From positions 2,652,001-2,716,000 of the forward strand of contig NC_013960.1 of the NCBI RefSeq assembly GCF_000024725.1: a DNA stretch of 64,000 bases, read 5' to 3'. Below are positions 1 through 64,000 of the stretch, one piece after another (positions within the stretch are counted from its first letter, which is position 1; every line of letters starts with the position of its first letter). Below the pieces are notes generated by a model, which worked only from the letters and a program-made list of their open reading frames with translations, ran no database searches and was not told the origin of the DNA. Position numbers and translations under genes: made by a program. This DNA is from Nitrosococcus halophilus Nc 4. GTDB lineage: Bacteria > Pseudomonadota > Gammaproteobacteria > Nitrosococcales > Nitrosococcaceae.

Positions 1-341
1 AAAATGTCGGCGGGAATGTTCATATCCCGGTTGAGCCGACGGATCATATTGAGGGACAGGGGCCGCCGTCGAGAGAGAACCTCGGAAACCCGGCTTCGGC
101 TGCCGATCATCGACTCCAGATCCCGGCGCGTAAGACCTTGAGCTTCCATGCGGTGCTTGATCATCTCAATTGGGTCCGGTTTGTCAATCGGGAGGTGTTT
201 GGCTTCCCATGCCTCGGCCAGGGTGGTTAGCAGGTCCAACCGATCGCCTTCCGGCGTATCAGCTTCAGCATCCATAAGCTGGGCGATCTCCGCTAGGGCT
301 GCTTCGTAATCCGCCTCGGCCTTGATCGGTTTGATGTCCAT
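1..341 (-). CDS. higA: HigA-type antitoxin, XRE-family HTH (3' end beyond window)
   Basis: Reading leftward from ATG 341 the protein begins MDIKPIKAEADYEAAL and continues to a helix-turn-helix with the phrases GLTRRDLESMIGSRSRVSEV and RRPLSLNMIRRL. These are typical of HigA antitoxins, DNA-binding proteins that neutralise the HigB mRNA interferase and repress their own operon. A GGAGG ribosome-binding site lies just upstream (347-352 on the top strand). About 113 codons are visible and the frame is still open at base 1; the family is usually about 115-130 residues, so only the tail should be missing. The HigB toxin that should precede it survives only as a fragment (353-424), so this looks like an orphaned antitoxin. 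Family call is from motif recognition. Confidence 0.85.
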   Translation of the reverse strand, partial: MDIKPIKAEADYEAALAEIAQLMDAEADTPEGDRLDLLTTLAEAWEAKHLPIDKPDPIEMIKHRMEAQGLTRRDLESMIGSRSRVSEVLSRRRPLSLNMIRRLNRDMNIPADI

Positions 342-352
342 TTTTTGCCTCC

Positions 353-424
353 TTACACGGTATTCGCATCAATCTTGTCATAATCCGCATGGGTGCCGAC
401 TTTGGTTAAATTGGTATCAGCCCT
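353..424 (-). pseudogene. HigB toxin remnant (C-terminal fragment)
   Basis: The complement reads ...NLTKVGTHADYDKIDANTV followed by TAA at 355-353. GTHxxYDKIDAxTV is the normal C-terminal end of HigB-family RelE-like toxins. Only about 23 codons remain, and they lie directly behind the TGA stop of the ABC permease gene (427-425) in the same frame. The toxin's start and catalytic part are gone. The 11-base gap to the higA start is the spacing expected of a higBA operon. I infer a deletion that removed most of higB and joined its tail to the end of the permease gene. Confidence 0.7.
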
Positions 425-2914
425 TCACACCTGCCGCAATGTTTGAAAAGGGGGCGCGCGAAGCACCGAGCGGGTCCCTAGAAGGCCGGCAAGGCTTACG
501 CCAAGACTGCCGGCGAGTAAACCTAGGACGAGTAACCAGCCATTGAACTGAAAACCGGTATGCAATACCCGTTCAGCCAGCAGATATCCAATGGCGAGGG
601 CGCCGATGGCGGCGACGGTGCCCGCCACGGCTCCCAGGGAAAGAAATTCTGCCGCTAGGCCGCGCATGATGGTGCCTTTGCTGGCTCCCAATGTTCGAAA
701 CACCGCGCTTTCATGGAAACGTTCGTCATTAGTGGACTGAATGGCGGCAAACAATACCACCACTCCTGCGGCTACGGTAAAAGCAAAAATAAATTCAACC
801 GCGAGGGTAACCCGGTCGATGATGGCTCTGACCTGCCCCATCAATGCCTCCACATCAAGGATAGTGACACTGGGGAACTGTTTCACTAAGGCGGTAAGAA
901 GGGGTTTATCTTCTTCCGGTAAATAAAAGCTTGTCAGGTAGGTGCCAGGCGCATCGTTAAGCACCCCTGGGGAGGCCATCACAAAAAAATTGGGATTAAA
1001 TGAATTCCATTCGATGGCCCGTAAACTGGTTACCGGCGCCATGACTTTTTGGTCGGCGACCTGGAAGGTGAGGGAGTCGCCCAGTTTGATTCCCAGTGTT
1101 TCGGCAAGATCGGCCTCTACCGAGAACTGAGGCGGTTCCGATTCTTGGGAGGACCACCAGCGTCCCGCCACGATTTGGTTGTCAGCTTGGAGTTCACGGG
1201 CCCAGGTAAGGTGAAATTCACGCCTCGCCAGGTGTCGGGCCCGAGAGTTGCCGTAGTGTTTGTCCTTTATGGGCGTGTCGTTGATGGCCACCAAGCGGCC
1301 GTGGATATTGGGATAAAGCCGGGGTACGGGTTGGCCTTGATGGGCAAAGAACGTTTGAACGACCTCTACTTGGTCTGGCTGGATATTGATCACAAAGTGG
1401 TTGGGGGCATCAGGAGGGAGATTAGCCCGCCAGTTTGCCAATAGATCGGAACGCACCACGGTTAACAACAACATCACCATGATTCCAAGCCCCAAGGCAA
1501 TGGTCTGCACGGTGCTGCTTCCTGCCCGCCGTGCTACGCTGGCAAAGCCATAGCGCCAGGCCACCCCTACCCGTGAGCGCAGCAGCTTTAGCCCACTGAT
1601 AAGCAGCCAAGACCAGGCCGCGAGCACCAATACGGTGAGGATGCTGCCCCCCAGGACATAGAGGGTTAATCTCATTTCCCCCGATTGCCACGGGATGAGG
1701 GCGGCAATAGCGATGAGAGCGCCTAAATAGACGGTGTACACGGGCTGATGGGACGCTTTTGTATCCCGGCGGAGCACCCGAGAAGGAGGCACATCTTTGA
1801 GCCGCATCAGGGGCGGTAGGGCAAAGCCGAGGAGGGCAATTAAGCCGGTCAAGGTACCGGTAAGCAAGGGCCATAGGGAGGCGGGGGGCAACTCGCTTTG
1901 AAAGAGATGGCTCATTAAATGGGCAAGCACCGATTGGGCTAACCAGGCCACTCCACAGCCGATAAGGCTGGTCACCAGCCCAAGCCAAACCATGGTCAAG
2001 GCATAAATTTGAATAATCAATCCCTGGGTCGCGCCCAGGCAACGCATGACGGCACAATTGTCCTGGTGGCGATCGGCATATCGTCTCGCCGCGATGGCAA
2101 TGGCGACGCCGGCGAGAAAAACGCTGGTCAGGGCCGCCAAGGTCAGAAATTGGTCGGCTCGTTGGAGGGCGGTCCGTAGCTGGGGTCGTCCATCGCGGAC
2201 CCCCATCACTCGGCTATTTTCTGGGAGGTGGTTTTTGGCCCAGTGTTTATAGGAGATAATTTCTTTATGGGGGCCTGCCAGTAGCAGACGATAGCGGGCC
2301 TGGCTTCCCGGCTGCAATAAACCGGTATGCTCCACATCTTCCAAATTCATCAGTAGACGGGGGGCGATGTTAAACAGTTGCCCCCCTCGGTCCGGTTCCA
2401 ATAGCAGTAGCTTATCCACGACTAAGCTTAACTGCCCTAGCGCTATCTGGTCGCCTACCGTTCGCTCGAGGGTGGGCGCAAGTTGAGGATCGAGCCACAC
2501 GGTTCCCGGTGCGGGGGGGTGGTCTGCTTCGGTGGGCTGCGCAAAGGGATCTTCTCCCACCATTAATTGTCCCCGCAGGGGATAATTTCCTTCAACGGCT
2601 TTGACTTCGGTGAGTTGCAGCCTGTCGCCAGCAGGTACCATGCTTCGAAAGGATACCGTCTGGGTGGTTTCCAGCCCTAGGGTCTGGGCTTTGGTGATGA
2701 AATTTTCTGATAGGGGATTGCGGGATTCCACTACCAAGTCGCCCCCTAGCACCGTCCCGGCTTCTGTCTCCATGGCCTGGCGCAATCGTTCAACGAAAAA
2801 GTTAACCGTGGTCACAGCGCTTACGGCGATGATCAGGGCAACTGCGATTAACCGGATTTCGCCAGAACGCCAGTCCCGCTTCAGGGTGGTGAGGGAAAAT
2901 GCCAATGATTTCAT
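425..2914 (-). CDS. ybbP: ABC transporter permease, FtsX/MacB type (YbbP-like)
   Basis: An 829-residue membrane protein with an N-terminal transmembrane segment (about residues 15-38), a large periplasmic domain, a block of membrane helices around residues 255-480 and a second FtsX domain at the C-terminus (about 690-825). This duplicated FtsX layout and length match YbbP, the permease partner of the YbbA ATPase. The pair is proposed to move lipophilic molecules out of the inner membrane or to act as a mechanotransmitting exporter; its substrate is not established. It lies 89 bases downstream of ybbA on the same strand, with tesA divergent, as in E. coli. The stop abuts the HigB remnant, so the 3' flank has been rearranged. 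No frameshift is visible. Confidence 0.88.
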   Translation of the reverse strand: MKSLAFSLTTLKRDWRSGEIRLIAVALIIAVSAVTTVNFFVERLRQAMETEAGTVLGGDLVVESRNPLSENFITKAQTLGLETTQTVSFRSMVPAGDRLQLTEVKAVEGNYPLRGQLMVGEDPFAQPTEADHPPAPGTVWLDPQLAPTLERTVGDQIALGQLSLVVDKLLLLEPDRGGQLFNIAPRLLMNLEDVEHTGLLQPGSQARYRLLLAGPHKEIISYKHWAKNHLPENSRVMGVRDGRPQLRTALQRADQFLTLAALTSVFLAGVAIAIAARRYADRHQDNCAVMRCLGATQGLIIQIYALTMVWLGLVTSLIGCGVAWLAQSVLAHLMSHLFQSELPPASLWPLLTGTLTGLIALLGFALPPLMRLKDVPPSRVLRRDTKASHQPVYTVYLGALIAIAALIPWQSGEMRLTLYVLGGSILTVLVLAAWSWLLISGLKLLRSRVGVAWRYGFASVARRAGSSTVQTIALGLGIMVMLLLTVVRSDLLANWRANLPPDAPNHFVINIQPDQVEVVQTFFAHQGQPVPRLYPNIHGRLVAINDTPIKDKHYGNSRARHLARREFHLTWARELQADNQIVAGRWWSSQESEPPQFSVEADLAETLGIKLGDSLTFQVADQKVMAPVTSLRAIEWNSFNPNFFVMASPGVLNDAPGTYLTSFYLPEEDKPLLTALVKQFPSVTILDVEALMGQVRAIIDRVTLAVEFIFAFTVAAGVVVLFAAIQSTNDERFHESAVFRTLGASKGTIMRGLAAEFLSLGAVAGTVAAIGALAIGYLLAERVLHTGFQFNGWLLVLGLLAGSLGVSLAGLLGTRSVLRAPPFQTLRQV

Positions 2915-3003
2915 CCAGCCCTCCTCAGTTGCATAGCCAGTGCTCGGGTAAAGAGCAGTGGTTGGTTAAGGGATCTCTTAGTTAAGTCTATTTTCATGGT
3001 CCA

Positions 3004-3684
3004 TCAGTGGGAGGTCACCAAACGCCCATTGTCCAGGGCTAAAGTGCGGTCGCAATGCTTGGTGAGTGCTTTGTCGTGGGTGACCAGCACTAGGGTAGTG
3101 CCGTGTTCTCGCTTCATGGCAAACAGGAGATCGCTTACTTTGGCGCCTGTTTTGCCATCCAAATTTCCAGTGGGCTCATCGGCAAAAAGGATCGGAGGGC
3201 GAGGCGCAAAGGCGCGGGCAATGGCCACCCGTTGTTGTTCACCGCCTGAAAGTTGGTTAGGGTAGTGGCCCGTGCGATGGCCGAGGCCGACGGCTTCTAG
3301 CTCGGCTAGGGCCGCCTCCCGCGGCTGGGAGTGGCCCCCGAGTTCCAAAGGCAGCATGACGTTTTCTAGGGCGGTGAGATTGGGCAAGAGATGGAAACTT
3401 TGAAAGACAAAACCGACCCGGTCGCTGCGTAGCCGGGCCCGTCCGTCTTCATCCAGGGTTTGTAGGTCGACGCCATCCAAGATAACCCGCCCGGAAGTGG
3501 GTGTGTCCAAGCCGGCTAGAAGACCCAATAAGGTCGATTTGCCGGAGCCGGAAGCTCCGATAATGGCCAAAGCTTCCGAGTGGGCAATGGAAAAGCTGAT
3601 ATCATTCAGGATGGTCAGTAGATTCTCTGGGCTTTCCACGCGTTTGATGAGGTGTTCTGCGCGTATGATGAAATTATTTTCCAT
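3004..3684 (-). CDS. ybbA: ABC transporter ATP-binding protein (YbbA/LolD type)
   Basis: A LolD/MacB-type ATPase of 226 residues with Walker A GASGSGKST, Q-loop FVFQSFHLLPNLTA, signature LSGGEQQRVAIARA, Walker B PILFADEPTGNLD and switch histidine VLVTHD. It should energise the YbbP-like permease that follows. I chose ATG 3684 (MENNFIIRAEHL) rather than the longer open frame to 3756, because family members start here and the extra 24 residues look non-native. Even so its first bases overlap the divergent tesA start (3668), so the two genes share their 5' ends and must have promoters inside each other's coding region. Whether they are co-regulated cannot be seen. Confidence 0.9.
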   Translation of the reverse strand: MENNFIIRAEHLIKRVESPENLLTILNDISFSIAHSEALAIIGASGSGKSTLLGLLAGLDTPTSGRVILDGVDLQTLDEDGRARLRSDRVGFVFQSFHLLPNLTALENVMLPLELGGHSQPREAALAELEAVGLGHRTGHYPNQLSGGEQQRVAIARAFAPRPPILFADEPTGNLDGKTGAKVSDLLFAMKREHGTTLVLVTHDKALTKHCDRTLALDNGRLVTSH

Positions 3685-4306
3685 ATTTCGATTTAGTGTG
3701 CTTGTCGGTTTATTGCTCCAATCTATGGTCGCCGGGGCCGCGCTCCAGCCGGTCATCGTAGTCCTAGGCGATAGTCTGAGTGCCAGCTATGGTATCCCTC
3801 TCGATCAAGGTTGGGTCACGCGGCTCCAGGAACGTTTGACCCGTGAAGGCTACCCTTATCAGGTGGTTAATGCCAGTATTAGCGGAGAAACTACCCGCGG
3901 CGCATTGGCTCGCCTTGATCCTCTTCTGGAGACTCATCAGCCGGAAATTGTAGTTGTCGAGTTGGGGGGCAATGACGGTCTACGGGGGTTATCGCTGGGG
4001 GAAATGCGACGAAACTTTTCCCAGATTATTCAAAAATCTCAGCAAAGCGGCGCCAAGGTGTTACTTGTTAGGATGCGCTTGCCGCCTAATTATGGTCCTT
4101 TGTACACGGAAAGGTTCCAAAAACTATTTGCCGATCTTAAGAACGAGTATGGAGTGGCCATCGCACCCTTTATCCTGCATGGGATTGCCACCCGATCAGA
4201 GTTAATGCAATCTGATGGTATCCATCCTCGCCCTGAGGCCCAGGCCCTTATGCTCGACAACATTTGGCCGGCATTAGTTCCACTGCTTCTTGGAGTTTCG
4301 CCATGA
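3668..4306 (+). CDS. tesA: Arylesterase / acyl-CoA thioesterase I, GDSL family
   Basis: An SGNH-fold hydrolase of 212 residues, exported by an N-terminal signal peptide (MKLFSIFRFSVLVGLLLQSM, cleavage near VAGAA). The four SGNH blocks are visible: GDSLSASYGI (catalytic Ser), the Gly in SISGETTRG, GGNDGLRG (Asn) and DGIHPRPEAQ (catalytic Asp and His). It matches TesA (thioesterase I/protease I/lysophospholipase L1), a periplasmic enzyme cleaving acyl esters and thioesters. Two adjacent ATGs (3665 and 3668) could serve as start. The gene is divergent from ybbA with an overlap of about 17 bases at the 5' ends, the same gene pairing seen in enterobacteria. A decayed transposase gene lies just behind its stop. 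Confidence 0.92.
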   Translation: MKLFSIFRFSVLVGLLLQSMVAGAALQPVIVVLGDSLSASYGIPLDQGWVTRLQERLTREGYPYQVVNASISGETTRGALARLDPLLETHQPEIVVVELGGNDGLRGLSLGEMRRNFSQIIQKSQQSGAKVLLVRMRLPPNYGPLYTERFQKLFADLKNEYGVAIAPFILHGIATRSELMQSDGIHPRPEAQALMLDNIWPALVPLLLGVSP

Positions 4307-4380
4307 CTGACTGCGGTTCGGTCCCTCCTCACCTTGTCAGCCTGGAGAATTCGCGTTTCTCAGCAGTCCTCGGGCGGTGG

Positions 4381-5231
4381 CTAGGCCACGGCCCTTGGGG
4401 TCTTCACCGCTCCACGCGCTTTATCGGTTCCGGCGCTCCCCGCCGCACCCAACCTCAACACATTTTTGGCCGCGTTGATATCCCTATCGTGTTCCGTTCC
4501 ACAGTCCGGGCATTCCCATTCACGGATCTTGAGCGGCATCAACTCTTGAATAGTCCCGCACTCAGAAAGCGAGGCTGCGCCATTTTCAATTGCCGTGCGT
4601 ACTGGTAAGTGTATTTAGGCGCGCCGGACTTATCCCCGCTAGAGGTCACCACCACATCCTTGACGCCCACATCCACCCCAATCGCATTCTTGCGGGTAGG
4701 CAGCGCCGTAATCTCCACCTCGCAGGCCATGCTGACGAAATAACGGCCAGCGGGGTCTTTACTCACTGTCACCATTTTAGGGATACCGCCCACATTCCGA
4801 GACCACTTGATCTTCAGTGCCCCAAGCTTGGGCAGTTTCAACCGTTGGTTTTCGGCGTTGAAGTTCTTCGCCACATGGCGTTGATCGAGTTGATAGCGTA
4901 CCGATTGAGTCTGATGACGCTTCTTAAATCGTGGGTATTTCGCTCGACCGGCAAAGAAATGCTTAAAGGCTGTATCTTGGTCTCGCAATTTCTAGGTATG
5001 GCAACCGGCGGTGGCTTCACTCAGCCAGGGGCACGCCGTCTTTTTAAGTACCGTCAATTGGCGACTGAGGCTTATCGTATTCAGCGACTCGCCATCCTCT
5101 TTATACGCCTTCGTTCGGGCCTCCAACGCCCAATTCCACACATAGCGAGCATGGCCAAATTCTATGGCCAATTGCCGCTTTTGCTGGGGCGTTGGGTAAA
5201 ACCTGAATTTGTAGGCCCGTTGCGTTACCAT
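4381..5231 (-). pseudogene. tnpB: TnpB (OrfB) RNA-guided nuclease-like protein, broken
   Basis: The start region (MVTQRAYKFRFYPTPQQ..., ATG 5231) is a classic TnpB N-terminus, continuing through RYVWNWALEA, an in-frame TAG at 4994-4992, then LRDQDTAFKHFFAGRAKYPRF and the first RuvC block IGVDVGVKDVVVTSSG. After YARQLKMAQPRF the frame breaks, and the reading resumes in another frame with IREWECPDCGTEHDRDINAA, the C-terminal zinc finger and last RuvC Asp. About 100 residues between these blocks, including the catalytic Glu block, are missing. So there is one nonsense codon, one internal deletion and a frameshift: the gene cannot make active TnpB. Intact family members are about 370-420 residues. 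Confidence 0.88.
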
Positions 5232-5265
5232 ATCCCAATCGTAATACAACAGGGCTTTAATAACA

Positions 5266-5424
5266 ATGGCAAGGGAATATTTAAATGTACGGGTTGATGC
5301 CGATCTCAAAAAGCAACTTCAAAAGTTGGCTAAGAGGGAAAACCGAACGCTATCAAACTTGGTTGAAACCGTGCTGGGCAACTACGCGAAACGCGAATTC
5401 ATGGCGAAACGCAAGTCATCCTGA
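5266..5424 (+). CDS. Small ribbon-helix-helix protein next to tnpB
   Basis: A 52-codon gene starting ATG 5266, protein MAREYLNVRVDADLKKQLQK..., with the pattern of a ribbon-helix-helix DNA-binding protein: a short beta strand (YLNVRVDADL), then helices containing LAKRENRTLSNLVETVLGNY. RHH proteins dimerise and usually repress nearby promoters. It is divergent from the tnpB remnant with only 34 bases between starts, so a shared control region is likely. Small RHH genes in this position accompany many IS605-type elements. Unlike tnpB it looks intact. A function beyond DNA binding cannot be read from the sequence. Confidence 0.7.
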   Translation: MAREYLNVRVDADLKKQLQKLAKRENRTLSNLVETVLGNYAKREFMAKRKSS

Positions 5425-5618
5425 CCCTCGCGCTCACCGCGTAGCAAGCTGCGCACTCTCGCTGGGGGGGGCGTCGCACTTCCTTGTGCTCCTTCAAGGT
5501 AGGGCATAGGGGCTGCGAGCAGGCGCCCACAGCCCTTAAAGGGAATGATTATCCTACAAACGGTGGTTGATCGCTTAGAAGCACAGGAACAGTGCTATGA
5601 ATGTTGACTTTTTCTAGA

Positions 5619-6296
5619 TTATTTAATTTCGAGTAGCTCAATATCGAAGATCAGGGTTTCATTGGGGCCAATGAGGCGGCCAGCGCCCTGTGGACCGTAG
5701 GCGAGAGTAGGGGGGATGACGATTTCCCATTTGGAGCCCACGGGCATTAACTGCAATGCTTGTTGCCAGCCTTTGACGACGCCATTGACTTTGAAGGTGG
5801 CCGGTTGACCCCGTTTGTAAGAGCTATCGAACTCCGTGCCATCAATCAGCGTGCCACGATAGTTCACCACCACCGTATCGTCGGCGGCGGGCTTTTCGCC
5901 TTCCCCTTGCTGGATGATGCGATATTGTAGACCGCTGTCAAGTTCAACGACTCCTTGCTTTTCTTTATTGGCTTGGAGATAGGCTTTTCCGGCAGCTTTA
6001 TTTTTCTCTGCGAGTTTGGTTCGTTGCTGTTGCTCCTGTTGTTGCATGGCCTTCATTGCCGCTTTTGCTTGCTCAGGAGAAAGTCGCGAGGGGGTTTGCT
6101 TCAGCGCGTCCTCAATAGCGAGTAGAAAAGCTTGCTTATCTAGCTCTATCCCTTGCCGTTGCAAGTTTTGACCGATCTGATACCCGATAATATAACTCAG
6201 TTTTTGGCTGTCTGTTTCAAGTTCGTCCGCAGCACTAGTCCCTCCAATGAGCGGCAGGATAAAGGCGGCGACCAGAAACGAGGCTCCCTTACGCAT
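5619..6296 (-). CDS. FKBP-type peptidyl-prolyl cis-trans isomerase, Mip/FkpA-like
   Basis: A 225-residue periplasmic folding helper. It has a signal peptide (MRKGASFLVAAFILPLIGG), an N-terminal FKBP_N dimerisation domain with a long charged helix (about residues 28-110, LSYIIGYQIGQNLQRQGIEL), and a C-terminal FKBP domain (about 130-225) with VVVNYRGTLIDGTEFDSSY, GWQQALQLMPVGSKWEIVIP and LAYGPQGAG. Those phrases carry the FKBP active-site aromatics. It would speed proline isomerisation in exported proteins and act as a chaperone. It stands alone, with a gap of about 190 bases to the IS remnant. FkpA and macrophage-infectivity-potentiator proteins share this layout, so I give no narrower symbol. 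Confidence 0.9.
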   Translation of the reverse strand: MRKGASFLVAAFILPLIGGTSAADELETDSQKLSYIIGYQIGQNLQRQGIELDKQAFLLAIEDALKQTPSRLSPEQAKAAMKAMQQQEQQQRTKLAEKNKAAGKAYLQANKEKQGVVELDSGLQYRIIQQGEGEKPAADDTVVVNYRGTLIDGTEFDSSYKRGQPATFKVNGVVKGWQQALQLMPVGSKWEIVIPPTLAYGPQGAGRLIGPNETLIFDIELLEIK

Positions 6297-6419
6297 ATGA
6301 ATTCCTTAGATTGATTAGGGGTTGTCAGGTGGCCCGATAAACGCGTTAAAGGGCCAGTGTACCTTCGCTTGGAAGGGAAAAACTTAAAATATTCGCATAA
6401 GTTTAGAGTTTAGTCCAAG

Positions 6420-6986
6420 ATGGTGCGCTCGCTGTCCCATGTGATTGGTTTTGATGATGCTCCCTTTCCAGCACAACACCACGGGGATGTGTTGGTGGTG
6501 GGGGCGGTATATTCCGCGGAACGCCTTGATGGTGTCCTGAGCGGTAAAGTGCGCCGCGACGGCGTGAATTCAACCCAAACCCTGATCCGTTTAATCACGG
6601 CCTCACGTTTTTTCCCACACACCCAATTGCTGATGCTCCAGGGGATTGCCTTGGCCGGATTTAACGTCGTGGATTTGCACCACCTTTACCAAGCCACGGG
6701 TATCCCGGTGTTGGTCATCGCCCGACGGGCGCCCAATTTTACAGCCATCAAGAAAGCCCTCTTAAATCGGGTCCCTGGAGGTCGACGCAAGTGGGCGCTG
6801 ATTGAGCGAGCTGGGCCGCCGGAGCTTGTCGCTGGTATTTATATCCAACGGGTTGGTTTGCCCCTGGCCGTGGCGGAGGCAACAATCCGGCGTTTTGCCA
6901 TCCACAGCATTATTCCCGAACCTCTGCGCACCGCCCACATCATTGCCGGAGGGGTTGTCGGGGGAGGAAGCCGGCAACGGGTGTGA
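6420..6986 (+). CDS. DUF99 / UPF0215 family protein (endonuclease V-like fold)
   Basis: A 188-residue protein beginning MVRSLSHVIGFDDAPF, then HHGDVLVVGAVYSAERLDGVL, LLMLQGIALAGFNVVDLHHLY and GIPVLVIARRAPNF. I recognise this as DUF99 (UPF0215), a family best known from archaea and thought to share the endonuclease V/RNase H-like fold. Asp-rich positions FDDAPF and NVVDLH would be the candidate metal ligands. ATG 6420 is the first possible start, since TAG occurs in frame three codons upstream; its ribosome-binding site is weak. No neighbour suggests a pathway. Function is not established; a nucleic-acid repair or processing role is only an inference from the fold. Confidence 0.75.
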   Translation: MVRSLSHVIGFDDAPFPAQHHGDVLVVGAVYSAERLDGVLSGKVRRDGVNSTQTLIRLITASRFFPHTQLLMLQGIALAGFNVVDLHHLYQATGIPVLVIARRAPNFTAIKKALLNRVPGGRRKWALIERAGPPELVAGIYIQRVGLPLAVAEATIRRFAIHSIIPEPLRTAHIIAGGVVGGGSRQRV

Positions 6987-7177
6987 TTTCTTTGCCTTCA
7001 TTGAGATAAGCGGTGGCTAGGTCGGTGAGTATTCTGAGAGATTTTGGCGGAATACAACTTTTCCTGTCTAGTTCATGAGCTCTAAGGCCCTAGGAGCGAG
7101 TGCAGCAGGGCATTTGACGGGCTGGTAATTCTCTGCTCCAAGCCCTAGCGAATTTAATATAAATTTTTGATTTAATT

Positions 7178-7239
7178 ATAATTTTTTATCAAAATTGCGT
7201 TATTTGGCATAATTTTTTATCAAAATTGCGTTATTTGGC
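7178..7239. repeat. Two perfect 31-bp tandem copies (AT-rich)
   Basis: The unit 7178-7208 (starting ATAATTTTTTATC, ending GTTATTTGGC) is repeated base for base at 7209-7239. It is followed by a degenerate partial copy (TAATTTTTGGC) to about 7251. The exactness suggests a recent duplication or a spaced protein-binding array upstream of the copper/redox cluster. Confidence 0.9.
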
Positions 7240-7349
7240 GTAATTTTTGGCTACCGGATAAGCTTCCTGCTTATAAGTATATGTATTTTAACGTAAATTA
7301 ATCATGGAATGGTTTTTGCCTTAAGATGGTTACCCTAGCCGTATTTATA

Positions 7350-7374
7350 GCGACAGTAAGTTTAACTTTGTCGC
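7350..7374. promoter_or_regulatory. Imperfect dyad upstream of the YcnI-like gene
   Basis: GCGACA at 7350-7355 pairs with TGTCGC at 7369-7374, and inside them AAGTT pairs with AACTT around a single T, with two unpaired bases on the left arm. It lies about 60 bases before the gene start, where a repressor site or leader hairpin could act. No regulator family is suggested by the sequence. Confidence 0.35.
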
Positions 7375-7434
7375 CCACGATTAAGTTCTCTTTATGTTTT
7401 AACATTCACGATACAGGGATACGAGGAGGCTGCC

Positions 7435-8169
7435 TTGATAAAAAAAATAACCTTATTTTTTCTGCTTTTTGCTGTATATAGCATCAGTTCCCTGGTGTTT
7501 GCCCATACTGTCATTAAAGATCAAGCTAACGAAGGAACCACTCTGTTTACGGGGTTTTCCATCGGCCATGGTTGTGGTTTTGAGGATAAAGACAGTCTTC
7601 CAGTCATCTCTCAGTCGGTGGTTTTCCCCAATGGACCTAATGCCATTGTCACCCGTTTGGATACCGAGGAAGCCATTAGCTTAGGGGAGGTGCTCATTGG
7701 CGGCGCCCATTCAAACGGTCTGATTAACCCCAAGGCGATTCAAAACCGGGATATTTTCAATATGATCGAACAGTTCACCGATGAGACGGGGGTGGTGAGA
7801 GGCATTCATTATACTGACGGTGAGTTGCAGGCTGATTTGGCAGGTGTTATCCCTTTTCGCGTTTCAGGAGTCACCTTTGTGGAAGAGTCCTGTGCGACCA
7901 AGGTAAGGGCACGTATTGGGATAGCCAATTGGTGCCACGAAAGGGAAGGCGCACGCCGGGTGGATGCATGGATAGGGAAACTGACCCCGGTATTCAATGA
8001 CGAGCGAGTGGTTTCTGTAGGCTTTTGGCCCACTTTGACCATTAACCGGGATTTAGCGGCTAATCCTCTTCCCGAAAGTTGCGATGAGGGTTATGAGGTA
8101 GCGGTGGAACCCTCGGCGGAGGGAATTGATGAGTATCTGCCCGTGTCGGGGTTTATTCCCGGACTCTAG
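7435..8169 (+). CDS. Secreted YcnI-like (DUF1775-like) protein, predicted N-terminal His copper site
   Basis: A 244-residue exported protein starting at TTG 7435 behind a strong GAGGAGG site. The signal peptide (KKITLFFLLFAVYSISSLVFA) should be cut at VFA/H, leaving His24 as the first mature residue, followed by TVIKDQANEGTTLFTGFSIG and HGCG. This resembles YcnI/DUF1775 domains, where the mature N-terminal His with a Glu and a Trp binds copper (the mono-histidine brace). Conserved-looking Cys (HGCGF, EESCATK, NWCHE, ESCDEG) could form disulfides. No C-terminal membrane anchor is visible, unlike many YcnI proteins. It heads a run of envelope genes to 14300. Similarity was judged by eye, so the family call is moderate. 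Confidence 0.6.
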   Translation: MIKKITLFFLLFAVYSISSLVFAHTVIKDQANEGTTLFTGFSIGHGCGFEDKDSLPVISQSVVFPNGPNAIVTRLDTEEAISLGEVLIGGAHSNGLINPKAIQNRDIFNMIEQFTDETGVVRGIHYTDGELQADLAGVIPFRVSGVTFVEESCATKVRARIGIANWCHEREGARRVDAWIGKLTPVFNDERVVSVGFWPTLTINRDLAANPLPESCDEGYEVAVEPSAEGIDEYLPVSGFIPGL

Positions 8170-8295
8170 GTAGGGGGTTTGTAAAGGGTAAGATTCGCGA
8201 GGCGCATAGTGCCTCGCGCTTGCTTAACAGTGGGCTCTTGAGATGCCTGAGCCAAAATTATTTTTTCTGGACTTCTCTAATATTCGGGGGTCGAG

Positions 8296-9192
8296 ATGTC
8301 TGCGGGTAAATTTTTATTATTAATCCCACTTTCTTTTATCCACTCATTTGTCTTTGCAGGCGAGACTTTTCATGATCAGAGTCAAAAACTTGAATCCCTC
8401 TCCATGAACAACGGCGGCTTGCATTTAGAAGTGGAGCAAGCACCGCTAGAGCAAATATTTAAAATCATTGAAAATGAAACCGGCATCCGCTTACATGCCT
8501 CTCCTATGCCCCAGAAACGGGTGACGGCAACTTGCGCAGGGGCAACTCTGGAGGTGCTAAAATGCGTCCTAGGCAAAGAAGCCAGTCTTATTTATCGGTA
8601 TGGGGATAAGTCATCTACAAGTAGCCCAACGCCCCTGCTTCAAGAAGTGTGGGTACTGAGTTCAAATCCAAGTGGGCATCGGTTGCCCCAGGAGACTGAG
8701 CAGCAAATTATTTGCGATACCACAAAAAATTTGAATAATCCCATTCAGCATGAGCAGCAGTCGGTGTCTGGGGAAGGGCAAACGGCCCTATCAAGTTTGA
8801 AGCAGAATGAAATGGAAAAGCTTGTGGCACTGGCCCAATCACCCAATTCCGGACAACGGGAGGAAGCCTTGTCCCGTCTTGCGCTGCTAGATGAGGCTGA
8901 TGATGAAAGTATCAGAAATATTTTGACGGAGGCTTTAGGAGATCGAAACCCAAGCGTCAGGGCGCAGGCTGTGTCCGGGCTTGCCCGGCGCAATGATCCT
9001 GAAAGGGACGATGTGTTACAAGAAGCTTTGCATGACAGTGATGTGGGGGTACGATTGATGGCGGTTAGCAATGCAGGAGAGAATGTGGCTTTACTTGAAA
9101 CGGCGCTCCATGATACGGATAAGGTAGTGCGAGATTTAGCTAGCATGAAGCTTGAGCAAATCTTGCAAACGAATCCACGCCAATACGAGTAG
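8296..9192 (+). CDS. Periplasmic HEAT-repeat protein with STN-like N-terminal domain
   Basis: A 298-residue exported protein. The signal peptide is about residues 1-21 (LLLIPLSFIHSFVFAGE). Residues 40-92 (LHLEVEQAPLEQIFKIIENE then a beta-rich stretch ending LEVLKCVLG) look like the secretin/TonB short N-terminal (STN-like) domain. A polar linker (about 110-170) leads to HEAT-type alpha repeats (about 175-290), e.g. LTEALGDRNPSVRAQAVSGL and LQEALHDSDVGVRLMAV. HEAT repeats bind other proteins, so this is probably a scaffold in the envelope. It sits 126 bases behind the YcnI-like gene and 21 bases before the next secreted protein. Specific role unknown. Confidence 0.65.
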   Translation: MSAGKFLLLIPLSFIHSFVFAGETFHDQSQKLESLSMNNGGLHLEVEQAPLEQIFKIIENETGIRLHASPMPQKRVTATCAGATLEVLKCVLGKEASLIYRYGDKSSTSSPTPLLQEVWVLSSNPSGHRLPQETEQQIICDTTKNLNNPIQHEQQSVSGEGQTALSSLKQNEMEKLVALAQSPNSGQREEALSRLALLDEADDESIRNILTEALGDRNPSVRAQAVSGLARRNDPERDDVLQEALHDSDVGVRLMAVSNAGENVALLETALHDTDKVVRDLASMKLEQILQTNPRQYE

Positions 9193-9213
9193 CATGATGA
9201 GAGGAAAGAATTT

Positions 9214-9681
9214 ATGAAAAATGCAACTTTAAAAAATAAGTGGGTCATCGCATCCATGGTGGCTGCATTGGGATATTCTGTTAATGGGGCCGCCCATGAT
9301 CAAGTCGGCGCCTTGGGCAATGAGGCTAGCGCTACCGATCACTACTTAATTATTTGCTCTACTGAGGCAGGTGAGGCCTCTGACGTGCTTGAGGTTCGAG
9401 TGTTTGATGCTACCGAAGCCCAGGGCGGGGGTAAAATAAGCGCAGTAGTCCAGAGGGAAACAGTGGTTAGAACTGCCTCGGACCCTTTTAGAGTGGATAA
9501 GGATTTTAACCACGATAAGAATTTTGGTCCCCTGACCTCTGTCTCTGGAGGAAACGGAGCTTATAATGTCATGGTGCATAAACTTAAAACTAGCCCTAAA
9601 AGTTATTTGCTTGAATACCACTGTAAAACAAATTCTGGCATCCACACGGGGACGTCATTGACGGTCTTACAAGACCAGTAA
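9214..9681 (+). CDS. Secreted protein of unknown function
   Basis: I do not recognise this 155-residue protein. It has a clear signal peptide (KNKWVIASMVAALGYSVNG), likely cut at GAA/H, so the mature form may start His-Asp-Gln. The mature part is beta-rich (ASDVLEVRVFDATEAQGGG, ISAVVQRETVVRT) with two Cys, in LIICSTE and LEYHCKTNSG, which probably form a disulfide. There is no membrane anchor and no lipobox. Its start lies 21 bases behind the HEAT-repeat gene, so the two are probably co-transcribed. A second predicted N-terminal His in the same cluster is suggestive of metal binding but not evidence of it. Confidence 0.6.
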   Translation: MKNATLKNKWVIASMVAALGYSVNGAAHDQVGALGNEASATDHYLIICSTEAGEASDVLEVRVFDATEAQGGGKISAVVQRETVVRTASDPFRVDKDFNHDKNFGPLTSVSGGNGAYNVMVHKLKTSPKSYLLEYHCKTNSGIHTGTSLTVLQDQ

Positions 9682-9816
9682 TAATGGCTTGTTGTGTGTC
9701 TATTGTTGTTTAAAAGGATTTCAGTGAGCTTTCTTCTTGAGAGGGAGCAAGCTCAAGGGGCTGTCCTAAAAATTGGAGTTTTAACACCATAACGCCTCAT
9801 TATTAAGAACCTAAGC

Positions 9817-10332
9817 ATGAATAAACTAAGACCGGCTCTTTTTTATTTCCTACTGGTTGCTATTCCGCTGCAAACGCTTGCCGCTTCTGAAATCAAACGG
9901 GAGGCACCCAACTGTATGCTGAATACTTTCGGTACAGCGGAACAGGTCACTATTGAGCAATGGCAAGGAAAAGTTATTTATGTGGATTTTTGGGCTTCTT
10001 GGTGTCCCCCATGTGTAAAATCATTTCCATTCCTAAATAACCTACATCGGCGTTTTGGTGATCAGGGATTGCAGATCCTAGGGATTAACCTGGATGAGAA
10101 ATTAAGTGATGCCCAGAAATTTTTAGCGAAATTTCCTACCCGTTTTGATATCGTGACTGATCCCGATCAGCAGTGTGCCCGATCATTCGATGTTCAAGCC
10201 ATGCCGTCTTCTTTTCTGGTTGATCGAAACGGAATGATCCGTTATGTCCACTTGGGGTTCCGATCTGGAGATGTTGAAGAACTGCGGGTACAGGTCCAAA
10301 AGATTTTAAAAGAAAAAGCGGCTAACCCTTAA
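9817..10332 (+). CDS. TlpA/ResA-like periplasmic thioredoxin
   Basis: A 171-residue exported thioredoxin-fold protein. The signal peptide is about residues 1-22 (MNKLRPALFYFLLVAIPLQT), followed by the redox motif WASWCPPCVKSFPF and the cis-proline region AMPSSFLVDRNGMIRYVHLG. TlpA-like proteins keep cysteines reduced or deliver electrons outside the cytoplasm, for example during cytochrome c or copper-centre (CuA) assembly. It lies 135 bases behind the unknown secreted protein and just before the DUF4266-DUF3570 pair. A thioredoxin of this kind often accompanies that pair, as I recall. The Cys-Pro-Pro-Cys centre is intact. Confidence 0.85.
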   Translation: MNKLRPALFYFLLVAIPLQTLAASEIKREAPNCMLNTFGTAEQVTIEQWQGKVIYVDFWASWCPPCVKSFPFLNNLHRRFGDQGLQILGINLDEKLSDAQKFLAKFPTRFDIVTDPDQQCARSFDVQAMPSSFLVDRNGMIRYVHLGFRSGDVEELRVQVQKILKEKAANP

Positions 10333-10397
10333 TTTTTTAGGGTTGTGTGCGGACTGCTTTTCCTGCCCCTTTCGATAATATTACTATATTGATAAAA

Positions 10398-10413
10398 GCG
10401 TTTTGCCAAACGC
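10398..10413. repeat. Short hairpin between tlpA-like and DUF4266 genes
   Basis: GCGTTT and AAACGC flank a TGCC loop, a perfect 6-bp stem in the 125-base gap. No strong T run follows on either strand, so it is more likely an mRNA hairpin or binding site than a complete terminator. Confidence 0.35.
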
Positions 10414-10457
10414 CAAAATTCATTTGATGGGTGCCGGACTTGAAGAGAAATACCGTA

Positions 10458-10706
10458 ATGATGAGAGGCAAGCGAATAACCAAGATAAAAAGAATAAAAA
10501 TAATAAGCGCGCTGCTATTATTTTTGACGGTAGGGCTGTCAGGTTGCGCCTCGGTGGCTCCCTGGGAACGGGGTAACCTGGCTAAGCCTCATATGGCGCT
10601 AGATCCCCATCCCATGCAGAGCGGTTTGCGTGCCCATGGCTACAATAGCCGCGAGGCGGCTGCCGGCAGTGGCTCTGCTGAAGGGGCGGGGTGTGGCTGC
10701 TATTAA
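10458..10706 (+). CDS. DUF4266 lipoprotein
   Basis: A small lipoprotein of about 82 residues. A basic n-region and the hydrophobic stretch IISALLLFLTVGLSGC end in a lipobox (LSGC). The mature part has the DUF4266 hallmarks: PWERGNLAKPHMALDPHPMQ, YNSREAAAGSGSAEG and a Cys-Gly-Cys close to the end (GAGCGCY). The frame is open from GTG 10431; I prefer ATG 10458, which gives a normal-length signal. It overlaps the start of the DUF3570 gene by about 70 bases, so translation is probably coupled. DUF4266 is regularly found beside DUF3570; its function is unknown. The terminal CGC could bind metal or form a thioether or disulfide, which is inference. Confidence 0.8.
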   Translation: MMRGKRITKIKRIKIISALLLFLTVGLSGCASVAPWERGNLAKPHMALDPHPMQSGLRAHGYNSREAAAGSGSAEGAGCGCY

Positions 10707-13251
10707 GCCGAAGTTTACCGCCAGACCTTCCAAGTGCCGAGCCAGCCCTTCGCTGTTGGCATTAACTTCTGCGGCACTGGCCTTGCCCGGTTTAATGTTG
10801 CCACCGGCCCATGCCGCCTTTGAGGGGGGGGAATTCAACTTCCAATACGGCCGTTATGAGGAGGGCGGCGGCACTCAAAGTCAATTTCGGAATAAAGACA
10901 ATGACATTCAGGTGGATAGTCTGGAAACCTCTGGGGAAATTGACCTCACTGACCGCTTGAGATTCCGTGCCAATTTTATTCAGGATACTTGGGTAGGGGC
11001 TACCCCCATCACCACGGCGCCAGCCGCTGCTGTCCGATTTAACCCCAACGCCCAAACCGGGGCGTCACCTTTCTTTGATCTCAGGGGAGGGGTGGTTAAT
11101 TTTGACATCGACACGGGTCAGGGGTCAGCAACCATTCCGGGAACCTTTGAATCCGTGATTACTGCCGAAACTGTGCACGTGATGGCTGAGGCCTCGCCGG
11201 AAACCCGTAAGCAGGGAGATTTCAACCTCAGCTACGAATGGGATGAGGCGGCGCTAGACCTGGGAGGTGGTATTTCCTTGGAAGATGACTATGAATCCCG
11301 CTATTTCAGCCTGGGTGGGCGCTGGGATTTCAACCAGAAGCTTACCACCTTGACGGGGGGAGTCGGTTATATTAACAGCACCATCGATGCCCTGCGTTTT
11401 CCATTTCGAGTAACGTCGGTTCCAGTCGATCCCGAGGGTGAAGTCAACCCAGATTTTCCAGATTGGTCGGTGAGGGTTAATGACCGGCGAACGGATACTT
11501 CGGTCAATCTTGGCCTCACCCAGGTTTTGGATAAAAACTCAGTATTCAAGGCAGGCTTTGGTTATACCCATAGCTCGGGTTTTCTCTCAAATGTTTATAA
11601 GGAATCCGTGTTTTTCGTGCCCTTGGAGACCCCAGGAATGTCGTGGCTTTTTACCCGCTACGATAAACGCCCTGAAGAGCGGGAGCAATTTAACTGGAAC
11701 ATAGGCTATTCCCGTTATCTTGCTGGGTTGGATGCCGCTTTGCATTTTAATTACAATTTTTTTCATGATGATTGGGGGATTAACGCCCATACTTTTGACG
11801 TGTCCTGGGGCCAACCTATAGGCGGAGGTTGGACCATCACCCCGACAGTCAGGTATTACAGTCAAAGCGCCGCGGACTTTTACAGTCCGTTTTTTATAGT
11901 CGATCAGGGGCCGTTTTCGGTAGGAGAGATCTTGGCCAATCAAAGCCAATTGCCCACTCCCGACCATTTTTCCAGTGACCATCGGCTATCCGCTTTTGGG
12001 GCCCTAAGCGGTGGAGTGACCTTGAGTAAGCAATTCGCCAAAGGGGTCACCCTGGAGGCGGGTTTTGAATATTATACCCACGCAGGCTCCTTAAAGCTGG
12101 GGGGGGGAGGGACCGGCGATTTTGCCGATTTCAACTATTTCCTGGCCAATGCGCTGCTGAAGGTGGATCTCTCGGCCCTTAGCCATTCTGGCGGCGGTTA
12201 TGGGGAACATGAACACCCGAGCGGTCACGCTGAGCACAGTGATTATGCCCCGGCAGGGGTAATGTTTGACCATATGCTAAAGATACCCGGCCATTTCATG
12301 GTGGGCTACCGGTATCGGTATAGCCGCCACGGTGGCGACACGCTCCATGGCGCCCAAGCCGTCAATGATCTTGCCATCGTCAATAACGCCTGCGGGGACA
12401 ATCCCTGCCAGGTGACGTCGGAGCATATGAACATGCATATGCATATGCTCGATCTCATGTATGCGCCGACAGATTGGTTGAATGTGATGCTGATGCCCAT
12501 GTTCATGGATATGGACATGGGCTTGCGGGAGCTTGAGGGGGCGCCCCCTCCGGATCCGGATGCGGTTGGCGGGCACAGCCATGCCATCGAGGGGGGCGGC
12601 CATGCCACTGGTGGGTTGGGTGATACGAGGCTGTTTGCGCTAGTTAAATTATTGGATTCTCCCCGGCACCACTTGCACCTGGGCTTAGGCATCAGCGCCC
12701 CGACCGGTGATGTGGATATTAAAGTCGAGGGTATGGAAATTAACGAGAATAGCCCGGATTTTGGCAAACCCTTATTTCTTCACTATGGAATGCAGCTTGG
12801 CAGCGGTACCTGGGATTTTTTGCCTAACCTGACCTACACGGGTGGGTTAGAGCGCTGGTCTTGGGGCGGCCAACTGAGCGGCACCCTGCGCTTGGAAAGC
12901 GAAAACTCCTCCGGTTTCTCTTTTGGCGATATATTTCAGGCCACGGCCTGGGGCGGTTATAGCCTGTTCAATTGGCTCTCTGCTTCGGTCCGAGGCATCT
13001 ATACGATACAAGGTGGGATTAACGGTCAATTCAACGGACCGACCCCGAACTCGGCGCCGGTGGATTTCCCGGACAATTACGGCGGACGCTTCTGGGATGT
13101 GGGTTTTGGCCTCAATGCCTCTACTTTAGGGGGGGGGCTTAAGGGGAATCGATTGAGCTTCGAGTGGATACAACCGGTGAGGGATGATGTCAACGGCTTT
13201 CAACTGGAACGGGAGGGCACACTTTTTGTCACTTGGGATTTGGCGTTCTAA
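10630..13251 (+). CDS. DUF3570 outer-membrane barrel protein fused to a Met/His-rich barrel-like domain
   Basis: An exceptionally long 873-residue protein. The leader (about residues 1-62) ends LALPGLMLPPAHA. Residues 65-520 are DUF3570: many alternating beta strands with aromatic girdles (YGRYEEGGG, FSLGGRWDF, VGYINSTID, FGYTHSSG), predicted to form an outer-membrane barrel. A His-rich link (GEHEHPSGHAEHSDY, about 524-540) leads to a second beta-rich part (540-873) holding MNMHMHM and MLMPMFMDMDMG (about 597-632), a further His run, and a barrel-type C-terminus ending in Phe (TWDLAF). DUF3570 proteins are usually far shorter, so this is probably a fusion of two barrels. The Met/His segments suggest Cu(I)/Cu(II) binding (inference). 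The start could be GTG 10630 or ATG 10636, both inside the DUF4266 gene. Confidence 0.75.
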   Translation: MPMATIAARRLPAVALLKGRGVAAIKPKFTARPSKCRASPSLLALTSAALALPGLMLPPAHAAFEGGEFNFQYGRYEEGGGTQSQFRNKDNDIQVDSLETSGEIDLTDRLRFRANFIQDTWVGATPITTAPAAAVRFNPNAQTGASPFFDLRGGVVNFDIDTGQGSATIPGTFESVITAETVHVMAEASPETRKQGDFNLSYEWDEAALDLGGGISLEDDYESRYFSLGGRWDFNQKLTTLTGGVGYINSTIDALRFPFRVTSVPVDPEGEVNPDFPDWSVRVNDRRTDTSVNLGLTQVLDKNSVFKAGFGYTHSSGFLSNVYKESVFFVPLETPGMSWLFTRYDKRPEEREQFNWNIGYSRYLAGLDAALHFNYNFFHDDWGINAHTFDVSWGQPIGGGWTITPTVRYYSQSAADFYSPFFIVDQGPFSVGEILANQSQLPTPDHFSSDHRLSAFGALSGGVTLSKQFAKGVTLEAGFEYYTHAGSLKLGGGGTGDFADFNYFLANALLKVDLSALSHSGGGYGEHEHPSGHAEHSDYAPAGVMFDHMLKIPGHFMVGYRYRYSRHGGDTLHGAQAVNDLAIVNNACGDNPCQVTSEHMNMHMHMLDLMYAPTDWLNVMLMPMFMDMDMGLRELEGAPPPDPDAVGGHSHAIEGGGHATGGLGDTRLFALVKLLDSPRHHLHLGLGISAPTGDVDIKVEGMEINENSPDFGKPLFLHYGMQLGSGTWDFLPNLTYTGGLERWSWGGQLSGTLRLESENSSGFSFGDIFQATAWGGYSLFNWLSASVRGIYTIQGGINGQFNGPTPNSAPVDFPDNYGGRFWDVGFGLNASTLGGGLKGNRLSFEWIQPVRDDVNGFQLEREGTLFVTWDLAF

Positions 13252-13331
13252 TCAACAACGGAGTGAGCAGAGGGGTATTTTCTCTCTGAGGTTCGGACTC
13301 CAGTTCTGGCGGCTGATTTTTTGGGGGTAGA

Positions 13332-14300
13332 GTGCAGCTTTACCGCGATGCTTTCCATGCCATGGGCACACCCTGCGAGATCCAACTCTATGCCCAAACC
13401 CAGGCTAAAGCCCAACGAGCGGCGGAACTCATCATCGCCGATGTACGCCGACTGGAAGCACTGTATTCCCGCTACCGTGCTGATAGTTTTCTTTCTGAGA
13501 TCAATCGGGTGGCGATGGCTGGGGGGCGTATTTCGGTAGATGAGGAAACAGCAGGATTGCTCAATTATGCGGCCACTTGCTATGAGCAGAGCGAAGGATT
13601 GTTTGACATTACTTCCGGCATCTTGCGGCGCGCTTGGAACTTTAAATCAGGCAAATTGCCGAGTAAAACGCAAGTGCAAGAGCTGCTTAGCAAAATTGGC
13701 TGGAGTAAGCTGCGCTGGGCGCCGCCGGTATTGGAATTTCCCTTACCCGGAATGGAAATTGATTTTGGCGGTATCGTCAAGGAATATGCCGCTGACCGCA
13801 CAGCCTCGCTGAGTTTGCAAGCGGGGGTTCGGCATGGTCTAGTGAATTTAGGCGGCGATATTAAAATTATTGGTCCCCGCCCCGATGGCGAACCTTGGCG
13901 GATTGGCATCCGTCACCCAAATCATCAAGGCGCAGCAACCCGAATGCTCCTGCTGCAGGAAGGGGCTATTGCCAGTAGCGGTGATTATGAGCGTTGCATC
14001 GTATTAAACGGCGTCCGTTACGGCCATGTTCTTAACCCTAAGACGGGTTGGCCAGTGCGGCATTTGGCATCGGTGACCGTGGTCAGTGATTTGTGCGTGG
14101 TGGCGGGGAGTGCCTCTACCATCACCATGTTGAAAGAAACTGATGGCCCGGCCTGGTTGCGAAATTTGGGTTTACCTCATTTCTGGGTAGATATCCAGGG
14201 TGAAACTGGTGGTTCGCTAGAGGAATTGTCCACTGAGACCGCTGCTTCGATTGGGAATGGCAAACAGCAAGCGGCAATCATGGTACTTGATGAACATTGA
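13332..14300 (+). CDS. apbE: ApbE-like FAD:protein FMN transferase (atypical)
   Basis: A 322-residue ApbE-family protein. Typical blocks are AMGTPCEIQLYA, FDITSG, DFGGIVKEYAADRTA (with the Lys), VNLGGDI, WRIGIRHPN, SSGDYER and YGHVLNPKTGWPV (with the His). ApbE attaches FMN covalently to a Thr of target proteins, normally outside the cytoplasm. Two oddities: no signal peptide or lipobox is encoded from the GTG start (GGGGG site at 13323-13327, and a TGA lies in frame six codons upstream), and the usual metal-binding Asp block ADAL(A/S)T reads AGSAST, so the Asp is replaced by Gly. It closes the secreted DUF cluster and overlaps the next gene by 11 bases. No FMN-bind target domain is seen in the window. 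Confidence 0.82.
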   Translation: MQLYRDAFHAMGTPCEIQLYAQTQAKAQRAAELIIADVRRLEALYSRYRADSFLSEINRVAMAGGRISVDEETAGLLNYAATCYEQSEGLFDITSGILRRAWNFKSGKLPSKTQVQELLSKIGWSKLRWAPPVLEFPLPGMEIDFGGIVKEYAADRTASLSLQAGVRHGLVNLGGDIKIIGPRPDGEPWRIGIRHPNHQGAATRMLLLQEGAIASSGDYERCIVLNGVRYGHVLNPKTGWPVRHLASVTVVSDLCVVAGSASTITMLKETDGPAWLRNLGLPHFWVDIQGETGGSLEELSTETAASIGNGKQQAAIMVLDEH

Positions 14301-15138
14301 AGAAGATGCCCATTTTACAATGCCGAGGTTTTCCATTTCCCCTATCACTGCGATCAGGCAATTCATCAAAGTTCGGGAGCTGATTGCCCAGCTTATTTGG
14401 AGCGAAGTAGCGGGTCGTTATCGGGGTTCTTTTGCCGGATTCTTGTGGTCTTTTATCAATCCGTTGTTTTCCCTAGCCATGTACACTTTCGTATTTGGCG
14501 TGGTTTTTAAAGCACGCTGGGGTCTCTCAACGGAAAATACTTTTGATTTCGCGCTAGTGTTATTCGCTGGTTTAATCGTTCACGGGCTATTATCCGAGTG
14601 CATCAGCCGGGCCCCTTATCTCATCCTTGGTAACCCTGGTTATGTCAAGCAAGTGGTTTTTCCCCTTGAAATACTGCCGGTTGTCGTTTTGGGATCGAGC
14701 CTGTTGCATGCGGCTATCAGTTTTTTATTGCTGATCGTTATTTGGAGTATTGCCCATGAAGGGGTGACGTTAGCTACTGCCTTTATTCCCATGCTGATAT
14801 TGCCATTGAGTCTGATTGCTGTGGGGGTCAGTTGGTTCATCGCAGCGGCTACCGTGTATTTTCGGGATCTAGCTCAGTTGGTTACCTTTATTAGCAGTGG
14901 TTTGCTCTTTTTTTCCCCTATTTTTTATCCTGTAAGCTCAGTGCCCGAACCTTTTCGCGCTTGCTTGGAATTTAATCCCCTCACTTATGTCATCGAGCGG
15001 GTACGTGCGACCCTCATTGGAGGAGACATTCCAGAGCTGAAGGGATACCTAATCTATTTATTAATTTCTGTTGCTGTAGCCTGGTCGGGTTATGTCTGCT
15101 TTCAAAAGACACGCCCTGGCTTCGCTGATGTAATATAA
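14290..15138 (+). CDS. wzm: ABC-2 type polysaccharide export permease (Wzm/TagG type)
   Basis: A 282-residue inner-membrane protein with six predicted helices. The typical start of the family, RELIAQLIWSEVAGRYRGSF then LWSFINPLF, is followed by helices around FVFGVVF, FALVLFAGLIVHGLL, FLLLIVIWSI and FISSGLLFFSPIFYPVSSVP. It pairs with the Wzt ATPase 11 bases downstream to carry undecaprenyl-linked O-antigen or another surface glycan across the membrane. I use ATG 14290 (MNIEEDAHFTMPRF); MPRF at 14320 is an alternative. The start overlaps the end of apbE by 11 bases, so either the two units are coupled or the apposition is accidental. First gene of a glycan locus reaching 24279. Confidence 0.88.
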   Translation: MNIEEDAHFTMPRFSISPITAIRQFIKVRELIAQLIWSEVAGRYRGSFAGFLWSFINPLFSLAMYTFVFGVVFKARWGLSTENTFDFALVLFAGLIVHGLLSECISRAPYLILGNPGYVKQVVFPLEILPVVVLGSSLLHAAISFLLLIVIWSIAHEGVTLATAFIPMLILPLSLIAVGVSWFIAAATVYFRDLAQLVTFISSGLLFFSPIFYPVSSVPEPFRACLEFNPLTYVIERVRATLIGGDIPELKGYLIYLLISVAVAWSGYVCFQKTRPGFADVI

Positions 15139-15149
15139 CGTTAATTTCG

Positions 15150-16385
15150 ATGATGAAAATTGATCCCGAAATTTTGATTGATGTGGACAACGTCAGTAAG
15201 TGTTACCATTTATATCAACGTCCACAGGATCGTTTATGGCAATCTTTTCTTAGGGGACGTAAGAAATTTTATCGTGAATTCTGGGCATTGCTCAATGTTT
15301 CCTTACAAGTCCGGCGGCGGGAAGCCGTAGCTATCATCGGGCGTAATGGTGCTGGCAAAAGCACCTTGCTTCAACTGATTGCGGGTACTTTGACACCTAC
15401 TGCCGGAAGGATTACCGTTCAAGGCAGAGTCGCTGCCCTACTGCAATTGGGCAGTGGCTTCAACCCCGAATTTACAGGACGGGAAAATGTTTTTCTCAAC
15501 GGTGCTATCCTTGGATTCAGCCGTACTGAGATCGAACGCCGGTTTGATGAAATTGCCGCCTTTGCAGAGATTGGAAATTTTATTGAACAACCGGTTAAAA
15601 CCTATTCTTCAGGGATGACCATGCGGCTTGCCTTTGCCGTTTCCGCCTGTCTCGAACCCGAAGTATTAATTATTGACGAGGCTTTAGCGGTAGGCGATGC
15701 GGTATTTCAGTTCAAATGCCGAGAGCGGCTTCAGGATTTGATTTCCAAAGGTACGACCCTACTGTTTGTCTCCCATGACATGAGTGCGGTTAAATCTTTT
15801 TGTCATCGTGCGATTTATCTTGAAAATGGCCAAAAAAAAGCAGAGGGTGAACCAGAGCATATTTCTGAGTACTACTTCATGGATGTACGTGCCGAGCAAG
15901 CCCGTAGCGCACCCAAAAAAAATAAAGGCATGGATACGGCTATCAGGGAAAAAGCCTATGGTGGTTATGGGACCAGCGAAGGAGAAATTTTATCTGCTGT
16001 TTTCTCGGTGACTGGCCAGAATAATGCTTTTTTCAACTATGGGGAAACCATTGAGCTAAAAGTGATTTGTCAATTCGCAGCCCATATTAAATATCCCTGT
16101 CTAGCGGTAGTAATCCAAGCAGTTAATCTAGTCGGTATAGGTGGTCAGTGGTTTCGGATCGAGCAGGCTGATTTAGAAGAAAAATTAGCTACCCTAACCA
16201 TAAGATTTACAGCAAAATTTAATGAAGGAAAGTATTTTATTACCCTAAGACTAGAAGAACGTAAAGATCAGAAACAATACTATATTTTACATAAAATTCC
16301 AGGCGCATTAACATTTGACGTACTGCCACGATCCGATAACTGTTTGTTGGGATTTAATGACTTAGAGCTTGTGTGCGAACAGTAA
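15150..16385 (+). CDS. wzt: Polysaccharide ABC exporter ATPase with Wzt-type C-terminal domain
   Basis: A 411-residue ATPase. The N-terminal nucleotide-binding domain (about 1-245) has Walker A IIGRNGAGKST, LLQLGSGFNPEFTGRENVFL (typical of Wzt), signature TYSSGMTMRLAFAV, Walker B LIIDEALAVGDAVF and switch LLFVSHD. After a linker, residues 270-411 form a beta-sandwich like the Wzt carbohydrate-binding domain. In O9a-type systems that domain recognises the chemically capped end of the glycan before export. Its presence implies a terminator modification, for which the sulfotransferases or the methyltransferase of the next genes are good candidates (inference). The next gene follows 3 bases later. 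Confidence 0.9.
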   Translation: MMKIDPEILIDVDNVSKCYHLYQRPQDRLWQSFLRGRKKFYREFWALLNVSLQVRRREAVAIIGRNGAGKSTLLQLIAGTLTPTAGRITVQGRVAALLQLGSGFNPEFTGRENVFLNGAILGFSRTEIERRFDEIAAFAEIGNFIEQPVKTYSSGMTMRLAFAVSACLEPEVLIIDEALAVGDAVFQFKCRERLQDLISKGTTLLFVSHDMSAVKSFCHRAIYLENGQKKAEGEPEHISEYYFMDVRAEQARSAPKKNKGMDTAIREKAYGGYGTSEGEILSAVFSVTGQNNAFFNYGETIELKVICQFAAHIKYPCLAVVIQAVNLVGIGGQWFRIEQADLEEKLATLTIRFTAKFNEGKYFITLRLEERKDQKQYYILHKIPGALTFDVLPRSDNCLLGFNDLELVCEQ

Positions 16386-16388
16386 GCA

Positions 16389-17000
16389 ATGATTATTTCT
16401 CACAAGTATAAGTTTATTTTTATAAAAAATGGGAAAACCGCAGGAACCAGCATTGAGGTGTTCCTTTCTCAATTTTGTGCATCCTCTGATATTGTCACAC
16501 CCATTTACCCTCCTGTAGAGCCCCACTGTCCCCGTAACCACAAAGGTTTTTATAATCGTATGACAAGTGCGGAGATCCGGGAACGAATAGGAGAAAAAAC
16601 CTGGAGAAATTATTTTAAGTTTTGCGTGGAGCGTAACCCTTGGGATAAGACTCTTTCTTATTATTATATGGCAAAATTTAGAGCTAATGGAAATCTTTCT
16701 CTTGACGAATTTCTTGCCGGTCAAGAGTTTCCCATCAACTTTCCCCGGTATACAGAACCAGATAATAGTTCCAAAATCATTGTTGATCGGGTTCTTGACT
16801 TTGATAACCTCATAGGCGGCTTAAGGGAAGTTTTTCAGGGGCTAAGAATACCTTTTAATGGCTCGCTTGGAGTTCATGCCAAATCAGAGTACCGAACTGA
16901 TCGGCGGCCTTATCAGGAGGTTCTAACATCTACTCAAGCAGAACGGATTCGGGATATTTTCGCGGTTGAAATTGCCTTGCACGGCTATTGCTTTTATTAG
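16389..17000 (+). CDS. Sulfotransferase family protein (1 of 4)
   Basis: A 203-residue protein with the two PAPS-binding signatures of carbohydrate sulfotransferases: the 5'-phosphosulfate loop near the start, FIFIKNGKTAGTSIEVFL, and the 3'-phosphate motif FCVERNPWDKTLSYY around residue 80. It would move sulfate from PAPS to a sugar hydroxyl in the cytoplasm before export. The Lys and Thr/Ser of the loop and the Arg of ERNPW are present. It starts 3 bases after wzt and ends near the start of the next sulfotransferase; GC and codon use drop here relative to the flanks, as is common in horizontally exchanged glycan loci. The acceptor is unknown. Confidence 0.82.
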   Translation: MIISHKYKFIFIKNGKTAGTSIEVFLSQFCASSDIVTPIYPPVEPHCPRNHKGFYNRMTSAEIRERIGEKTWRNYFKFCVERNPWDKTLSYYYMAKFRANGNLSLDEFLAGQEFPINFPRYTEPDNSSKIIVDRVLDFDNLIGGLREVFQGLRIPFNGSLGVHAKSEYRTDRRPYQEVLTSTQAERIRDIFAVEIALHGYCFY

Positions 17001-17014
17001 TCGAGGCTAAGCAT

Positions 17015-17641
17015 ATGATAGGGATATACCATCAGTTCATTTTTGTGCATATTCCAAAAACAGCAGGGAATGCACTGCAAAGTGTTCTCAGCTCCTATTC
17101 AGAAGATGCTATTGTCGTGGGCGATAACAAGGATGGTGTTCACCGCTTCGGACTATATAGCGCTTATGGTACGGTTAAGCATTCAACCCTGGCTGATTAT
17201 CTTGCCGCTCTTGGACCTGAATCATTTTGGTCAAAGCGAAAATTTGCTTGTGTTCGTAACCCCTGGGAGCGTGCGATTTCTTTTTATTTTTCACCACATC
17301 GAGGATGCGATACCTGGGATCGAAATGAATTTATCCGTCTGTTGGATGAAATCCATCCGATGACTACCTACTTGCGGTTACCCATTGATACAGCTGGCAC
17401 GAGACCTGATCATAATCTTGATTTAATTATTCGCTACGAACAATTAAATAAGGATTTCTCTAGGCTGTGCGATATTTTAGACATTGCAGGGGGAAGCCTT
17501 CCTATCCTTAACCAAGGGAGTCGGCAGCCTTATTTTGATTATTATGATCCTGAGCTTGTTCAAATAGTAGCGGACCGCTTTCGGGAAGATATAGAGGTTT
17601 TTGGCTATGAATTTGAGCCCTGCAATAGAAAGCCAGCATGA
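17015..17641 (+). CDS. Sulfotransferase family protein (2 of 4)
   Basis: A 208-residue protein with 5'-phosphosulfate loop FIFVHIPKTAGNALQSVL at its very start and 3'-phosphate motif FACVRNPWERAISFYF. The first loop residues HIPKTAG are the classic form of the bacterial Sulfotransfer_2-type family. I use ATG 17015 (MIGIYHQF) rather than an in-frame start at 16988, because the loop always lies close to the N-terminus. The end overlaps the next sulfotransferase by four bases (ATGA). It shares only the cofactor motifs with its neighbours, so this is not a recent tandem copy. Acceptor sugar unknown. Confidence 0.83.
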   Translation: MIGIYHQFIFVHIPKTAGNALQSVLSSYSEDAIVVGDNKDGVHRFGLYSAYGTVKHSTLADYLAALGPESFWSKRKFACVRNPWERAISFYFSPHRGCDTWDRNEFIRLLDEIHPMTTYLRLPIDTAGTRPDHNLDLIIRYEQLNKDFSRLCDILDIAGGSLPILNQGSRQPYFDYYDPELVQIVADRFREDIEVFGYEFEPCNRKPA

Positions 17642-18345
17642 AAATCGTATTCGTTCATATCCCTAAGGCGGCAGGGACATCATTAAAGGAAGCTATTTTG
17701 GAAAAGGTGGGCGACGATAATCTTTATTTTGATTATAATCGTCCTCTTGCTAAGACGGATTTGCACCGTAAAGCCTGTTGTCTATTTTCAAGTGTTACGG
17801 CTAGACCAAGCGCAGAAGCAATTATATTTGGTCATTTTCTTGCTGGAAAATACGCCAGATTTAATGGATGTTATTTTAGGCCTCGCAAGAAAATAGATTA
17901 CGCAGTTTTTCTTCGTGATCCTTTACAAAGGGCAATATCCCACTTTTTTTTCTGGAAAAGAACAGTTATTGATGGACACCGGGTCTGGAAGCGTTTCTGT
18001 CGGGAAAACTGGAGTTTAGAAAGGTTCCTGTTATCCGAAGAACATACTAACTTTCAAGCTAAATTTCTTTGGCGCTTTCCTTTGAGTCAGTTTAGTTTTA
18101 TTGGCTTAACGGAGCATTTCGACGACAGCATAAAAATGTTGGGCCGTGTTTTCCCATTGCTAAATGATTTACCGGTTAGAGCTGATAACAGTAACCCTCA
18201 AAATACTGTTGGGGCAAGCTATGAAATCGATCCTTATTTGGCGTCTGAATTTATGCGGCGTAACAAGTTGGATTATGCTTTGTATGGCCAAGCAGAGAAA
18301 ATTTTTTCTGCGCAAAAATCTAAATTCCTGAAAGCAGGGTTGTGA
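17638..18345 (+). CDS. Sulfotransferase family protein (3 of 4)
   Basis: A 235-residue protein opening MKIVFVHIPKAAGTSLKEAI, the 5'-phosphosulfate loop, with the 3'-phosphate region YAVFLRDPLQRAISHFFFW around residue 90 (RDP in place of the RNPW of its neighbours). GHFLAGKYARF and SQFSFIGLTEHFDDS are typical of sulfotransferases of this group. The start overlaps the previous gene as ATGA, and its stop overlaps the start of the 1044-residue gene, so the array is translationally coupled. Role as for the two preceding enzymes, with an unknown acceptor. Confidence 0.82.
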   Translation: MKIVFVHIPKAAGTSLKEAILEKVGDDNLYFDYNRPLAKTDLHRKACCLFSSVTARPSAEAIIFGHFLAGKYARFNGCYFRPRKKIDYAVFLRDPLQRAISHFFFWKRTVIDGHRVWKRFCRENWSLERFLLSEEHTNFQAKFLWRFPLSQFSFIGLTEHFDDSIKMLGRVFPLLNDLPVRADNSNPQNTVGASYEIDPYLASEFMRRNKLDYALYGQAEKIFSAQKSKFLKAGL

Positions 18346-21300
18346 TGATGACTGATAATTCTTCAGTCGTATTCTTACTAGGAGTGCCTCGTTCGGGGAC
18401 AACTTTGTTGTCTTGGCTGCTCAATCAGCATCAGAGTGTTTATTGTCCCCCAGAGCCTTGGTTGTTATTGGGGTTGGAAGCGCTCGGGCAAGCTCCCGCC
18501 GACCATGTTGCGGACCCGCCTCTTTTGTCTGCTGCAATCACAGAATTCCTAGGGGGTAGGCGGTTAGAAGCGCTTAAGCAGGCGGCTTTGTCTATTTATC
18601 AACAAGCCTTGAAGGAGACGGGAAAATCCGTTTTTGTTGATAAAACTCCTCGTTACTATCATGTGCTTGATTTTGTAAAAAATTTTCTGCCTGAAGGAAA
18701 AATTATTTTTCTTCTGCGCAATCCACTTGATGTAGCAGCTTCTTTTAAAACCTCCTGGTCGGTTAATCTTCCAAAAATTATTTCCGATCAGGCGGACACT
18801 CCCTTTTTATTTGATTATGTTCTAGGCTTTAATTATTTATTGGCCTTTGAGACAGAGCATCCAGTACTTAGAGTCTATTATGAGAATCTAGTGGCTAACC
18901 CCGAGACAGAAATGGCACGTATTTTTGACTATCTGTCGCTGCCATCGCAATCATCTGGTAAAGATCTTGATATCCAGGATACCTCCTATGCTAGGAGTTC
19001 TTTTGGCGATAAGAAAATTCTTTCCACACGCTATATACATACCCAATCCGTTGAAGCTTATAAAACTGTTTTTGTAAAAGAAGAAGCTGCTCTTCTTTTG
19101 GATGCTTTGGGTAAAGAAAGCTTTTCTCGATTAGGGTATGCTACACAATATGCCAATGCCTGTACAGAATTCGATATTACCCCTTCAAATGAAATGTTTT
19201 CGCAATTATTTGAAGTGGCGGAAAGGTATGTCCAGCAACGTAAAAAACGTTGTTATAGCCCTTGGTCACGGGGAGTGCTGGAGCAGCAAATTGAGTGCTT
19301 AAGACAACAGGTTGAGGCCGCCAAAAAAGAGAGTGCGGATCTTGATGAGCAGCTTGCTTCTGTGCAAACGCGAAACAGCACCCTTGATAAACAACTAAAT
19401 TCCGCACAAGCTCAGAATAAAATACTTAACGAGCAATTGGTTTTATTAGAAACACAAAAAGAAGAACTTAATCAGCAACTTTATAGGTTGCAAAACATAA
19501 ATTTGAGAGGGCGGTTGCGAGCATATTTTGGGTATATTAAAAAACGTTTTAAACAAACGATTCAACAGGGGCTTTGGCGTATGGCACAGGGGCCAGCTGT
19601 GCCGCCATTACCAAAGATTACCGTAGTGACGCCAGTACTCAATGGCGCTGAATTTATTGAGGCGACGCTGCGTTCCGTATTGGTGCAATCCTATCCTGCA
19701 CTGGAATTTATTGTTGTTGATGGTGGTTCGACGGATGATACTTTATCGATCATTGGCAGTATTCAGAATGATTCCATATTACCCAATAAAATCACTCAGG
19801 TTATCTCAGAGCCTGATGAAGGGATGTATGATGCTATTGCTAAGGGTTTTTCTCAAGCAACGGGTGAGATCTTGACCTATCTGAATGCCGATGATTTACT
19901 CGAAGGCGGAGCTTTAGTTGCTATTGGTGAGTATTTTGCCCGTCATCCGGAAGTCGCTGTGATCTACCATGAAGATACCGTTCTAGTGAGCGGTTGGAAA
20001 TATCCTAATGTTCGGCAGCCGAAAGGCATCACTACTGGGGATCTATTGAATAAACACATTTTGTTTCAGGATGGTGTTTTCTTTCGGCGTAGCGCTTATC
20101 AATCTGTTGGCGGTTTACGGCGGGATTTAACACTGGCGGGTGATTACGATCTTTGGTTACGTTTATCTGCGCAATTTAAATTTATCCGTAGACCCGGACA
20201 TGTGAGTTGTTTTCGTGTTCGCCAGGGACAACTAAGCGAAAACATGGAACGCTACTACCAGGAAGTCGACCGCTCCCGCAACGACTTTCTGGCTAATGCC
20301 TCGCATTTTCAAAAATTGCGCTGGCAACTTCAGTCTAAATACCGTTCCTTGCGTAAATACCTGGCTGCGTGCGTAAAAAAAGACCGTTTATTTTTTCCTA
20401 TTGACTTTGGCAACATGCCGCCACCCTTGGTCACTCTCACTGGTACAGAATATGGCCAAGCCTTAAGTCCCATTGACGGCAAACCGGCGGAACGACTCTT
20501 ATTCAGCACTCCCGACACCCGGTTTGGCGACAATGCCATCAACCACATTTACTTAGATACGCGGCACGCTATTGCTATTATCCATCCGCCTGTTCAACCC
20601 TCTGAATTGGATAGGCTATATCAGCAAAACTATTCTGCACCACCGGTAGCTATTAAAAATCCGGTGGACACTTCCCCCTATCGCCAGTTCAATGGTAAAC
20701 CCTTGTGGGAAAGGATACTATTGCATTTACCAGTGGAAAAATTTGCATTTTTTTTGCCAAACGTTTGGTCAAACAACACATTGTCCGAGTTGACGAGTGT
20801 GCTTCGAGCGGCACGGGTAGAGCTCGACAGTTCTCTTCGGGTGCTTGATGCCGGCTGTTTTGAAGGTCACCTGCTGGATGATATTACTGCCGAAAAGCCC
20901 TGGCGAGCTTATGGTTTGGAGCCTAATGCCCAGGCGGTAGAAGTAGCCCGGGGTAAAGGCCATTGTGTTTGGCAAGGGCACGCGGAGAATGCCGTTGAAA
21001 TTATCCCAGCCCCCTACCAATTTGATGTCATATTCATGGGGCAAAGCATTGAGCATGTGGACGACCCTGTGCGGGTTCTACGCCGACTCCGTCTCCTGCT
21101 TGCACCTGGCGGTGTAGTGGTCGTGAGTACACCTAACTTGGATTCCCGTCAGGTTGACTGGTTTGGTCCCACCTGGGCCCATTGGCATCCTCCCTATCAT
21201 CGTTATATTTTTTCACGGAAAGGCCTATTTGCACTTGCCAGCCAAGTTGGTTTGCAACCTGTTTGTTTTAAAACATTCTCCCATTGCTATTGGACAGCCA

Positions 21301-21476
21301 TCTCTTTGATGCAAAACTTCCTGGGTCTGGGAGGTAGTGTCTCTCATGCAGTTAACTTTGACCGTTCCTTATGTATGCAAGCACAAAGAATTAATTTTTG
21401 GCAGCAACTCTTCTGGAATTATTTAGGTAAAGGCGACTATTGTTTCTTTGCAATGAAGGATGGAGAGGGTGACTAA
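18342..21476 (+). CDS. Trimodular sulfotransferase-glycosyltransferase-methyltransferase
   Basis: A 1044-residue three-enzyme fusion. Residues 1-290 are a sulfotransferase (VVFLLGVPRSGTTLLSWLL, 3'-phosphate region IIFLLRNPLDVAASF). About 300-385 is a coiled coil of repeating LDEQL/LDKQL/LNEQL units. Residues 424-640 are a GT2 glycosyltransferase (ITVVTPVLNGAEFIEATLRS, VVDGGSTDDTL, YLNADDLL). About 690-790 is a linker or recognition region, and 800-1000 a class I SAM methyltransferase (LRVLDAGCFEGHLLDDI, IIPAPYQFDVIFMGQSIEHV). It could add a sugar and then sulfate and methylate it, perhaps capping the chain recognised by Wzt. No frameshift is seen across the domain joints. The division of labour is inferred from domains only. 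Confidence 0.85.
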   Translation: MMMTDNSSVVFLLGVPRSGTTLLSWLLNQHQSVYCPPEPWLLLGLEALGQAPADHVADPPLLSAAITEFLGGRRLEALKQAALSIYQQALKETGKSVFVDKTPRYYHVLDFVKNFLPEGKIIFLLRNPLDVAASFKTSWSVNLPKIISDQADTPFLFDYVLGFNYLLAFETEHPVLRVYYENLVANPETEMARIFDYLSLPSQSSGKDLDIQDTSYARSSFGDKKILSTRYIHTQSVEAYKTVFVKEEAALLLDALGKESFSRLGYATQYANACTEFDITPSNEMFSQLFEVAERYVQQRKKRCYSPWSRGVLEQQIECLRQQVEAAKKESADLDEQLASVQTRNSTLDKQLNSAQAQNKILNEQLVLLETQKEELNQQLYRLQNINLRGRLRAYFGYIKKRFKQTIQQGLWRMAQGPAVPPLPKITVVTPVLNGAEFIEATLRSVLVQSYPALEFIVVDGGSTDDTLSIIGSIQNDSILPNKITQVISEPDEGMYDAIAKGFSQATGEILTYLNADDLLEGGALVAIGEYFARHPEVAVIYHEDTVLVSGWKYPNVRQPKGITTGDLLNKHILFQDGVFFRRSAYQSVGGLRRDLTLAGDYDLWLRLSAQFKFIRRPGHVSCFRVRQGQLSENMERYYQEVDRSRNDFLANASHFQKLRWQLQSKYRSLRKYLAACVKKDRLFFPIDFGNMPPPLVTLTGTEYGQALSPIDGKPAERLLFSTPDTRFGDNAINHIYLDTRHAIAIIHPPVQPSELDRLYQQNYSAPPVAIKNPVDTSPYRQFNGKPLWERILLHLPVEKFAFFLPNVWSNNTLSELTSVLRAARVELDSSLRVLDAGCFEGHLLDDITAEKPWRAYGLEPNAQAVEVARGKGHCVWQGHAENAVEIIPAPYQFDVIFMGQSIEHVDDPVRVLRRLRLLLAPGGVVVVSTPNLDSRQVDWFGPTWAHWHPPYHRYIFSRKGLFALASQVGLQPVCFKTFSHCYWTAISLMQNFLGLGGSVSHAVNFDRSLCMQAQRINFWQQLFWNYLGKGDYCFFAMKDGEGD

Positions 21477-22311
21477 CTCTGTACTTCCAATTATCAGTAT
21501 TATAACGCCCTCTTTTAATCAGGGTGATTTCGTGGCGGATACCGTGCGCTCGGTATTTGAGCAGCGCTATCCAAAATTAGAATATATTTTTATGGATGGT
21601 GGCTCTATTGATAATACTTTGGAACGGGTTGCCCCCTATCGTGATCATTTTTTCCATTTCCAGTCAGAACCAGATGATGGCCAAAGCGCGGCTATAGCCA
21701 AGGGCTTTAGCTTGAGTTCTGGCGAAATTATGGCTTATTTAAACAGTGATGATGTGCTTTTGCCTGGTACGCTTAATTTCGTTGCCGATTATTTCCGCCG
21801 TCATCCTGAAGTGGACTGCCTTTACGGGCATCGCTGTATTATCAACGAAGTAAATCAAGTTGTTGGGCACTGGATTTTACCTAGACATAGTAGCTTTCTG
21901 ATGCGGCGTTGGGACCTCATTCCCCAGGAATCTTGTTTTTGGCGCCGTCGTTTATTTGAACAAAAGGGCAATATTGATACCAGCTTTCTTTTTGCCATGG
22001 ACTACGATTTGTTTGTCCGCTACATGAGTATTGGTAGATTCCAGCGTGTAAACCGTTTTCTCGCCGCTTTCCGCGTTCACCAAGATTCCAAAACCACAAC
22101 TCAATTAGCGACTATCGGCAAGGAAGAAGTAGCGCGAGTTCAGCAACACAACAATATTAATTTACCACCCCTGATGGGGAATTTCTTTTCTCTTTGGGTG
22201 CAATTACGATCTGCTTTTTTTGTACGAAGAGGGGAAACTTTCCCGGGATTACCTCCGGGATTAAACTTTAATTTAGACATGTTATGGGGAGACTCAACCG
22301 ATCCCCTGTGA
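21460..22311 (+). CDS. Glycosyltransferase family 2
   Basis: A 283-residue GT-A enzyme: IISIITPSFNQGDFVADTVRSV at the start, FMDGGSIDNTLERV, EPDDGQSAAIAKGFSL, then the DXD-like motif MAYLNSDDVLLPGTL and a C-terminal acceptor part (FAMDYDLFVRYM). GT2 enzymes transfer a sugar from a nucleotide donor to the growing glycan on the cytoplasmic side. The start overlaps the previous gene by 17 bases at ATG 21460; GTG 21469, with AGGATGGAGAGG before it, is also possible. It resembles the GT2 module inside the preceding fusion, so the two may have a common origin. Donor and acceptor unknown. Confidence 0.88.
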   Translation: MERVTNSVLPIISIITPSFNQGDFVADTVRSVFEQRYPKLEYIFMDGGSIDNTLERVAPYRDHFFHFQSEPDDGQSAAIAKGFSLSSGEIMAYLNSDDVLLPGTLNFVADYFRRHPEVDCLYGHRCIINEVNQVVGHWILPRHSSFLMRRWDLIPQESCFWRRRLFEQKGNIDTSFLFAMDYDLFVRYMSIGRFQRVNRFLAAFRVHQDSKTTTQLATIGKEEVARVQQHNNINLPPLMGNFFSLWVQLRSAFFVRRGETFPGLPPGLNFNLDMLWGDSTDPL

Positions 22312-22340
22312 AGAATACAACTGGTATATAATTGGTGGCA

Positions 22341-23081
22341 ATGAAACCGTTAATCACGGTGGCGGTGCCTTCGTACAACCAAGGCTGTTATCTTGAACAG
22401 GCTTTAGTCTCTATTTTTAGCCAGCAACTGCCTATTGAGGTATTCGTGGTGGATGGTGGTTCTAGGGATCACTCCCTCGCAGTGATTCGTAAATGGGAAT
22501 ATCGTCTGGCTGGCTGGCGTAGCCATCCTGATCAAGGGCAAGCTGCGGCTATCAATGAAGGGATCGCGCGAGGACAGGCGCCTTTTGTGTGCTGGCTTAA
22601 CAGCGATGATTGGCTGCTACCGGAAGGCTTAATCCATTTATATAAGGTATTGCAGCAATCTTTAGAAGTTCCCGCGGCTTATGGACGCTCATGGAACTTT
22701 GTTGAAAAAAAACAAACTCTTCGGGCTGTTTGGGTTGAACCTTTTAGCGAGCACCGCCTGGCATTACGCTGCATTATTTCTCAGCCTGCAACGCTGATCA
22801 GACGTTCTGTTTGGGAAGCCATAGGCGGAGTTAATGAAAATCTTCATCTGGCGATGGACTACGATTTATGGTGGCGCTTATTTAAAAATTTCGGACAGTT
22901 ACACTTTGTAGACAAATTTATTGCCGTGAATCGGGATCATAGAGCGACCAAAACAAAGACTCAGCGCCGCTTGCATTACCAAGAGGCCATCAGGGTCGTC
23001 CGCCAACATTATGGACGTGTGCCTTTAAAATGGTGGCTCGCCCAACCTTATGCAGTCTGGTTGAAGACGTTACTCAGATAG
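22341..23081 (+). CDS. Glycosyltransferase family 2
   Basis: A 246-residue GT2 enzyme: LITVAVPSYNQGCYLEQAL, VFVVDGGSRDHSLAVI, HPDQGQAAAINEGIA, DXD-like CWLNSDDWLLPEGL and LAMDYDLWWRLF near the end. The order and wording match the previous gene, so the two are related paralogues. I use ATG 22341; the frame is open to TTG 22332 and GTG 22335. It lies 29 bases after the previous gene in the same operon. It probably adds another residue of the repeat unit; specificity cannot be read from sequence. Confidence 0.87.
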   Translation: MKPLITVAVPSYNQGCYLEQALVSIFSQQLPIEVFVVDGGSRDHSLAVIRKWEYRLAGWRSHPDQGQAAAINEGIARGQAPFVCWLNSDDWLLPEGLIHLYKVLQQSLEVPAAYGRSWNFVEKKQTLRAVWVEPFSEHRLALRCIISQPATLIRRSVWEAIGGVNENLHLAMDYDLWWRLFKNFGQLHFVDKFIAVNRDHRATKTKTQRRLHYQEAIRVVRQHYGRVPLKWWLAQPYAVWLKTLLR

Positions 23082-23145
23082 CCTTTAAATTTATAGCTTT
23101 AGTCTTAGTGACTGTTTTTATAAAAAGCCCTCCAATAAAATTCCT

Positions 23146-24279
23146 ATGCGGGTTTTGCACTTTTATAAAACTTATTTTCCAGATACGGTGGGAGGTGTTG
23201 AGCAAGTTATTTACCAAATTGCTCGTGGTGTTTCCGCTTACAGCGTTGAAACAGAAATTCTTACCTTGACTAAAATCAAATCCGAAGGGAGTCTCTTTGT
23301 TGATAACCATCTTGTTCATCGTGCCCAACTTGATTTTCAAGTGGCATCAACAAGTTTCTCTGTATCAGCCCTGTTAAAGTTTGCTCAATTAGCTAAACAA
23401 GTCGATCTGATTCATTATCATTTTCCTTGGCCATTTATGGATGTTGTGCATTTTCTTTCATTGGTCAAGAAACCGGCTGTTGTTACTTACCATTCTGATA
23501 TTATCCGGCAGAAATTTCTATTCAATTTTTACCGGCCACTCATGCATTGCTTTTTGGCTCATGTGGACCGTATCGTGGCGACTTCCCCTAATTATTTTGC
23601 TACCAGTCGGGTGTTGGATCGTTATCAGACTAAAACTCAGGTCATCCCCATAGGCTTGGATAAAACTTCTTATCCTGAAGTAAGACCGGCATTACTGCGG
23701 CACTGGCAAACACGAGTCGGTGATCGTTTTTTCTTGTTTGTGGGTATGATTCGCTATTACAAAGGCTTGCATATTCTTCTAGATGCCGTTCAGGACACTG
23801 ATTTTCCGGTGGTTATTTTAGGTTCTGGGCCCGTTGAGAAAGAATTGAGAAGGCATGCAAAACGTTTGCATTTGAAAAATATTTATTTTCTTGGGGCCCT
23901 ATCCGATGAAGATAAAGTAGCGCTGATTAAACTGAGTCTAGCCATTGTGTTTCCTTCCCATCTTCGCTCTGAGGCCTTTGGAATTTCTTTGCTGGAAGGG
24001 GCCATGTTTGGCAAGCCTATGATATCTAGCGAGATTGGTACAGGTACCAGTTATATCAATATCCATAACCAGACTGGTCTGGTGGTTCCCCCGAGTAACC
24101 CCCGCGCATTTAGGGAGGCCATGGAGTTTCTTTGGCATCATCCCGAGGTTGCGGTGAGAATGGGCAAAAATGCTGAAGCTCGTTATTGGCGGCTGTTTAC
24201 CTCGAAACAGATGGCTACTAACTATGTTAATCTCTATGAGCGGTTACTTTCGGAAAAAAATAGCGACAAAAAATATTAA
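23146..24279 (+). CDS. Glycosyltransferase family 4 (GT-B)
   Basis: A 377-residue retaining GT-B enzyme. The N-terminal domain starts MRVLHFYKTYFPDTVGGVEQ with HYHFPWPFMD and TYHSDIIRQKFL. The C-terminal donor domain has FLFVGMIRYYKGLHILLDA, VVILGSGPVEKEL, IYFLGALSDEDKVAL and the E(x)7E block SEAFGISLLEGAMFGKP, followed by SEIGTGTSYINIHNQTGLVV. This is the PimA/WcaI-like group that often adds mannose or a related sugar. It is the last gene of the glycan locus; a 419-base gap then precedes the respiratory operon. Confidence 0.9.
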   Translation: MRVLHFYKTYFPDTVGGVEQVIYQIARGVSAYSVETEILTLTKIKSEGSLFVDNHLVHRAQLDFQVASTSFSVSALLKFAQLAKQVDLIHYHFPWPFMDVVHFLSLVKKPAVVTYHSDIIRQKFLFNFYRPLMHCFLAHVDRIVATSPNYFATSRVLDRYQTKTQVIPIGLDKTSYPEVRPALLRHWQTRVGDRFFLFVGMIRYYKGLHILLDAVQDTDFPVVILGSGPVEKELRRHAKRLHLKNIYFLGALSDEDKVALIKLSLAIVFPSHLRSEAFGISLLEGAMFGKPMISSEIGTGTSYINIHNQTGLVVPPSNPRAFREAMEFLWHHPEVAVRMGKNAEARYWRLFTSKQMATNYVNLYERLLSEKNSDKKY

Positions 24280-24698
24280 AATTCTCCGAGAGAGAGAACC
24301 TGGCAAGACCAGTTTCTGCTAGTAATGTAAGATAAAATCCTGCCCATGTGACTGATTAGTCTCTCTGGGGAAGAGGAGTGCCTTTCAGCAGAGAGGTAAT
24401 TATTCCGGATTTCATAAATATTCTGGCTAGCCATTGCCTGACTAGTGAATAGTTTCGGCTATCCTCCCGTGTAGTTACTATGTTCAGAGGTGGTTGGAGA
24501 ATCCCTTTATAGGAGGCTCAATATAGCAGACTCGCTGCTTTAATCTATTTGGCTATGCAAATTCTATTTTCTAGTCTATACCCATAAGTAGTGGCTTTTT
24601 TTAGCTTTATCGGACGATTACTGGGAGATGCCGGGTAGGGTAATAAAGTTACTATGGATAATAGCTTTAGATTTAAGATATAGGACTAAGTTTTTGCG
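24280..24698. other. Intergenic region before the ACIII operon
   Basis: About 420 bases without a credible gene. A hairpin-capable pair (CTCTCTG 24361-24367 with CAGAGAG 24389-24395, 21-base loop) is the clearest structure. The remainder is AT-rich and should hold the end of the glycan operon and the promoter of the respiratory operon. I could not settle on a -35/-10 pair. Confidence 0.45.
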
Positions 24699-25343
24699 AT
24701 GCCCCAGATTTTCTCATCTCCTTTTATTCTGATTTTAAAGTTAGTGATTCTGGGGGTTATTTTATTTTTCTCAAGTATAGCAGTGATTTGGCGAGCTACT
24801 TTGGACCCCATGGCGGCAATTGGAACACCTGTTGAACAACCTGTTCCTTTTAGCCATAAGCATCATGTCCAAGATGATGGCATTGATTGTCGCTACTGTC
24901 ATACTTCTGTAGAGAAATCTTCTTTTGCTGGCTTTCCTTCAACAGAAATTTGCATGACTTGCCACTCCCAGATTTTTACGGATGCACCGATGCTTGCACC
25001 GGTGGTAGAGAGTTATCAAGAGAATAAGCCGTTGCGTTGGAAACGAGTCCATGATTTACCTGATTTTGTTTACTTTAATCACAGTATTCATATTCATAAG
25101 GGTATCGGTTGCGTTTCCTGTCATGGGCCAGTAGATGAAATGCCACTAACCTGGCGTGCTAAGCCCCTGACCATGCAATGGTGTTTGAGTTGCCATCGAG
25201 CACCAGAGCATTTTGTGCGACCGCGGGAGTATGTCTTCGATATGGATTGGAAGCCTAGGGAAGACCAAGAGGTTCTGGGGAGGAGGTTAGTAGAGGAATA
25301 CAACATTCAGAGTAAGACGGATTGCTCTGTTTGTCACCGTTGA
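24699..25343 (+). CDS. actA: Alternative Complex III subunit A, pentaheme cytochrome c
   Basis: A 214-residue membrane-anchored multiheme cytochrome. One helix (about 11-31, ILKLVILGVILFFSSIAVIW) is followed by a periplasmic part with five CXXCH haem sites: CRYCH, CMTCH, CVSCH, CLSCH and CSVCH. Further His residues (FSHKHH, FNHSIHIHKG) are candidate distal ligands. Five haems on one anchored subunit is the ActA pattern of ACIII, which oxidises quinol and passes electrons to cytochrome c or straight to the oxidase. It opens the operon actA-B-C-D-E-F. The last haem motif ends two residues before the stop. Confidence 0.9.
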   Translation: MPQIFSSPFILILKLVILGVILFFSSIAVIWRATLDPMAAIGTPVEQPVPFSHKHHVQDDGIDCRYCHTSVEKSSFAGFPSTEICMTCHSQIFTDAPMLAPVVESYQENKPLRWKRVHDLPDFVYFNHSIHIHKGIGCVSCHGPVDEMPLTWRAKPLTMQWCLSCHRAPEHFVRPREYVFDMDWKPREDQEVLGRRLVEEYNIQSKTDCSVCHR

Positions 25344-25357
25344 ATAAGGATGGAGAT

Positions 25358-28336
25358 ATGGCGAAATCGGAGATGAAACCCTTGGATTTAGCATCCATCC
25401 GTGCACGCCTTGCCGAGACAGAAGGGCGCAGTTTTTGGAAAAGTCTGGAAGAATTAGCGGGAAGCGAGGAATTCAAGAAATTTTTATATGAGGAATTTCC
25501 ATACTTTCGTGAATTGAGTCAGGCCTCACTCAGTCGTCGAGATTTCATGCGGCTGATGGGGGCCTCCCTGGCTCTTGCTGGCCTTAGCGCTTGCAGTCGG
25601 CCCCCCTTAGAAGAGATCTTGCCCTATGTGCGGGCACCAGAAGGGGTGGTGCCAGGGGAGTCCCTGTTTTTTGCCACCGCCATGGTGCTGGATGGCTTTG
25701 CAACGGGAGTGTTGGTGGAAAGTCGGATGGGCCGTCCCATCAAGGTGGAAGGTAATCCCCGCCATCCTGCCAGCTTGGGGGGCACTGATATCTTTGGTCA
25801 GGCTTCCGTGCTGCAGTTGTGGGATCCTGATCGGGCCCAAGCCGTAAGGCATCAGGGAGAAAGGAGTACTTGGGAAGCCTTTCTCGCTGGGATCGGCGAA
25901 AAACTCGAGACCTTCGAGCACAATCAAGGCAAGGGGCTTTATTTATTGACGCCAACCATTAGCTCGCCGACCCTGATATCCCAGTTACAGGCATTAGGCA
26001 TGCGTTTTCCCCATGCCCGTTGGCATCATTATCAGCCGGTTCATCGAGATAATGGGTATGAAGGTGCCCGTTTGGTGTTTGGGGAGCCCCTTGAGACCCA
26101 CTTTCACTTGGATCGGGCCCAGGTGATTCTGTCCCTCGATGCTGACTTCCTGGGTTCACTGCCGGGCCATTTGCGCCATGCTCGGGATTTTGCCAAGCGG
26201 CGGCGCATTGACTCAGGGCAAGCGACCATAAACCGCCTGTATGTAGCGGAAGGTACGCCTACGATTACGGGGGCGATGGCGGATCATCGCCTCTCGCTGC
26301 GCCCGAGCCAGGTGAGCATCTTGGCTTGGTATGTGGCTCAAGAACTGGGGATTGCCGTACCCGAGATAGAGGCGCCGCTCCCGGTCCCCGAGGAATGGAT
26401 TAGAGTCTTGGTGGGAGATTTGCACCGGCATGGTGGAGCCTCCTTGGTGGTGGCCGGAGAAAGACAACCTCCCTTTGTCCACGGGCTGGCCCATGCGATG
26501 AATCATGTCTTGGGGAATGTAGGGAAAACGCTGACCTACACGGCGCCCGTAGTCTTCAATCCACTGCATCAAAATAAATCCTTGCGCCACCTGAGGGCTA
26601 AGATGGCGGCAGGGGAGGTGGACACCCTCATTATGTTGGGGGGCAATCCCGTCTTTAGCGCTCCTGCCGATCTCGCCTTTTCCGAACAGCTTTCCAAAGT
26701 AGATTTATCCGTTTATTTGGGGTTGTATGAGGATGAAACCGCGGCCCAAAGTGACTGGCATATCCCCGAAGCCCATTATCTAGAGAGTTGGAGTGATGCC
26801 CGCGCCTATGAGGGTACGGTCAGTCTTTTGCAACCCCTGATTGCCCCGCTTTATCAGGGAAAATCAAGCCACGAATTGATAGCGGTATTGCTGGGAGAGG
26901 ATGGCCGCAGCAGTTATGAAATCCTACGTGAGTACTGGCAAAAGCAGTGGTCCAAGTCTGATTTCGAAAATGCCTGGAGCAGAGCATTACAAGCGGGTGT
27001 GATTGAAGGAACAGCTTTACTATCAAAGAGGGTGAAGTTGAGAAGTGATTTCATTGACTCTCTTTCCAAGGCTCGGCCCGAGGTTAAGAATGCTTCAGGT
27101 ATAGAAATCATTTTTATGCCTGATCCCACCATTTGGGATGGTCAGTTTAGCAACAATGGTTGGTTGCAGGAATTGCCTAAGCCAATCACCAAACTTACTT
27201 GGGACAACGCTGCCTTGATAAGTCCCCGGACGGCTGAAAGGTTGGGGCTTGCCAATGAAGAAATCGTGGAGCTTCGCTACCAGGGGCGTCAGGTCCAAGC
27301 CCCTATTTGGATCGTGCCTGGACATGCTGATGAAGCCGTCACGGTGACTTTGGGCTATGGCCGCGAGCAAGCGGGGCAGGTGGGAACGGGAACAGGTTTT
27401 AATGCCTATGTACTGCGTACCGCCGATGCGCCTTGGTTTGGCCTGGGCCTGGAAGTCGTCAAGACCGGCAAGCGTCATCCTTTGGCGACGACCCAGCACC
27501 ACCATAGTATGGAGGGGCGGGATATCGTGCGGATTGCGACCCTCTCTGAGTTTCAAGAAAATCCCAATTTTGCACATCAGGAATTGCCCTCTGAAAGTCT
27601 TTATCCCCGGTTTGAATACTCAGGTTATGCCTGGGGGATGGCTATTGATCAGAACGCTTGCATCGGCTGCAACGCTTGTGTCGTGGCTTGCCAAGCAGAA
27701 AACAATATCCCGGTAGTGGGTAAGGAACAGGTCAGTTTAGGCCGGGAGATGCATTGGTTGCGCATCGACCGCTATTACAGTGGCTCTTTGGAAAATCCCC
27801 GAACTTATTTTCAGCCAGTGCCCTGTATGCATTGTGAAAATGCACCCTGCGAATTGGTCTGTCCCACGGCAGCCACCGTGCATGATTCAGAAGGACTCAA
27901 TCTCCAAGTGTATAATCGCTGTATCGGTACCCGCTTTTGCTCCAATAACTGCCCTTACAAGGTCAGGCGTTTTAATTTTCTACAATATGCTAAAGACACA
28001 CCGGGTTTGGCAGCACAAAGAAACCCCGAAGTTACAGTTCGGATGCGGGGAGTTATGGAGAAATGTACCTATTGTGTGCAACGAATTAGCCGTGCCCGAG
28101 CCCAAGCCGAGATAGAAGGTCGGCGTATTCAAGAGGGTGAAGTATTAACGGCCTGTCAGGCGGCTTGCCCCACCGAGGCTATCCAGTTCGGTAACTTAAA
28201 TGATCCAGAAAGCAGGGTTAGCCAAGCCAAGGCGTCGCCACTTCATTATGCGCTTTTGGGTGATCTCAACACCCACCCACGAACCACCTATCTTGCCAAA
28301 CTGACCAACCCCAACCCGGATCTTAAAGCGGAGTAG
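25358..28336 (+). CDS. actB: Alternative Complex III subunit B, molybdopterin-oxidoreductase-like iron-sulfur protein
   Basis: A 992-residue protein. An early Tat-like signal (SRRDFMRLMGASLALAGLSAC, residues about 55-76) is followed by a large domain resembling molybdopterin oxidoreductases but without cofactor-ligand motifs I recognise. The C-terminal ferredoxin-like part (about 755-955) has four Cys clusters: CIGCNACVVACQAENNIP, CMHCENAPCELVCP, CIGTRFCSNNCPYKVRRF and CTYC...CQAACPTEA. These fit the three [4Fe-4S] and one [3Fe-4S] clusters of ActB. It relays electrons from quinol to the haems. I use ATG 25358 with an AAGGATGGAG site. Some family members split this protein into B1 and B2; here it is fused. 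Confidence 0.92.
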   Translation: MAKSEMKPLDLASIRARLAETEGRSFWKSLEELAGSEEFKKFLYEEFPYFRELSQASLSRRDFMRLMGASLALAGLSACSRPPLEEILPYVRAPEGVVPGESLFFATAMVLDGFATGVLVESRMGRPIKVEGNPRHPASLGGTDIFGQASVLQLWDPDRAQAVRHQGERSTWEAFLAGIGEKLETFEHNQGKGLYLLTPTISSPTLISQLQALGMRFPHARWHHYQPVHRDNGYEGARLVFGEPLETHFHLDRAQVILSLDADFLGSLPGHLRHARDFAKRRRIDSGQATINRLYVAEGTPTITGAMADHRLSLRPSQVSILAWYVAQELGIAVPEIEAPLPVPEEWIRVLVGDLHRHGGASLVVAGERQPPFVHGLAHAMNHVLGNVGKTLTYTAPVVFNPLHQNKSLRHLRAKMAAGEVDTLIMLGGNPVFSAPADLAFSEQLSKVDLSVYLGLYEDETAAQSDWHIPEAHYLESWSDARAYEGTVSLLQPLIAPLYQGKSSHELIAVLLGEDGRSSYEILREYWQKQWSKSDFENAWSRALQAGVIEGTALLSKRVKLRSDFIDSLSKARPEVKNASGIEIIFMPDPTIWDGQFSNNGWLQELPKPITKLTWDNAALISPRTAERLGLANEEIVELRYQGRQVQAPIWIVPGHADEAVTVTLGYGREQAGQVGTGTGFNAYVLRTADAPWFGLGLEVVKTGKRHPLATTQHHHSMEGRDIVRIATLSEFQENPNFAHQELPSESLYPRFEYSGYAWGMAIDQNACIGCNACVVACQAENNIPVVGKEQVSLGREMHWLRIDRYYSGSLENPRTYFQPVPCMHCENAPCELVCPTAATVHDSEGLNLQVYNRCIGTRFCSNNCPYKVRRFNFLQYAKDTPGLAAQRNPEVTVRMRGVMEKCTYCVQRISRARAQAEIEGRRIQEGEVLTACQAACPTEAIQFGNLNDPESRVSQAKASPLHYALLGDLNTHPRTTYLAKLTNPNPDLKAE

Positions 28337-28338
28337 CG

Positions 28339-29661
28339 ATGCCAACTGAATCATCTAATGCCGAGGTGGGGGATAAGGTCAGCGACCTCATTTTGATTCC
28401 CCAGCGCCGTTGGTTGTGGCACGGCGCTTTTGGTATTTCCGCGGTGCTATCGGTGTTGTTTTTCTTGGCCATCGGCTATCTCTTTGTCGTCGGCGTCGGC
28501 ATTTGGGGAATCAATATTCCCGTGGCCTGGGGATTTGCAATCACCAATTATGTGTGGTGGATCGGGATCGGTATGGCAGGAACCTTTATTTCGGCAGCCC
28601 TGTTGCTATTCCGTCAACAGTGGCGAACCTCGATCAGTCGCTCTGCGGAGGCGATGACTGTTTTTGCCGTGGCTATTGCCGCCCTCTTTCCTTTGCTCCA
28701 TCTCGGACGACCCTGGTTTGCTTATTGGCTGGCGCCTTATCCCGACACCATGAATATTTGGCCCCAATGGCGCAGCGCTTTAGTTTGGGATTTTTTTGCC
28801 ATTTTTTCTTATCTTATTGTTTCAGTGCTGTTTTGGTATGTCGGTATGATACCCGACCTTGCCTGCTTGCGTGATAGGGCTCGCAAGCGTCCCGCCCAAA
28901 TCTTTTACGGTCTCCTAGCCCTTGGCTGGCGTGGCGAAGCGAGACATTGGCGGCGCTACCAAATGGCCTCTTTATTATTGGCGGGTCTTGCCGTGACCCT
29001 TGTGTTTTCCGTTCACAGCATGGTGGCCCTTGCCTTTGCAGAGGGAAACACGCCGGGATGGCATTCCACGATCTTCCCGCCATTTTTTGTTGTCGGGGCC
29101 CTATTTTCAGGGTTTGCCATGGTCTTGATGCTGGTGATCCCGGTACGGGCTATTTTTGGTCTGCAGGATTTTATTACGGCACAGCATTTGGACAGTATGG
29201 CGAAAGTCTTGCTGGCCGTTGGTTTAATCATTACCTATAGTTATGTCATAGAAGTTTTTATGGCTTGGTATAGTGCCAATCCCTATGAGATTTATACTAT
29301 GCAGAATCGCATGGTTGGAGCCTATGCCCCCCTCTACTGGGGAATGATTTTTTGTAACGTTCTGGTGCTCCAGGCCCTTTGGTTCAAACGGGTCCGTTTA
29401 AACAGCATCGCCTTATTTTTGGTAGGAACCGCGGTTGTGGTGGGCATGTGGTTAGAACGTTTCATGCTGATTGTCACCAGTTTGCATCGTGATTTCTTGC
29501 CCTCTGCCTGGGGTATGTTTTCTCCCACTTTGTGGGATTGGATCATTCTTGTGGGCTCAATGGGTTTTTTTGCCATGCTTTTTCTTTTATTTGTTCGTTT
29601 TCTACCGGTGGTTTCCATATTTGAGATACGTAGGGCTACCTCTGGGACGGAAAAAAAATGA
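28339..29661 (+). CDS. actC: Alternative Complex III subunit C, NrfD-like membrane protein
   Basis: A 440-residue integral membrane protein of the NrfD/PsrC family with about ten helices, e.g. GAFGISAVLSVLFFLAIGYL, VWWIGIGMAGTFISAALLLF and LLLAGLAVTLVFSVHSMVAL. ActC is one of the two quinol-binding membrane subunits of ACIII. Charged residues inside helices, as in IPVAWGFAITNYVWWIGIG and HSMVALAFAEGN, would form the quinol site and possible proton path. It starts 2 bases after actB, and its stop overlaps the actD start as ATGA. Its paralogue ActF lies three genes further on. Confidence 0.92.
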   Translation: MPTESSNAEVGDKVSDLILIPQRRWLWHGAFGISAVLSVLFFLAIGYLFVVGVGIWGINIPVAWGFAITNYVWWIGIGMAGTFISAALLLFRQQWRTSISRSAEAMTVFAVAIAALFPLLHLGRPWFAYWLAPYPDTMNIWPQWRSALVWDFFAIFSYLIVSVLFWYVGMIPDLACLRDRARKRPAQIFYGLLALGWRGEARHWRRYQMASLLLAGLAVTLVFSVHSMVALAFAEGNTPGWHSTIFPPFFVVGALFSGFAMVLMLVIPVRAIFGLQDFITAQHLDSMAKVLLAVGLIITYSYVIEVFMAWYSANPYEIYTMQNRMVGAYAPLYWGMIFCNVLVLQALWFKRVRLNSIALFLVGTAVVVGMWLERFMLIVTSLHRDFLPSAWGMFSPTLWDWIILVGSMGFFAMLFLLFVRFLPVVSIFEIRRATSGTEKK

Positions 29662-30287
29662 AAGTTTGGTTGTTTCTATTACACCGGATTCGCTCCGCCT
29701 TTTCAAAAGTAAAAGTATTACTTTTTAAGCATTACCCAAAAATGAATGGCTCCGATACCTCTATAATGTATGGCCTCATGGCTGAATTTGAAACACCTAC
29801 CTTTCTGGTAGAAGCTGCAAGACGAACCTCCAATGCTGGTTATCAGGTCATTGAGATTTATACGCCTTTCCCTGTTGAAGGACTGGAGAAATTCCTTGGC
29901 CAGCGCCGCAATAGACTTTCTCTATTTGCCCTAGTGGGAGGTTGCATAGGGGCTATTAGCAGTTACTTCCTGGAATATTATTCTGCAGTTATCGACTATC
30001 CTATTAATGTGGGTGGCCGCCCTTACCACAGTTGGCCTGCTTTTATTCCGGCTACAGTGGAATTAACGATCCTGGGAGCGGTTCTGGCTATTGTCTTAGG
30101 CCTGTTTTTACTCAATGGTCTGCCAAGGTTAAATCATCCCGTCTTTAATGTGTCACAGTTTGATCTGGCAACACAGGATCGATTTTTTTTGTGTGTCAAG
30201 GCCAGTGATTCGTGCTTTGATAAGATTGAAACTAGGCGTTTTCTTGAGAGTTTGAAGCCTGTTAATGTTCATAGGGTTGAAAAATAA
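29658..30287 (+). CDS. actD: Alternative Complex III subunit D (DUF3341)
   Basis: A 209-residue membrane protein. The phrase YGLMAEFETPTFLVEAARRT then GYQVIEIYTPFPVEGLEKFLG is the DUF3341/ActD signature. It is followed by two helices (about residues 95-115, FALVGGCIGAISSYFLEYY, and 135-158, VELTILGAVLAIVLGLFLL). ActD is a peripheral-plus-membrane structural subunit of ACIII. From ATG 29658 (overlapping the actC stop) it has about 28 extra N-terminal residues compared with what I expect; ATG 29742 would give the usual start but lacks a ribosome-binding site. The 3' end nearly reaches actE. Confidence 0.88.
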   Translation: MKVWLFLLHRIRSAFSKVKVLLFKHYPKMNGSDTSIMYGLMAEFETPTFLVEAARRTSNAGYQVIEIYTPFPVEGLEKFLGQRRNRLSLFALVGGCIGAISSYFLEYYSAVIDYPINVGGRPYHSWPAFIPATVELTILGAVLAIVLGLFLLNGLPRLNHPVFNVSQFDLATQDRFFLCVKASDSCFDKIETRRFLESLKPVNVHRVEK

Positions 30288-30339
30288 TGTCAAAGCGGTC
30301 GTCAGAAAGGTGGGGTTGAGGTCCATAGGAGATCTTGGA

Positions 30340-30954
30340 ATGGGCTTTAGGCATTGCTTGAAAAAAGAAGTTTTCTGGGGTTGCATAGTTCTTGTCGCCG
30401 TACTTTTCTTGTCATCTGGCTGTGAAAATTTAATGCAAGACATGTATGACCAAGCGAAATATGAACCGTTTGAAAAAAGTGAGCTTTTCCCCCAGGGGCA
30501 ATCGGCTCGCCCCCTTATGGACAATACCGTTGTGCATGCTTCTGGCGGGTTTGCAAGTTCATCTAGCGGCAGAGTCGGGATTAAGAAAGTTGATATTTCT
30601 GGGGTAAATATCCCTTTCCCTGTTACCCTTAAGATCCTGCAGCGTGGACAAGAACGCTACAATATTTATTGTACACCCTGCCACGGCCTGGTCGGCGACG
30701 GCGACGGAATGGTGGTACGTCGTGGTTTCCCCCGTCCGCCGTCTTATCATTCTGAACGCTTGCGCAACGTTCCAGATGGACACTTCTATAATGTGATGAC
30801 ATGGGGGTTTGGCCGGATGCTTTCCTATGCTGACCGCATTGAGCCCCAGGATCGCTGGGCTATCGTAGCCTATATTCGTGCCCTACAATTAAGTCAGCAT
30901 ACCCGCTTAGCCGATGTTCCAAAAAATGTGCGGCAATCTCTGGAATCGGGATGA
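30340..30954 (+). CDS. actE: Alternative Complex III subunit E, monohaem cytochrome c lipoprotein
   Basis: A 204-residue lipoprotein cytochrome. The hydrophobic stretch CIVLVAVLFLSSGC ends in a lipobox, the haem site is YCTPCHGLVGDGDGMV (about residue 112), and MTWGFGRMLSYADRI supplies a likely Met ligand. ActE is the terminal monohaem subunit of ACIII and is the likely electron exit toward the oxidase. ATG 30340 has an AGGAG site 8 bases before it and gives a normal signal. The frame is open further up to 30265, where it would overlap actD. The stop overlaps the start of actF. Confidence 0.9.
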   Translation: MGFRHCLKKEVFWGCIVLVAVLFLSSGCENLMQDMYDQAKYEPFEKSELFPQGQSARPLMDNTVVHASGGFASSSSGRVGIKKVDISGVNIPFPVTLKILQRGQERYNIYCTPCHGLVGDGDGMVVRRGFPRPPSYHSERLRNVPDGHFYNVMTWGFGRMLSYADRIEPQDRWAIVAYIRALQLSQHTRLADVPKNVRQSLESG

Positions 30955-32123
30955 TGAGTTGGGTGTTCTCGTCGCTGACTCGTCGAATTCAGAAAATTGC
31001 CTTGTTAGTAGGAGTAGCGGGATTTGCGATTTCTTTTATAGGGGCTTATTTTCAAGGCCAAGAGTTTTTTCTGTCCTATCTTTTTGCTTATCTCTTTTGG
31101 ATTGGGATTTCCTTAGGAGGGATGGTGATAGTGATGATCCATCATTTGACAGGGGGTGCTTGGGGAGTCTTGATTTGTCGGCCTTTGGAAGCAGCAGCAC
31201 GGGCTCTGCCCCTTATGACAGTATTATTTGTACCGCTCATCTTTGGGTTATCGGATCTCTATGCATGGGCCCGCCCTGAGATGATAGCTGACGAGCCCCT
31301 ACTAGGGGAAAAAAGCAGCTATCTAAATATTTCTTCCTTCCTCATTCGGGCTGCTGGTTACTTTGTGGTTTGGATCGGTATCGCCTATTGGTTGCATAAA
31401 TGGTCTATTGAGCAGGAAAGGAATCCGCAGCCAAAAGTCGCTATTCGTCTCTATCGCCTCAGTATTGGAGGTATCATTTTGTATAGTCTGAGCATCACTT
31501 TTGCTGCTACAGACTGGATTATGTCTTTGGTGCCCCAATGGCATTCAACAGTATTTGGCCTTCTTTGGGGGGTAGGCCAAATGCTTTCTGCCCTAGCCTT
31601 TGCAATCCTCATGGCAGCCGCTTTTTACAGACCTTGCTCGTTATCGAAAGAAATTGTTTTTAATCGTTTTCATGACCTGGGTAATTTGTTATTAATGCTG
31701 GTTATGCTTTGGGCTTATTTAGCCTTTATGCAGTATCTGATTATTTGGTCTGGAAACTTACCCCATGAAATCTCTTGGTATTTGCCCCGTGTGCAGGGAA
31801 GCTGGCAAGAGTTAACGGTTATGTTGATTGCTTTTCATTTCCTCGTGCCATTGATTGTACTTTTGTTCCGATATGCTAAGCGTACAATAAGTATTCTCGG
31901 AACTATTGCAATGATTGTTTTGCTAGCCCATCTGATTGATTCTTTCTGGCTCGTAGTCCCATCGCTACGCACCCAAGAGCTCCAATTATATTGGACTGAT
32001 TTTATGGCTCCCCTTGGTATCGGCGGTGTTTGGCTAGCGGCTGTGCTTTGGCAGTTTCAAAAAAGGCCATTTATACTAGTTCGGGATGCAAATATAAAGG
32101 AAACATGGAGGCATGGCAAATAA
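30951..32123 (+). CDS. actF: Alternative Complex III subunit F, NrfD-like membrane protein
   Basis: A 390-residue integral membrane protein with about ten helices (IALLVGVAGFAISFIGAYFQ, YLFWIGISLGGMVIVMIHHL, LMLVMLWAYLAFMQYLIIW). It is the second NrfD/PsrC-like subunit of ACIII, paralogous to ActC but shorter. Motifs such as HHLTGGAWG and ATDWIMSLVPQWHSTVFG are typical of ActF. It overlaps actE by four bases (ATGA), and the next gene begins inside its last codons. With ActC it forms the membrane core around the multiheme and iron-sulfur subunits. Confidence 0.91.
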   Translation: MMSWVFSSLTRRIQKIALLVGVAGFAISFIGAYFQGQEFFLSYLFAYLFWIGISLGGMVIVMIHHLTGGAWGVLICRPLEAAARALPLMTVLFVPLIFGLSDLYAWARPEMIADEPLLGEKSSYLNISSFLIRAAGYFVVWIGIAYWLHKWSIEQERNPQPKVAIRLYRLSIGGIILYSLSITFAATDWIMSLVPQWHSTVFGLLWGVGQMLSALAFAILMAAAFYRPCSLSKEIVFNRFHDLGNLLLMLVMLWAYLAFMQYLIIWSGNLPHEISWYLPRVQGSWQELTVMLIAFHFLVPLIVLLFRYAKRTISILGTIAMIVLLAHLIDSFWLVVPSLRTQELQLYWTDFMAPLGIGGVWLAAVLWQFQKRPFILVRDANIKETWRHGK

Positions 32124-32514
32124 TAGCCCCAAACAAAAGCACTATCAGCATGAAGGCACAGATGTAAGTGGACGCTCTATTGTCTGGGTCGCTTCGATAT
32201 TGGTGGTCATTTTAGTTTTTATTGGATTTATCCTCCTCGGGTTACTTGCCTATTTTGACGGCCGCCGGTCAGATAGTTTTGGTTTGTTTCAGGGAGAAGC
32301 CGAAGAAAAAAGAGCTCCATCATTACCCCATTTGCAAGCAAAATCGGGTGTCTCTATGAAAAAGTTACAGCAGGAAAAGGAAAGTTTGTTACATAGCTAT
32401 GGCTGGGTTAATAAAGAGAAGGGCATTGTGCATATCCCTATTGAGCGTGCGATGGAACTATTTGTGAAAAAAGAATTGCCAATGGATAGAGAGAAGCCTT
32501 CTAGACAGCAGTAA
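32113..32514 (+). CDS. ACIII-associated small membrane protein
   Basis: A 133-residue protein with one transmembrane helix (about residues 23-47, SIVWVASILVVILVFIGFIL). A soluble tail carries KLQQEKESLLHSYGWVNKEKGIVHIPIERAMEL. The phrase YGWV...GIVxIPIERAM recurs, as I recall, in small proteins encoded between ACIII and oxidase genes in other bacteria. It overlaps the end of actF by 11 bases and precedes coxB by 60, so it belongs to the operon. It might stand in for ActG or help join ACIII to the oxidase. Function not established. Confidence 0.7.
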   Translation: MANNSPKQKHYQHEGTDVSGRSIVWVASILVVILVFIGFILLGLLAYFDGRRSDSFGLFQGEAEEKRAPSLPHLQAKSGVSMKKLQQEKESLLHSYGWVNKEKGIVHIPIERAMELFVKKELPMDREKPSRQQ

Positions 32515-32574
32515 TAGGAGGGTGAAGAGTAAGAAGAAAATTTGCTTCCAAAATAGAGACTTTAAAGTAAACTT

Positions 32575-33198
32575 ATGGAAAGCTTTGCGCTACTTTTGAA
32601 GGGGGCCTCTAGTTTATCAGCATCCTTTGATTTGCTTTTTATCTCACTGCTCGTGCTATGCAGTGTGGTTGCACTCAGTATAACTTTTTTGATTGTTTTC
32701 TTTGCTATTAAGTATCGTCGTGGTTCCAAGGCAAAGCGAGCTAGAATTCGTGGAGCACGAGCGATAGAATTTGCATGGACCTTTATTCCTCTGGGGCTTT
32801 TTTTAGTTATTTTTGTTTGGGCTGCAAAACTTTATACAGAACTTTTTAGACCACCTCAGAAAGAGGCTATAGAAATCGCTGTAGTAGGTAAACAGTGGAT
32901 GTGGAAGCTAAAACATCCAGAAGGAAAGCAGGAAATTAATGAGCTCCATGTCCCATATGGAAGTACAGTGCAACTCACTATGATCTCACAGGATGTTATC
33001 CATAGTTTCTTTGTGCCGGCTTTTCGGATCAAGCATGATGTCTTACCTGGTCGATATACCAGGATTTGGTTTCGCCCTATAAAAACTGGGGAATATTATC
33101 TCTTCTGTGCTGAATATTGTGGGATGGATCATTCTCGAATGGGAGGGAGAATCGTAGTAATGGAGCCTTCTGCCTATGAGCAGTGGCTGCAGCAGTAA
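32575..33198 (+). CDS. coxB: Cytochrome c oxidase subunit II (CuA)
   Basis: A 207-residue subunit with two N-terminal helices (about 18-45 and 63-85), then a cupredoxin domain. The CuA ligands are visible: His in [13 protein letters not shown] and the loop [14 protein letters not shown] (two Cys, Glu, His, Met). The aromatic electron-entry region [12 protein letters not shown] is present. No fused cytochrome c domain is present, unlike caa3 oxidases. It therefore takes electrons from a separate donor, perhaps directly from ActE, given the shared operon (inference). It ends just before coxA. Confidence 0.93.
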
Positions 33199-33227
33199 GC
33201 ATCCTAATAAAGGGAAATAGAGTTCCT

Positions 33228-34832
33228 ATGAACACGAGCACGGTGTTACAGCATAGAAGTTATATTAACGAAGGCTATGGTTTGAAATCTTGGCTAATAA
33301 CCCATGATCATAAACGTATTGCTTTACTTTATTTAATATCCATTACACTATTCTTTTTTGTTGGCAGTATGGCAGCTGCTATGATCCGTCTTGAGCTTGC
33401 TACCCCTTCCGGCGATCTCGTCTCTGCAGAGACCTATAACAAATTATTTACGATGCATGGCGTGATCATGGTGTGGTTTTTCTTGATTCCTTCTATTCCG
33501 GCTGTACTTGGGAATTTCCTGGTACCTCTTATGATTGGCGCCCGTGATTTAGCCTTTCCACGACTCAACCTGGCGAGCTGGTATCTATATACTTTGGGGG
33601 GAGGATTTACTATTGGTGCACTTATTGCCGGTGGTGTGGATACGGGGTGGACATTTTATACTCCCTATAGCAGTATGTTTTCGAATAGTTATGTGGTGGC
33701 AGTTATTGTTGGGGTCTTCATTGTTGGTTTTTCTTCTATTTTCACGGGAATTAATTTCATTGTTACCATCCATAAAATGCGGGCGCCTGGTCTTACTTGG
33801 TTTCGTTTGCCATTGTTTATTTGGGCCAACTATGCTACCAGTGTCATCCTAGTAATGGCCACGCCTGTGCTTGCAATGACTCTTTCCTTAGTGGCCATTG
33901 AGCGTATACTTCAGATAGGAATTTTTGATCCTGCGTTGGGAGGAGATCCCTTATTATTTCAACATTTATTCTGGTTTTATTCCCATCCTGCTGTGTACAT
34001 CATGGTTCTGCCTGCTATGGGAGTAGCCAGTGAAATTATTACTTGTTTTTCTAGGAATCCTATTTTTGGTTACCGATTTATGGCTTATGCCATCCTAGGT
34101 ATTGCGGTAATCGGCTTTTTGGTCTGGGGCCATCATATGTTTGTCAGTGGTCAGTCCATGTATGCAGGAATGATGTTTTCACTTCTTAGTTTCTTGGTCG
34201 CAATACCTTCTGCAGTAAAAGTTTTTAATTGGACGGCTACGCTTTATAACGGAACCATTTCCTTTGAAGCGCCGATGCTTTATGGGCTCGGATTCGTAGG
34301 CTTATTTATGATCGGTGGCTTAACGGGGTTATTTCTAGCCTCCTTAGCTTTGGACGTCCATTTAACTGATACTTATTTTGTTATTGCTCACTTTCATTAC
34401 ATTATGGTAGGTGGGGCAGTTATGGCCTACTTTGGAGGCATCCATTTTTGGTGGCCTAAGATGAGTGGGCGAATCTATCCAGAAAATTGGGGGCGATTCT
34501 CTGCAATAGTAATCTTTCTAGGTTTCAATCTGACTTTTTTTCCTCAATTTTTGCTCGGCTATCTTGGTATGCCGAGGCGTTACCATCAGTATCCAGAAGA
34601 GTTGCAATGGTTAAATGAAATTTCTTCCGCGGGAGCTGTCCTTCTGGCCGTAGGGTATTTATTGCCTCTTTTGTACTTATTATGGTCATTACGCTATGGG
34701 AGAATTGCCGATAGTAATCCTTGGAAAGCAAAAGGATTGGAGTGGCAAGCGCTGTCGCCGCCCATAAGAGATAATTTTGAAGACACTCCTGTAGTAAAGG
34801 AAAAGGCCTACGCCTATATTCCAGAGCATTGA
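33228..34832 (+). CDS. coxA: Cytochrome c oxidase subunit I, A2-type haem-copper oxidase
   Basis: A 534-residue, 12-helix subunit that reduces O2. Haem and CuB ligands are visible: [11 protein letters not shown] (low-spin haem His), [15 protein letters not shown] (CuB His and the cross-linked Tyr), WGHHMFVSG (two CuB His) and [12 protein letters not shown] (haem ligands). The D-channel Glu of A1 enzymes (GHPEVY) is replaced by the Tyr-Ser pair of YSHPAVY, the mark of the A2 subfamily. ATG 33228 ([12 protein letters not shown]) is chosen over the open frame to 33183. Operon order is coxB-coxA-coxC-coxD, with no assembly factor (Sco, CtaB or CtaG) in the window. Confidence 0.95.
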
Positions 34833-34870
34833 TATGGGGTGGCTCATTATTGCTTCTGTAGGATCGACTA

Positions 34871-35515
34871 ATGACAGATAAGCATGCCTTGACGGCAGAG
34901 CAGTTTGACGACCCTGAGCAAGAACACGAGGCTTCCACCCTTGGGATGTGGGTGTTTCTTGGTACTGAAGTTTTATTCTTTGGGGTCCTGTTTGCCAGCT
35001 ATGCCGTTCTCCGCTTTAATTATCCGGAAGCCTTTGCCGAAGCGAGTAGGCATACGAATATTTTGCTGGGAACGGTTAATACCGCAATATTATTAACAAG
35101 TAGTTTAACTATGGCACTTGCTATACGCAGTGCCCAACTCAGTAAGCATAAATTAACAGCAGGTTTTTTGCTACTTACCATCCTTTTAGGAATATTGTTT
35201 CTTGGAATAAAAGGAGTAGAGTATTACGGAGAGTATGAGAAGCAACTTGTACCGGGTTTAAACTTTGCCTATGAAGGTGATAATGCACAATCAATAAAAC
35301 TCTTTTTTTATTTGTATTTTATAATGACAGGGGTACATGCTATACATGTAATTCTTGGAATAGGGACATTAGCAGTTATTGCAGTGATGGCTTGGCGTGA
35401 GTGGTTTTCCAGTGATTATTTCACACCAGTGGAGTTGGTTGGCCTGTACTGGCATTTTGTGGATATTATTTGGATATTTTTGTATCCCTTTCTTTATTTG
35501 GTGTCGCGTGGATGA
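34871..35515 (+). CDS. coxC: Cytochrome c oxidase subunit III
   Basis: A 214-residue membrane protein with five helices. Typical phrases are LGMWVFLGTEVLFFGVLFASY, LLGTVNTAILLTSSLTMALA, FYLYFIMTGVHAIHVILGIG and VELVGLYWHFVDIIWIFLYP. CoxC binds lipids next to subunit I and stabilises O2 and proton delivery. It lies 38 bases after coxA, and its stop overlaps the start of coxD. Five helices with a cytoplasmic N-terminus is normal for bacterial subunit III of this type. Confidence 0.94.
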   Translation: MTDKHALTAEQFDDPEQEHEASTLGMWVFLGTEVLFFGVLFASYAVLRFNYPEAFAEASRHTNILLGTVNTAILLTSSLTMALAIRSAQLSKHKLTAGFLLLTILLGILFLGIKGVEYYGEYEKQLVPGLNFAYEGDNAQSIKLFFYLYFIMTGVHAIHVILGIGTLAVIAVMAWREWFSSDYFTPVELVGLYWHFVDIIWIFLYPFLYLVSRG

Positions 35516-35835
35516 CCGGACAAGATGTGGTTTCGTTAAAAACCTATTTACTTGTATGGGCTGCTTTGCTCTTTTTGTTGTTGGTAAGCGTGGGTAGCGC
35601 CTATGTTTCCTTAGGGCCTTTTAATGTTGTCATTAATTTTTTGATTGCAGTGGGTAAAGCGTTACTGGTATTGTCTTTTTTTATGCATTTGAAATATGCT
35701 GGCCCTCTAACTAAGGTCTTTGCAGCAGCTGGTTTTTTTTGGTTGCTTTTATTATTTGGACTCATGATGAGTGATTATAGTGCTCGCTCTCAATCAATCT
35801 CTTTCGAAAAAATGATACATCTATACCAAGAATAA
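35512..35835 (+). CDS. coxD: Cytochrome c oxidase subunit IV (CyoD/COX4-type)
   Basis: A 107-residue protein with three helices: YLLVWAALLFLLLVSVGSAYV, VVINFLIAVGKALLVLSFFMHLKY and FAAAGFFWLLLLFGLMMSDY. AVGKALLVLSFFMHLKY is the diagnostic motif of prokaryotic COX4 subunits. ATG 35512 overlaps the coxC stop (ATGA), so translation is coupled. It is the last gene of the respiratory operon; downstream is a short run of ATAAAG repeats but no clear terminator. Confidence 0.9.
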   Translation: MTGQDVVSLKTYLLVWAALLFLLLVSVGSAYVSLGPFNVVINFLIAVGKALLVLSFFMHLKYAGPLTKVFAAAGFFWLLLLFGLMMSDYSARSQSISFEKMIHLYQE

Positions 35836-35897
35836 TACGCCTCCTCCATGATCTTCAAAAATTGCTTAATAAAGATAAAGATAAAGATATTAACTCT

Positions 35898-36236
35898 TTA
35901 TTTGTTGTTCTTTCTTTCCTTCCAGTATTTTATAATTCGGTAAAAGATAAGCTCTATTTTATCTAAGAAAATAGCCATACTTTTTAGGCGACTAATAAGC
36001 AGACTAAGTCCTACTAATGTTAATATAAAACCTGGCACTCCTATAGGGGGAATGGAGATAAGGATTCCAATGGCTACCAACAAAATACCCAATGTTATAT
36101 AAAGAGGAGTTTCCCAGGATTTGTCATTATTTTTATCTTGTTGACGTTTATGATGTCTGGTAAAGCGTTTGCCAGGTTCTTCATTAGCAAGCTGCGATAC
36201 ATCTTTTTTCCATTTTCGTTTCCACCTTTGCAGCAT
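35898..36236 (-). CDS. Small membrane protein of unknown function
   Basis: A 112-residue protein facing the respiratory operon. A very basic N-terminus (WKRKWKKDVSQLAN, KRFTRHHKRQQDKN) is followed by one long or two short hydrophobic stretches (about 46-82, LYITLGILLVAIGILISIPP and FILTLVGLSLLISRL) and a basic tail. I do not recognise a family; the hydrophobic part resembles small PGPGW-type membrane proteins, but that motif is absent. It is convergent with coxD, 62 bases apart. Probably a real gene, because the membrane pattern is coherent, but its role is unknown. Confidence 0.6.
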   Translation of the reverse strand: MLQRWKRKWKKDVSQLANEEPGKRFTRHHKRQQDKNNDKSWETPLYITLGILLVAIGILISIPPIGVPGFILTLVGLSLLISRLKSMAIFLDKIELIFYRIIKYWKERKNNK

Positions 36237-36347
36237 ATCCTTTGATTCCTTAAATCATATTTGTTGCTCTATCAATCCTCTCGACTAGTATTTAAAATTC
36301 TATGAATTAATCTATAAAAGTGTAGTACTTTTGATATTTTTTTGTTG

Positions 36348-36377
36348 TTGACGGATTATGTTATGTTATAACATAAT
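36348..36377 (+). promoter_or_regulatory. Promoter with -35 TTGACG and -10 CATAAT, overlapped by the operator
   Basis: TTGACG (36348-36353) and CATAAT (36372-36377) are 18 bases apart, each one mismatch from the sigma-70 consensus. Transcription would start near 36384, about 30 bases before the receptor gene. The palindrome at 36361-36376 covers the spacer and most of the -10, which suits repression. Confidence 0.6.
36361..36376. promoter_or_regulatory. Zur-box-like palindrome
   Basis: TTATGTTATAACATAA is a perfect 16-bp palindrome and closely matches the core of proteobacterial Zur boxes (TGTTATAxxATAACA-like). It lies in the promoter of a ZnuD-like receptor with a His-rich loop, the kind of gene Zur represses when zinc is plentiful. 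A Fur site would look different (GATAATGATAATCATTATC). The zur gene is not in the window. Confidence 0.65.
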
Positions 36378-36413
36378 AAAATTATCGTGATCTTGCTAAG
36401 CTAGGGCTCCTCT

Positions 36414-38492
36414 ATGGTGATGTTGAGATTTTTATATGTCTTACTAATGACATTACTCTTGTTACCTTCTGTTAAGGCACAGCAAGCAGAAGAAGAAGTG
36501 ATGAAGCTTGAGGCGGTGACTGTAACTGCTGATCCGTTGGGTAGTACAGGAGAACATATAGTGCAACCCAACTCGGTATTGAAGGGGAAGGAATTACTTA
36601 TTAAGGACAAGCAAAATATTGGAGAGGCCGTGGCTGATGAAATAGGTGTGACCTCCAGCGATTTTGGTCCTGCTGTGGGACGCCCCATTATCCGGGGCTT
36701 AGGAGGGGCCCGCGTTCGCATATTGGAGGATGGCATCGGGACTTTAGATGTATCCAATATCAGTCCGGACCATGCAGTGGCTATCGAACCCCTCTTCGCA
36801 GACCAGATTGAAATCTTCCGGGGACCGGCTACCTTGCTTTATGGCAGTGGCGCAAGCGGGGGATTGGTTAATGTTGTCAACCACCGTATTCTTGACTATG
36901 TACCCGAAGGCATCGAAGGGGATCTCTATGGCCATTATAATTCAGTGGCCGATGATGCTACTGGCGCTTTTCGCTTTAATGGTGGGATAGGTAACTTTGC
37001 GTTTCATGTGGATGGTCTCCTGCGGGATACGAATGACTATGACATTCCAGGATTTTCGGATATCCAGCCTGAACCCGGTGCTCGAAGTGGAACGCTTGCA
37101 AACAGCGATGTCCAGACCGAGAATTTTGCCGGTGGTTTTTCTCTGGTGGGGGACCCGGGTTTTCTAGGATTTGCCATAAGCCGTTTCACCAATGAATATG
37201 GCGTCCCTGGAGGGCATGAGCATGAAGAAGACGAAGGGGAAGCGGAACATGAACATGAAGAGGCGGAAGGTGGGGTACGTATTGATCAAGCCCAGACCCG
37301 TTTCGATATTAAGGGAGCCCTCTACGAACCTTTACCGGGGATTCAAACCGTCAAAACTCGTTGGGGTTATAACGATCATACCCATAAAGAGTTCGAACCC
37401 TCCGGAGTGGCAAGCACGATTTTAGACAATAAAGAATGGGAGGGGCGGGTTGAATTTCTTCATGTGCCTTTTGGGTTATGGGATGGGGTCTTGGGGCTTC
37501 AGTACCGCAACCGGGATCTTTCCACCTCGGGGGAGGAAGCCTTTGTGCCTTCTTCGCAGCTGGATTCCCTCAGTGTCTTTGTTTTAGAGAAGCGTGATTG
37601 GCAACGCTGGCATTTTGAGGTGGGAGGACGGTTTGAGCACCAGGAAGCTGAGAGAGCCAGGGATAGGCAGCAAGCAAGCCATGATCTCTTTAATCTATCG
37701 GGCGGGGCAATCTGGGAATTTTGGCAAGGTTATTCGGTCGGGGTTAATATTTCCCACTCTCAGCGCGCACCTGCACTGGAAGAGCTGTTCTCGGAGGGGC
37801 CCCACCTGGCTACCAATACTTTTGAGATTGGGGATATTTCCCTGGATAAGGAAATTTCTAATAATTTTGATCTTTCTTTCCGCAAAACCCATGGTCATTG
37901 GAATTGGACGCTGAACCTCTTCGCTAATTTCATCAATGATTTCATTTTCTTACAGGAGAGGGATCAAAATGGCGATGGGGTTGCCGATCGGGTCAACTTG
38001 GAAGGGGAATTGGTGATAGATCCGGAGGCGCTGTTACTGGTGAATCAGAGGCAAGCGGATGCTGAGTTTTTCGGGGTTGAGTTCGAAACAGTGCTGGGTT
38101 TATTTGACGACCACCGGGGCAAATTGGATCTTCGTTTATGGACCGATTATGTCAGCGGTGAATTAAGTGAGGGTTCTAATCTACCCCGAATCACACCCTT
38201 GCGCTTTGGAAGTGAACTGGATTATGAGCGGGGACCTTGGTATACCGGAATCAATATCATGCGGGTTCAAAGGCAAGAGGATACCGCATTGCTGGAGACA
38301 GAGACCAAGGGTTACAGCATGCTCAGTGTCCATATGGGGTACCAGCTTGCTTTGGGGCCGGTGCAATATACCATTTTCTTGCGAGGCACCAATCTGTTAG
38401 ATGAGGAAGCCCGTCGCCATACCTCATTTTTAAAGAATCAAGCCCCTTTACCGGGTCGCTCGGCGATGGTGGGAATAACAGCCACTTTCTAA
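36414..38492 (+). CDS. TonB-dependent receptor, ZnuD-like (predicted zinc uptake)
   Basis: A 692-residue outer-membrane receptor. The signal peptide (MLRFLYVLLMTLLLLPSVKA) is followed by a plug domain (about 30-150: DEIGVTSSDFGPAVGRPIIRGLGG and FADQIEIFRGPATLLYGSGA) and a 22-strand barrel ending GRSAMVGITATF with a terminal Phe. An extracellular loop near residue 266 reads GHEHEEDEGEAEHEHEEAEGG, a His/Glu metal-catching stretch as in ZnuD zinc receptors. With TonB-ExbBD (not in the window) it would import zinc or a metal complex. The promoter carries a Zur-like operator, which supports zinc. Copper or another metal is the alternative. Confidence 0.85.
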   Translation: MVMLRFLYVLLMTLLLLPSVKAQQAEEEVMKLEAVTVTADPLGSTGEHIVQPNSVLKGKELLIKDKQNIGEAVADEIGVTSSDFGPAVGRPIIRGLGGARVRILEDGIGTLDVSNISPDHAVAIEPLFADQIEIFRGPATLLYGSGASGGLVNVVNHRILDYVPEGIEGDLYGHYNSVADDATGAFRFNGGIGNFAFHVDGLLRDTNDYDIPGFSDIQPEPGARSGTLANSDVQTENFAGGFSLVGDPGFLGFAISRFTNEYGVPGGHEHEEDEGEAEHEHEEAEGGVRIDQAQTRFDIKGALYEPLPGIQTVKTRWGYNDHTHKEFEPSGVASTILDNKEWEGRVEFLHVPFGLWDGVLGLQYRNRDLSTSGEEAFVPSSQLDSLSVFVLEKRDWQRWHFEVGGRFEHQEAERARDRQQASHDLFNLSGGAIWEFWQGYSVGVNISHSQRAPALEELFSEGPHLATNTFEIGDISLDKEISNNFDLSFRKTHGHWNWTLNLFANFINDFIFLQERDQNGDGVADRVNLEGELVIDPEALLLVNQRQADAEFFGVEFETVLGLFDDHRGKLDLRLWTDYVSGELSEGSNLPRITPLRFGSELDYERGPWYTGINIMRVQRQEDTALLETETKGYSMLSVHMGYQLALGPVQYTIFLRGTNLLDEEARRHTSFLKNQAPLPGRSAMVGITATF

Positions 38493-38534
38493 TCTCTAAT
38501 ATCCATTCTTAAAAAACTCCTTGGTATAAAAGGA

Positions 38535-38580
38535 AACTCCTGCCTCTTTTTCCACAATGTAGGATAAAGGTGCAGGAGTT
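38535..38580. repeat. Inverted repeat in the gap behind the receptor gene
   Basis: AACTCCTGC (38535-38543) is the exact reverse complement of GCAGGAGTT (38572-38580), with a 28-base gap. It lies about 40 bases behind the receptor stop and could be an end-of-transcript structure, but no T run follows. Confidence 0.4.
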
Positions 38581-38596
38581 ATTCCAATTCTATCAA

Positions 38597-38635
38597 CCCC
38601 CTCATCCTCACCTTCTCCCGCCAGGGGAGAGGGGA
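38597..38635. repeat. REP-like intergenic repeat
   Basis: CCCCCTCATCC, ACCTTCTCCC, then CAGGGGAGAGGGG is the wording of a widespread proteobacterial intergenic repeat (CCCTCA...CTCTCCC...GGGGAGAGGG). It forms an imperfect hairpin with CCCCTC-type and GAGGGG-type arms. It lies between two convergent genes, the usual site. Copies elsewhere in the genome would be needed to confirm it. Confidence 0.5.
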
Positions 38636-38672
38636 TAGAAGAGAGGATTAATTGGGATGAGTATTCGTCGCT

Positions 38673-39800
38673 TCAGGGCAAGCTGCTGGCCTGCTTTTGT
38701 CCCGAGGCTTCTAGATCCGAAATGGCTTGTTTTGCCGGTTTTGCTGTGGTTTGCCTCCGTTTCTGAATCGCCTTGGCAAGTTCGCGGAGCAGTTGTTCGC
38801 TCTCTTCCCAACCCATGCAGGCATCGGTAATACTTTGGCCATAGATGAGGGGTGTGTCGGGGGTGACGTCTTGGCGTCCTGCCACCAGGTGGCTTTCAAG
38901 CATGACACCAATAATGTCCTTGTTGCCCGCAGCGATCTGTTCTGCGATGTTTCTTGCCACCAGGAATTGCTGTTTGGGATCCTTGCCGCTGTTGCCATGG
39001 CTGCAATCGATCATCACTTGGGGTCGGAGTCCAGATCGTGCCAGTTTAGTGGTAGTTTCATGGACGCTTTCCGCATCGTAGTTGGGTTTTTTTCCGCCCC
39101 TTAAAATGAGATGGCAGTCGGGATTTCCTGTGGTTGAGAAAATAGCCGAATGGCCAGTCATGGTGAGAGAAAGGAAATGGTGGGGTTTTGAGGCCGAGAT
39201 GATGGCGGCCATGGCAGCGTCTAGGCTGCCATTGGTGGCGTTCTTAAATCCGACGGGGCAAGACAGGCCGGAGGCAAGTTCCCGGTGGACTTGGCTTTCG
39301 GTAGTGCGGGCGCCGATGGCACCCCAGGAAATAAGATCAGCGACATATTGCGGACTGACCACATCCAGGTATTCGGTGCCTGCCGGCACCCCAGCTTTGG
39401 CGAGATCTAGCAAGAGTTTGCGGGCTAGGCGCAAGCCTTCATTAATCTGGAAACTGCCATCCAAATGGGGGTCGTTAATAAGCCCCTTCCAACCCACTGT
39501 AGAGCGGGGTTTTTCGAAATAGACCCGCATGACGATCAGTAGCTCATCGGCAAGCTCATCAATGAGCAGCTTGAGCCTTTTGGCGTAATCCCGCGCAGCT
39601 TGGGGATCATGGATGGAGCAGGGACCCACGATGACCAGTAGACGGTCGTCATTCTCGCCAAGCACCTGCTGAATGGCTTGCCGGGTTCGGTAAATCGTCT
39701 CTGAGGCCCCATTGGTGATAGGCAATTCTTCATGGAGCTGGGCCGGTGAGATAACTTCTTTAATGTCCTTAATTCTAAGATCTTCGGTAGGAAAGCTCAT
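38673..39800 (-). CDS. aroG: DAHP synthase, class I (AroG/AroF type)
   Basis: A 375-residue enzyme making DAHP from phosphoenolpyruvate and erythrose 4-phosphate, the first step to aromatic amino acids. Hallmarks are LLVIVGPCSIHDPQAARDYA, MRVYFEKPRSTVGWKGLIND, GAIGARTTESQVHRELASGL, PVGFKNATNGS, MIDCSHGNS and GVMLESHL. These hold the metal-binding Cys, His, Glu and Asp residues. It has about 25 extra C-terminal residues (RRQTTAKPAKQAISDLEAS...) compared with E. coli AroG. The start is ATG 39800; the frame is open to TTG 39806. Which amino acid inhibits it cannot be decided by eye. It is far from the aromatic run at 53-58 kb. Confidence 0.93.
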   Translation of the reverse strand: MSFPTEDLRIKDIKEVISPAQLHEELPITNGASETIYRTRQAIQQVLGENDDRLLVIVGPCSIHDPQAARDYAKRLKLLIDELADELLIVMRVYFEKPRSTVGWKGLINDPHLDGSFQINEGLRLARKLLLDLAKAGVPAGTEYLDVVSPQYVADLISWGAIGARTTESQVHRELASGLSCPVGFKNATNGSLDAAMAAIISASKPHHFLSLTMTGHSAIFSTTGNPDCHLILRGGKKPNYDAESVHETTTKLARSGLRPQVMIDCSHGNSGKDPKQQFLVARNIAEQIAAGNKDIIGVMLESHLVAGRQDVTPDTPLIYGQSITDACMGWEESEQLLRELAKAIQKRRQTTAKPAKQAISDLEASGQKQASSLP

Positions 39801-39881
39801 AGTCAATATTTCCGTCTCGATAAGCGCCCATATTTTACTTGGTATCTAAGTCCGATCGCGACCACTATAATCCGCGAAAGG

Positions 39882-41345
39882 TTACTGGAACAGTCTGGCA
39901 TTGAGGGTTAAATGAACCCAGATGCTAGCGGCATAGCCTAGCGCAATAGCCCAGAGCCACTTTAAATGGGCAAAAAAGGTATAAATTCCTCGTGCCTGTC
40001 CCATCACTGCCACCCCTGCCGCTGAACCGATGGAGAGCAGCGAGCCTCCAACCCCGGCGGTAAGGGTGACCAGCAACCATTGGCCATGCCCCATTTCCGG
40101 TTGCATGGAGAGTACGGCAAACATTACCGGGATATTGTCCACAATGGCGGAGAGTATGCCGACCAGGATGTTGGCGGTAGTAGGGCCTAAATCCACATAC
40201 ATGAATTGGGAGCCCAGGGCCAGGTAACCAATAGCGCCTAACCCCCCCACGCAAAGGATAATGCCATAAAAAAACATCAGGGTGTCCCACTCGGCCCGTT
40301 CTAACTGCTCAAAGATGTTAAAGGGTTTGGCAGGCTGGGGGTATCCTTCAATCTCTAGTTTTCTGCCGTTATGCCGATCCATGCTATTGCTCATGGCTTG
40401 GTCGCGGCGCTTGAGGTAGTAGCCAAAGAACTTGAGCAGTCCAAGGCCTGTCATCATCCCCAATACGGGAGGTAAGTGGAGGAAGTTGTGGAAGGAAACG
40501 GCCATGCTGATAGTGACCAGAAATAGGCCCACCACGACCAAAGCACCCCTTTTTAGCTCCACGTGCTCATCTAAGGCAGGAGGGCGTTCTTTGGGAATGG
40601 CAAATGCCATAAACACGGCGGGCACCAGCCAATTGACCACGGACGGGACAAACAAGACAAAAAACTCTTGAAATTCCACAATGCCTTTTTGCCATACCAT
40701 CAGGGTGGTAATGTCGCCAAAAGGACTAAAGGCGCCTCCGGCGTTGGCTGCGACGACAATATTAATACAGGCTATCACTACAAAATGGCGATTGCTTCCC
40801 CCTACCGTCATGACCACTGTCGCCATTAACAGGGCAGTGGTGAGGTTATCGGCAATTGGAGAGATAAAAAAGGCCAGCAGGCCCGTGAGCCAAAAGATAG
40901 TGCGCAGGGAGAAGCCCTGTGAAACCAGCCAGGAACGGAGGACTGCAAACACCCCTCGTTCGGCCATGGTGTTAATATAGGTCATGGCCGCCAACAAGAA
41001 TAGGAAGAGTTCTGCAAACTCCAGTAAGTTATGGCGAAGGGCTTTTTCGACGGTTCCAGGAGTACCATTTTGGACTTCAGCAGCGGCAATGAGTGCCCAG
41101 ATGATGCCCGCCGCGACAATGACCGGTTTGGATTTCCGCAGATGCAACCGTTCTTCCAAGATCACTATTACATAGGCAATCACGAAGATGAGTAGGGCGC
41201 TGTATCCGACCCAATGCTGGGTAAGGTCGGGGGTTGTATTGGCTTCGGCAGCGAAACTCAATTCCGGTGCAATAGACAGCGCCAATACCATCCAAAGCGT
41301 TCGTATTCCCCATGGCAAATCAATTTGAGGAAAGGCTCGGTACAT
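39882..41345 (-). CDS. nhaD: Na+/H+ antiporter, NhaD type
   Basis: A 487-residue membrane protein of the ion-transporter superfamily with about 12 helices. Visible features are YVIVILEERLHLRKSKPVIV, FLFLLAAMTYINTMAERGVF, TGLLAFFISPIADNLTTALLM, ANAGGAFSPFGDITTLMVWQ and AIVDNIPVMFAVLSMQPEMG. The paired ISPIADNLTTA and VDNIPVM segments are the re-entrant ion-binding loops of NhaD/ArsB-like carriers. It would expel Na+ or Li+ in exchange for H+, fitting a marine or saline habitat. The N-terminus has a cleavable-looking leader (LALSIAPELSFAAEAN). It stands alone, 81 bases downstream of the aroG start region on the same strand. Confidence 0.88.
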   Translation of the reverse strand: MYRAFPQIDLPWGIRTLWMVLALSIAPELSFAAEANTTPDLTQHWVGYSALLIFVIAYVIVILEERLHLRKSKPVIVAAGIIWALIAAAEVQNGTPGTVEKALRHNLLEFAELFLFLLAAMTYINTMAERGVFAVLRSWLVSQGFSLRTIFWLTGLLAFFISPIADNLTTALLMATVVMTVGGSNRHFVVIACINIVVAANAGGAFSPFGDITTLMVWQKGIVEFQEFFVLFVPSVVNWLVPAVFMAFAIPKERPPALDEHVELKRGALVVVGLFLVTISMAVSFHNFLHLPPVLGMMTGLGLLKFFGYYLKRRDQAMSNSMDRHNGRKLEIEGYPQPAKPFNIFEQLERAEWDTLMFFYGIILCVGGLGAIGYLALGSQFMYVDLGPTTANILVGILSAIVDNIPVMFAVLSMQPEMGHGQWLLVTLTAGVGGSLLSIGSAAGVAVMGQARGIYTFFAHLKWLWAIALGYAASIWVHLTLNARLFQ

Positions 41346-41528
41346 TGCTTATCCTTTAAATTTTGGAAAATAAAATTGTGCAGGTCGATGATACCTTAGT
41401 CAAAATAGTTGTGTGTACCGTTAAGGATCGGCATGAAAGGCAACTTTTAAATGAATCCTAGCCAGTTGCCGAATCCCTAAGAGATTGTGTTAACTCATTG
41501 CCCTATTTTTAAGCAAGGCGGTTTAGCG

Positions 41529-43337
41529 ATGTCGTCAATTCATTATTGTATTATCCCTAAAAATCCCCAGGCCCATCTCTTCCAGGTGACCCTCACTATC
41601 TCAGAACCTAATCCCGAAGGCCAGCGCTTATCTCTGCCTGCTTGGATCCCGGGCAGCTATTTGATCCGGGATTTTGCCAAACATGTGGTCCAGCTTAGCG
41701 CCGAATCCCAGGGTCATCCCCTTTCCGCTCAAAAAGTGGATAAATCTACCTGGCAATGCGCGCCGAGCTCGGGACCGCTAACCATCCACTATCAAGTCTA
41801 TGCTTGGGATGGCTCAGTGCGGGCGGCCCATCTCGATACTTTCCATGGTTTTTTTAATGGCACCAGTGTTTTTCTTAGGGTAGAGGGGCAAGGCGATCGA
41901 GCCTGCGCTGTCACCATTTTACCGCCAGAGGGGGAGGTTTACCGCCGCTGGCGAGTGGCCACCGCTTTGCCTCGGGCCGGCGCTGAGCCCTATGGGTTTG
42001 GTGACTACCGGGCGGGGGATTATGAGGAATTGATTGATCATCCGGTGGAAATGGGGGAGTTTAGCTTGGCTACCTTTGAGGCCTGTGGTATTCCCCATGA
42101 TATCGCCGTCACCGGGCGTCACCGAGCCGATATGGACCGCCTGTGCCAGGATTTGAAGATCCTATGCGAATACCATATCCGTTTCTTTGGCGAGCCTGCG
42201 CCCATGGACCATTATGTCTTTTTGGTGACCGCCGTGGGTGAGGGGTATGGAGGGCTAGAGCACCGGGCTTCAAGCGCTTTGCTCTGCAATCGAAGTGATT
42301 TACCCCGGTCTGGGGAAATCGAGGTTGGGGAAGGATATCGGAATTTTCTCGGCTTATGTAGCCATGAGTATTTTCATACTTGGAATGTCAAGCGCATCAA
42401 GCCCGCCGCTTTTATGCCTTATGATCTTAAGGGTGAAAATTATACCCGCCTGCTTTGGGTTTTTGAGGGAATCACGTCTTATTATGATGAGCTGGGGCTG
42501 ACGCGCTCGGGCCTTATCAGCCAGGAGAGTTATTTGGAGGTGCTGGGGCAGACGATTACCCGGGTGCTGAGGGGTTCTGGTCGGCTTAAGCAGAATTTAG
42601 CCGAATCCAGCTTCGAGGCCTGGACCAAGTTTTACCAGCAGGATGAAAATGCCCCCAACGCCATCGTCAGTTACTATACCAAAGGCGCCTTGGCGGCACT
42701 GGCTCTCGATTTGACTCTCCGACGCGAAACCCAAGGGAAATGCTCTTTAGATAAGGTGATGGGGGCACTGTGGGAATCCTATGGTAAAACTGGCGTGGGG
42801 GTGTCTGAGAATGGAGTAGAGCAGCTAGTGGCTGAAATCTCTGGGTTGAATTTAAGCCCTTTCTTTGAGGCTACGCTGCGGGGGACGGAGGATCTTCCCT
42901 TGAAACCGCTCTTGGCCAGTGTCGGGGTTAATTATCAGTTGCGTGCCTCAGAATCCGGCGAAGACAAAGGGGGGAAACCTGGCAAAGGGGGAACGCCTCG
43001 CACCGTGCTGGGGGTTCGCCTGGCTGCTAATGGAAAAGAGGCTCAGATCAACCATGTCTTTGATGGGGGGGCGGCTCAGAGGGCAGGGCTCTCCGCAGGG
43101 GATAGCCTCATTGCCGTGGACGGAATCAGGATCACCGCCAGCAACCTGGAAAAGGTTATCGAGACCTACCCGGTGGAAGCGACAGTCCTCATTCACGCCT
43201 TTCGGCGGGATGAATTGCGGGAATTTGAGGTTACTTTGAAGGCAGCGCCCCTGGATACCTGTGTGCTGACCCTTGAACAGGATGCCGATCCGGCTACCGT
43301 GGCGGCTCGGGAAGCTTGGTTGGGCGGCCTCGCTTAA
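41529..43337 (+). CDS. M61-family aminopeptidase (glycyl aminopeptidase-like) with PDZ domain
   Basis: A 602-residue zinc peptidase. The N-terminal beta domain starts IHYCIIPKNPQAHLFQVTL with LPAWIPGSYLIRDFAKHV. The catalytic part has GGLEHRASSALL, then LGLCSHEYFHTWNVKRI (HEYFH zinc-binding HExxH) and FEGITSYYDELGL (third ligand Glu). A PDZ domain occupies about residues 480-575 (GGAAQRAGLSAGDSLIAVDG). M61 enzymes remove N-terminal Gly or Ala. No signal peptide is visible from ATG 41529, which has an AAGGCGG site; the frame is open to 41487. Physiological substrate unknown. Confidence 0.92.
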   Translation: MSSIHYCIIPKNPQAHLFQVTLTISEPNPEGQRLSLPAWIPGSYLIRDFAKHVVQLSAESQGHPLSAQKVDKSTWQCAPSSGPLTIHYQVYAWDGSVRAAHLDTFHGFFNGTSVFLRVEGQGDRACAVTILPPEGEVYRRWRVATALPRAGAEPYGFGDYRAGDYEELIDHPVEMGEFSLATFEACGIPHDIAVTGRHRADMDRLCQDLKILCEYHIRFFGEPAPMDHYVFLVTAVGEGYGGLEHRASSALLCNRSDLPRSGEIEVGEGYRNFLGLCSHEYFHTWNVKRIKPAAFMPYDLKGENYTRLLWVFEGITSYYDELGLTRSGLISQESYLEVLGQTITRVLRGSGRLKQNLAESSFEAWTKFYQQDENAPNAIVSYYTKGALAALALDLTLRRETQGKCSLDKVMGALWESYGKTGVGVSENGVEQLVAEISGLNLSPFFEATLRGTEDLPLKPLLASVGVNYQLRASESGEDKGGKPGKGGTPRTVLGVRLAANGKEAQINHVFDGGAAQRAGLSAGDSLIAVDGIRITASNLEKVIETYPVEATVLIHAFRRDELREFEVTLKAAPLDTCVLTLEQDADPATVAAREAWLGGLA

Positions 43338-43880
43338 GGTTCCTCGATGTTAGATCACCCCTGATAGTAAACTTTTTGATATGCTGACGCCAAATGCCGC
43401 TTACTTATCGACAATCTCCACCTTGGTTCTGCCTGACCTGATATTACGCCAGAGCTTCGCTTGCCAGTAGGCAATTATCTGGTTCTCTACCGTGAAATTG
43501 CTTAGGGCACCGAAATGGTGTGCGCCGTTCCCGGTGCGCGATGCTTGGAGCGTCTTTTCTAGTTCTTAAGCCATTAAAAAATAGCCCTTTTTGCAGCCCT
43601 TCTTGGCAGGGCAGTGCTTTTTACCCTACTTCGGGTTTTAAATATATCTTGCAAGGAAGCTATTTCTTATGTATCTTTTTATCTTCCTTGTCAGGTATTT
43701 TTTGTTCAAAAAACATCTGACAAGCCTAACAAACTTATTTTTAAGCCTAAAAAGGAGAAGCTTATAAGACGTAATTTGTTAGTGCTTTTGGCCCTAACCT
43801 TAACAATAGGGCCAGGGCTAACGCATGAAATGGGTTTGGAAGTGATACACGTCGGTCTCATCTAAAAAAGGGGAGAGTTT
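43338..43880. other. Gene-poor region with a possible cryptic small reading frame
   Basis: About 540 bases with no convincing ATG gene. Near the end, behind AAGGAG (43751-43756), a frame reads LIRRNLLVLLALTLTIGPGLTHEMGLEVIHVGLI and stops at TAA 43863. It looks like a signal peptide but lacks a normal start codon (CTT, ATA and TTG are the candidates). It lies 15 bases before the small lipoprotein. I treat it as unproven. Confidence 0.35.
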
Positions 43881-44015
43881 ATGAAACCAATGAAACGTTG
43901 TTTATTGCTGCTGTGTGCTTTGGGCTTTGCAGTGGGGCTGGCTGGCTGCGAGCTGCCACAGTCAGATATGTCACCCAATCCCGATAAGCTTGGGAACGCG
44001 GGGAAGCGCGAGTAA
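43881..44015 (+). CDS. Small lipoprotein (44 residues)
   Basis: ATG 43881 lies behind GGGGAGAG. The product MKPMKRCLLLLCALGFAVGL then AGC has a basic start, a hydrophobic core and a lipobox (GLAGC), leaving a mature peptide of only 22 residues, CELPQSDMSPNPDKLGNAGK plus RE. The signal is textbook, so translation is likely despite the length. Mini-lipoproteins of this size include entericidin-like and envelope-stress peptides, but I see no specific match. It stands alone; a strong terminator lies 390 bases downstream. Confidence 0.6.
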   Translation: MKPMKRCLLLLCALGFAVGLAGCELPQSDMSPNPDKLGNAGKRE

Positions 44016-44295
44016 GTAGTTGTGAGATTGGGGGGGGCGCGTCATGCTCCCTCTTCATCTTTATAGAGGGATATCTCTTCGGATTATGCCCTCGTATGAC
44101 CCAGCACCAGACTCCGCTCGCTCGCCCAGGCACTAACCAGGTGCAGCGGGCAGGGCTAGTTGGTTGCGGACATCCGAGCAATGACGGGCGGGAGGATATG
44201 GTGTCCGATAAGCCAGAAGAATCGACTTTTTTTGGCAGCTAAACAGGGAAGGCTTGTGCGCTTTTAAATTTTGAATTCTGCCTGGTACCTAAGGC

Positions 44296-44346
44296 GGCCT
44301 AAGGGGACTGTGAAAAATTAGCAGGGTAGGGGCCCCATCTTAGGCC
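44296..44346 (+). repeat. Eight-bp inverted repeat with internal palindrome, followed by TTTT
   Basis: GGCCTAAG (44296-44303) pairs exactly with CTTAGGCC (44339-44346), followed by TTTT (44347-44350). The 35-base loop includes the self-complementary GGGGCCCC. As RNA it would fold well. It may be part of a small RNA or an additional terminator. Confidence 0.45.
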
Positions 44347-44406
44347 TTTTAAAGTTTATTTTCATCAGAACCCATTAATCGCTTCTAGAAGCAGGGCGAG
44401 TTTAGG

Positions 44407-44431
44407 GGAGTGTTTTGCACTCCTTTTTTTT
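44407..44431 (+). terminator. Rho-independent terminator
   Basis: GGAGTG (44407-44412) pairs with CACTCC (44418-44423) across a 5-base loop, directly followed by eight T (44424-44431). This is a textbook intrinsic terminator for top-strand transcription. The nearest coding region upstream is the mini-lipoprotein, 390 bases away. Confidence 0.85.
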
Positions 44432-44642
44432 CTCCAGGGTTACTTTTTCGATTGGGTGCACAATTTGGTGAAAGGTGAGAAAATACTCAGACTGGAGTTG
44501 CAGGAGGGATGCCGGCACCAGTGCTATAGCGAGAAGGAGGCCTCTTCGCGGCAATCGAGGATTGGTTTAGGCATCATCTTCAAGCCGGATAGGCTGCAAT
44601 AGTTTAAAGATCTGTAGGAATAATCCTAATATTTGGCGGGAT

Positions 44643-44695
44643 GAGGGGGACGGCCTCGTTGTTTTCCCGATAATCTGATGAGGACGACCTTATTG
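44643..44695 (+). promoter_or_regulatory. Guanidine-II (mini-ykkC) riboswitch
   Basis: Two small hairpins with the conserved ACGR loops occur in tandem. P1 has loop ACGG (44650-44653) closed by GGGG/CCTC, and P2 has loop ACGA (44684-44687) closed by an eight-pair stem (44676-44683 with 44688-44695, with G-U pairs). The ribosome-binding site AAAGGAG follows within 12 bases (44701-44707), then the exporter start. Mini-ykkC RNAs bind two guanidinium ions and free the ribosome-binding site, and the downstream Gdx-type gene is exactly their usual target. Confidence 0.85.
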
Positions 44696-44714
44696 TCAAC
44701 AAAGGAGATGGGCA

Positions 44715-45035
44715 ATGGCTTGGTTTGCCCTCATTGTTGCTGGTCTATTTGAAGTCGGTTGGGCCGTTAGCCTGAAATTCACAGAAGGTTTTACCCGCCT
44801 ATGGCCAACACTTGGCACGATCGCGGCAATGATCGTCAGCCTGGGGTTTTTGGGAATGGCGTTGCGGACTCTGCCTCTTGGCACGGCCTATGCTATTTGG
44901 ACCGGTATCGGTATAGTCGGAACGGTGCTGAGCGGTATAGTGTTCTTCCATGAGTCCGTTGATATGCTTCGGATTATCTGCATTGGCCTTATCATCGCAG
45001 GAATCGTTGGCCTTAAGTTAGTCACACCGCATTAA
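44715..45035 (+). CDS. gdx: Guanidinium exporter, SMR family (Gdx/SugE)
   Basis: A 106-residue, four-helix small multidrug-resistance protein: MAWFALIVAGLFEVGWAVSL, LGTIAAMIVSLGFLGMAL, GTAYAIWTGIGIVGTVLSG and IICIGLIIAGIVGLKLV. The transport Glu is at position 13, and Trp16, Ser42 and Trp62 are at the positions described for guanidinium-selective Gdx proteins rather than EmrE-like drug pumps. It works as an antiparallel dimer exchanging guanidinium for protons. The preceding guanidine-II riboswitch supports the call independently. The older name is sugE. Confidence 0.93.
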   Translation: MAWFALIVAGLFEVGWAVSLKFTEGFTRLWPTLGTIAAMIVSLGFLGMALRTLPLGTAYAIWTGIGIVGTVLSGIVFFHESVDMLRIICIGLIIAGIVGLKLVTPH

Positions 45036-45444
45036 ATTAAAGCTTGTAGGAGTATAACTCACGGCATTGAAGTGGTAGCCATCCGGATAAATAGCGGAGC
45101 AGCGTTTATCCGGATGGCTCTTTCATGTGAGCAGAGGCTACATGCCAGTCCGGCTTTGCTTGGGATGAGCGCTAACAAGAGAGGCTGGGCCATGAATTAT
45201 CTATTTTTGCTTGCCCTCCCTTACTATGAAATAGATAGAGGCTTTGGGGGAAGGTTACTGAAGTTGTTAGTCCTATATTTCCTTGTGCTTGAGGTGGAGT
45301 TTTTGCCATCCTATAGCCTCTGTTTATGGACCTAGGGCAATCTTATGGTAGGCTGTGGCAAAGAGCTATCTTCCTTGCAAGCTAAGCTATTAATTATTTG
45401 ATTCGATGCAAAACCCCCTCCTTGGAAACTAACTTCAGATCGAA
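45036..45444. other. Intergenic region between gdx and the MarR gene
   Basis: About 410 bases. Apart from the perfect hairpin at 45077-45119 I see nothing coherent. An open frame through 45072-45335 starts inside that hairpin and has no family features. Confidence 0.5.
45077..45119. repeat. Perfect 15-bp hairpin behind gdx
   Basis: AGCCATCCGGATAAA (45077-45091) is exactly complementary to 45105-45119, with a 13-base loop, followed by CTTT. It probably ends or stabilises the gdx transcript, 40 bases behind its stop. The TCCGGAT core also resembles REP-type hairpins, so it may be a dispersed repeat. Confidence 0.7.
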
Positions 45445-45951
45445 ATGGATAAAGCGCAAATTACAACTTCATGGCTTATCACGCAGATCCACACCAATTG
45501 GTCAGAGGCCTGTAGTCCGACTTCAGACCTCGTCATTATGCTGTATCGGTCGGTGAGTCTAATGAAAGAGCGCATCAGGCAAGCTATTAAGGAACAGGGC
45601 CTTTCATTTGCTGAATTTGATGTGCTGTCAACATTGCGCACTGTGAACCCCCCTTACCAGCTGTCGCCCACTGAACTTTATCGACTGACCCTGTTTACGT
45701 CAGGGGGAATGAGCAAGCTTTTGCATAAATTGGAAAAAGAAGAATTGATTAGCCGCCATGTCAAAGCGACTGATAGCCGCTATCGTTATGCACGATTAAC
45801 TGAGAAAGGGAAGCTACTTACAGAACGTGTCATGGCTGCTGTCGCAACGGTGGAGTTGAATCTTATTGACGAACCGCTGAGTCGAGAGGATCAACAAAGA
45901 TTAAAACAGATACTTGGGAAGTTGTTGCCCTATTTAGAAGAGAGAGATTAG
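45445..45951 (+). CDS. MarR-family transcriptional regulator
   Basis: A 168-residue winged-helix protein: dimer helix (LVIMLYRSVSLMKERIRQAI), then LSFAEFDVLSTLRTV, the recognition helix LTPxEL-like block LSPTELYRLTLFTSGGMSKL, and the wing LISRHVKATDSRYRYARLTEKG. The wing with the D-x-R motif (ATDSRYRYARLT) is diagnostic of MarR. Such proteins usually repress an adjacent efflux or detoxification gene and release DNA on binding an aromatic ligand. The nearest candidate is gdx, 410 bases upstream, but that gene already has a riboswitch. Target unknown. Confidence 0.85.
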   Translation: MDKAQITTSWLITQIHTNWSEACSPTSDLVIMLYRSVSLMKERIRQAIKEQGLSFAEFDVLSTLRTVNPPYQLSPTELYRLTLFTSGGMSKLLHKLEKEELISRHVKATDSRYRYARLTEKGKLLTERVMAAVATVELNLIDEPLSREDQQRLKQILGKLLPYLEERD

Positions 45952-46132
45952 AGCGAGAGTATAAAAAACTTTGGGGTATTTCAGGTCATCTCTGACTGGA
46001 TTACCGCCAATTTTTCGGGGTAGGTTGAATGCTCCGGGTCTCACAATGGCTAGAATAATTTCTTATTGCGGCTCATGACACGTTCGTTGGTAATGTGTCG
46101 AACAGAGATGGCGGCGCCGATGTTCCTAAACC

Positions 46133-46456
46133 TCAAGCCAATCCCAGAAACACGGCTAGTACTCGGTTGACCTCCACCATCCGGTGATCATTCAAATGCC
46201 CGATCACTCGCCCCACCTTGTCTCGAGGGAGAGTTTGCACTTTGTCCACCATGATTTGGTTGGACTTTTCCAGGCCATTTTCTGGGGTCGCTTCTAGCGC
46301 TAGGCGAAACAGCGGGGTATCACGCAAGTGGCTGGTGATGGGTAATACGGTGATGGACGGGTGTTCGTCAAAAAGGTCTGACTGGATGATCAGTGCCAGT
46401 CTAGCCTTTCCATAGGCACTAGGTAGGACAACGGCCACGATGTCACCGCGTCTCAA
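46133..46456 (-). CDS. mazF: MazF/PemK-type toxin (mRNA interferase)
   Basis: A 107-residue protein: RRGDIVAVVLPSAYGKARLALIIQSD at its start, then ITVLPITSHLRDTPLFRLAL, SNQIMVDKVQTLPRDKVG and a C-terminal helix. This is the MazF/PemK fold, a sequence-specific endoribonuclease, with the conserved Arg and Ser/Thr in the LPITS and MVDKVQ strands. TTG 46456 overlaps the antitoxin's TGA stop, so the pair is translationally coupled. The frame is open further up to 46588, but that part lies inside the antitoxin gene and has no family match. Confidence 0.88.
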   Translation of the reverse strand: MRRGDIVAVVLPSAYGKARLALIIQSDLFDEHPSITVLPITSHLRDTPLFRLALEATPENGLEKSNQIMVDKVQTLPRDKVGRVIGHLNDHRMVEVNRVLAVFLGLA

Positions 46457-46662
46457 TCCCAGCCCTCCCGGTCCGCAGCCGCTTCCAGCCAGTCCAGAAT
46501 CTTTTGCTCTTGGGGATTCTCCCGGAGCATCCGAGACTGGCGCCGGCATTCCTCCTGGAACTCTGGCCGGCGGGTATCCGGCACCCAAATCTGGATCGGG
46601 CGCAGGCCGGCTTTGCGCAGCTGTTGCCGATGTCGGTTGACCCGTTCGGTAATCTCACTCAT
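46453..46662 (-). CDS. DUF3018/MazE-like antitoxin
   Basis: A 69-residue protein: MSEITERVNRHRQQLRKAGL then RPIQIWVPDTRRPEFQEECR and a tail ending DWLEAAADREGWD. RPVQIWVPDTRxPxFxxECRRQ is the DUF3018 signature, a family paired with MazF toxins. The front should bind DNA and the acidic tail should cover the toxin's active site. ATG 46662 lies 11 bases downstream of a perfect 22-bp palindrome, the probable autoregulatory operator. The gene overlaps the toxin start by four bases. Confidence 0.88.
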   Translation of the reverse strand: MSEITERVNRHRQQLRKAGLRPIQIWVPDTRRPEFQEECRRQSRMLRENPQEQKILDWLEAAADREGWD

Positions 46663-46673
46663 TTCGACTTCCC

Positions 46674-46699
46674 CTCATGTTACATGTAACATGAGTATA
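46674..46699 (-). promoter_or_regulatory. 22-bp palindromic operator and -10 of the mazEF-like operon
   Basis: 46674-46695 is a perfect palindrome centred on ACATGT, with arms CTCATGTTACA. On the minus strand a -10-like TATACT (46699-46694) overlaps its upstream edge, and the antitoxin ATG lies 11 bases beyond its other edge. This position suits repression by the antitoxin alone or the toxin-antitoxin complex. I see no good -35. Confidence 0.75.
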
Positions 46700-46796
46700 T
46701 CATTAATTTCTGAGTTGAGATGTTTTCCTGATAGAGCAAAGCCGCAACGGAGGTTTTTATGAATGCCTATTATCCGGCAATAACGGTATAGGCTGC

Positions 46797-47312
46797 TTAG
46801 TAGTGTAATAGAGAATGGATGGTGTAATTAGACAGTTTCTCCCGCCCCTTTAGAAAGTCTAGTTCGATGACAAAGGCACAAGCCGCGATGGTAGCCCCTA
46901 GACTTTCCACTAAATCGCAACTAGCCTTGGCGGTGCCGCCGGTGGCTAGGAGGTCATCTACCAGCAGGACATTGTCCCCTGGACCCAAGGAATCGGTATG
47001 GGCTTCCAAGCTGGCAGAGCCATATTCCAAATGATAGGAAATACTTTGTACGTCATGGGGAAGCTTGCCTGGTTTGCGTAAGGGGATAAAGCCTACCCCT
47101 AATTCCCAGGCGACCAAGGCTCCAAAGATAAAGCCCCGTGCCTCCATTCCGCCTACTGCCGTGATATCCTGGCCGAGGAAGGGGTGGAGGAGCTGGTGCA
47201 CCGCTAAACGTAGGCTGGCAGGGTCTCTAACCAAGGGGGTGATATCCTTAAAGAGGATACCGGGTTTGGGAAAATCAGGAATATCTCGGATTTTGGTTTT
47301 GAGCCGTTCCAT
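46797..47312 (-). CDS. apt: Adenine phosphoribosyltransferase
   Basis: A 171-residue purine-salvage enzyme converting adenine and PRPP to AMP. Typical blocks are IRDIPDFPKPGILFKDITPL, GGMEARGFIFGALVAWELG, GFIPLRKPGKLP, and the PRPP loop NVLLVDDLLATGGTAKA. ATG 47312 (MERLKTKIRDI) gives the standard length; the frame is open up to 47375 but that would overlap the divergent gene. The last residues are LLHY. The starts of the divergent genes are 48 bases apart, so one short region controls both. Confidence 0.95.
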   Translation of the reverse strand: MERLKTKIRDIPDFPKPGILFKDITPLVRDPASLRLAVHQLLHPFLGQDITAVGGMEARGFIFGALVAWELGVGFIPLRKPGKLPHDVQSISYHLEYGSASLEAHTDSLGPGDNVLLVDDLLATGGTAKASCDLVESLGATIAACAFVIELDFLKGREKLSNYTIHSLLHY

Positions 47313-47360
47313 CAATACTTCGCCTAAATAGCCTCGAAATCCATGAGGGAGGGACTTTAT

Positions 47361-47645
47361 ATGATTAAGGTTCAACAGACAAATGAAAATGAGCCGCTTG
47401 CTTTTACGGTCACCGTGACGGAAGGCTCAGGCGAGACGACACATCAAGTTACCCTATCGCAAGCGACTTACCAAAAATTAACCGGAGGTAAGGTGAGTGC
47501 TTCGGACTGCGTTCAGGCCGCCTTCCAATTTTTGTTGGAACGGGAGCCGAAAGAAGCCATTCTCAGGCAGTTCGACATCACCGTCATTTCCCATTATTTT
47601 CCCAATTTTGAACGTGAGTTGCCCCGCTACCTAGAGCGGTTTTAA
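47361..47645 (+). CDS. Conserved small protein of unknown function
   Basis: A 94-residue soluble protein, MIKVQQTNENEPLAFTVTVT onwards. The first half is predicted beta (FTVTVTEGSGETTHQVTL), and the second half helical (SASDCVQAAFQFLLEREPKE) with a closing FDITVISHYFPNFERELPRYL. I do not recognise a named family. It is divergent from apt and 5 bases before the ABC-auxiliary-like lipoprotein gene, so probably co-transcribed with it. The frame is open to 47343. The overall pattern looks like a real conserved protein rather than noise. Confidence 0.6.
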   Translation: MIKVQQTNENEPLAFTVTVTEGSGETTHQVTLSQATYQKLTGGKVSASDCVQAAFQFLLEREPKEAILRQFDITVISHYFPNFERELPRYLERF

Positions 47646-47650
47646 CTCCC

Positions 47651-48283
47651 ATGGCTAGCGTTGCTCCCTGGGGTTATGTTGTGGGGATGCTGGCCCTCGT
47701 ACTGGGGGGATGTACTTTCTTTGGTTTTGGCAGAGAGGCTTCACCTGGGGGCTATACCTTGGAGGTCGAGCGGGTCCTGGAGCCGCCCTCAGCCCAAGCC
47801 CGGGAACGGGTGCTAGAGGTGGTGCCATTTCGGGTTACCCCTCGCTATCGAGGGCGAGTTTGGGTCTATCGGGAGGCGGATTCCTGGTATCCAGCCGAGG
47901 GGGAGCAAGCTTTTCTCCTTCCTCCCCAGGTGTTAGTGACCGAGCAGGTGAGTGGCTATCTCAGACATTCAGGGCTATTTGGTGCGGTGGTGGAGGGGGA
48001 GAGCCGATTGCGGGTGACTCACCTTTTAGAAGGCGCAGTGACTGCCCTGTACGGTGATTTTAGTGATCCTAGGGCCCCGCGGGCTGTGCTGGAAATTCAA
48101 TTCTTTTTAATTGATCCCCGGGTCGAGCCCCCTAAGACTTTGCTGCAAACAGGTTTTCGAACTGAGGCGGAGATTTCCGAGGCCACCCCCCAGGCCCTCG
48201 TTCAAGGGTGGAACAAGGGCTTAGAGAGTATCTTGTGGAACTTTGAAAACGACCTGCGCCAACTGTTCAATAACCCCTTGTAA
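47651..48283 (+). CDS. ABC-type transport auxiliary lipoprotein (PqiC/DUF330-like)
   Basis: A 210-residue lipoprotein. The signal MASVAPWGYVVGMLALVLGGC ends in a lipobox. The mature domain reads LEVVPFRVTPRYRGRVWVYR, AFLLPPQVLVTEQVSGYL and RVTHLLEGAVTALYGDF, the fold of ABC-transport auxiliary components such as PqiC, which help lipid-shuttling Mce/Mla/Pqi systems at the outer membrane. Normally the MlaD-like and permease genes lie next to it; here none is near, so it is an orphan. It precedes gyrA by 136 bases. The family call is moderate. Confidence 0.65.
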   Translation: MASVAPWGYVVGMLALVLGGCTFFGFGREASPGGYTLEVERVLEPPSAQARERVLEVVPFRVTPRYRGRVWVYREADSWYPAEGEQAFLLPPQVLVTEQVSGYLRHSGLFGAVVEGESRLRVTHLLEGAVTALYGDFSDPRAPRAVLEIQFFLIDPRVEPPKTLLQTGFRTEAEISEATPQALVQGWNKGLESILWNFENDLRQLFNNPL

Positions 48284-48340
48284 GAAGAGAAAGTCCCTGT
48301 TATTGCCAGACTCTTCGGCATCTTTATAGTGCAATATGGT

Positions 48341-48365
48341 AAAATTCTCTAAAATTTAGAATTTT
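48341..48365. repeat. AT-rich inverted repeat upstream of gyrA
   Basis: AAAATTCT (48341-48348) and AGAATTTT (48358-48365) are exact complements around a 9-base centre, 55 bases before the gyrA start. Supercoiling-sensitive gyrase promoters are often AT-rich here; the dyad could also end the preceding transcript. Low confidence in any role. Confidence 0.35.
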
Positions 48366-48419
48366 TTACCTTCCACCCCCCAAAGTTCGATTAGATCCTA
48401 CGGAAACTGAAAGTCAACG

Positions 48420-50960
48420 ATGGAAGAAATAGCTCAGGAAGTCTTCCCGGTTAATATCGAAGATGAAATGAAGCAGTCATACCTCGATTACGCCATGAGC
48501 GTTATCGTAGGTAGAGCTTTGCCAGATGCCCGTGACGGCTTGAAACCGGTGCACCGTCGAGTGTTGTATGCCATGCAAGAGTTGGGCAATGATTGGAATA
48601 AGCCCTACAAAAAATCCGCTCGGGTGGTGGGTGATGTCATTGGTAAGTACCATCCCCATGGGGATGCGGCTGTTTATGATGCTATCGTACGGATGGCCCA
48701 GCCTTTCTCCATGCGCTATCCGCTGGTGGATGGCCAGGGAAATTTTGGCTCCATTGACGGCGATCCTCCCGCCGCCATGCGCTATACCGAGGTGCGCATG
48801 GCAAAGATCGCCCATGAGTTGTTAGCCGATCTTAATAAGGAAACCGTCGATTTTGTTCCCAATTACGACGAGTCCGAGTATGAGCCGGCTGTTCTCCCCA
48901 CCCGGATTCCTAATCTACTGGCGAACGGTTCTTCAGGTATCGCCGTGGGTATGGCGACCAATATCCCCCCCCATAATCTGGGTGAGGTGTTGAGTGCCTG
49001 TATTGCGCTTATTGATGATCCCTCCTTGGATATTGCGGGGATTATGGCTCACATTCCGGGCCCCGACTTTCCCACCGCCGGGATCGTGAACGGTAGCCGT
49101 GGCATCCAAGAAGCCTATCTGACGGGACGGGGACGGATCTTCCTGCGGGCCCGAACCCATGTAGAAACCGACGAGGCCAGCGGCAGACAAAGCATTATCG
49201 TCACTGAGTTGCCCTATATGGTCAATAAGGCCCGCTTGCTGGAAAAAATTGGTGAGCTGGTCAAGGAAAAGAAGATCGAGGGTATTGTGGGGTTGCGGGA
49301 TGAATCAGATAAAGAGGGCATGCGCATGGTGGTGGAGTTGCGCCGCAATGAAATGCCCGAAGTGGTGCTGAATCATCTTTATCTCCATACCCAACTGCAA
49401 ACTGTCTTTGGCATTAATATGGTGGCCTTAGTGGATGGTCAGCCTCAGGTGCTTAACCTGAAGCTGGCCTTAGAGGCCTTTTTGCGACACCGCCAAGAGG
49501 TGGTGACCCGGCGCACGGTGTTTGAACTGCGCAAGGCAAGGGAGCGGGCCCATGTTCTGGAAGGGTTGGCCATTGCCCTGACCAACATTGATCCAGTGAT
49601 CGCCCTCATTAAGGCCTCTTCAAGTCCTTCTGAGGCCCGTGATGGGTTGATAGCCCGTAGCTGGCCGCCGGGGGTCGTGATCGATATGTTGCAACGGGCG
49701 GGTGCCGAATCCTCTCGTCCTGAGGGCTTGGAAGCCGTCTATGGGCTGCAAGAAGGGGGTTATCGATTGTCTCCTGCCCAAGCCCAGGCCATTCTTGATA
49801 TGCGTCTCCACCGTTTAACCGGTCTTGAGCAAGGCAAAATCATTGATGAGTATCAGCAGGTTATAGAACTTATCTCGGAATTGTTGGAAATTTTAGCCAA
49901 TCCGGAGCGGCTAATGGCCGTCATCCGGGAAGAATTAGTGGAGATGCGCCAGCAGTATGGCGAACTGCGCCGCACTGAAATTCAGTATAATCACGTGGAT
50001 CTTCGTCTGGAAGACCTTATTCAAGAAGAAAATGTGGTGGTGACGCTCTCCCATACTGGTTATGCCAAATACCAGGCCTTAGATGCTTACCGTTCCCAGA
50101 AGCGAGGGGGTAAGGGTAAGTCGGCTACGGCCATGAAAGAAGAAGATTTTATCGACAAGCTCTTTATCGCCAATACCCATGATACCCTGTTATGTTTCTC
50201 AAGCCGGGGCAAGGTGTATTGGAAAAAAGTCTATGAGCTGCCCCAGGGGACGCGGACCGCCCGAGGTAAACCCATTGTCAATCTCCTGCCCTTGGAGGAG
50301 GGAGAACGAATTAATACGGTGTTGCCTATCCGGGAATTTGAAGAGGGTAAATATGTCTTTATGGTGACAGCCTCAGGGGTGGTCAAGAAAACTTCCCTGG
50401 CCGTATTTTCTCGGCCCCGTCCCAGTGGCATTATTGCTCTAGAACTGCGTGAGGGAGATCAGTTGGTCGGGGCAGACCTTACCGATGGCGAGCAGGAAAT
50501 TATGTTGTTTAGCTCGGGGGGGAAGGTCATTCGTTTTTCAGAGCAGAAGGTGCGGCCTATGGGGCGTACTGCCCGTGGCGTTAAGGGTATGGAGCTTCCC
50601 CCAGAGCACCGGGTGATTGCCCTTATCATCGCTAGGAATGGTACCATTTTAACGGCAACCGAGTTGGGGTATGGCAAGCGCACAGCTATTGCTGAATATC
50701 GTCTCCAGGGTCGAGGGGGGCAGGGAATTATCTCTATTCAGACGACCCCGCGGAATGGTCAAGTGGTGGGGGCGGTACAAGTGGAAGAAGAGGATGAAAT
50801 CGTTTTGATTACCAATCGAGGTACGCTCATCCGTACCCCGGTGTGTGATATTTCTCTTATGGGGCGTAATACCCAGGGTGTCAAGCTGATTAACCTCCTA
50901 GAAGGTGAACGGTTAGTGGGTGTTGAGCGTATTGTCGAGGATGGAGAAGCTGCAATATAG
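48420..50960 (+). CDS. gyrA: DNA gyrase subunit A
   Basis: An 846-residue subunit that cuts and rejoins DNA to introduce negative supercoils with GyrB. The N-terminal breakage-reunion domain has [40 protein letters not shown], the catalytic Tyr in [10 protein letters not shown] and [14 protein letters not shown]. The C-terminal beta-pinwheel carries repeated blades and the GyrA-box region QKRGGKGKS (about residue 560). At the quinolone-resistance position corresponding to E. coli Ser83 the sequence has Ala (GDAAVYD), while Asp87 is kept. It is first in a run of top-strand housekeeping genes. Confidence 0.97.
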
Positions 50961-50999
50961 CGAGGTCAGTGTGCAAGGGATATTAAAGAAGGTGAGAAT

Positions 51000-52082
51000 A
51001 TGACTCGGGTCTACAATTTCAGCGCTGGACCGGCCATACTGCCAGAAGAGGTCATGGAGCAGGCCCGCGATGAGATGCTTGACTGGCAGGGCACTGGGAT
51101 GTCGGTGATGGAAATGAGTCACCGGGGCAAGCAATTTATGTCCATTGCCGAGCAGGCCGAAGCTGATCTCCGGGAGTTGCTGGCTATTCCTGATAATTAT
51201 AAGGTTTTATTTCTTCAGGGAGGAGCCACTAGCCAGTTTGCGATGGTGCCCATCAACCTATTACGGGGCAACAACAAGGCGGACTATCTCTGCACGGGAC
51301 ATTGGTCCAAGAAGGCCATTGCTGAAGGGCGTCGGTTTTGCGAGATTAATTTGGCGGCCAGCTCTGAGGAAAGTGGATTTCAGCATATTCCTCCTCACCA
51401 GGAGTGGCACTTGGATCCAGAAGCTGCTTATGTCCACTATACACCTAATGAAACCATTGCCGGGGTAGAGTTTCATTGGATTCCTGATACGGGAGAGGTG
51501 CCCCTGGTGGCCGATATGTCTTCTACCCTTTTATCACGTCCTCTGGATGTCAGTCGCTTTGGAGTGATTTACGCCGGGGCGCAAAAGAATATCGGCTGTG
51601 CCGGTCTCACAGTGGTGATAGTGCGGGATGACTTGATAGGGCAACCCCTGGGGGGGGCTCCTAGCATGTTCGATTACCAGATACATGGGGACAATAACTC
51701 CATGTACAACACGCCTCCCACCTATGCCTGGTATATCGCTGGATTGGTCTTTGGCTGGTTAAAGCGGAAGGGGGGACTGTCGGCTATAGCGGAGGTGAAC
51801 CGAGCGAAGGCAGATATGCTTTACCATTTCATCGATAGCAGCGGCTTTTACCATAATCCGGTAGAACGAGCCTCCCGCTCCCGAATGAATGTGCCTTTCA
51901 TTCTGTCTGAACAGGGGCTTGATGGCGTTTTTCTCGAGCAAGCGGAAAAAGCCGGATTGACCAATCTTAAGGGGCACCGCTCGGTTGGAGGAATGCGTGC
52001 TAGCATCTACAATGCCATGCCCCAAGAGGGGGTCGAGGCTTTAGTCGAATTCATGAAAGAGTTTGAACGTACCCAGGCATAA
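51000..52082 (+). CDS. serC: Phosphoserine aminotransferase
   Basis: A 360-residue PLP enzyme: VYNFSAGPAILPEEVMEQAR, GTGMSVMEMSHRGKQF, VLFLQGGATSQFAMVPINLL, VADMSSTLLSRPLDVS and the PLP lysine in VIYAGAQKNIGCAGLTVVIV. It converts phosphohydroxypyruvate to phosphoserine, and also acts in pyridoxal phosphate synthesis. The gene lies 39 bases behind gyrA, behind an AAGAAGGTGA site, and before serA, so the two serine steps sit side by side. Length and motifs are complete. Confidence 0.97.
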   Translation: MTRVYNFSAGPAILPEEVMEQARDEMLDWQGTGMSVMEMSHRGKQFMSIAEQAEADLRELLAIPDNYKVLFLQGGATSQFAMVPINLLRGNNKADYLCTGHWSKKAIAEGRRFCEINLAASSEESGFQHIPPHQEWHLDPEAAYVHYTPNETIAGVEFHWIPDTGEVPLVADMSSTLLSRPLDVSRFGVIYAGAQKNIGCAGLTVVIVRDDLIGQPLGGAPSMFDYQIHGDNNSMYNTPPTYAWYIAGLVFGWLKRKGGLSAIAEVNRAKADMLYHFIDSSGFYHNPVERASRSRMNVPFILSEQGLDGVFLEQAEKAGLTNLKGHRSVGGMRASIYNAMPQEGVEALVEFMKEFERTQA

Positions 52083-52144
52083 AATGAATTCTTGAACTGG
52101 GGTTGTTGCCCTATTCATTAAATTAGGGGGTAGCGGATAGCTAC

Positions 52145-53308
52145 ATGTATAAAATACTCACATTAAACAATATTTCCATTGCAGGGTTGGAACGTTTGCC
52201 GCGGGATCAGTACGAGGTGGCTTCTGAGATTCAGCATCCTGATGCGATCCTGGTACGCTCCCATAATATGCGCAAGATGACTATTCCGCCCACGTTAAAG
52301 GCAGTCGGGCGTGCCGGCGTCGGGGTCAATAATATTCCGGTGGCGGACTTGAACGAGCGGGGGGTGGCGGTGTTCAACGCTCCCGGTGCCAATGCCAATG
52401 CAGTCAAAGAGGCGGTGCTGGCGGGTTTATTGTTGGCCGCGCGCAATCTCTGTCAGGCCTGGGAAGCGGCTGGTGCCTTGGCAGGAACTGATGAAGAAAT
52501 CCATCGGCAGGTCGAGGCTCAAAAAAAACGCTTTGTGGGGATTGAGTTACCGGGGCGGACCTTGGGCATTATTGGTCTAGGGGCGATTGGTGTTCAGGTC
52601 GCCAATGCCGCCTTGGCACTGGGGATGCGGGTGGTAGGATATGACCCTCAGATCACGGTGCAACGGGCTTGGGCGCTTTCCGCGGAGGTGGAACAGGCCA
52701 CTAGCCTGGACCATTTACTGTCCCAGGCTGATTTCCTCTCCCTCCACGTCCCGTTGCTGGAAGCCACCCAAGGTTTGATTAATCGGGAACGGTTAAGAAG
52801 CATGAAGCCTGGGGCGAGGCTCCTCAACTTTGCGCGGGCGGAAATCATTGATGAAGTCGCCGTGGTTGAGGCCATAAGGGAAGGTAAAATTGCGGCTTAC
52901 GTTTGCGACTTTCCTAGTAATCGCTTGAAGGAGCACCCCCAGGTGATTGCTCTGCCCCATATTGGGGCTTCCACTTATGAAGCTGAAGAGAATTGTGCCG
53001 TAATGGTGGTGGAGCAGATTCATGAATTTCTGCAAAATGGTAATGTGCAAAATTCGGTCAATTTTCCGGAGGCGATGTTACCCCGCACAGAAGGCTGGCG
53101 GCTTGCTATCGCCAATGCCAATATCCCTACCATGGTCGCGCAAATCTCTACCCACCTGGCTGAAGGGGGACTCAATATCATCGATATGCTGAATAAGTCG
53201 CGGCGTGATCTGGCCTATACACTGGTGGATGTGGATCGTCCTATCCCTAAGCATCTACTCGATGGAATCAAAGCGATTCAGGGGGTGCTATCGGTAAGGG
53301 CCTTGTAA
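52145..53308 (+). CDS. serA: D-3-phosphoglycerate dehydrogenase
   Basis: A 387-residue NAD-dependent dehydrogenase making 3-phosphohydroxypyruvate, the first step of serine synthesis. It has AVGRAGVGVNNIPVADLNER, the Rossmann GLGAIGVQVANAALALGM, SLHVPLLEATQGLI, the Arg of LLNFARAEIIDE and the catalytic His of ALPHIGAST. A C-terminal ACT domain (about 315-387, ANANIPTMVAQISTHLAEGG) suggests serine feedback, as in short bacterial SerA forms. It follows serC by 62 bases. The catalytic Glu appears in an unusual sequence, FPSNRLKEHPQ. Confidence 0.92.
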   Translation: MYKILTLNNISIAGLERLPRDQYEVASEIQHPDAILVRSHNMRKMTIPPTLKAVGRAGVGVNNIPVADLNERGVAVFNAPGANANAVKEAVLAGLLLAARNLCQAWEAAGALAGTDEEIHRQVEAQKKRFVGIELPGRTLGIIGLGAIGVQVANAALALGMRVVGYDPQITVQRAWALSAEVEQATSLDHLLSQADFLSLHVPLLEATQGLINRERLRSMKPGARLLNFARAEIIDEVAVVEAIREGKIAAYVCDFPSNRLKEHPQVIALPHIGASTYEAEENCAVMVVEQIHEFLQNGNVQNSVNFPEAMLPRTEGWRLAIANANIPTMVAQISTHLAEGGLNIIDMLNKSRRDLAYTLVDVDRPIPKHLLDGIKAIQGVLSVRAL

Positions 53309-53386
53309 TCGAGGGGATCCTTTGAGCAAGACTTATTTTGTGTCCCCTGATTTCTGAAGGCCCTGTTATTAGCTTTTTTAACGACA

Positions 53387-54472
53387 ATGGACGATAGCCA
53401 ACAATTGCAGCAAGTCCGGGCGCGCATAGACGCTCTGGACGAACAGATTCAGCGTCTTCTTAATGAGCGGGCCGAGCTTGCTCGTCAGACAGCACAGATA
53501 AAACAGGCCGCTGGTTTAGGGGAAAATTGTTTTCGCCCAGAGCGGGAAGCGGAAATTTTGCGGCGTGTTATCGCCCGCAACCCGGGGCCCCTCAGTGGCC
53601 AAGAAATGGCGCGTCTGTTTCGGGAGATTATGTCGGCCTGCCTTGCCCTTGAAACGCCCCTGATGATTGCGTACCTGGGTCCGGAGGGAACCTTTACTGA
53701 GGCCGCAGCGCTTAAGCACTTTGGCCACTCAGTGAAAACCCGGCCGCTTATCGCCATTGATGAAATTTTCCGTGAGGTGGAGGCAGGGACCGCCCACTAT
53801 GGGGTCGTCCCGGTAGAAAACTCTACGGAAGGAGCGGTAACCCACACCTTAGATCAATTTTTAATTTCGCCTTTACAGATTTGTGGTGAGGTGGAGTTGC
53901 GTATCCACCATCATCTGCTTAGCAGGAGCAAGACCCTTGCTGAAGTGAACCGGTTATATGCCCACCAGCAAACACTGGCCCAGTGTCGAGGGTGGTTAGA
54001 TGCTCACCTGGCTGGGTGTGAGCGCATTCCGGTGAGCAGTAATGCAGAGGCGGCACGGCGGGCGGGGAATGAACCCGACTGCGCTGCCATCGCTAGTGAC
54101 CGTGCCCGCGAAATCTATGGGCTCCAGGCTTTGGCGATCAATATTGAAGATGAGCCTGGAAATACCACCCGTTTTCTGGTGATTGGTTCCCAAGCTGTGG
54201 TCCCTAGTGGAAACGATAAGACCTCCTTGCTGCTCTCGGGACCGAACCGTTCTGGTTTGTTGTATGATTTGCTACGTCCTTTGGCGGATAACGAGATTAG
54301 TATGACCCGGCTGGAATCTCGTCCTTCGCGGCGTAAGCTTTGGGAATATGTGTTCTTTATTGATGTGGAGGGGCACGTGGACGATCCCAAAGTTGCCACC
54401 GCTCTGGCCGCCCTTAAAGACCAGGCTTCCTTTCTCAAGTTACTGGGCTCCTACCCGCGGGCAGTCATATAA
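53387..54472 (+). CDS. pheA: Chorismate mutase / prephenate dehydratase (P-protein)
   Basis: A 361-residue bifunctional enzyme of phenylalanine synthesis. Residues 1-90 are an AroQ-type chorismate mutase (VRARIDALDEQIQRLLNERA, PEREAEILRRV). Residues 95-270 are prephenate dehydratase (AYLGPEGTFTEAAALKHFG, YGVVPVENSTEGAVTHTLDQ). The C-terminal ACT domain (about 280-355) has NRSGLLYDLLRPLADNEISM and the ESRPSRRKLWEYVFFID motif for Phe feedback. It starts 78 bases after serA and is followed closely by hisC, tyrA and aroA. Confidence 0.96.
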   Translation: MDDSQQLQQVRARIDALDEQIQRLLNERAELARQTAQIKQAAGLGENCFRPEREAEILRRVIARNPGPLSGQEMARLFREIMSACLALETPLMIAYLGPEGTFTEAAALKHFGHSVKTRPLIAIDEIFREVEAGTAHYGVVPVENSTEGAVTHTLDQFLISPLQICGEVELRIHHHLLSRSKTLAEVNRLYAHQQTLAQCRGWLDAHLAGCERIPVSSNAEAARRAGNEPDCAAIASDRAREIYGLQALAINIEDEPGNTTRFLVIGSQAVVPSGNDKTSLLLSGPNRSGLLYDLLRPLADNEISMTRLESRPSRRKLWEYVFFIDVEGHVDDPKVATALAALKDQASFLKLLGSYPRAVI

Positions 54473-54493
54473 ATATTGAAGGTATCACAGTTT

Positions 54494-55606
54494 ATGACTG
54501 AAAGCTTATTTTACCAGCTTGCGCTGGCTGGAGTACGAGGACTGACTCCTTACCAGCCTGGTAAACCCATTGAAGAGTTGGAACGGGAGTATGGGGTGCG
54601 GGGCGCAGTTAAGTTGGCCTCCAACGAGAACCCGCTGGGTCCTAGCCCTTTGGCAATGGACGCGGCTTCCAGGGTACTTGGGGAGAGCGCCCGTTATCCC
54701 GATGGCAATGGTTTTGCCCTTAAGGCTGTCCTTTCCCAACACCTGGGGGTTTCAGCGGATCAGATTACTCTAGGCAATGGCTCCAGCGACTTATTGGAGT
54801 TTGCGGCCCGGGTGTTGGTGTCCCCTGAGCATGAAGTGGTCTATTCTCAATATTGCTTTGCTCTCTATCCCTTGTTGACTCAAGTTCTGGGAGCAAGAGG
54901 TCAGGCCGTGCCGGCAAAGGATTTTGGTCATGACCTAGAGGCCATGGCTAAAGTAGTCAATGAGCGGACACGGTTGGTCTATATTGCCAACCCCAATAAT
55001 CCTACCGGCACCTGGTCGCGGTCTGATGAGCTTGAAGCTTTTCTCGCCGCCATGCCGGAGCACGTCCTGGTGGTGCTGGATGAAGCCTATTATGACTATG
55101 TGGATGAGGCCCAATATCCCCAATCCCTGGCCTGGCTTAGCCGCTACCCTAATTTGATGGTGACCCGCACCTTCTCTAAGGCTTATGGCTTGGCCGGTTT
55201 GCGTATTGGTTATGGGGTGTCTCACCGGGATTTAGCTGATTTGATGAATAGGGTTCGCCCTCCCTTTAATGTCAACAGTTTAGCCCTGGCTGCGGCCACT
55301 GCCGCGGTCCAGGACCAAGGGCATTTACAACGCAGTCGGGAGGTGAATCGTGCTGGAATGGCACAGTTAACGGCGGCTTTTAAGACCTTGAACTTGGATT
55401 ATATTCCTTCGGTGGGCAATTTCGTAACCGTCAATGTGGGCCAGCCGGCCGAGAAAGTTTATGAAGCCCTCCTGGGGCAGGGGGTCATTGTAAGGCCGAT
55501 GGCAGGATATGGCCTACCGGGGCACTTGCGGGTAACGGTGGGTCAAGAGGCGGAAAACGGGCGTTTTATTCAAGCCCTTGAGGCCATTCTCAAGGAGCTT
55601 AGGTGA
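54494..55606 (+). CDS. hisC: Histidinol-phosphate / aromatic aminotransferase
   Basis: A 370-residue fold-type I PLP enzyme: LASNENPLGPSPLAMDAA, RYPDGNGFALK, ITLGNGSSDLLEFAARVL, IANPNNPTGTWS, VVLDEAYYDYVD and the PLP lysine in TRTFSKAYGLAGLRIGYG. HisC-type enzymes act in histidine synthesis; embedded between pheA and tyrA, this copy may chiefly transaminate aromatic keto acids. I use ATG 54494 with GAAGG upstream; the frame also opens at TTG 54476. The stop overlaps the tyrA start (GTGA). Confidence 0.9.
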   Translation: MTESLFYQLALAGVRGLTPYQPGKPIEELEREYGVRGAVKLASNENPLGPSPLAMDAASRVLGESARYPDGNGFALKAVLSQHLGVSADQITLGNGSSDLLEFAARVLVSPEHEVVYSQYCFALYPLLTQVLGARGQAVPAKDFGHDLEAMAKVVNERTRLVYIANPNNPTGTWSRSDELEAFLAAMPEHVLVVLDEAYYDYVDEAQYPQSLAWLSRYPNLMVTRTFSKAYGLAGLRIGYGVSHRDLADLMNRVRPPFNVNSLALAAATAAVQDQGHLQRSREVNRAGMAQLTAAFKTLNLDYIPSVGNFVTVNVGQPAEKVYEALLGQGVIVRPMAGYGLPGHLRVTVGQEAENGRFIQALEAILKELR

Positions 55607-56463
55607 TCCAACGTCTCTGTGTTCTTGGCGTCGGGTTGATTGGGGGGTCCTTGGCCCTGGCCCTTAAGCGGTCAGGAGCTGTCGGTGAAATTGTCGGCTA
55701 CGAAAGGGACCCACTTTGTAGGGCTAAGGCGCTTTCCTTGGGTATCATCGACCGGGCTGAATCTGGTCTTGCAGATGCGCTCAGGGGGGCGGAGGTGGTC
55801 GTTTTAGCTGTGCCGCTTGGGGCCATGGAAGGACTGTTTCAAGAAATGGCTCCCCTCTTGAAACCAGAGATGGTGGTGACTGACGTGGGTAGCGTCAAGG
55901 ATAGCGTGGTTACAGCGGCCCGCGCTGCGTTGGGAGCACGAATTGTGGATTTTGTGCCAGGTCATCCTCTCGCTGGGACGGAAAAAAGTGGTCCGGAGGC
56001 TGCTTTTGCCGACCTGTTTTACCTCCATAAGGTGATTCTGACTCCTTTACCCGAGAACCGTCCTGAGGCAGTGGAAACGGTTAGGATGATGTGGCATCGG
56101 GTTGGCGCTGAAGTTGTTGAAATCAGCAGCACTTATCACGATCGAGTGCTGGCGGGGGTTAGCCATCTTCCCCATGTATTAGCTTTTGCTCTAATGGACC
56201 TGTTGGCTAAAGTGGGGGAACCGCAAGATACCTTACAGTTTGCCGCAGGGGGGTTCCGAGATTTTTCTCGTATTGCCTCCAGCGATCCTACTGTGTGGCG
56301 GGATATTTGTCTTGCCAACCGGGAGCCTTTGCTCGCGCTTTTGGAGCAATTTGAGGCTGAACTTCACACCTTAGGCGAAGCCCTTCGCCGCGGTGATGGG
56401 GGCAAGCTGGTAGAGATTTTCGCTCGGGCCAAGGCCGCCCGAGATATCCATTATAACGCTTGA
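55603..56463 (+). CDS. tyrA: Prephenate (or arogenate) dehydrogenase
   Basis: A 286-residue NAD(P)-dependent enzyme of tyrosine synthesis. It has the Rossmann loop LGVGLIGGSLALALKRSG, AVPLGAMEGLFQEMAP, VTDVGSVKDSVV, the catalytic His region PGHPLAGTEKSGPEAA and SHLPHVLAFALMD. The GTG start at 55603 overlaps the hisC stop. It is a stand-alone dehydrogenase without a chorismate mutase domain. Prephenate versus arogenate specificity cannot be told by eye. It lies 33 bases before aroA. Confidence 0.94.
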   Translation: MIQRLCVLGVGLIGGSLALALKRSGAVGEIVGYERDPLCRAKALSLGIIDRAESGLADALRGAEVVVLAVPLGAMEGLFQEMAPLLKPEMVVTDVGSVKDSVVTAARAALGARIVDFVPGHPLAGTEKSGPEAAFADLFYLHKVILTPLPENRPEAVETVRMMWHRVGAEVVEISSTYHDRVLAGVSHLPHVLAFALMDLLAKVGEPQDTLQFAAGGFRDFSRIASSDPTVWRDICLANREPLLALLEQFEAELHTLGEALRRGDGGKLVEIFARAKAARDIHYNA

Positions 56464-56496
56464 GGGGGGAGTATTCTGGGATGCAGGGACAATAGC

Positions 56497-57828
56497 ATGC
56501 AGTCTGCCGAATTATCACAAGACTCTATAGCCTTCGTTGTTGAGCCCGGGGGTTCCCTGGCGGCTCAGTTGCGGGTTCCAGGAGATAAATCCATCTCCCA
56601 TCGGGCCATTATTTTTGGCGCTTTGGCCGAGGGCATCACTGAAATCACAGGTTTTTTGGAAGGGGAAGATACCCTGGCAACTCTCCAGGCTTTTCGGGCT
56701 CTGGGGGTCAATATTGAGGGGCCTGAGGAAGGCCGGGTAAAAATCCATGGGGTAGGTTTGCAGGGGTTGCAGGCGCCGGAGAAACCCCTCTATCTAGGTA
56801 ATTCGGGAACTTCAATGCGGTTGCTTGCCGGTCTTTTTGCTGGGCAACCCTTTGATATCACCCTGGTGGGTGACCGGTCTCTTTCTTGTCGTCCTATGGG
56901 GCGAGTCTGTGACCCCTTGGCCCAGATGGGCGCCTTGATTGAAGCGACCGCCCAAGGCACGCCACCCTTGCATATTCATGGTGGACAGTCTCTGCAGGGG
57001 ATTGAATATGCCATGCCAGTGGCGAGCGCTCAGGTGAAATCCAGTCTGTTATTGGCCGGCCTTTACGCTACCGGATCCACTTGCGTCATCGAGCCTGCGC
57101 CGACCCGGGATCACACCGAGCGAATGTTAATGGGCTTTGGCTATCCGGTTGAGCGAGAGGGTGCAAAAGTTTGTGTCAAAGGAACGGGAGTATTGCGCGG
57201 TACTGCGGTTGAAGTTCCAGCCGATATTTCTTCGGCGGCTTTTTTTATGGTGGGGGCCGCGATTAGTCAAGGCTCGGACATTTTACTGGAACATGTGGGG
57301 ATCAACCCAACCCGGACAGGAGTCATCGAGATCCTTGGGCGTATGGGAGCGCAGATTGAGATAGAGGAAACGGGTGTCGTCGGTGGCGAGCCGGTAGCGG
57401 CGATCCGCGTCCGCGCTAGTCGGTTGCAGGGGATTAATATTCCTGAAGAGCTCGTCCCGCTGGCAATTGATGAATTCCCGGCCTTGTTTGTTGCTGCTGC
57501 CTGTGCCGAGGGTGAGACCGTATTGACGGGCGCTGAAGAACTGCGGGTCAAGGAAAGCGACCGTATCCAAGTCATGGCTGACGGTCTGCAAAGGTTGGGG
57601 ATCTCTGCCCAGCCGACACCAGATGGAATCATTATCCAAGGAGGCGCGTTGCAAGGGGGAGAAGTCCATAGCCATGGAGATCACCGCTGTGCGATGGCCT
57701 TCGCTATGGCTGGCTTAGCTGCTAAGGATACGGTGACTGTTCACGATTGTGCCAATGTGGCCACTTCTTTCCCCGGATTTTTAGAACTGGCCTCAGGGGC
57801 AGGCCTGAAAATTCATTGCACTGGATAA
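56497..57828 (+). CDS. aroA: 3-phosphoshikimate 1-carboxyvinyltransferase (EPSP synthase)
   Basis: A 443-residue shikimate-pathway enzyme joining shikimate 3-phosphate and PEP. It shows LRVPGDKSISHRAIIFGALA, FLEGEDTLATLQAFRALGV, LGNSGTSMRLLAGLFAG, SCRPMGRVCDPLAQMG, AQVKSSLLLAGLYA, and EELRVKESDRIQVMADGL near the C-terminus. The LGNSGTSMRLLAG wording (Thr, Ser and Met next to the Gly) is closer to the class II form than to the E. coli form. It is the last aromatic gene of the run. Confidence 0.96.
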   Translation: MQSAELSQDSIAFVVEPGGSLAAQLRVPGDKSISHRAIIFGALAEGITEITGFLEGEDTLATLQAFRALGVNIEGPEEGRVKIHGVGLQGLQAPEKPLYLGNSGTSMRLLAGLFAGQPFDITLVGDRSLSCRPMGRVCDPLAQMGALIEATAQGTPPLHIHGGQSLQGIEYAMPVASAQVKSSLLLAGLYATGSTCVIEPAPTRDHTERMLMGFGYPVEREGAKVCVKGTGVLRGTAVEVPADISSAAFFMVGAAISQGSDILLEHVGINPTRTGVIEILGRMGAQIEIEETGVVGGEPVAAIRVRASRLQGINIPEELVPLAIDEFPALFVAAACAEGETVLTGAEELRVKESDRIQVMADGLQRLGISAQPTPDGIIIQGGALQGGEVHSHGDHRCAMAFAMAGLAAKDTVTVHDCANVATSFPGFLELASGAGLKIHCTG

Positions 57829-57846
57829 GTTAAGTATCTGATTTTT

Positions 57847-58518
57847 ATGCTACCTTACAAGCTGATAGTTTTTGATTGGGACGGAACCTTAATGGACTCG
57901 GAAGCCCGTATCGTCGCTAGCATGCGCGCGGCCATCCGTGATCTTGACCTCCCACCCCGCGAGGATGATGCGTTGCGCAACGTGATTGGCTTAGGCTTAC
58001 AAGAGGCTTTAGCCACGCTCTATCCGGAGGGCGACAGATTGTTAAAAAACGCCTTAGTCGAGCGCTATCGTCACTATTATCTGAATGCAGATCCAACCCC
58101 CAGCCAACTCTTCGAGGGGGCAAAGCTGCTATTGGAAAAATTGCAGGAGCAGGGATATTTAATGGCCATTGCTACCGGGAAGGGGCGTGCCGGTTTAGAT
58201 CGGGTCTTACCCGAGGTGGGGGTTGCCCATTATTTTTGTACCAGTCGTTGTGCCGATGAAACAGCGTCAAAACCCGATCCTCGCATGTTACTGGAGATTA
58301 TGGCCCAGACAAAGGTCTCGGCCGGGGAAACCTTGATGGTTGGCGATACGGAATACGACCTACTCATGGCGAAACATGCGGGGACCGATGCTTTGGCCGT
58401 AAGCTATGGCGTTCACGAAAAAACCCGTTTGCAGCGCTGTGGCCCCATTGATTGCGTCGATTCCATTGAGGCCTTACAAGGCTGGTTGTTAAAGTCGGTT
58501 CCTAGGGCGTATGTATAA
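57847..58518 (+). CDS. HAD-superfamily phosphatase (Gph-like, subfamily IA)
   Basis: A 223-residue hydrolase with all HAD motifs: VFDWDGTLMDSEARIV (catalytic Asp pair), LMAIATGKGRAGLD (motif II Thr), ETASKPDPRMLLEIM (motif III Lys) and MVGDTEYDLLMAKHAG (motif IV). A helical cap follows the first motif, as in phosphoglycolate phosphatase. Substrate is unknown: Gph-like and other sugar-phosphate phosphatases are equally possible. It is 18 bases after aroA and precedes cmk. Confidence 0.85.
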   Translation: MLPYKLIVFDWDGTLMDSEARIVASMRAAIRDLDLPPREDDALRNVIGLGLQEALATLYPEGDRLLKNALVERYRHYYLNADPTPSQLFEGAKLLLEKLQEQGYLMAIATGKGRAGLDRVLPEVGVAHYFCTSRCADETASKPDPRMLLEIMAQTKVSAGETLMVGDTEYDLLMAKHAGTDALAVSYGVHEKTRLQRCGPIDCVDSIEALQGWLLKSVPRAYV

Positions 58519-58611
58519 GTGCACCATGGATGATAAAAGGTGATGGGATTCCGGCAATGACTATCAGCACGGCTTTCTTTTTTGACATTTCTCGGCTTAG
58601 GGACAAGGGAC

Positions 58612-59313
58612 ATGGGGGAGGATAAGGGAATCCCTGTAATTACCATAGATGGGCCTAGTGGTTCCGGGAAAGGCACTTTGGCTCAGCAATTGGCTCAGCA
58701 TTTAGGGTGGCACTATTTGGACAGTGGTGCTATATACCGTGTTTTGGCTTTAGCAGCGAGCAAGCACGGCATTACAAAAAATGATCCTAAAAGGCTAAAA
58801 ACTTTGGCTCATGATTTGGATGTCCGGTTTGTCTCGGAACTCGGAGAAACTTCGGCGCGGGTGTATCGGGTGTATCTAGAGGACCTAGATGTGAGCAACG
58901 CTATCCGCAGCGAGGACTGCGGCAATGCTGCTTCAAAGATTGCTGCCTTACCCGAAGTGCGGGAGGCTTTGCTGAGGCGGCAGCGGGCTTTTCGTAAAGC
59001 CCCAGGATTGGTCACTGATGGGCGGGATATGGGGACCGTGGTATTTCCAGAAGCGACATTGAAAATTTTTCTTACTGCGAGCCCTCAAGAGCGTGCGCGG
59101 AGACGTTATAAGCAGTTGAAGGAAAAAGGCATAGATGCTAATCTCAATCGTTTAGAGCAAGAGATTGCTGGGCGGGATGTACGCGACTGTGAGCGTAATG
59201 CTGCGCCGCTTAAGCCGGCCGATGATGCTATAATATTGGATTCTACAAAACTTGCTATTAATGATGTATTCCAGCAAGTGCTATTGTGGTTGCCGAGCAA
59301 GTTACGTAATTAG
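58612..59313 (+). CDS. cmk: Cytidylate kinase
   Basis: A 233-residue kinase phosphorylating CMP and dCMP. It has the P-loop [45 protein letters not shown] and [17 protein letters not shown]. The start is ATG 58612 ([14 protein letters not shown]) with AAGGGAC upstream; the frame is open to TTG 58582. Pairing with rpsA directly downstream is conserved in gammaproteobacteria. All functional motifs are intact. Confidence 0.95.
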
Positions 59314-59424
59314 GGTAGTCCGAGGTGTTTAACGCCACGGGCCAAGATAGACAATCGCTCCGCAAGTTGCGGGGTATTAACTGGTTGGTGGGGATATCCG
59401 CTAACCAAGGGTTTTGGTGAGTCA

Positions 59425-61107
59425 ATGGGCGAAAGCTTTGCAGAGTTGTTTGAAAAAAGCCAGGCGAATACGCCGATGGCGCCGGGCTCTATTGTGACGG
59501 GGACCGTCATGGAAATTCGTCCCGACGTGGTGATTGTCAACGCTGGATTTAAGTCCGAAGGGGTTATCCCTGTTGAACAATTCCGCGATGAGAAAGGAGA
59601 TCTGAGTATCTCCGAGGGTGATGTAGTCGAGGTCGCTCTGGAATCCGTTGAGGACGGTTTTGGTGAGACCCGCCTTTCCCATGAAAAGGCTAAAGCAGCT
59701 CGGGTTTGGAACGAGCTTGAGAAGGCCTTTGAAGCCGCTGAGACCGTCACGGGTATGCTCACTGGCAAGGTCAAAGGTGGTTTCACGGTAGATTTAAGCG
59801 GTGTCCGGGCATTCTTGCCGGGATCATTGGTCGATGTCCGTCCGGTACGGGATACCGCCTATCTTGAGGGCAAAGAGCTTGAATTTAAGCTCATCAAGTT
59901 GGATCGCCGGCGCAATAATATTGTCGTTTCTCGCCGAGCAGTGATGGAGGCTGAGTACAGCGCGGAACGAGAGGCCCTTCTCTCTAGTCTGGAGGAAGGT
60001 AAAACAGTCAAGGGTATTGTCAAGAACCTCACCGACTACGGTGCCTTCGTGGACTTGGGGGGGCTAGATGGGCTGCTCCATATCACGGACATGTCCTGGA
60101 AACGGATCAAGCATCCTTCTGAGGTCGTTAATATTGGCGATGAGATCACCGTTCAGGTGCTCAAGTTTGATAAAGAGCGCCAGCGTGTCTCCCTTGGCCT
60201 CAAGCAGATGGGAGAAGATCCATGGAAAGATTTGGCGCGGCGCTATCCTGACAACACCCGTCTCTTTGGCAAAGTCACGAATGTGACGGATTATGGCTGT
60301 TTTGTGGAGATCGAAGAAGGCGTAGAAGGTTTGGTCCATATGTCTGAGATGGATTGGACCAATAAGAACATTCACCCTTCGAAGATCGTCCAAGTGGGCG
60401 ATGAAGTTGAGGTGATGGTGCTTGATATTGATGAAGAGCGCCGCCGTATCTCCTTGGGGATGAAGCAATGTCAGCCTAACCCTTGGGAAGAGTTTGCCCA
60501 AAAATATAATAAAGGTGATCGCGTCGTTGGCGAGATCAAATCCATTACTGACTTTGGTATTTTTGTCGGTTTGGAGGGCGGCATTGATGGTCTGGTTCAC
60601 CTTTCAGATATTTCTTGGTCGGCCTCTGGCGAAGAGACCATCCGTGATTATAAGAAAGGCGATCAGGTTGAAGCGGTTGTTCTCGCCATTGATCCGGAGA
60701 GGGAACGTATTTCTCTAGGAATCAAACAGCTTGAAGAGGATCCTTTTTCCAGCTATATCGCTGCCCGTCCTAAAGGCAGCATAGTTAAAGGGATTGTCAA
60801 GGTGGTTGACGCTAAAGGCGTGGTTGTTGAGCTGGCTGAGGGTGTAGAAGGGCATTTGCGAGCTTCGGAAATTTCTCGTGAGCGCATAGATGATGCCCGT
60901 AGTTTTCTCAATGTTGGTGACGAAATAGAGGCTAAATTTACCGGGATCGACCGTAAGAATCGAGTGATTACTATCTCTATTCGCGCTAAGGATGAAGAGG
61001 AAGAGGCGGAAGCTATTAAAGAATACTCAGGTAAGAGTGCCGCTGCTTCAACGACATTGGGGGATATCCTCAAGGAGCAGATGGAAAAGCAAGAAGAGGA
61101 AAGCTAG
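59425..61107 (+). CDS. rpsA: 30S ribosomal protein S1
   Basis: A 560-residue protein with six S1 RNA-binding repeats, e.g. [60 protein letters not shown] and [20 protein letters not shown]. It brings mRNA to the ribosome. The N-terminus [17 protein letters not shown] matches the S2-binding segment. The leader of 111 bases behind cmk could carry autoregulatory structure, which I cannot model by eye. Followed by ihfB, as in E. coli. Confidence 0.97.
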
Positions 61108-61169
61108 CAGATTTTTCTTCTATTGATGGTTGCATCCGGTCCTGGTGTGGCTTCGGGAGTGTAATATTT

Positions 61170-61460
61170 ATGACCAAGTCGGAGTTAATCGAAAGACTTG
61201 CCCAGCGTCAGGCGCTTTTGTCTTATCGTGATGTAGAGCTAGCGGTTAAAACGCTGCTAGAAGTGATGAGCCAGGCTTTAGCGCAGGGTGAGCGCATTGA
61301 GATACGGGGGTTTGGGAGTTTCTCATTGCATTATCGCCCACCGCGGACCGGGCGCAACCCAAAGACGGGTGATGCCGTGCCATTGCCCTCTAAATATGTC
61401 CCACACTTCAAACCTGGTAAAGAGCTCAGAGAACGGGTTGATCGTAGTGCCCATGCTTAA
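61170..61460 (+). CDS. ihfB: Integration host factor subunit beta
   Basis: A 96-residue DNA-bending protein of the HU/IHF family: [20 protein letters not shown], then [20 protein letters not shown] and [22 protein letters not shown]. The GFGSF...PRxGRNPxTG beta-arm with its intercalating Pro is intact. It pairs with IHF-alpha to bend specific sites. The position after rpsA is the standard one. In E. coli lapA-lapB follow directly; here three other genes come between. Confidence 0.96.
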
Positions 61461-61494
61461 GTTAGCTTAGAAGGGTGGATATTGGCAGTGGCTT

Positions 61495-61935
61495 ATGAAA
61501 TTCAGTCTGGATGAGAGACTAGATGTTTATACGGTAAGTGCCTACGGTCCTGGATATGTGGAGTTCAGCATACCGAACTATCTTGGAGAAGATGCTGAGC
61601 TTTTGAAAGAAGGGTTAAAGCAGGATGAGGGCCGGCAAAAGATATCCCAGAGTGTTGTAGTTTTGCCGAGTCAATTGCAGGAATGGCCTCCTGCCTCCTT
61701 CGTTGAGCTAGAAAAATCCCATTTCCAATCTCTTCTGGAGCTGAAGCCGGAAGTGGTGGTGGTGGGGACGGGGGAGCGGCTTCGTTTTCCCGCCCCCTAC
61801 CTGGTAGAGCCTTTAGTAAGGCACCAGGTAGGAGTGGAATTTATGGATACTGCAGCCGCTTGTCGGACTTACAATATCCTTGTCGGTGAAGGGCGGCGGG
61901 TAATTGCTGCGCTAATAATGATCGCTAATGATTAA
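61495..61935 (+). CDS. Mth938-like domain protein (DUF498)
   Basis: A 146-residue soluble protein: ISQSVVVLPSQLQEWPPASF, LLELKPEVVVVGTGERLRFP, GVEFMDTAAACRTYNILVGE and GRRVIAALIM. VVVxGTGxxxxFP...MDTxAACRTYNxLxxEGRxVxAAL is the Mth938/NDUFAF3-type signature. The mitochondrial relative assists complex I assembly; the bacterial role is unknown. It lies 34 bases after ihfB and converges on rpoS. Confidence 0.85.
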   Translation: MKFSLDERLDVYTVSAYGPGYVEFSIPNYLGEDAELLKEGLKQDEGRQKISQSVVVLPSQLQEWPPASFVELEKSHFQSLLELKPEVVVVGTGERLRFPAPYLVEPLVRHQVGVEFMDTAAACRTYNILVGEGRRVIAALIMIAND

Positions 61936-61963
61936 GGTACTCTCCCCCTACCAGGTTATCGTT

Positions 61964-62941
61964 TTATTTGAATAAGACCTCGACTGAAATGCCTTCTTTA
62001 GCCATGATACGGCGCAGCCGTTTGAGGGCTTCAAGCTGGATCTGGCGAACTCGCTCTCGAGTCACGCCAATGGCTTGACCCACCTGTTCTAAGGTTTGTG
62101 ACTCGTAACCTTGGAGACCGAAGCGCCGAATAACGACTTCTCGCTGCTTGTTATTAAGTTGGCTCAACCATAATTCAAGCCGGGACTGCATATCGTCGTT
62201 TTGCAGTAGGGTAGTTGGATCAGGTGTCCCCTCATCGGGTAGAGTGTCGAGCAAGGTCTTTTCCTGGTCACTTCGGTAGCCTGTATCCATCGAAGCAATA
62301 TTGTCTTTAAGGCTCCACATGCGCTTAATTTCTTCGACGGACTTATCTAATTGCTGAGCTAGCTCTTCGAAGGTTGGATCGTGCTCTAATTCTTGTGCAA
62401 GTTTACTGGCTACCCGCTGATAACTTTTGATTTCTTTTACCACATGCACAGGTAGACGCACGGTACGGGTTTGGTTCATGAGGGCCCGTTCAATAGTTTG
62501 CCGTATCCACCACGTGGCATAAGTAGAGAAGCGAAAGCCCATCTCGGGATCGAATTTCTCTACGGCATGGATCAAACCTAAGTTGCCTTCCTCGATTAAA
62601 TCAAGGAGTGCCAACCCTCGGTTCATATAGCGCCTGGCAATCTTAACGACAAGCCGCAGATTGCTCTCAATCATGCGTTTGCGCCCGGCGGGATCTCCTC
62701 TTTGGGCAAGGCGTGCGTGATAGACTTCTTCTTCTGCTGTCAACAGAGGTGCGAAGCCAATTTCACTTAGATAGAGGCGTGTGGCGTCAAGCTCTTGCTC
62801 ATTGTAGGGTGGGTTTTCCTGCACTTCCTCAGGGTCAATGGGTAACTGCTGGGGTGCAGGTTCCAGCAGTATTGTCTCGGATTTGCTTGTAGACAAGGCG
62901 TTTCCCCCTATTTCACTGCGGACGTGCCCGATGCCCACCAT
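61964..62941 (-). CDS. rpoS: RNA polymerase sigma factor RpoS
   Basis: A 325-residue sigma-70-family factor. Region 1.2 is [20 protein letters not shown], region 2 has [20 protein letters not shown] and [20 protein letters not shown], region 3 has [15 protein letters not shown], and region 4 has [20 protein letters not shown] and [15 protein letters not shown]. The size and the lack of a long region 1.1 and non-conserved insert favour RpoS over RpoD. It directs stationary-phase and stress transcription. The usual nlpD neighbour is missing. The start is ATG 62941, with alternatives inside the first 30 residues. Confidence 0.92.
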
Positions 62942-63041
62942 TTTTTGAAGGTTAGTACCCGGTGTAGGCAGCGAGCCCGTCCCTAACTGAGAAAAACTAC
63001 AGAAGCCGTTACCTAAACATCCTCGGCTGTCACTCCTGCTG

Positions 63042-63062
63042 CTGTTAGTCGTTATCTAACAG
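63042..63062. repeat. Inverted repeat upstream of rpoS
   Basis: CTGTTAG (63042-63048) and CTAACAG (63056-63062) are exact complements around seven bases, about 100 bases before the rpoS start. It could be an operator or a leader hairpin; no regulator is indicated. Confidence 0.4.
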
Positions 63063-63185
63063 CTTGATATTGAATTGACAGCATCACCTTCATCGGATGC
63101 ATAGAAACGGTTTATGATTTCTTCGTATGGTAACCTCAGTGTTCAATGGATGACATAGGGAGAATCCCTTAATGGAAGATCAGCG

Positions 63186-63524
63186 CTATTTCTCTAAGTG
63201 CTGCAATTTGTCTTCAATCTCGCTGTTCTTGATACGATCCCATTGGTCCGCATCTGACGGGGGTTCCTTGCTTTCGGTAATGACTGGCCAATTCCTTGCT
63301 AATTCGGCATTGAGTTTTAGATAATTTCGATGTTCTTCAGGCAAATCGTCCTCGGAAAAGATGGCCTCGGCCGGACATTCCGGTTCGCATAAGGTGCAAT
63401 CAATACATTCATCCGGATCAATGACCAAAAAGTTAGGGCCTTCATGGAAGCAATCGACCGGGCAGACTTCAACGCAGTCGGTATATTTGCATTTGATGCA
63501 GTTTTCAGTTACCACAAATGTCAT
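63186..63524 (-). CDS. fdxA: Seven-iron ferredoxin (FdxA type)
   Basis: A 112-residue ferredoxin: [20 protein letters not shown], then [20 protein letters not shown]. The Cys pattern suits one [3Fe-4S] and one [4Fe-4S] cluster, with the C-terminal tail ([20 protein letters not shown]) typical of the Azotobacter-type 7Fe ferredoxins. It carries electrons at low potential; its partners are unknown. It lies between rpoS and lapA and is read in the same direction as rpoS. Confidence 0.92.
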
Positions 63525-63737
63525 AAGGACTCTCTCCTCTCAGCACAACATTCCGTGCCTGTGTTCTGAGATTCACAAAAGATTAGTAAAAAATTTAATA
63601 GTGTTGTCTGTACTCAGTGATAGCTTCAATATTTTAATCTCAATTTCCGACCCTGACGAGACCAAAACATTGCGCAGTTTATTAAAGAATTCAGGTATGA
63701 TGTATGACTTGGGCCATAGTGTCTACGTGGAGGAGGC

Positions 63738-64000
63738 ATGCGAAGACTTTTTTATTTCTTGATTTTTGTTGTGGTTTTTGTCCTAGGACTTACCTTTGCA
63801 GGGCGTCATGCCGAGCCGGTTATGATCGATTACCATTTTGGCCAACTACATGTTCCATTATCTTTGCTTCTAGCACTTATCCTAATGGTAGGAGCGATGA
63901 TCGGCATGTTCGCGAGCCTAGGGACCATCATGAAGCTAAAACGTGAGAATGGGAGGTTGCGTAAATCAATTAAGTGGGTTGAGAAAGAGAATGCCAACCT
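63738..64000 (+). CDS. lapA: Lipopolysaccharide assembly protein A (runs off the window)
   Basis: ATG 63738 follows AGGAGG at a tight spacing. The visible 87 residues start MRRLFYFLIFVVVFVLGLTF, contain DYHFGQLHVPLSLLLALILM and GAMIGMFASLGTIMKLKREN, then a coiled tail (LRKSIKWVEKENAN). Two helices with F-x-x-P-LSLLL is the LapA/DUF1049 signature. LapA and LapB regulate LpxC turnover and couple LPS synthesis to export. The gene is open at base 64000; the family is about 95-110 residues, so nearly all is here. lapB is expected next. Confidence 0.88.
   Translation, partial: MRRLFYFLIFVVVFVLGLTFAGRHAEPVMIDYHFGQLHVPLSLLLALILMVGAMIGMFASLGTIMKLKRENGRLRKSIKWVEKENAN

Follow-up and report, generated by a model that had tools for sequence, protein, structure and literature searches.

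A flavin-linked, methionine-rich double barrel and its partners: a candidate copper-handling system in the outer membrane of ammonia and methane oxidizers

Seven neighboring genes of Nitrosococcus halophilus Nc 4 encode a conserved system of the outer membrane and periplasm, built around a protein in which a DUF3570 barrel is fused to a second, methionine-rich barrel. They lie within a stretch of 64,000 nucleotides, referred to here as the window. We see an even chance that the system handles copper at the outer membrane, most likely by reductive import that serves copper monooxygenases; the copper, the flavin and the direction of transport are inferred.

The preliminary description of the locus had listed seven consecutive top-strand genes, and a check of the open reading frames in the window found each of them at its coordinates. 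Gene 1 (7435-8169, plus strand, as are all the genes here) encodes an exported protein with a predicted YcnI/DUF1775 fold, gene 2 (8296-9192) an exported protein with an N-terminal domain and C-terminal HEAT repeats, and gene 3 (9214-9681) a small exported protein. They are followed by a TlpA/ResA-like periplasmic thioredoxin with a WCPPC motif (9817-10332; PF08534, 2e-25), a DUF4266 lipoprotein with a C-terminal CxC (10431-10706; PF14086, 2.7e-20), the tandem double-barrel outer-membrane protein (10693-13251; PF12094, 4.6e-137) and an ApbE-type FMN transferase (13332-14300; PF02424, 5.9e-75). The longest open reading frame of the DUF3570 gene spans 10630-13251; judged by eye, translation more likely begins at the GTG at 10693, which overlaps the DUF4266 stop. 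Pfam matches in the window comprise HEAT, Redoxin/AhpC-TSA, DUF4266, DUF3570 and ApbE, in agreement with the five identities first proposed, and the window sequences of genes 1 and 3 have no match at E <= 1. Signal peptides or a lipobox can be seen by eye on six of the seven proteins, as originally described. The exception is ApbE, whose N-terminus, compared with others, shows no evident signal peptide, which is unexpected given a periplasmic substrate. Relatives of the locus were collected with two methionine-rich peptide patterns, which yielded at least 592 stretches and 235 confirmed loci, and the best 80 of these were used.

The core of the system has been published. Meheust et al. (2021, PMC8238504) described a flavinylation module, without an assigned function, in which ApbE, DUF3570, a thioredoxin and DUF4266 cluster together, in line with the co-occurrence given in the preliminary description; all four are present at the window locus. 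The remark in that description that no function had been described needs correcting, as DUF3570 has been demonstrated to be an ApbE substrate, flavinylated at two [ST]GA[ST] motifs in a Chlorobium homologue, and flavinylation serves extracytosolic electron transfer (PMC8238504). The window locus shares with the module the four core proteins, the DUF4266 CxC and one [ST]GA[ST] motif. It differs in its thioredoxin, which matches Redoxin/AhpC-TSA (the TlpA kind) whereas the accessible text of the paper names PF13899, in the fusion of DUF3570 to a methionine-rich second barrel, in the three exported front genes, and in host range, the fused form being nearly confined to ammonia and methane oxidizers among the best 80 of 235 confirmed loci. 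The redox motifs are strictly kept: WCxxC in 76 of 76 homologues of the TlpA-like thioredoxin and the C-terminal CxC in 78 of 78 homologues of DUF4266, which in the window ends in GCGCY. A Pfam scan of the locus found no DsbD among the seven genes; according to the accessible text of PMC8238504, DsbD is absent from 316 published clusters and hence optional. The reading of the locus as an envelope redox system is upheld.

In the window protein, a TGAS motif at 11056-11067 (plus strand) aligns as flavinylation site 2 under the published motif definition; it is the sole [ST]GA[ST] seen by eye in the DUF3570 domain, whereas the tested published homologue has two (PMC8238504). Site 1 (10993-11004, plus strand), located from the alignment and the motif list of the 80 loci, reads SGAT in relatives and VGAT in the window, and has probably been lost here. 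VGAT is shared by the three other congeneric sequences in the alignment. Among the best 80 of 235 confirmed loci, 77 extended proteins have an open reading frame that covers the site, which conforms to [ST]GA[ST] in 73 of them. A flavinylated DUF3570 barrel could instead serve as a conduit that carries electrons outward from periplasmic thiols to extracellular Fe(III) or quinones, with copper incidental. The proven ApbE chemistry and its role in extracytosolic electron transfer (PMC8238504) would suit such a conduit, as would the position of the motif-bearing loop, which comes after an odd strand, on the long-loop side. We nonetheless think it improbable: the methionine ladder, the YcnI fold and the host range are left unexplained, canonical DUF3570 genes at 14 loci do without the front genes, and the accessible text of a paper on electron export in Methylobacter speaks of a decaheme cytochrome and makes no mention of ApbE or FMN (PMC13322032).

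The methionine- and histidine-rich barrel of the preliminary description does exist, but as the fused second domain of the DUF3570 protein. The DUF3570 barrel (about 10831-12171) and a methionine-rich, COG4313-like barrel (about 12256-13248) are joined by a histidine-rich linker, and AlphaFold predicts two tandem outer-membrane barrels (pLDDT 73.0, pTM 0.54). In fold comparisons of the model (VIA), the first barrel (residues 15-474) matches FhaC with Z 17.4 and several porins with Z of about 15-16, and the second (residues 503-833) aligns with the COG4313 channel 4rl8 over 254 residues (Z 23.3, rmsd 2.8). Unlike that channel, the window barrel has a methionine ladder, sits behind DUF3570 and lacks a Pfam match: Phenol_MetA_deg (PF13557), to which 4rl8 presumably corresponds, matched none of seven fused members, nor the second barrel of the window sequence. 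One stand-alone relative of the second barrel scores 21.8 against this family's cut-off of 22.

The ladder, placed by alignment at 12427-12519 (plus strand), consists of M560, M562, M564, M566 and M570 with M580, M582, M588 and M590, accompanied by H565, and its nine methionines alternate on two neighboring strands. Each is kept in 45 of 45 sequences that came from the methionine-rich peptide scan, so that this conservation is partly selected. Each is also kept in 39 or 40 of 40 fused proteins found by profile rather than pattern, a set that represents the lower-scoring part of 79 fused matches (three cut matches being skipped), is drawn entirely from Nitrosomonadaceae and partly overlaps in organisms with the pattern-selected set. 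Methionine-rich surfaces together with thioredoxin would fit methionine-sulfoxide cycling, and the barrel and thioredoxin might thus absorb oxidants made near the monooxygenase, with the flavin used for repair. The unbroken conservation of WCxxC and CxC is compatible with such oxidant defence, but a methionine sulfoxide reductase is not among the seven genes, and neither strict methionine alternation on two strands nor a YcnI fold would be predicted; we regard it as very improbable. Thioether ladders are suited to Cu(I), not iron, and no iron transporter is among the seven genes of the window locus, both of which tell against iron reduction and uptake. That role has been proposed for some of the DUF3570 clusters bearing VIT1, which is found in 25 published clusters (PMC8238504), and for the present locus we consider it the most far-fetched of the readings.

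Gene 1 brings copper into the picture through its fold. The AlphaFold model (pLDDT 85.4) matches YcnI 8um6 with Z 12.0 over 124 aligned residues (rmsd 2.8; VIA), and its top four fold matches are the YcnI/DUF1775 structures 8um6, 7me6, 7mek and 3esm (Z 12.0-11.1), the next row falling to 7.4; the YcnI-like label first given to this gene therefore agrees with the predicted fold. By sequence, membership of DUF1775 was ruled out, as none of 41 members matches the Pfam family at E <= 1, and a PDB profile search retrieved no YcnI chain at E <= 10 (best row weak, E 0.65). YcnI binds Cu(II) through its N-terminal histidine, residue 27 (PMC8424229). Gene 1 is likewise exported, with a predicted mature N-terminus (AHT) at His24, and in all three YcnI rows of the comparison (VIA) His24 begins the aligned range opposite residue 27. 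His24 is invariant in 41 members by choice, since the alignment rows were picked for an A[HQ] start motif. Conserved residues include an HGC motif (H45, C47), C153, C167, C216 and W179; the last is invariant in the 41 members and may be the counterpart of YcnI Trp137. Gene 1 differs from YcnI in having no invariant Glu near the place of Glu50, where H45 and C47 are found instead (E33 being near-invariant), in its greater length, in showing no C-terminal membrane helix, and in sitting in a flavin operon where YcnI accompanies CopCD. We regard gene 1 as a putative periplasmic copper chaperone.

Ammonia and methane oxidizers carry much copper, and the same anatomy and copper neighbors are also compatible with export or detoxification, in which the methionine barrel would release Cu(I) outward while the redox chain kept copper or periplasmic thiols tolerable. 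This strikes us as rather unlikely, as neither an inner-membrane pump nor a CusB-kind adaptor is among the seven genes, and the fold of gene 1 is that of YcnI, which is tied to copper acquisition in Bacillus (PMC8424229, PMC12362106).

Gene 2 has a HEAT match (PF13646, 7.4e-11) at residues 174-257 and, ahead of the repeats, a further N-terminal domain with no family assignment; an STN (secretin/TonB short N-terminal) domain had seemed plausible by eye, but none of six members matched it. Gene 3 has no Pfam family common to its members, and a PDB profile search produced weak rows, none convincing (best E 0.16); by sequence it appears to be a new family. Its alignment highlights a predicted mature N-terminal His28, C48/C137, H136 and H144, which make it a possible histidine-brace-like copper protein. 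The N-terminal histidine is invariant by choice, the rows having been picked for the A[HQ] start motif, and it is missing from some copies (e.g. L101, L106 and the second copies in L076 and L118).

The front genes were originally proposed to extend the core, and a neighborhood search supports this for the extended, fused DUF3570 but not for canonical DUF3570. Across 52 well-covered loci from the best 80 of 235 confirmed, gene 1 is found in 46, gene 3 in 51, TlpA in 51 and DUF4266 in all 52, with ApbE adjoining in 40 (12 without) and gene 2 in 24 (28 without). On the genomic side, then, the front genes do travel with the core. Among the 29 genomes with DUF3570 in a phylum-wide sample, the neighborhoods of 15 besides G000 were opened, namely G164 and 14 with canonical loci (leaving aside 13 with weaker matches), and the front genes occur in none of the 14 canonical loci at E <= 1, which rules out that DUF3570 clusters generally carry them. 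Gene order is identical in five compared relatives of the window, whose gene rows were matched to their loci through coordinates and translations. The gene set is not a product of chance, because DUF3570, gene 1 and gene 3 recur in the same six of 63 genomes of the order, all from a single family. In 125 Nitrosomonadaceae genomes, where fusion was judged by an open frame of 652 aa or more, the fused gene is present in 73, gene 3 in 74 and both in 72 (overlap counted by hand); six genomes of this family have gene 1 without the fused gene, two of them with gene 3 as well.

The hosts of the best 80 of 235 confirmed loci are labeled Methylococcales, Nitrosomonas/Nitrosomonadaceae or unclassified (Gamma)proteobacteria, plus one Methylotenera metagenome-assembled genome. 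At this last locus (L146, G622), DUF4266 is present without genes 1, 2 and 3, TlpA or ApbE, and AMO was not seen. AMO/PmoA is found in the window genome and in 34 of 49 host genomes among the best loci (15 show no AMO), and AMO was not seen in 33 of the 73 Nitrosomonadaceae genomes with the fused gene; draft gaps perhaps lie behind these AMO-less hosts. Conversely, by hand count, the fused gene occurs in 40 of 67 AMO-bearing Nitrosomonadaceae genomes, and the 27 without it include all 16 that we take to be Nitrosospira-like and six presumably Nitrosomonas-like ones. Together with G249, a non-gammaproteobacterium with AMO/PmoA that is not among the DUF3570 genomes of the phylum sample, these 27 rule out that all bacteria with copper monooxygenases have or need the extended system: it is not obligatory for the enzyme. 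PmoD/AmoD, also an exported copper-linked protein common to methane and ammonia oxidizers, is distinct from the proteins described here and belongs to pmo/amo operons (PMC6189053). In the accessible literature on copper or flavinylation in methanotrophs and Nitrosomonas, the titles and abstract openings listed contained no description of this cluster. Two methanotroph genes that respond to copper limitation by induction, MEALZ_0810/0811 (PMC11784148), could not be linked to it.

Stand-alone relatives of the second barrel were recovered in 16 of 18 stretches, and nine of their neighbors were scanned with Pfam, others being assessed by eye or clustering. Pfam identifies PCuAC nearby in L171 and L182, SCO1/SenC in L183 and a TlpA-like thioredoxin in L182; in L186, all three are recognized through shared blast clusters. 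Such copper neighbors occur at only some of these relatives, in few genomes, and the methionine pattern is missing from L177, L181 and L185.

Copper is the favored substrate on the grounds of fold, methionine pattern, some of these neighbors and host range. In the importer that we favor, ApbE would attach FMN to the DUF3570 barrel at TGAS, as published for the Chlorobium homologue (PMC8238504). Electrons would pass from a periplasmic dithiol chain, formed by the TlpA-like thioredoxin and the DUF4266 CxC, to the flavin, which would convert Cu(II) into Cu(I) at the outer membrane or inside it. Cu(I) would then cross the fused second barrel along the ladder, as its alternating, near-invariant methionines suggest. 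Gene 1, with its YcnI fold and N-terminal histidine, would pick up periplasmic copper destined for cuproenzymes such as ammonia or methane monooxygenase, gene 3 would probably do so too, and the HEAT protein might, at a guess, act as a scaffold. The importer reading draws on the core biochemistry (PMC8238504), the YcnI fold, the methionine ladder, the copper neighbors, gene linkage and host range. Against it stand the AMO genomes without the fused gene, the AMO-less hosts and the Methylotenera locus; the missing ApbE (12 of 52) and gene 2 (28 of 52) at loci from the best 80 of 235; gene 1 and gene 3 without the fused gene, the lost site 1 and the absent ApbE signal peptide; and the patchy methionine pattern and copper neighbors of the stand-alone relatives.

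Yeast Fre reductase and Ctr1 pair a flavin reductase with a methionine-lined Cu(I) channel, and the proposed system would work alike, although there is no homology and Fre and Ctr1 are alpha-helical plasma-membrane proteins. More tentatively, we suggest that this may be a bacterial reductive copper importer of the outer membrane in which the flavinylated reductase barrel and a Cu(I) channel with a methionine ladder belong to a single polypeptide. A periplasmic chain of thiols would feed it, and a YcnI-fold chaperone together with a second, new copper protein with an N-terminal histidine would unload it, so as to supply ammonia and methane monooxygenase, chiefly in lineages that lack methanobactin.

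Ammonia oxidizers and gammaproteobacterial methanotrophs depend on copper membrane monooxygenases, and to our knowledge little is known of how copper crosses their outer membrane outside methanobactin and CorA/MopE. The flavin-linked, methionine-rich double barrel with its chaperone-fold partner offers a concrete candidate for that passage. It makes the function of one DUF3570 group testable, and adds what appear to be a divergent YcnI-fold family and a new family with an N-terminal histidine.

The seven-gene plus-strand locus at 7435-14300 is a variant of an already-described module of DUF3570, DUF4266, TlpA and ApbE. Excerpts of PMC8238504 give DUF3570 as the ApbE substrate, with two [ST]GA[ST] sites, report its flavinylation for a Chlorobium homologue and term its function uncertain; within the literature searched, no other paper names DUF3570 or DUF4266. 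In our phylum sample, DUF3570 is present in 29 of 398 genomes. At the 14 loci opened that carry the canonical, unfused form, its open frame spans 407-492 aa and is accompanied by DUF4266 (14/14), ApbE (14/14) and TlpA (12/14). None of the 14 showed gene 1, gene 2 (HEAT) or gene 3, the three genes at the front of our locus, at E <= 1, or the Met-rich C-terminal extension at E <= 0.1.

The fused form occurs in the 398 genomes only in the window's own (882-aa frame) and in G164, of Nitrosomonadaceae genus g29 (912-aa frame). The G164 locus holds two copies of gene 1, gene 3, TlpA, DUF4266, the fused gene and ApbE; gene 2 was not found there, and the genome has three AmoA copies. The extension matched in 45 genomes of the sample, 43 of them in a frame without DUF3570, mostly 320-430 aa long (range 232-665).

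Nitrosococcus halophilus Nc4 is an ammonia oxidiser. Its assembly comprises two contigs, 4,145,260 bases in all (the larger 4,079,427), and its chromosome carries an AmoA-family (PF02461) gene outside the window. Two perfect tandem copies of a 31-base direct repeat (7178-7239) lie in an AT-rich stretch 5' of gene 1 and are a possible regulator site. A short minus-strand ORF at 4992-5309 resembles the end of a broken IS200/IS605-type transposase.

Searching genome_contigs (described as one genome per species, 84,980 species) with extension alignment A5 confirmed at least 235 relatives, and the best 80 of these were kept for locus analysis. The extension is fused to DUF3570 in 79 of these best 80; the remaining locus ends at a contig edge. 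Linkage was counted at those 52 of the 80 loci whose sequence extends 5 kb or more upstream and 1.2 kb or more downstream: DUF4266 is found at 52, gene 3 and TlpA at 51 each, gene 1 at 46, ApbE at 40 and gene 2 at 24. Hosts of the best 80 are labelled as Methylococcales-type genera or families and as Nitrosomonas or Nitrosomonadaceae; a few are MAGs of unclassified Proteobacteria or Gammaproteobacteria, and one (locus L146) is a MAG titled Methylotenera. In 50 loci (49 genomes) picked from the best 80, ammonia or methane monooxygenase (AMO/PmoA) was detected in 34 genomes and not found in 15, that of L146 included. The L146 contig (JABFSF010000044.1) carries a 988-aa fused gene and DUF4266; gene 1, gene 3, TlpA and ApbE were not found on it, and the oddity is either a binning error or a true transfer. 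A Nitrosomonas MAG labelled as a chromosome (G631, locus L131, CP091134.1) has the fused gene and no AmoA match, possibly because of an assembly gap.

A fused MFS/spermidine synthase gene (NF037959) accompanies 39 of the best 80 of at least 235 loci and 25 of the 44 with wide flanks. It lies downstream in 12 of 13 methanotroph loci, and the other 12 loci all carry it upstream, on the opposite strand. One such gene is L057:3812-5362. Among the five relatives from Nitrosococcaceae, all but L020 have the gene behind ApbE (L018, L019, L021 and L022, in the last at 16420-17982), and no match was found within the 64-kb window. This gene may be an eighth member of the extended system and its inner-membrane partner.

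An AlphaFold model of the fused protein from 45 sequences (pLDDT 73.0, pTM 0.54) scores most strands well, gives low confidence to the linker and to several long loops, and leaves the mutual placement of its two barrels uncertain. In VIA, barrel 2 (residues 503-833) matches 4rl8, a channel of the COG4313 type, over 254 residues (Z 23.3, rmsd 2.8); in separate rows, barrel 1 (residues about 14-474) matches FhaC (Z 17.4) and, at Z about 15-16, several porins. The C-terminal residue, usually Phe in outer-membrane proteins, is Phe in all 80 of the best 80 of at least 235 homologues. Of the two predicted flavinylation positions, residue 82 lies on strand 3 and residue 103 in the loop of 49 residues after it. 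Because odd-numbered strands of barrel 1 precede its longest loops in the model, this loop would face outside if the N-terminus is periplasmic.

Met makes up 25% of residues 555-594 vs 0.9% of the DUF3570 part, and the linker is 22% His. M560, 562, 564, 566, 570, 580, 582, 588 and 590 and H565 are invariant in 45/45 rows, partly selected via the scan's own patterns; among 40 sequences found by profile, each of these residues is kept in 39 or in all 40. The Met residues alternate along two adjacent strands of barrel 2 and therefore share one face per strand. Since several hydrophobic residues occupy the opposite face near the strand middle, the pattern suggests a Met-lined lumen. Many stand-alone barrel-2 relatives keep a Met-rich stretch (not L177, L181 and L185). 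Around such relatives we collected 18 stretches, and systematic neighbour annotation, confined to part of them, found PCuAC at L171 and L182 (Pfam) and L186 (blast cluster), SCO1/SenC at L183 (Pfam) and L186 (cluster), and a TlpA-like protein at L182 (Pfam) and L186 (cluster); L172 has a DUF2946 match below threshold.

Pfam gave no DUF1775 hit at E <= 1 for any of 41 gene 1 members. With the gene 1 model (pLDDT 85.4), Foldseek ranked 3esm top (E 1.0e-3), and VIA returned the YcnI structures 8um6 (Z 12.0), 7me6 (11.9) and 7mek (11.5), then 3esm (11.1), with the best unrelated row at 7.4. Excerpts of PMC8424229 give the YcnI mono-histidine brace as His27, Glu50 and Trp137 and describe 3ESM as closely related. 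Gene 1 His24 starts the aligned range, facing YcnI residue 27, in all three YcnI rows; the 3esm range starts at model residue 22. Gene 1 has an HGC motif near the place of the YcnI ligand Glu50, and we propose that its H45 may stand in for Glu50 in a putative two-His site. Gene 3, which showed no shared Pfam family and no convincing PDB relative, belongs to a small, exported family with two Cys, His136 and His144 conserved and an N-terminal His in most copies; our tentative reading makes it a second carrier of copper. In related genera both gene 1 and gene 3 are found duplicated in tandem (L022:7845-9663, L018:9157-10219 and L022:10663-11608).

A hydrophobic stretch precedes the first motif in six of 58 ApbE frames of extended loci; canonical-locus ApbE N-termini were judged by eye only. 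The FMN transferase looks cytosolic, yet the DUF3570 barrel it would modify is exported. No signal peptide is evident in ApbE at window 13332-14300 or beside DUF3570 in loci L072-L151.

Overall, the system probably serves copper handling, whether import or export; reductive import, the mechanism we favour, has about an even chance of being correct.

Among 125 Nitrosomonadaceae genomes, 73 have the fused gene, all in g29, and G466 has a stand-alone extension relative. Gene 3 is present in 74, comprising 72 of the 73 (not G515) plus G518 and G520, neither of which matched the extension; gene 1 is present in 79, namely all 73 plus G473, G492, G508, G513, G518 and G520, with up to seven matches per genome in some. 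Outside the class, G249, an AMO/PmoA-positive genome with a pair of stand-alone barrel-2 relatives, is absent from the DUF3570-positive genomes of the phylum sample. AMO was found in 67 of the 125, with the fused gene in 40 and without it in 27 (g29 6, g221 16, g220 3, g222 2), including all 16 AMO-positive genomes of g221, which we take to be Nitrosospira-like, among other features from its three amo copies. Because these 27 lack the fused gene, AMO does not require the extended system, which is a mark of some AMO lineages, yet dispensable for these enzymes.
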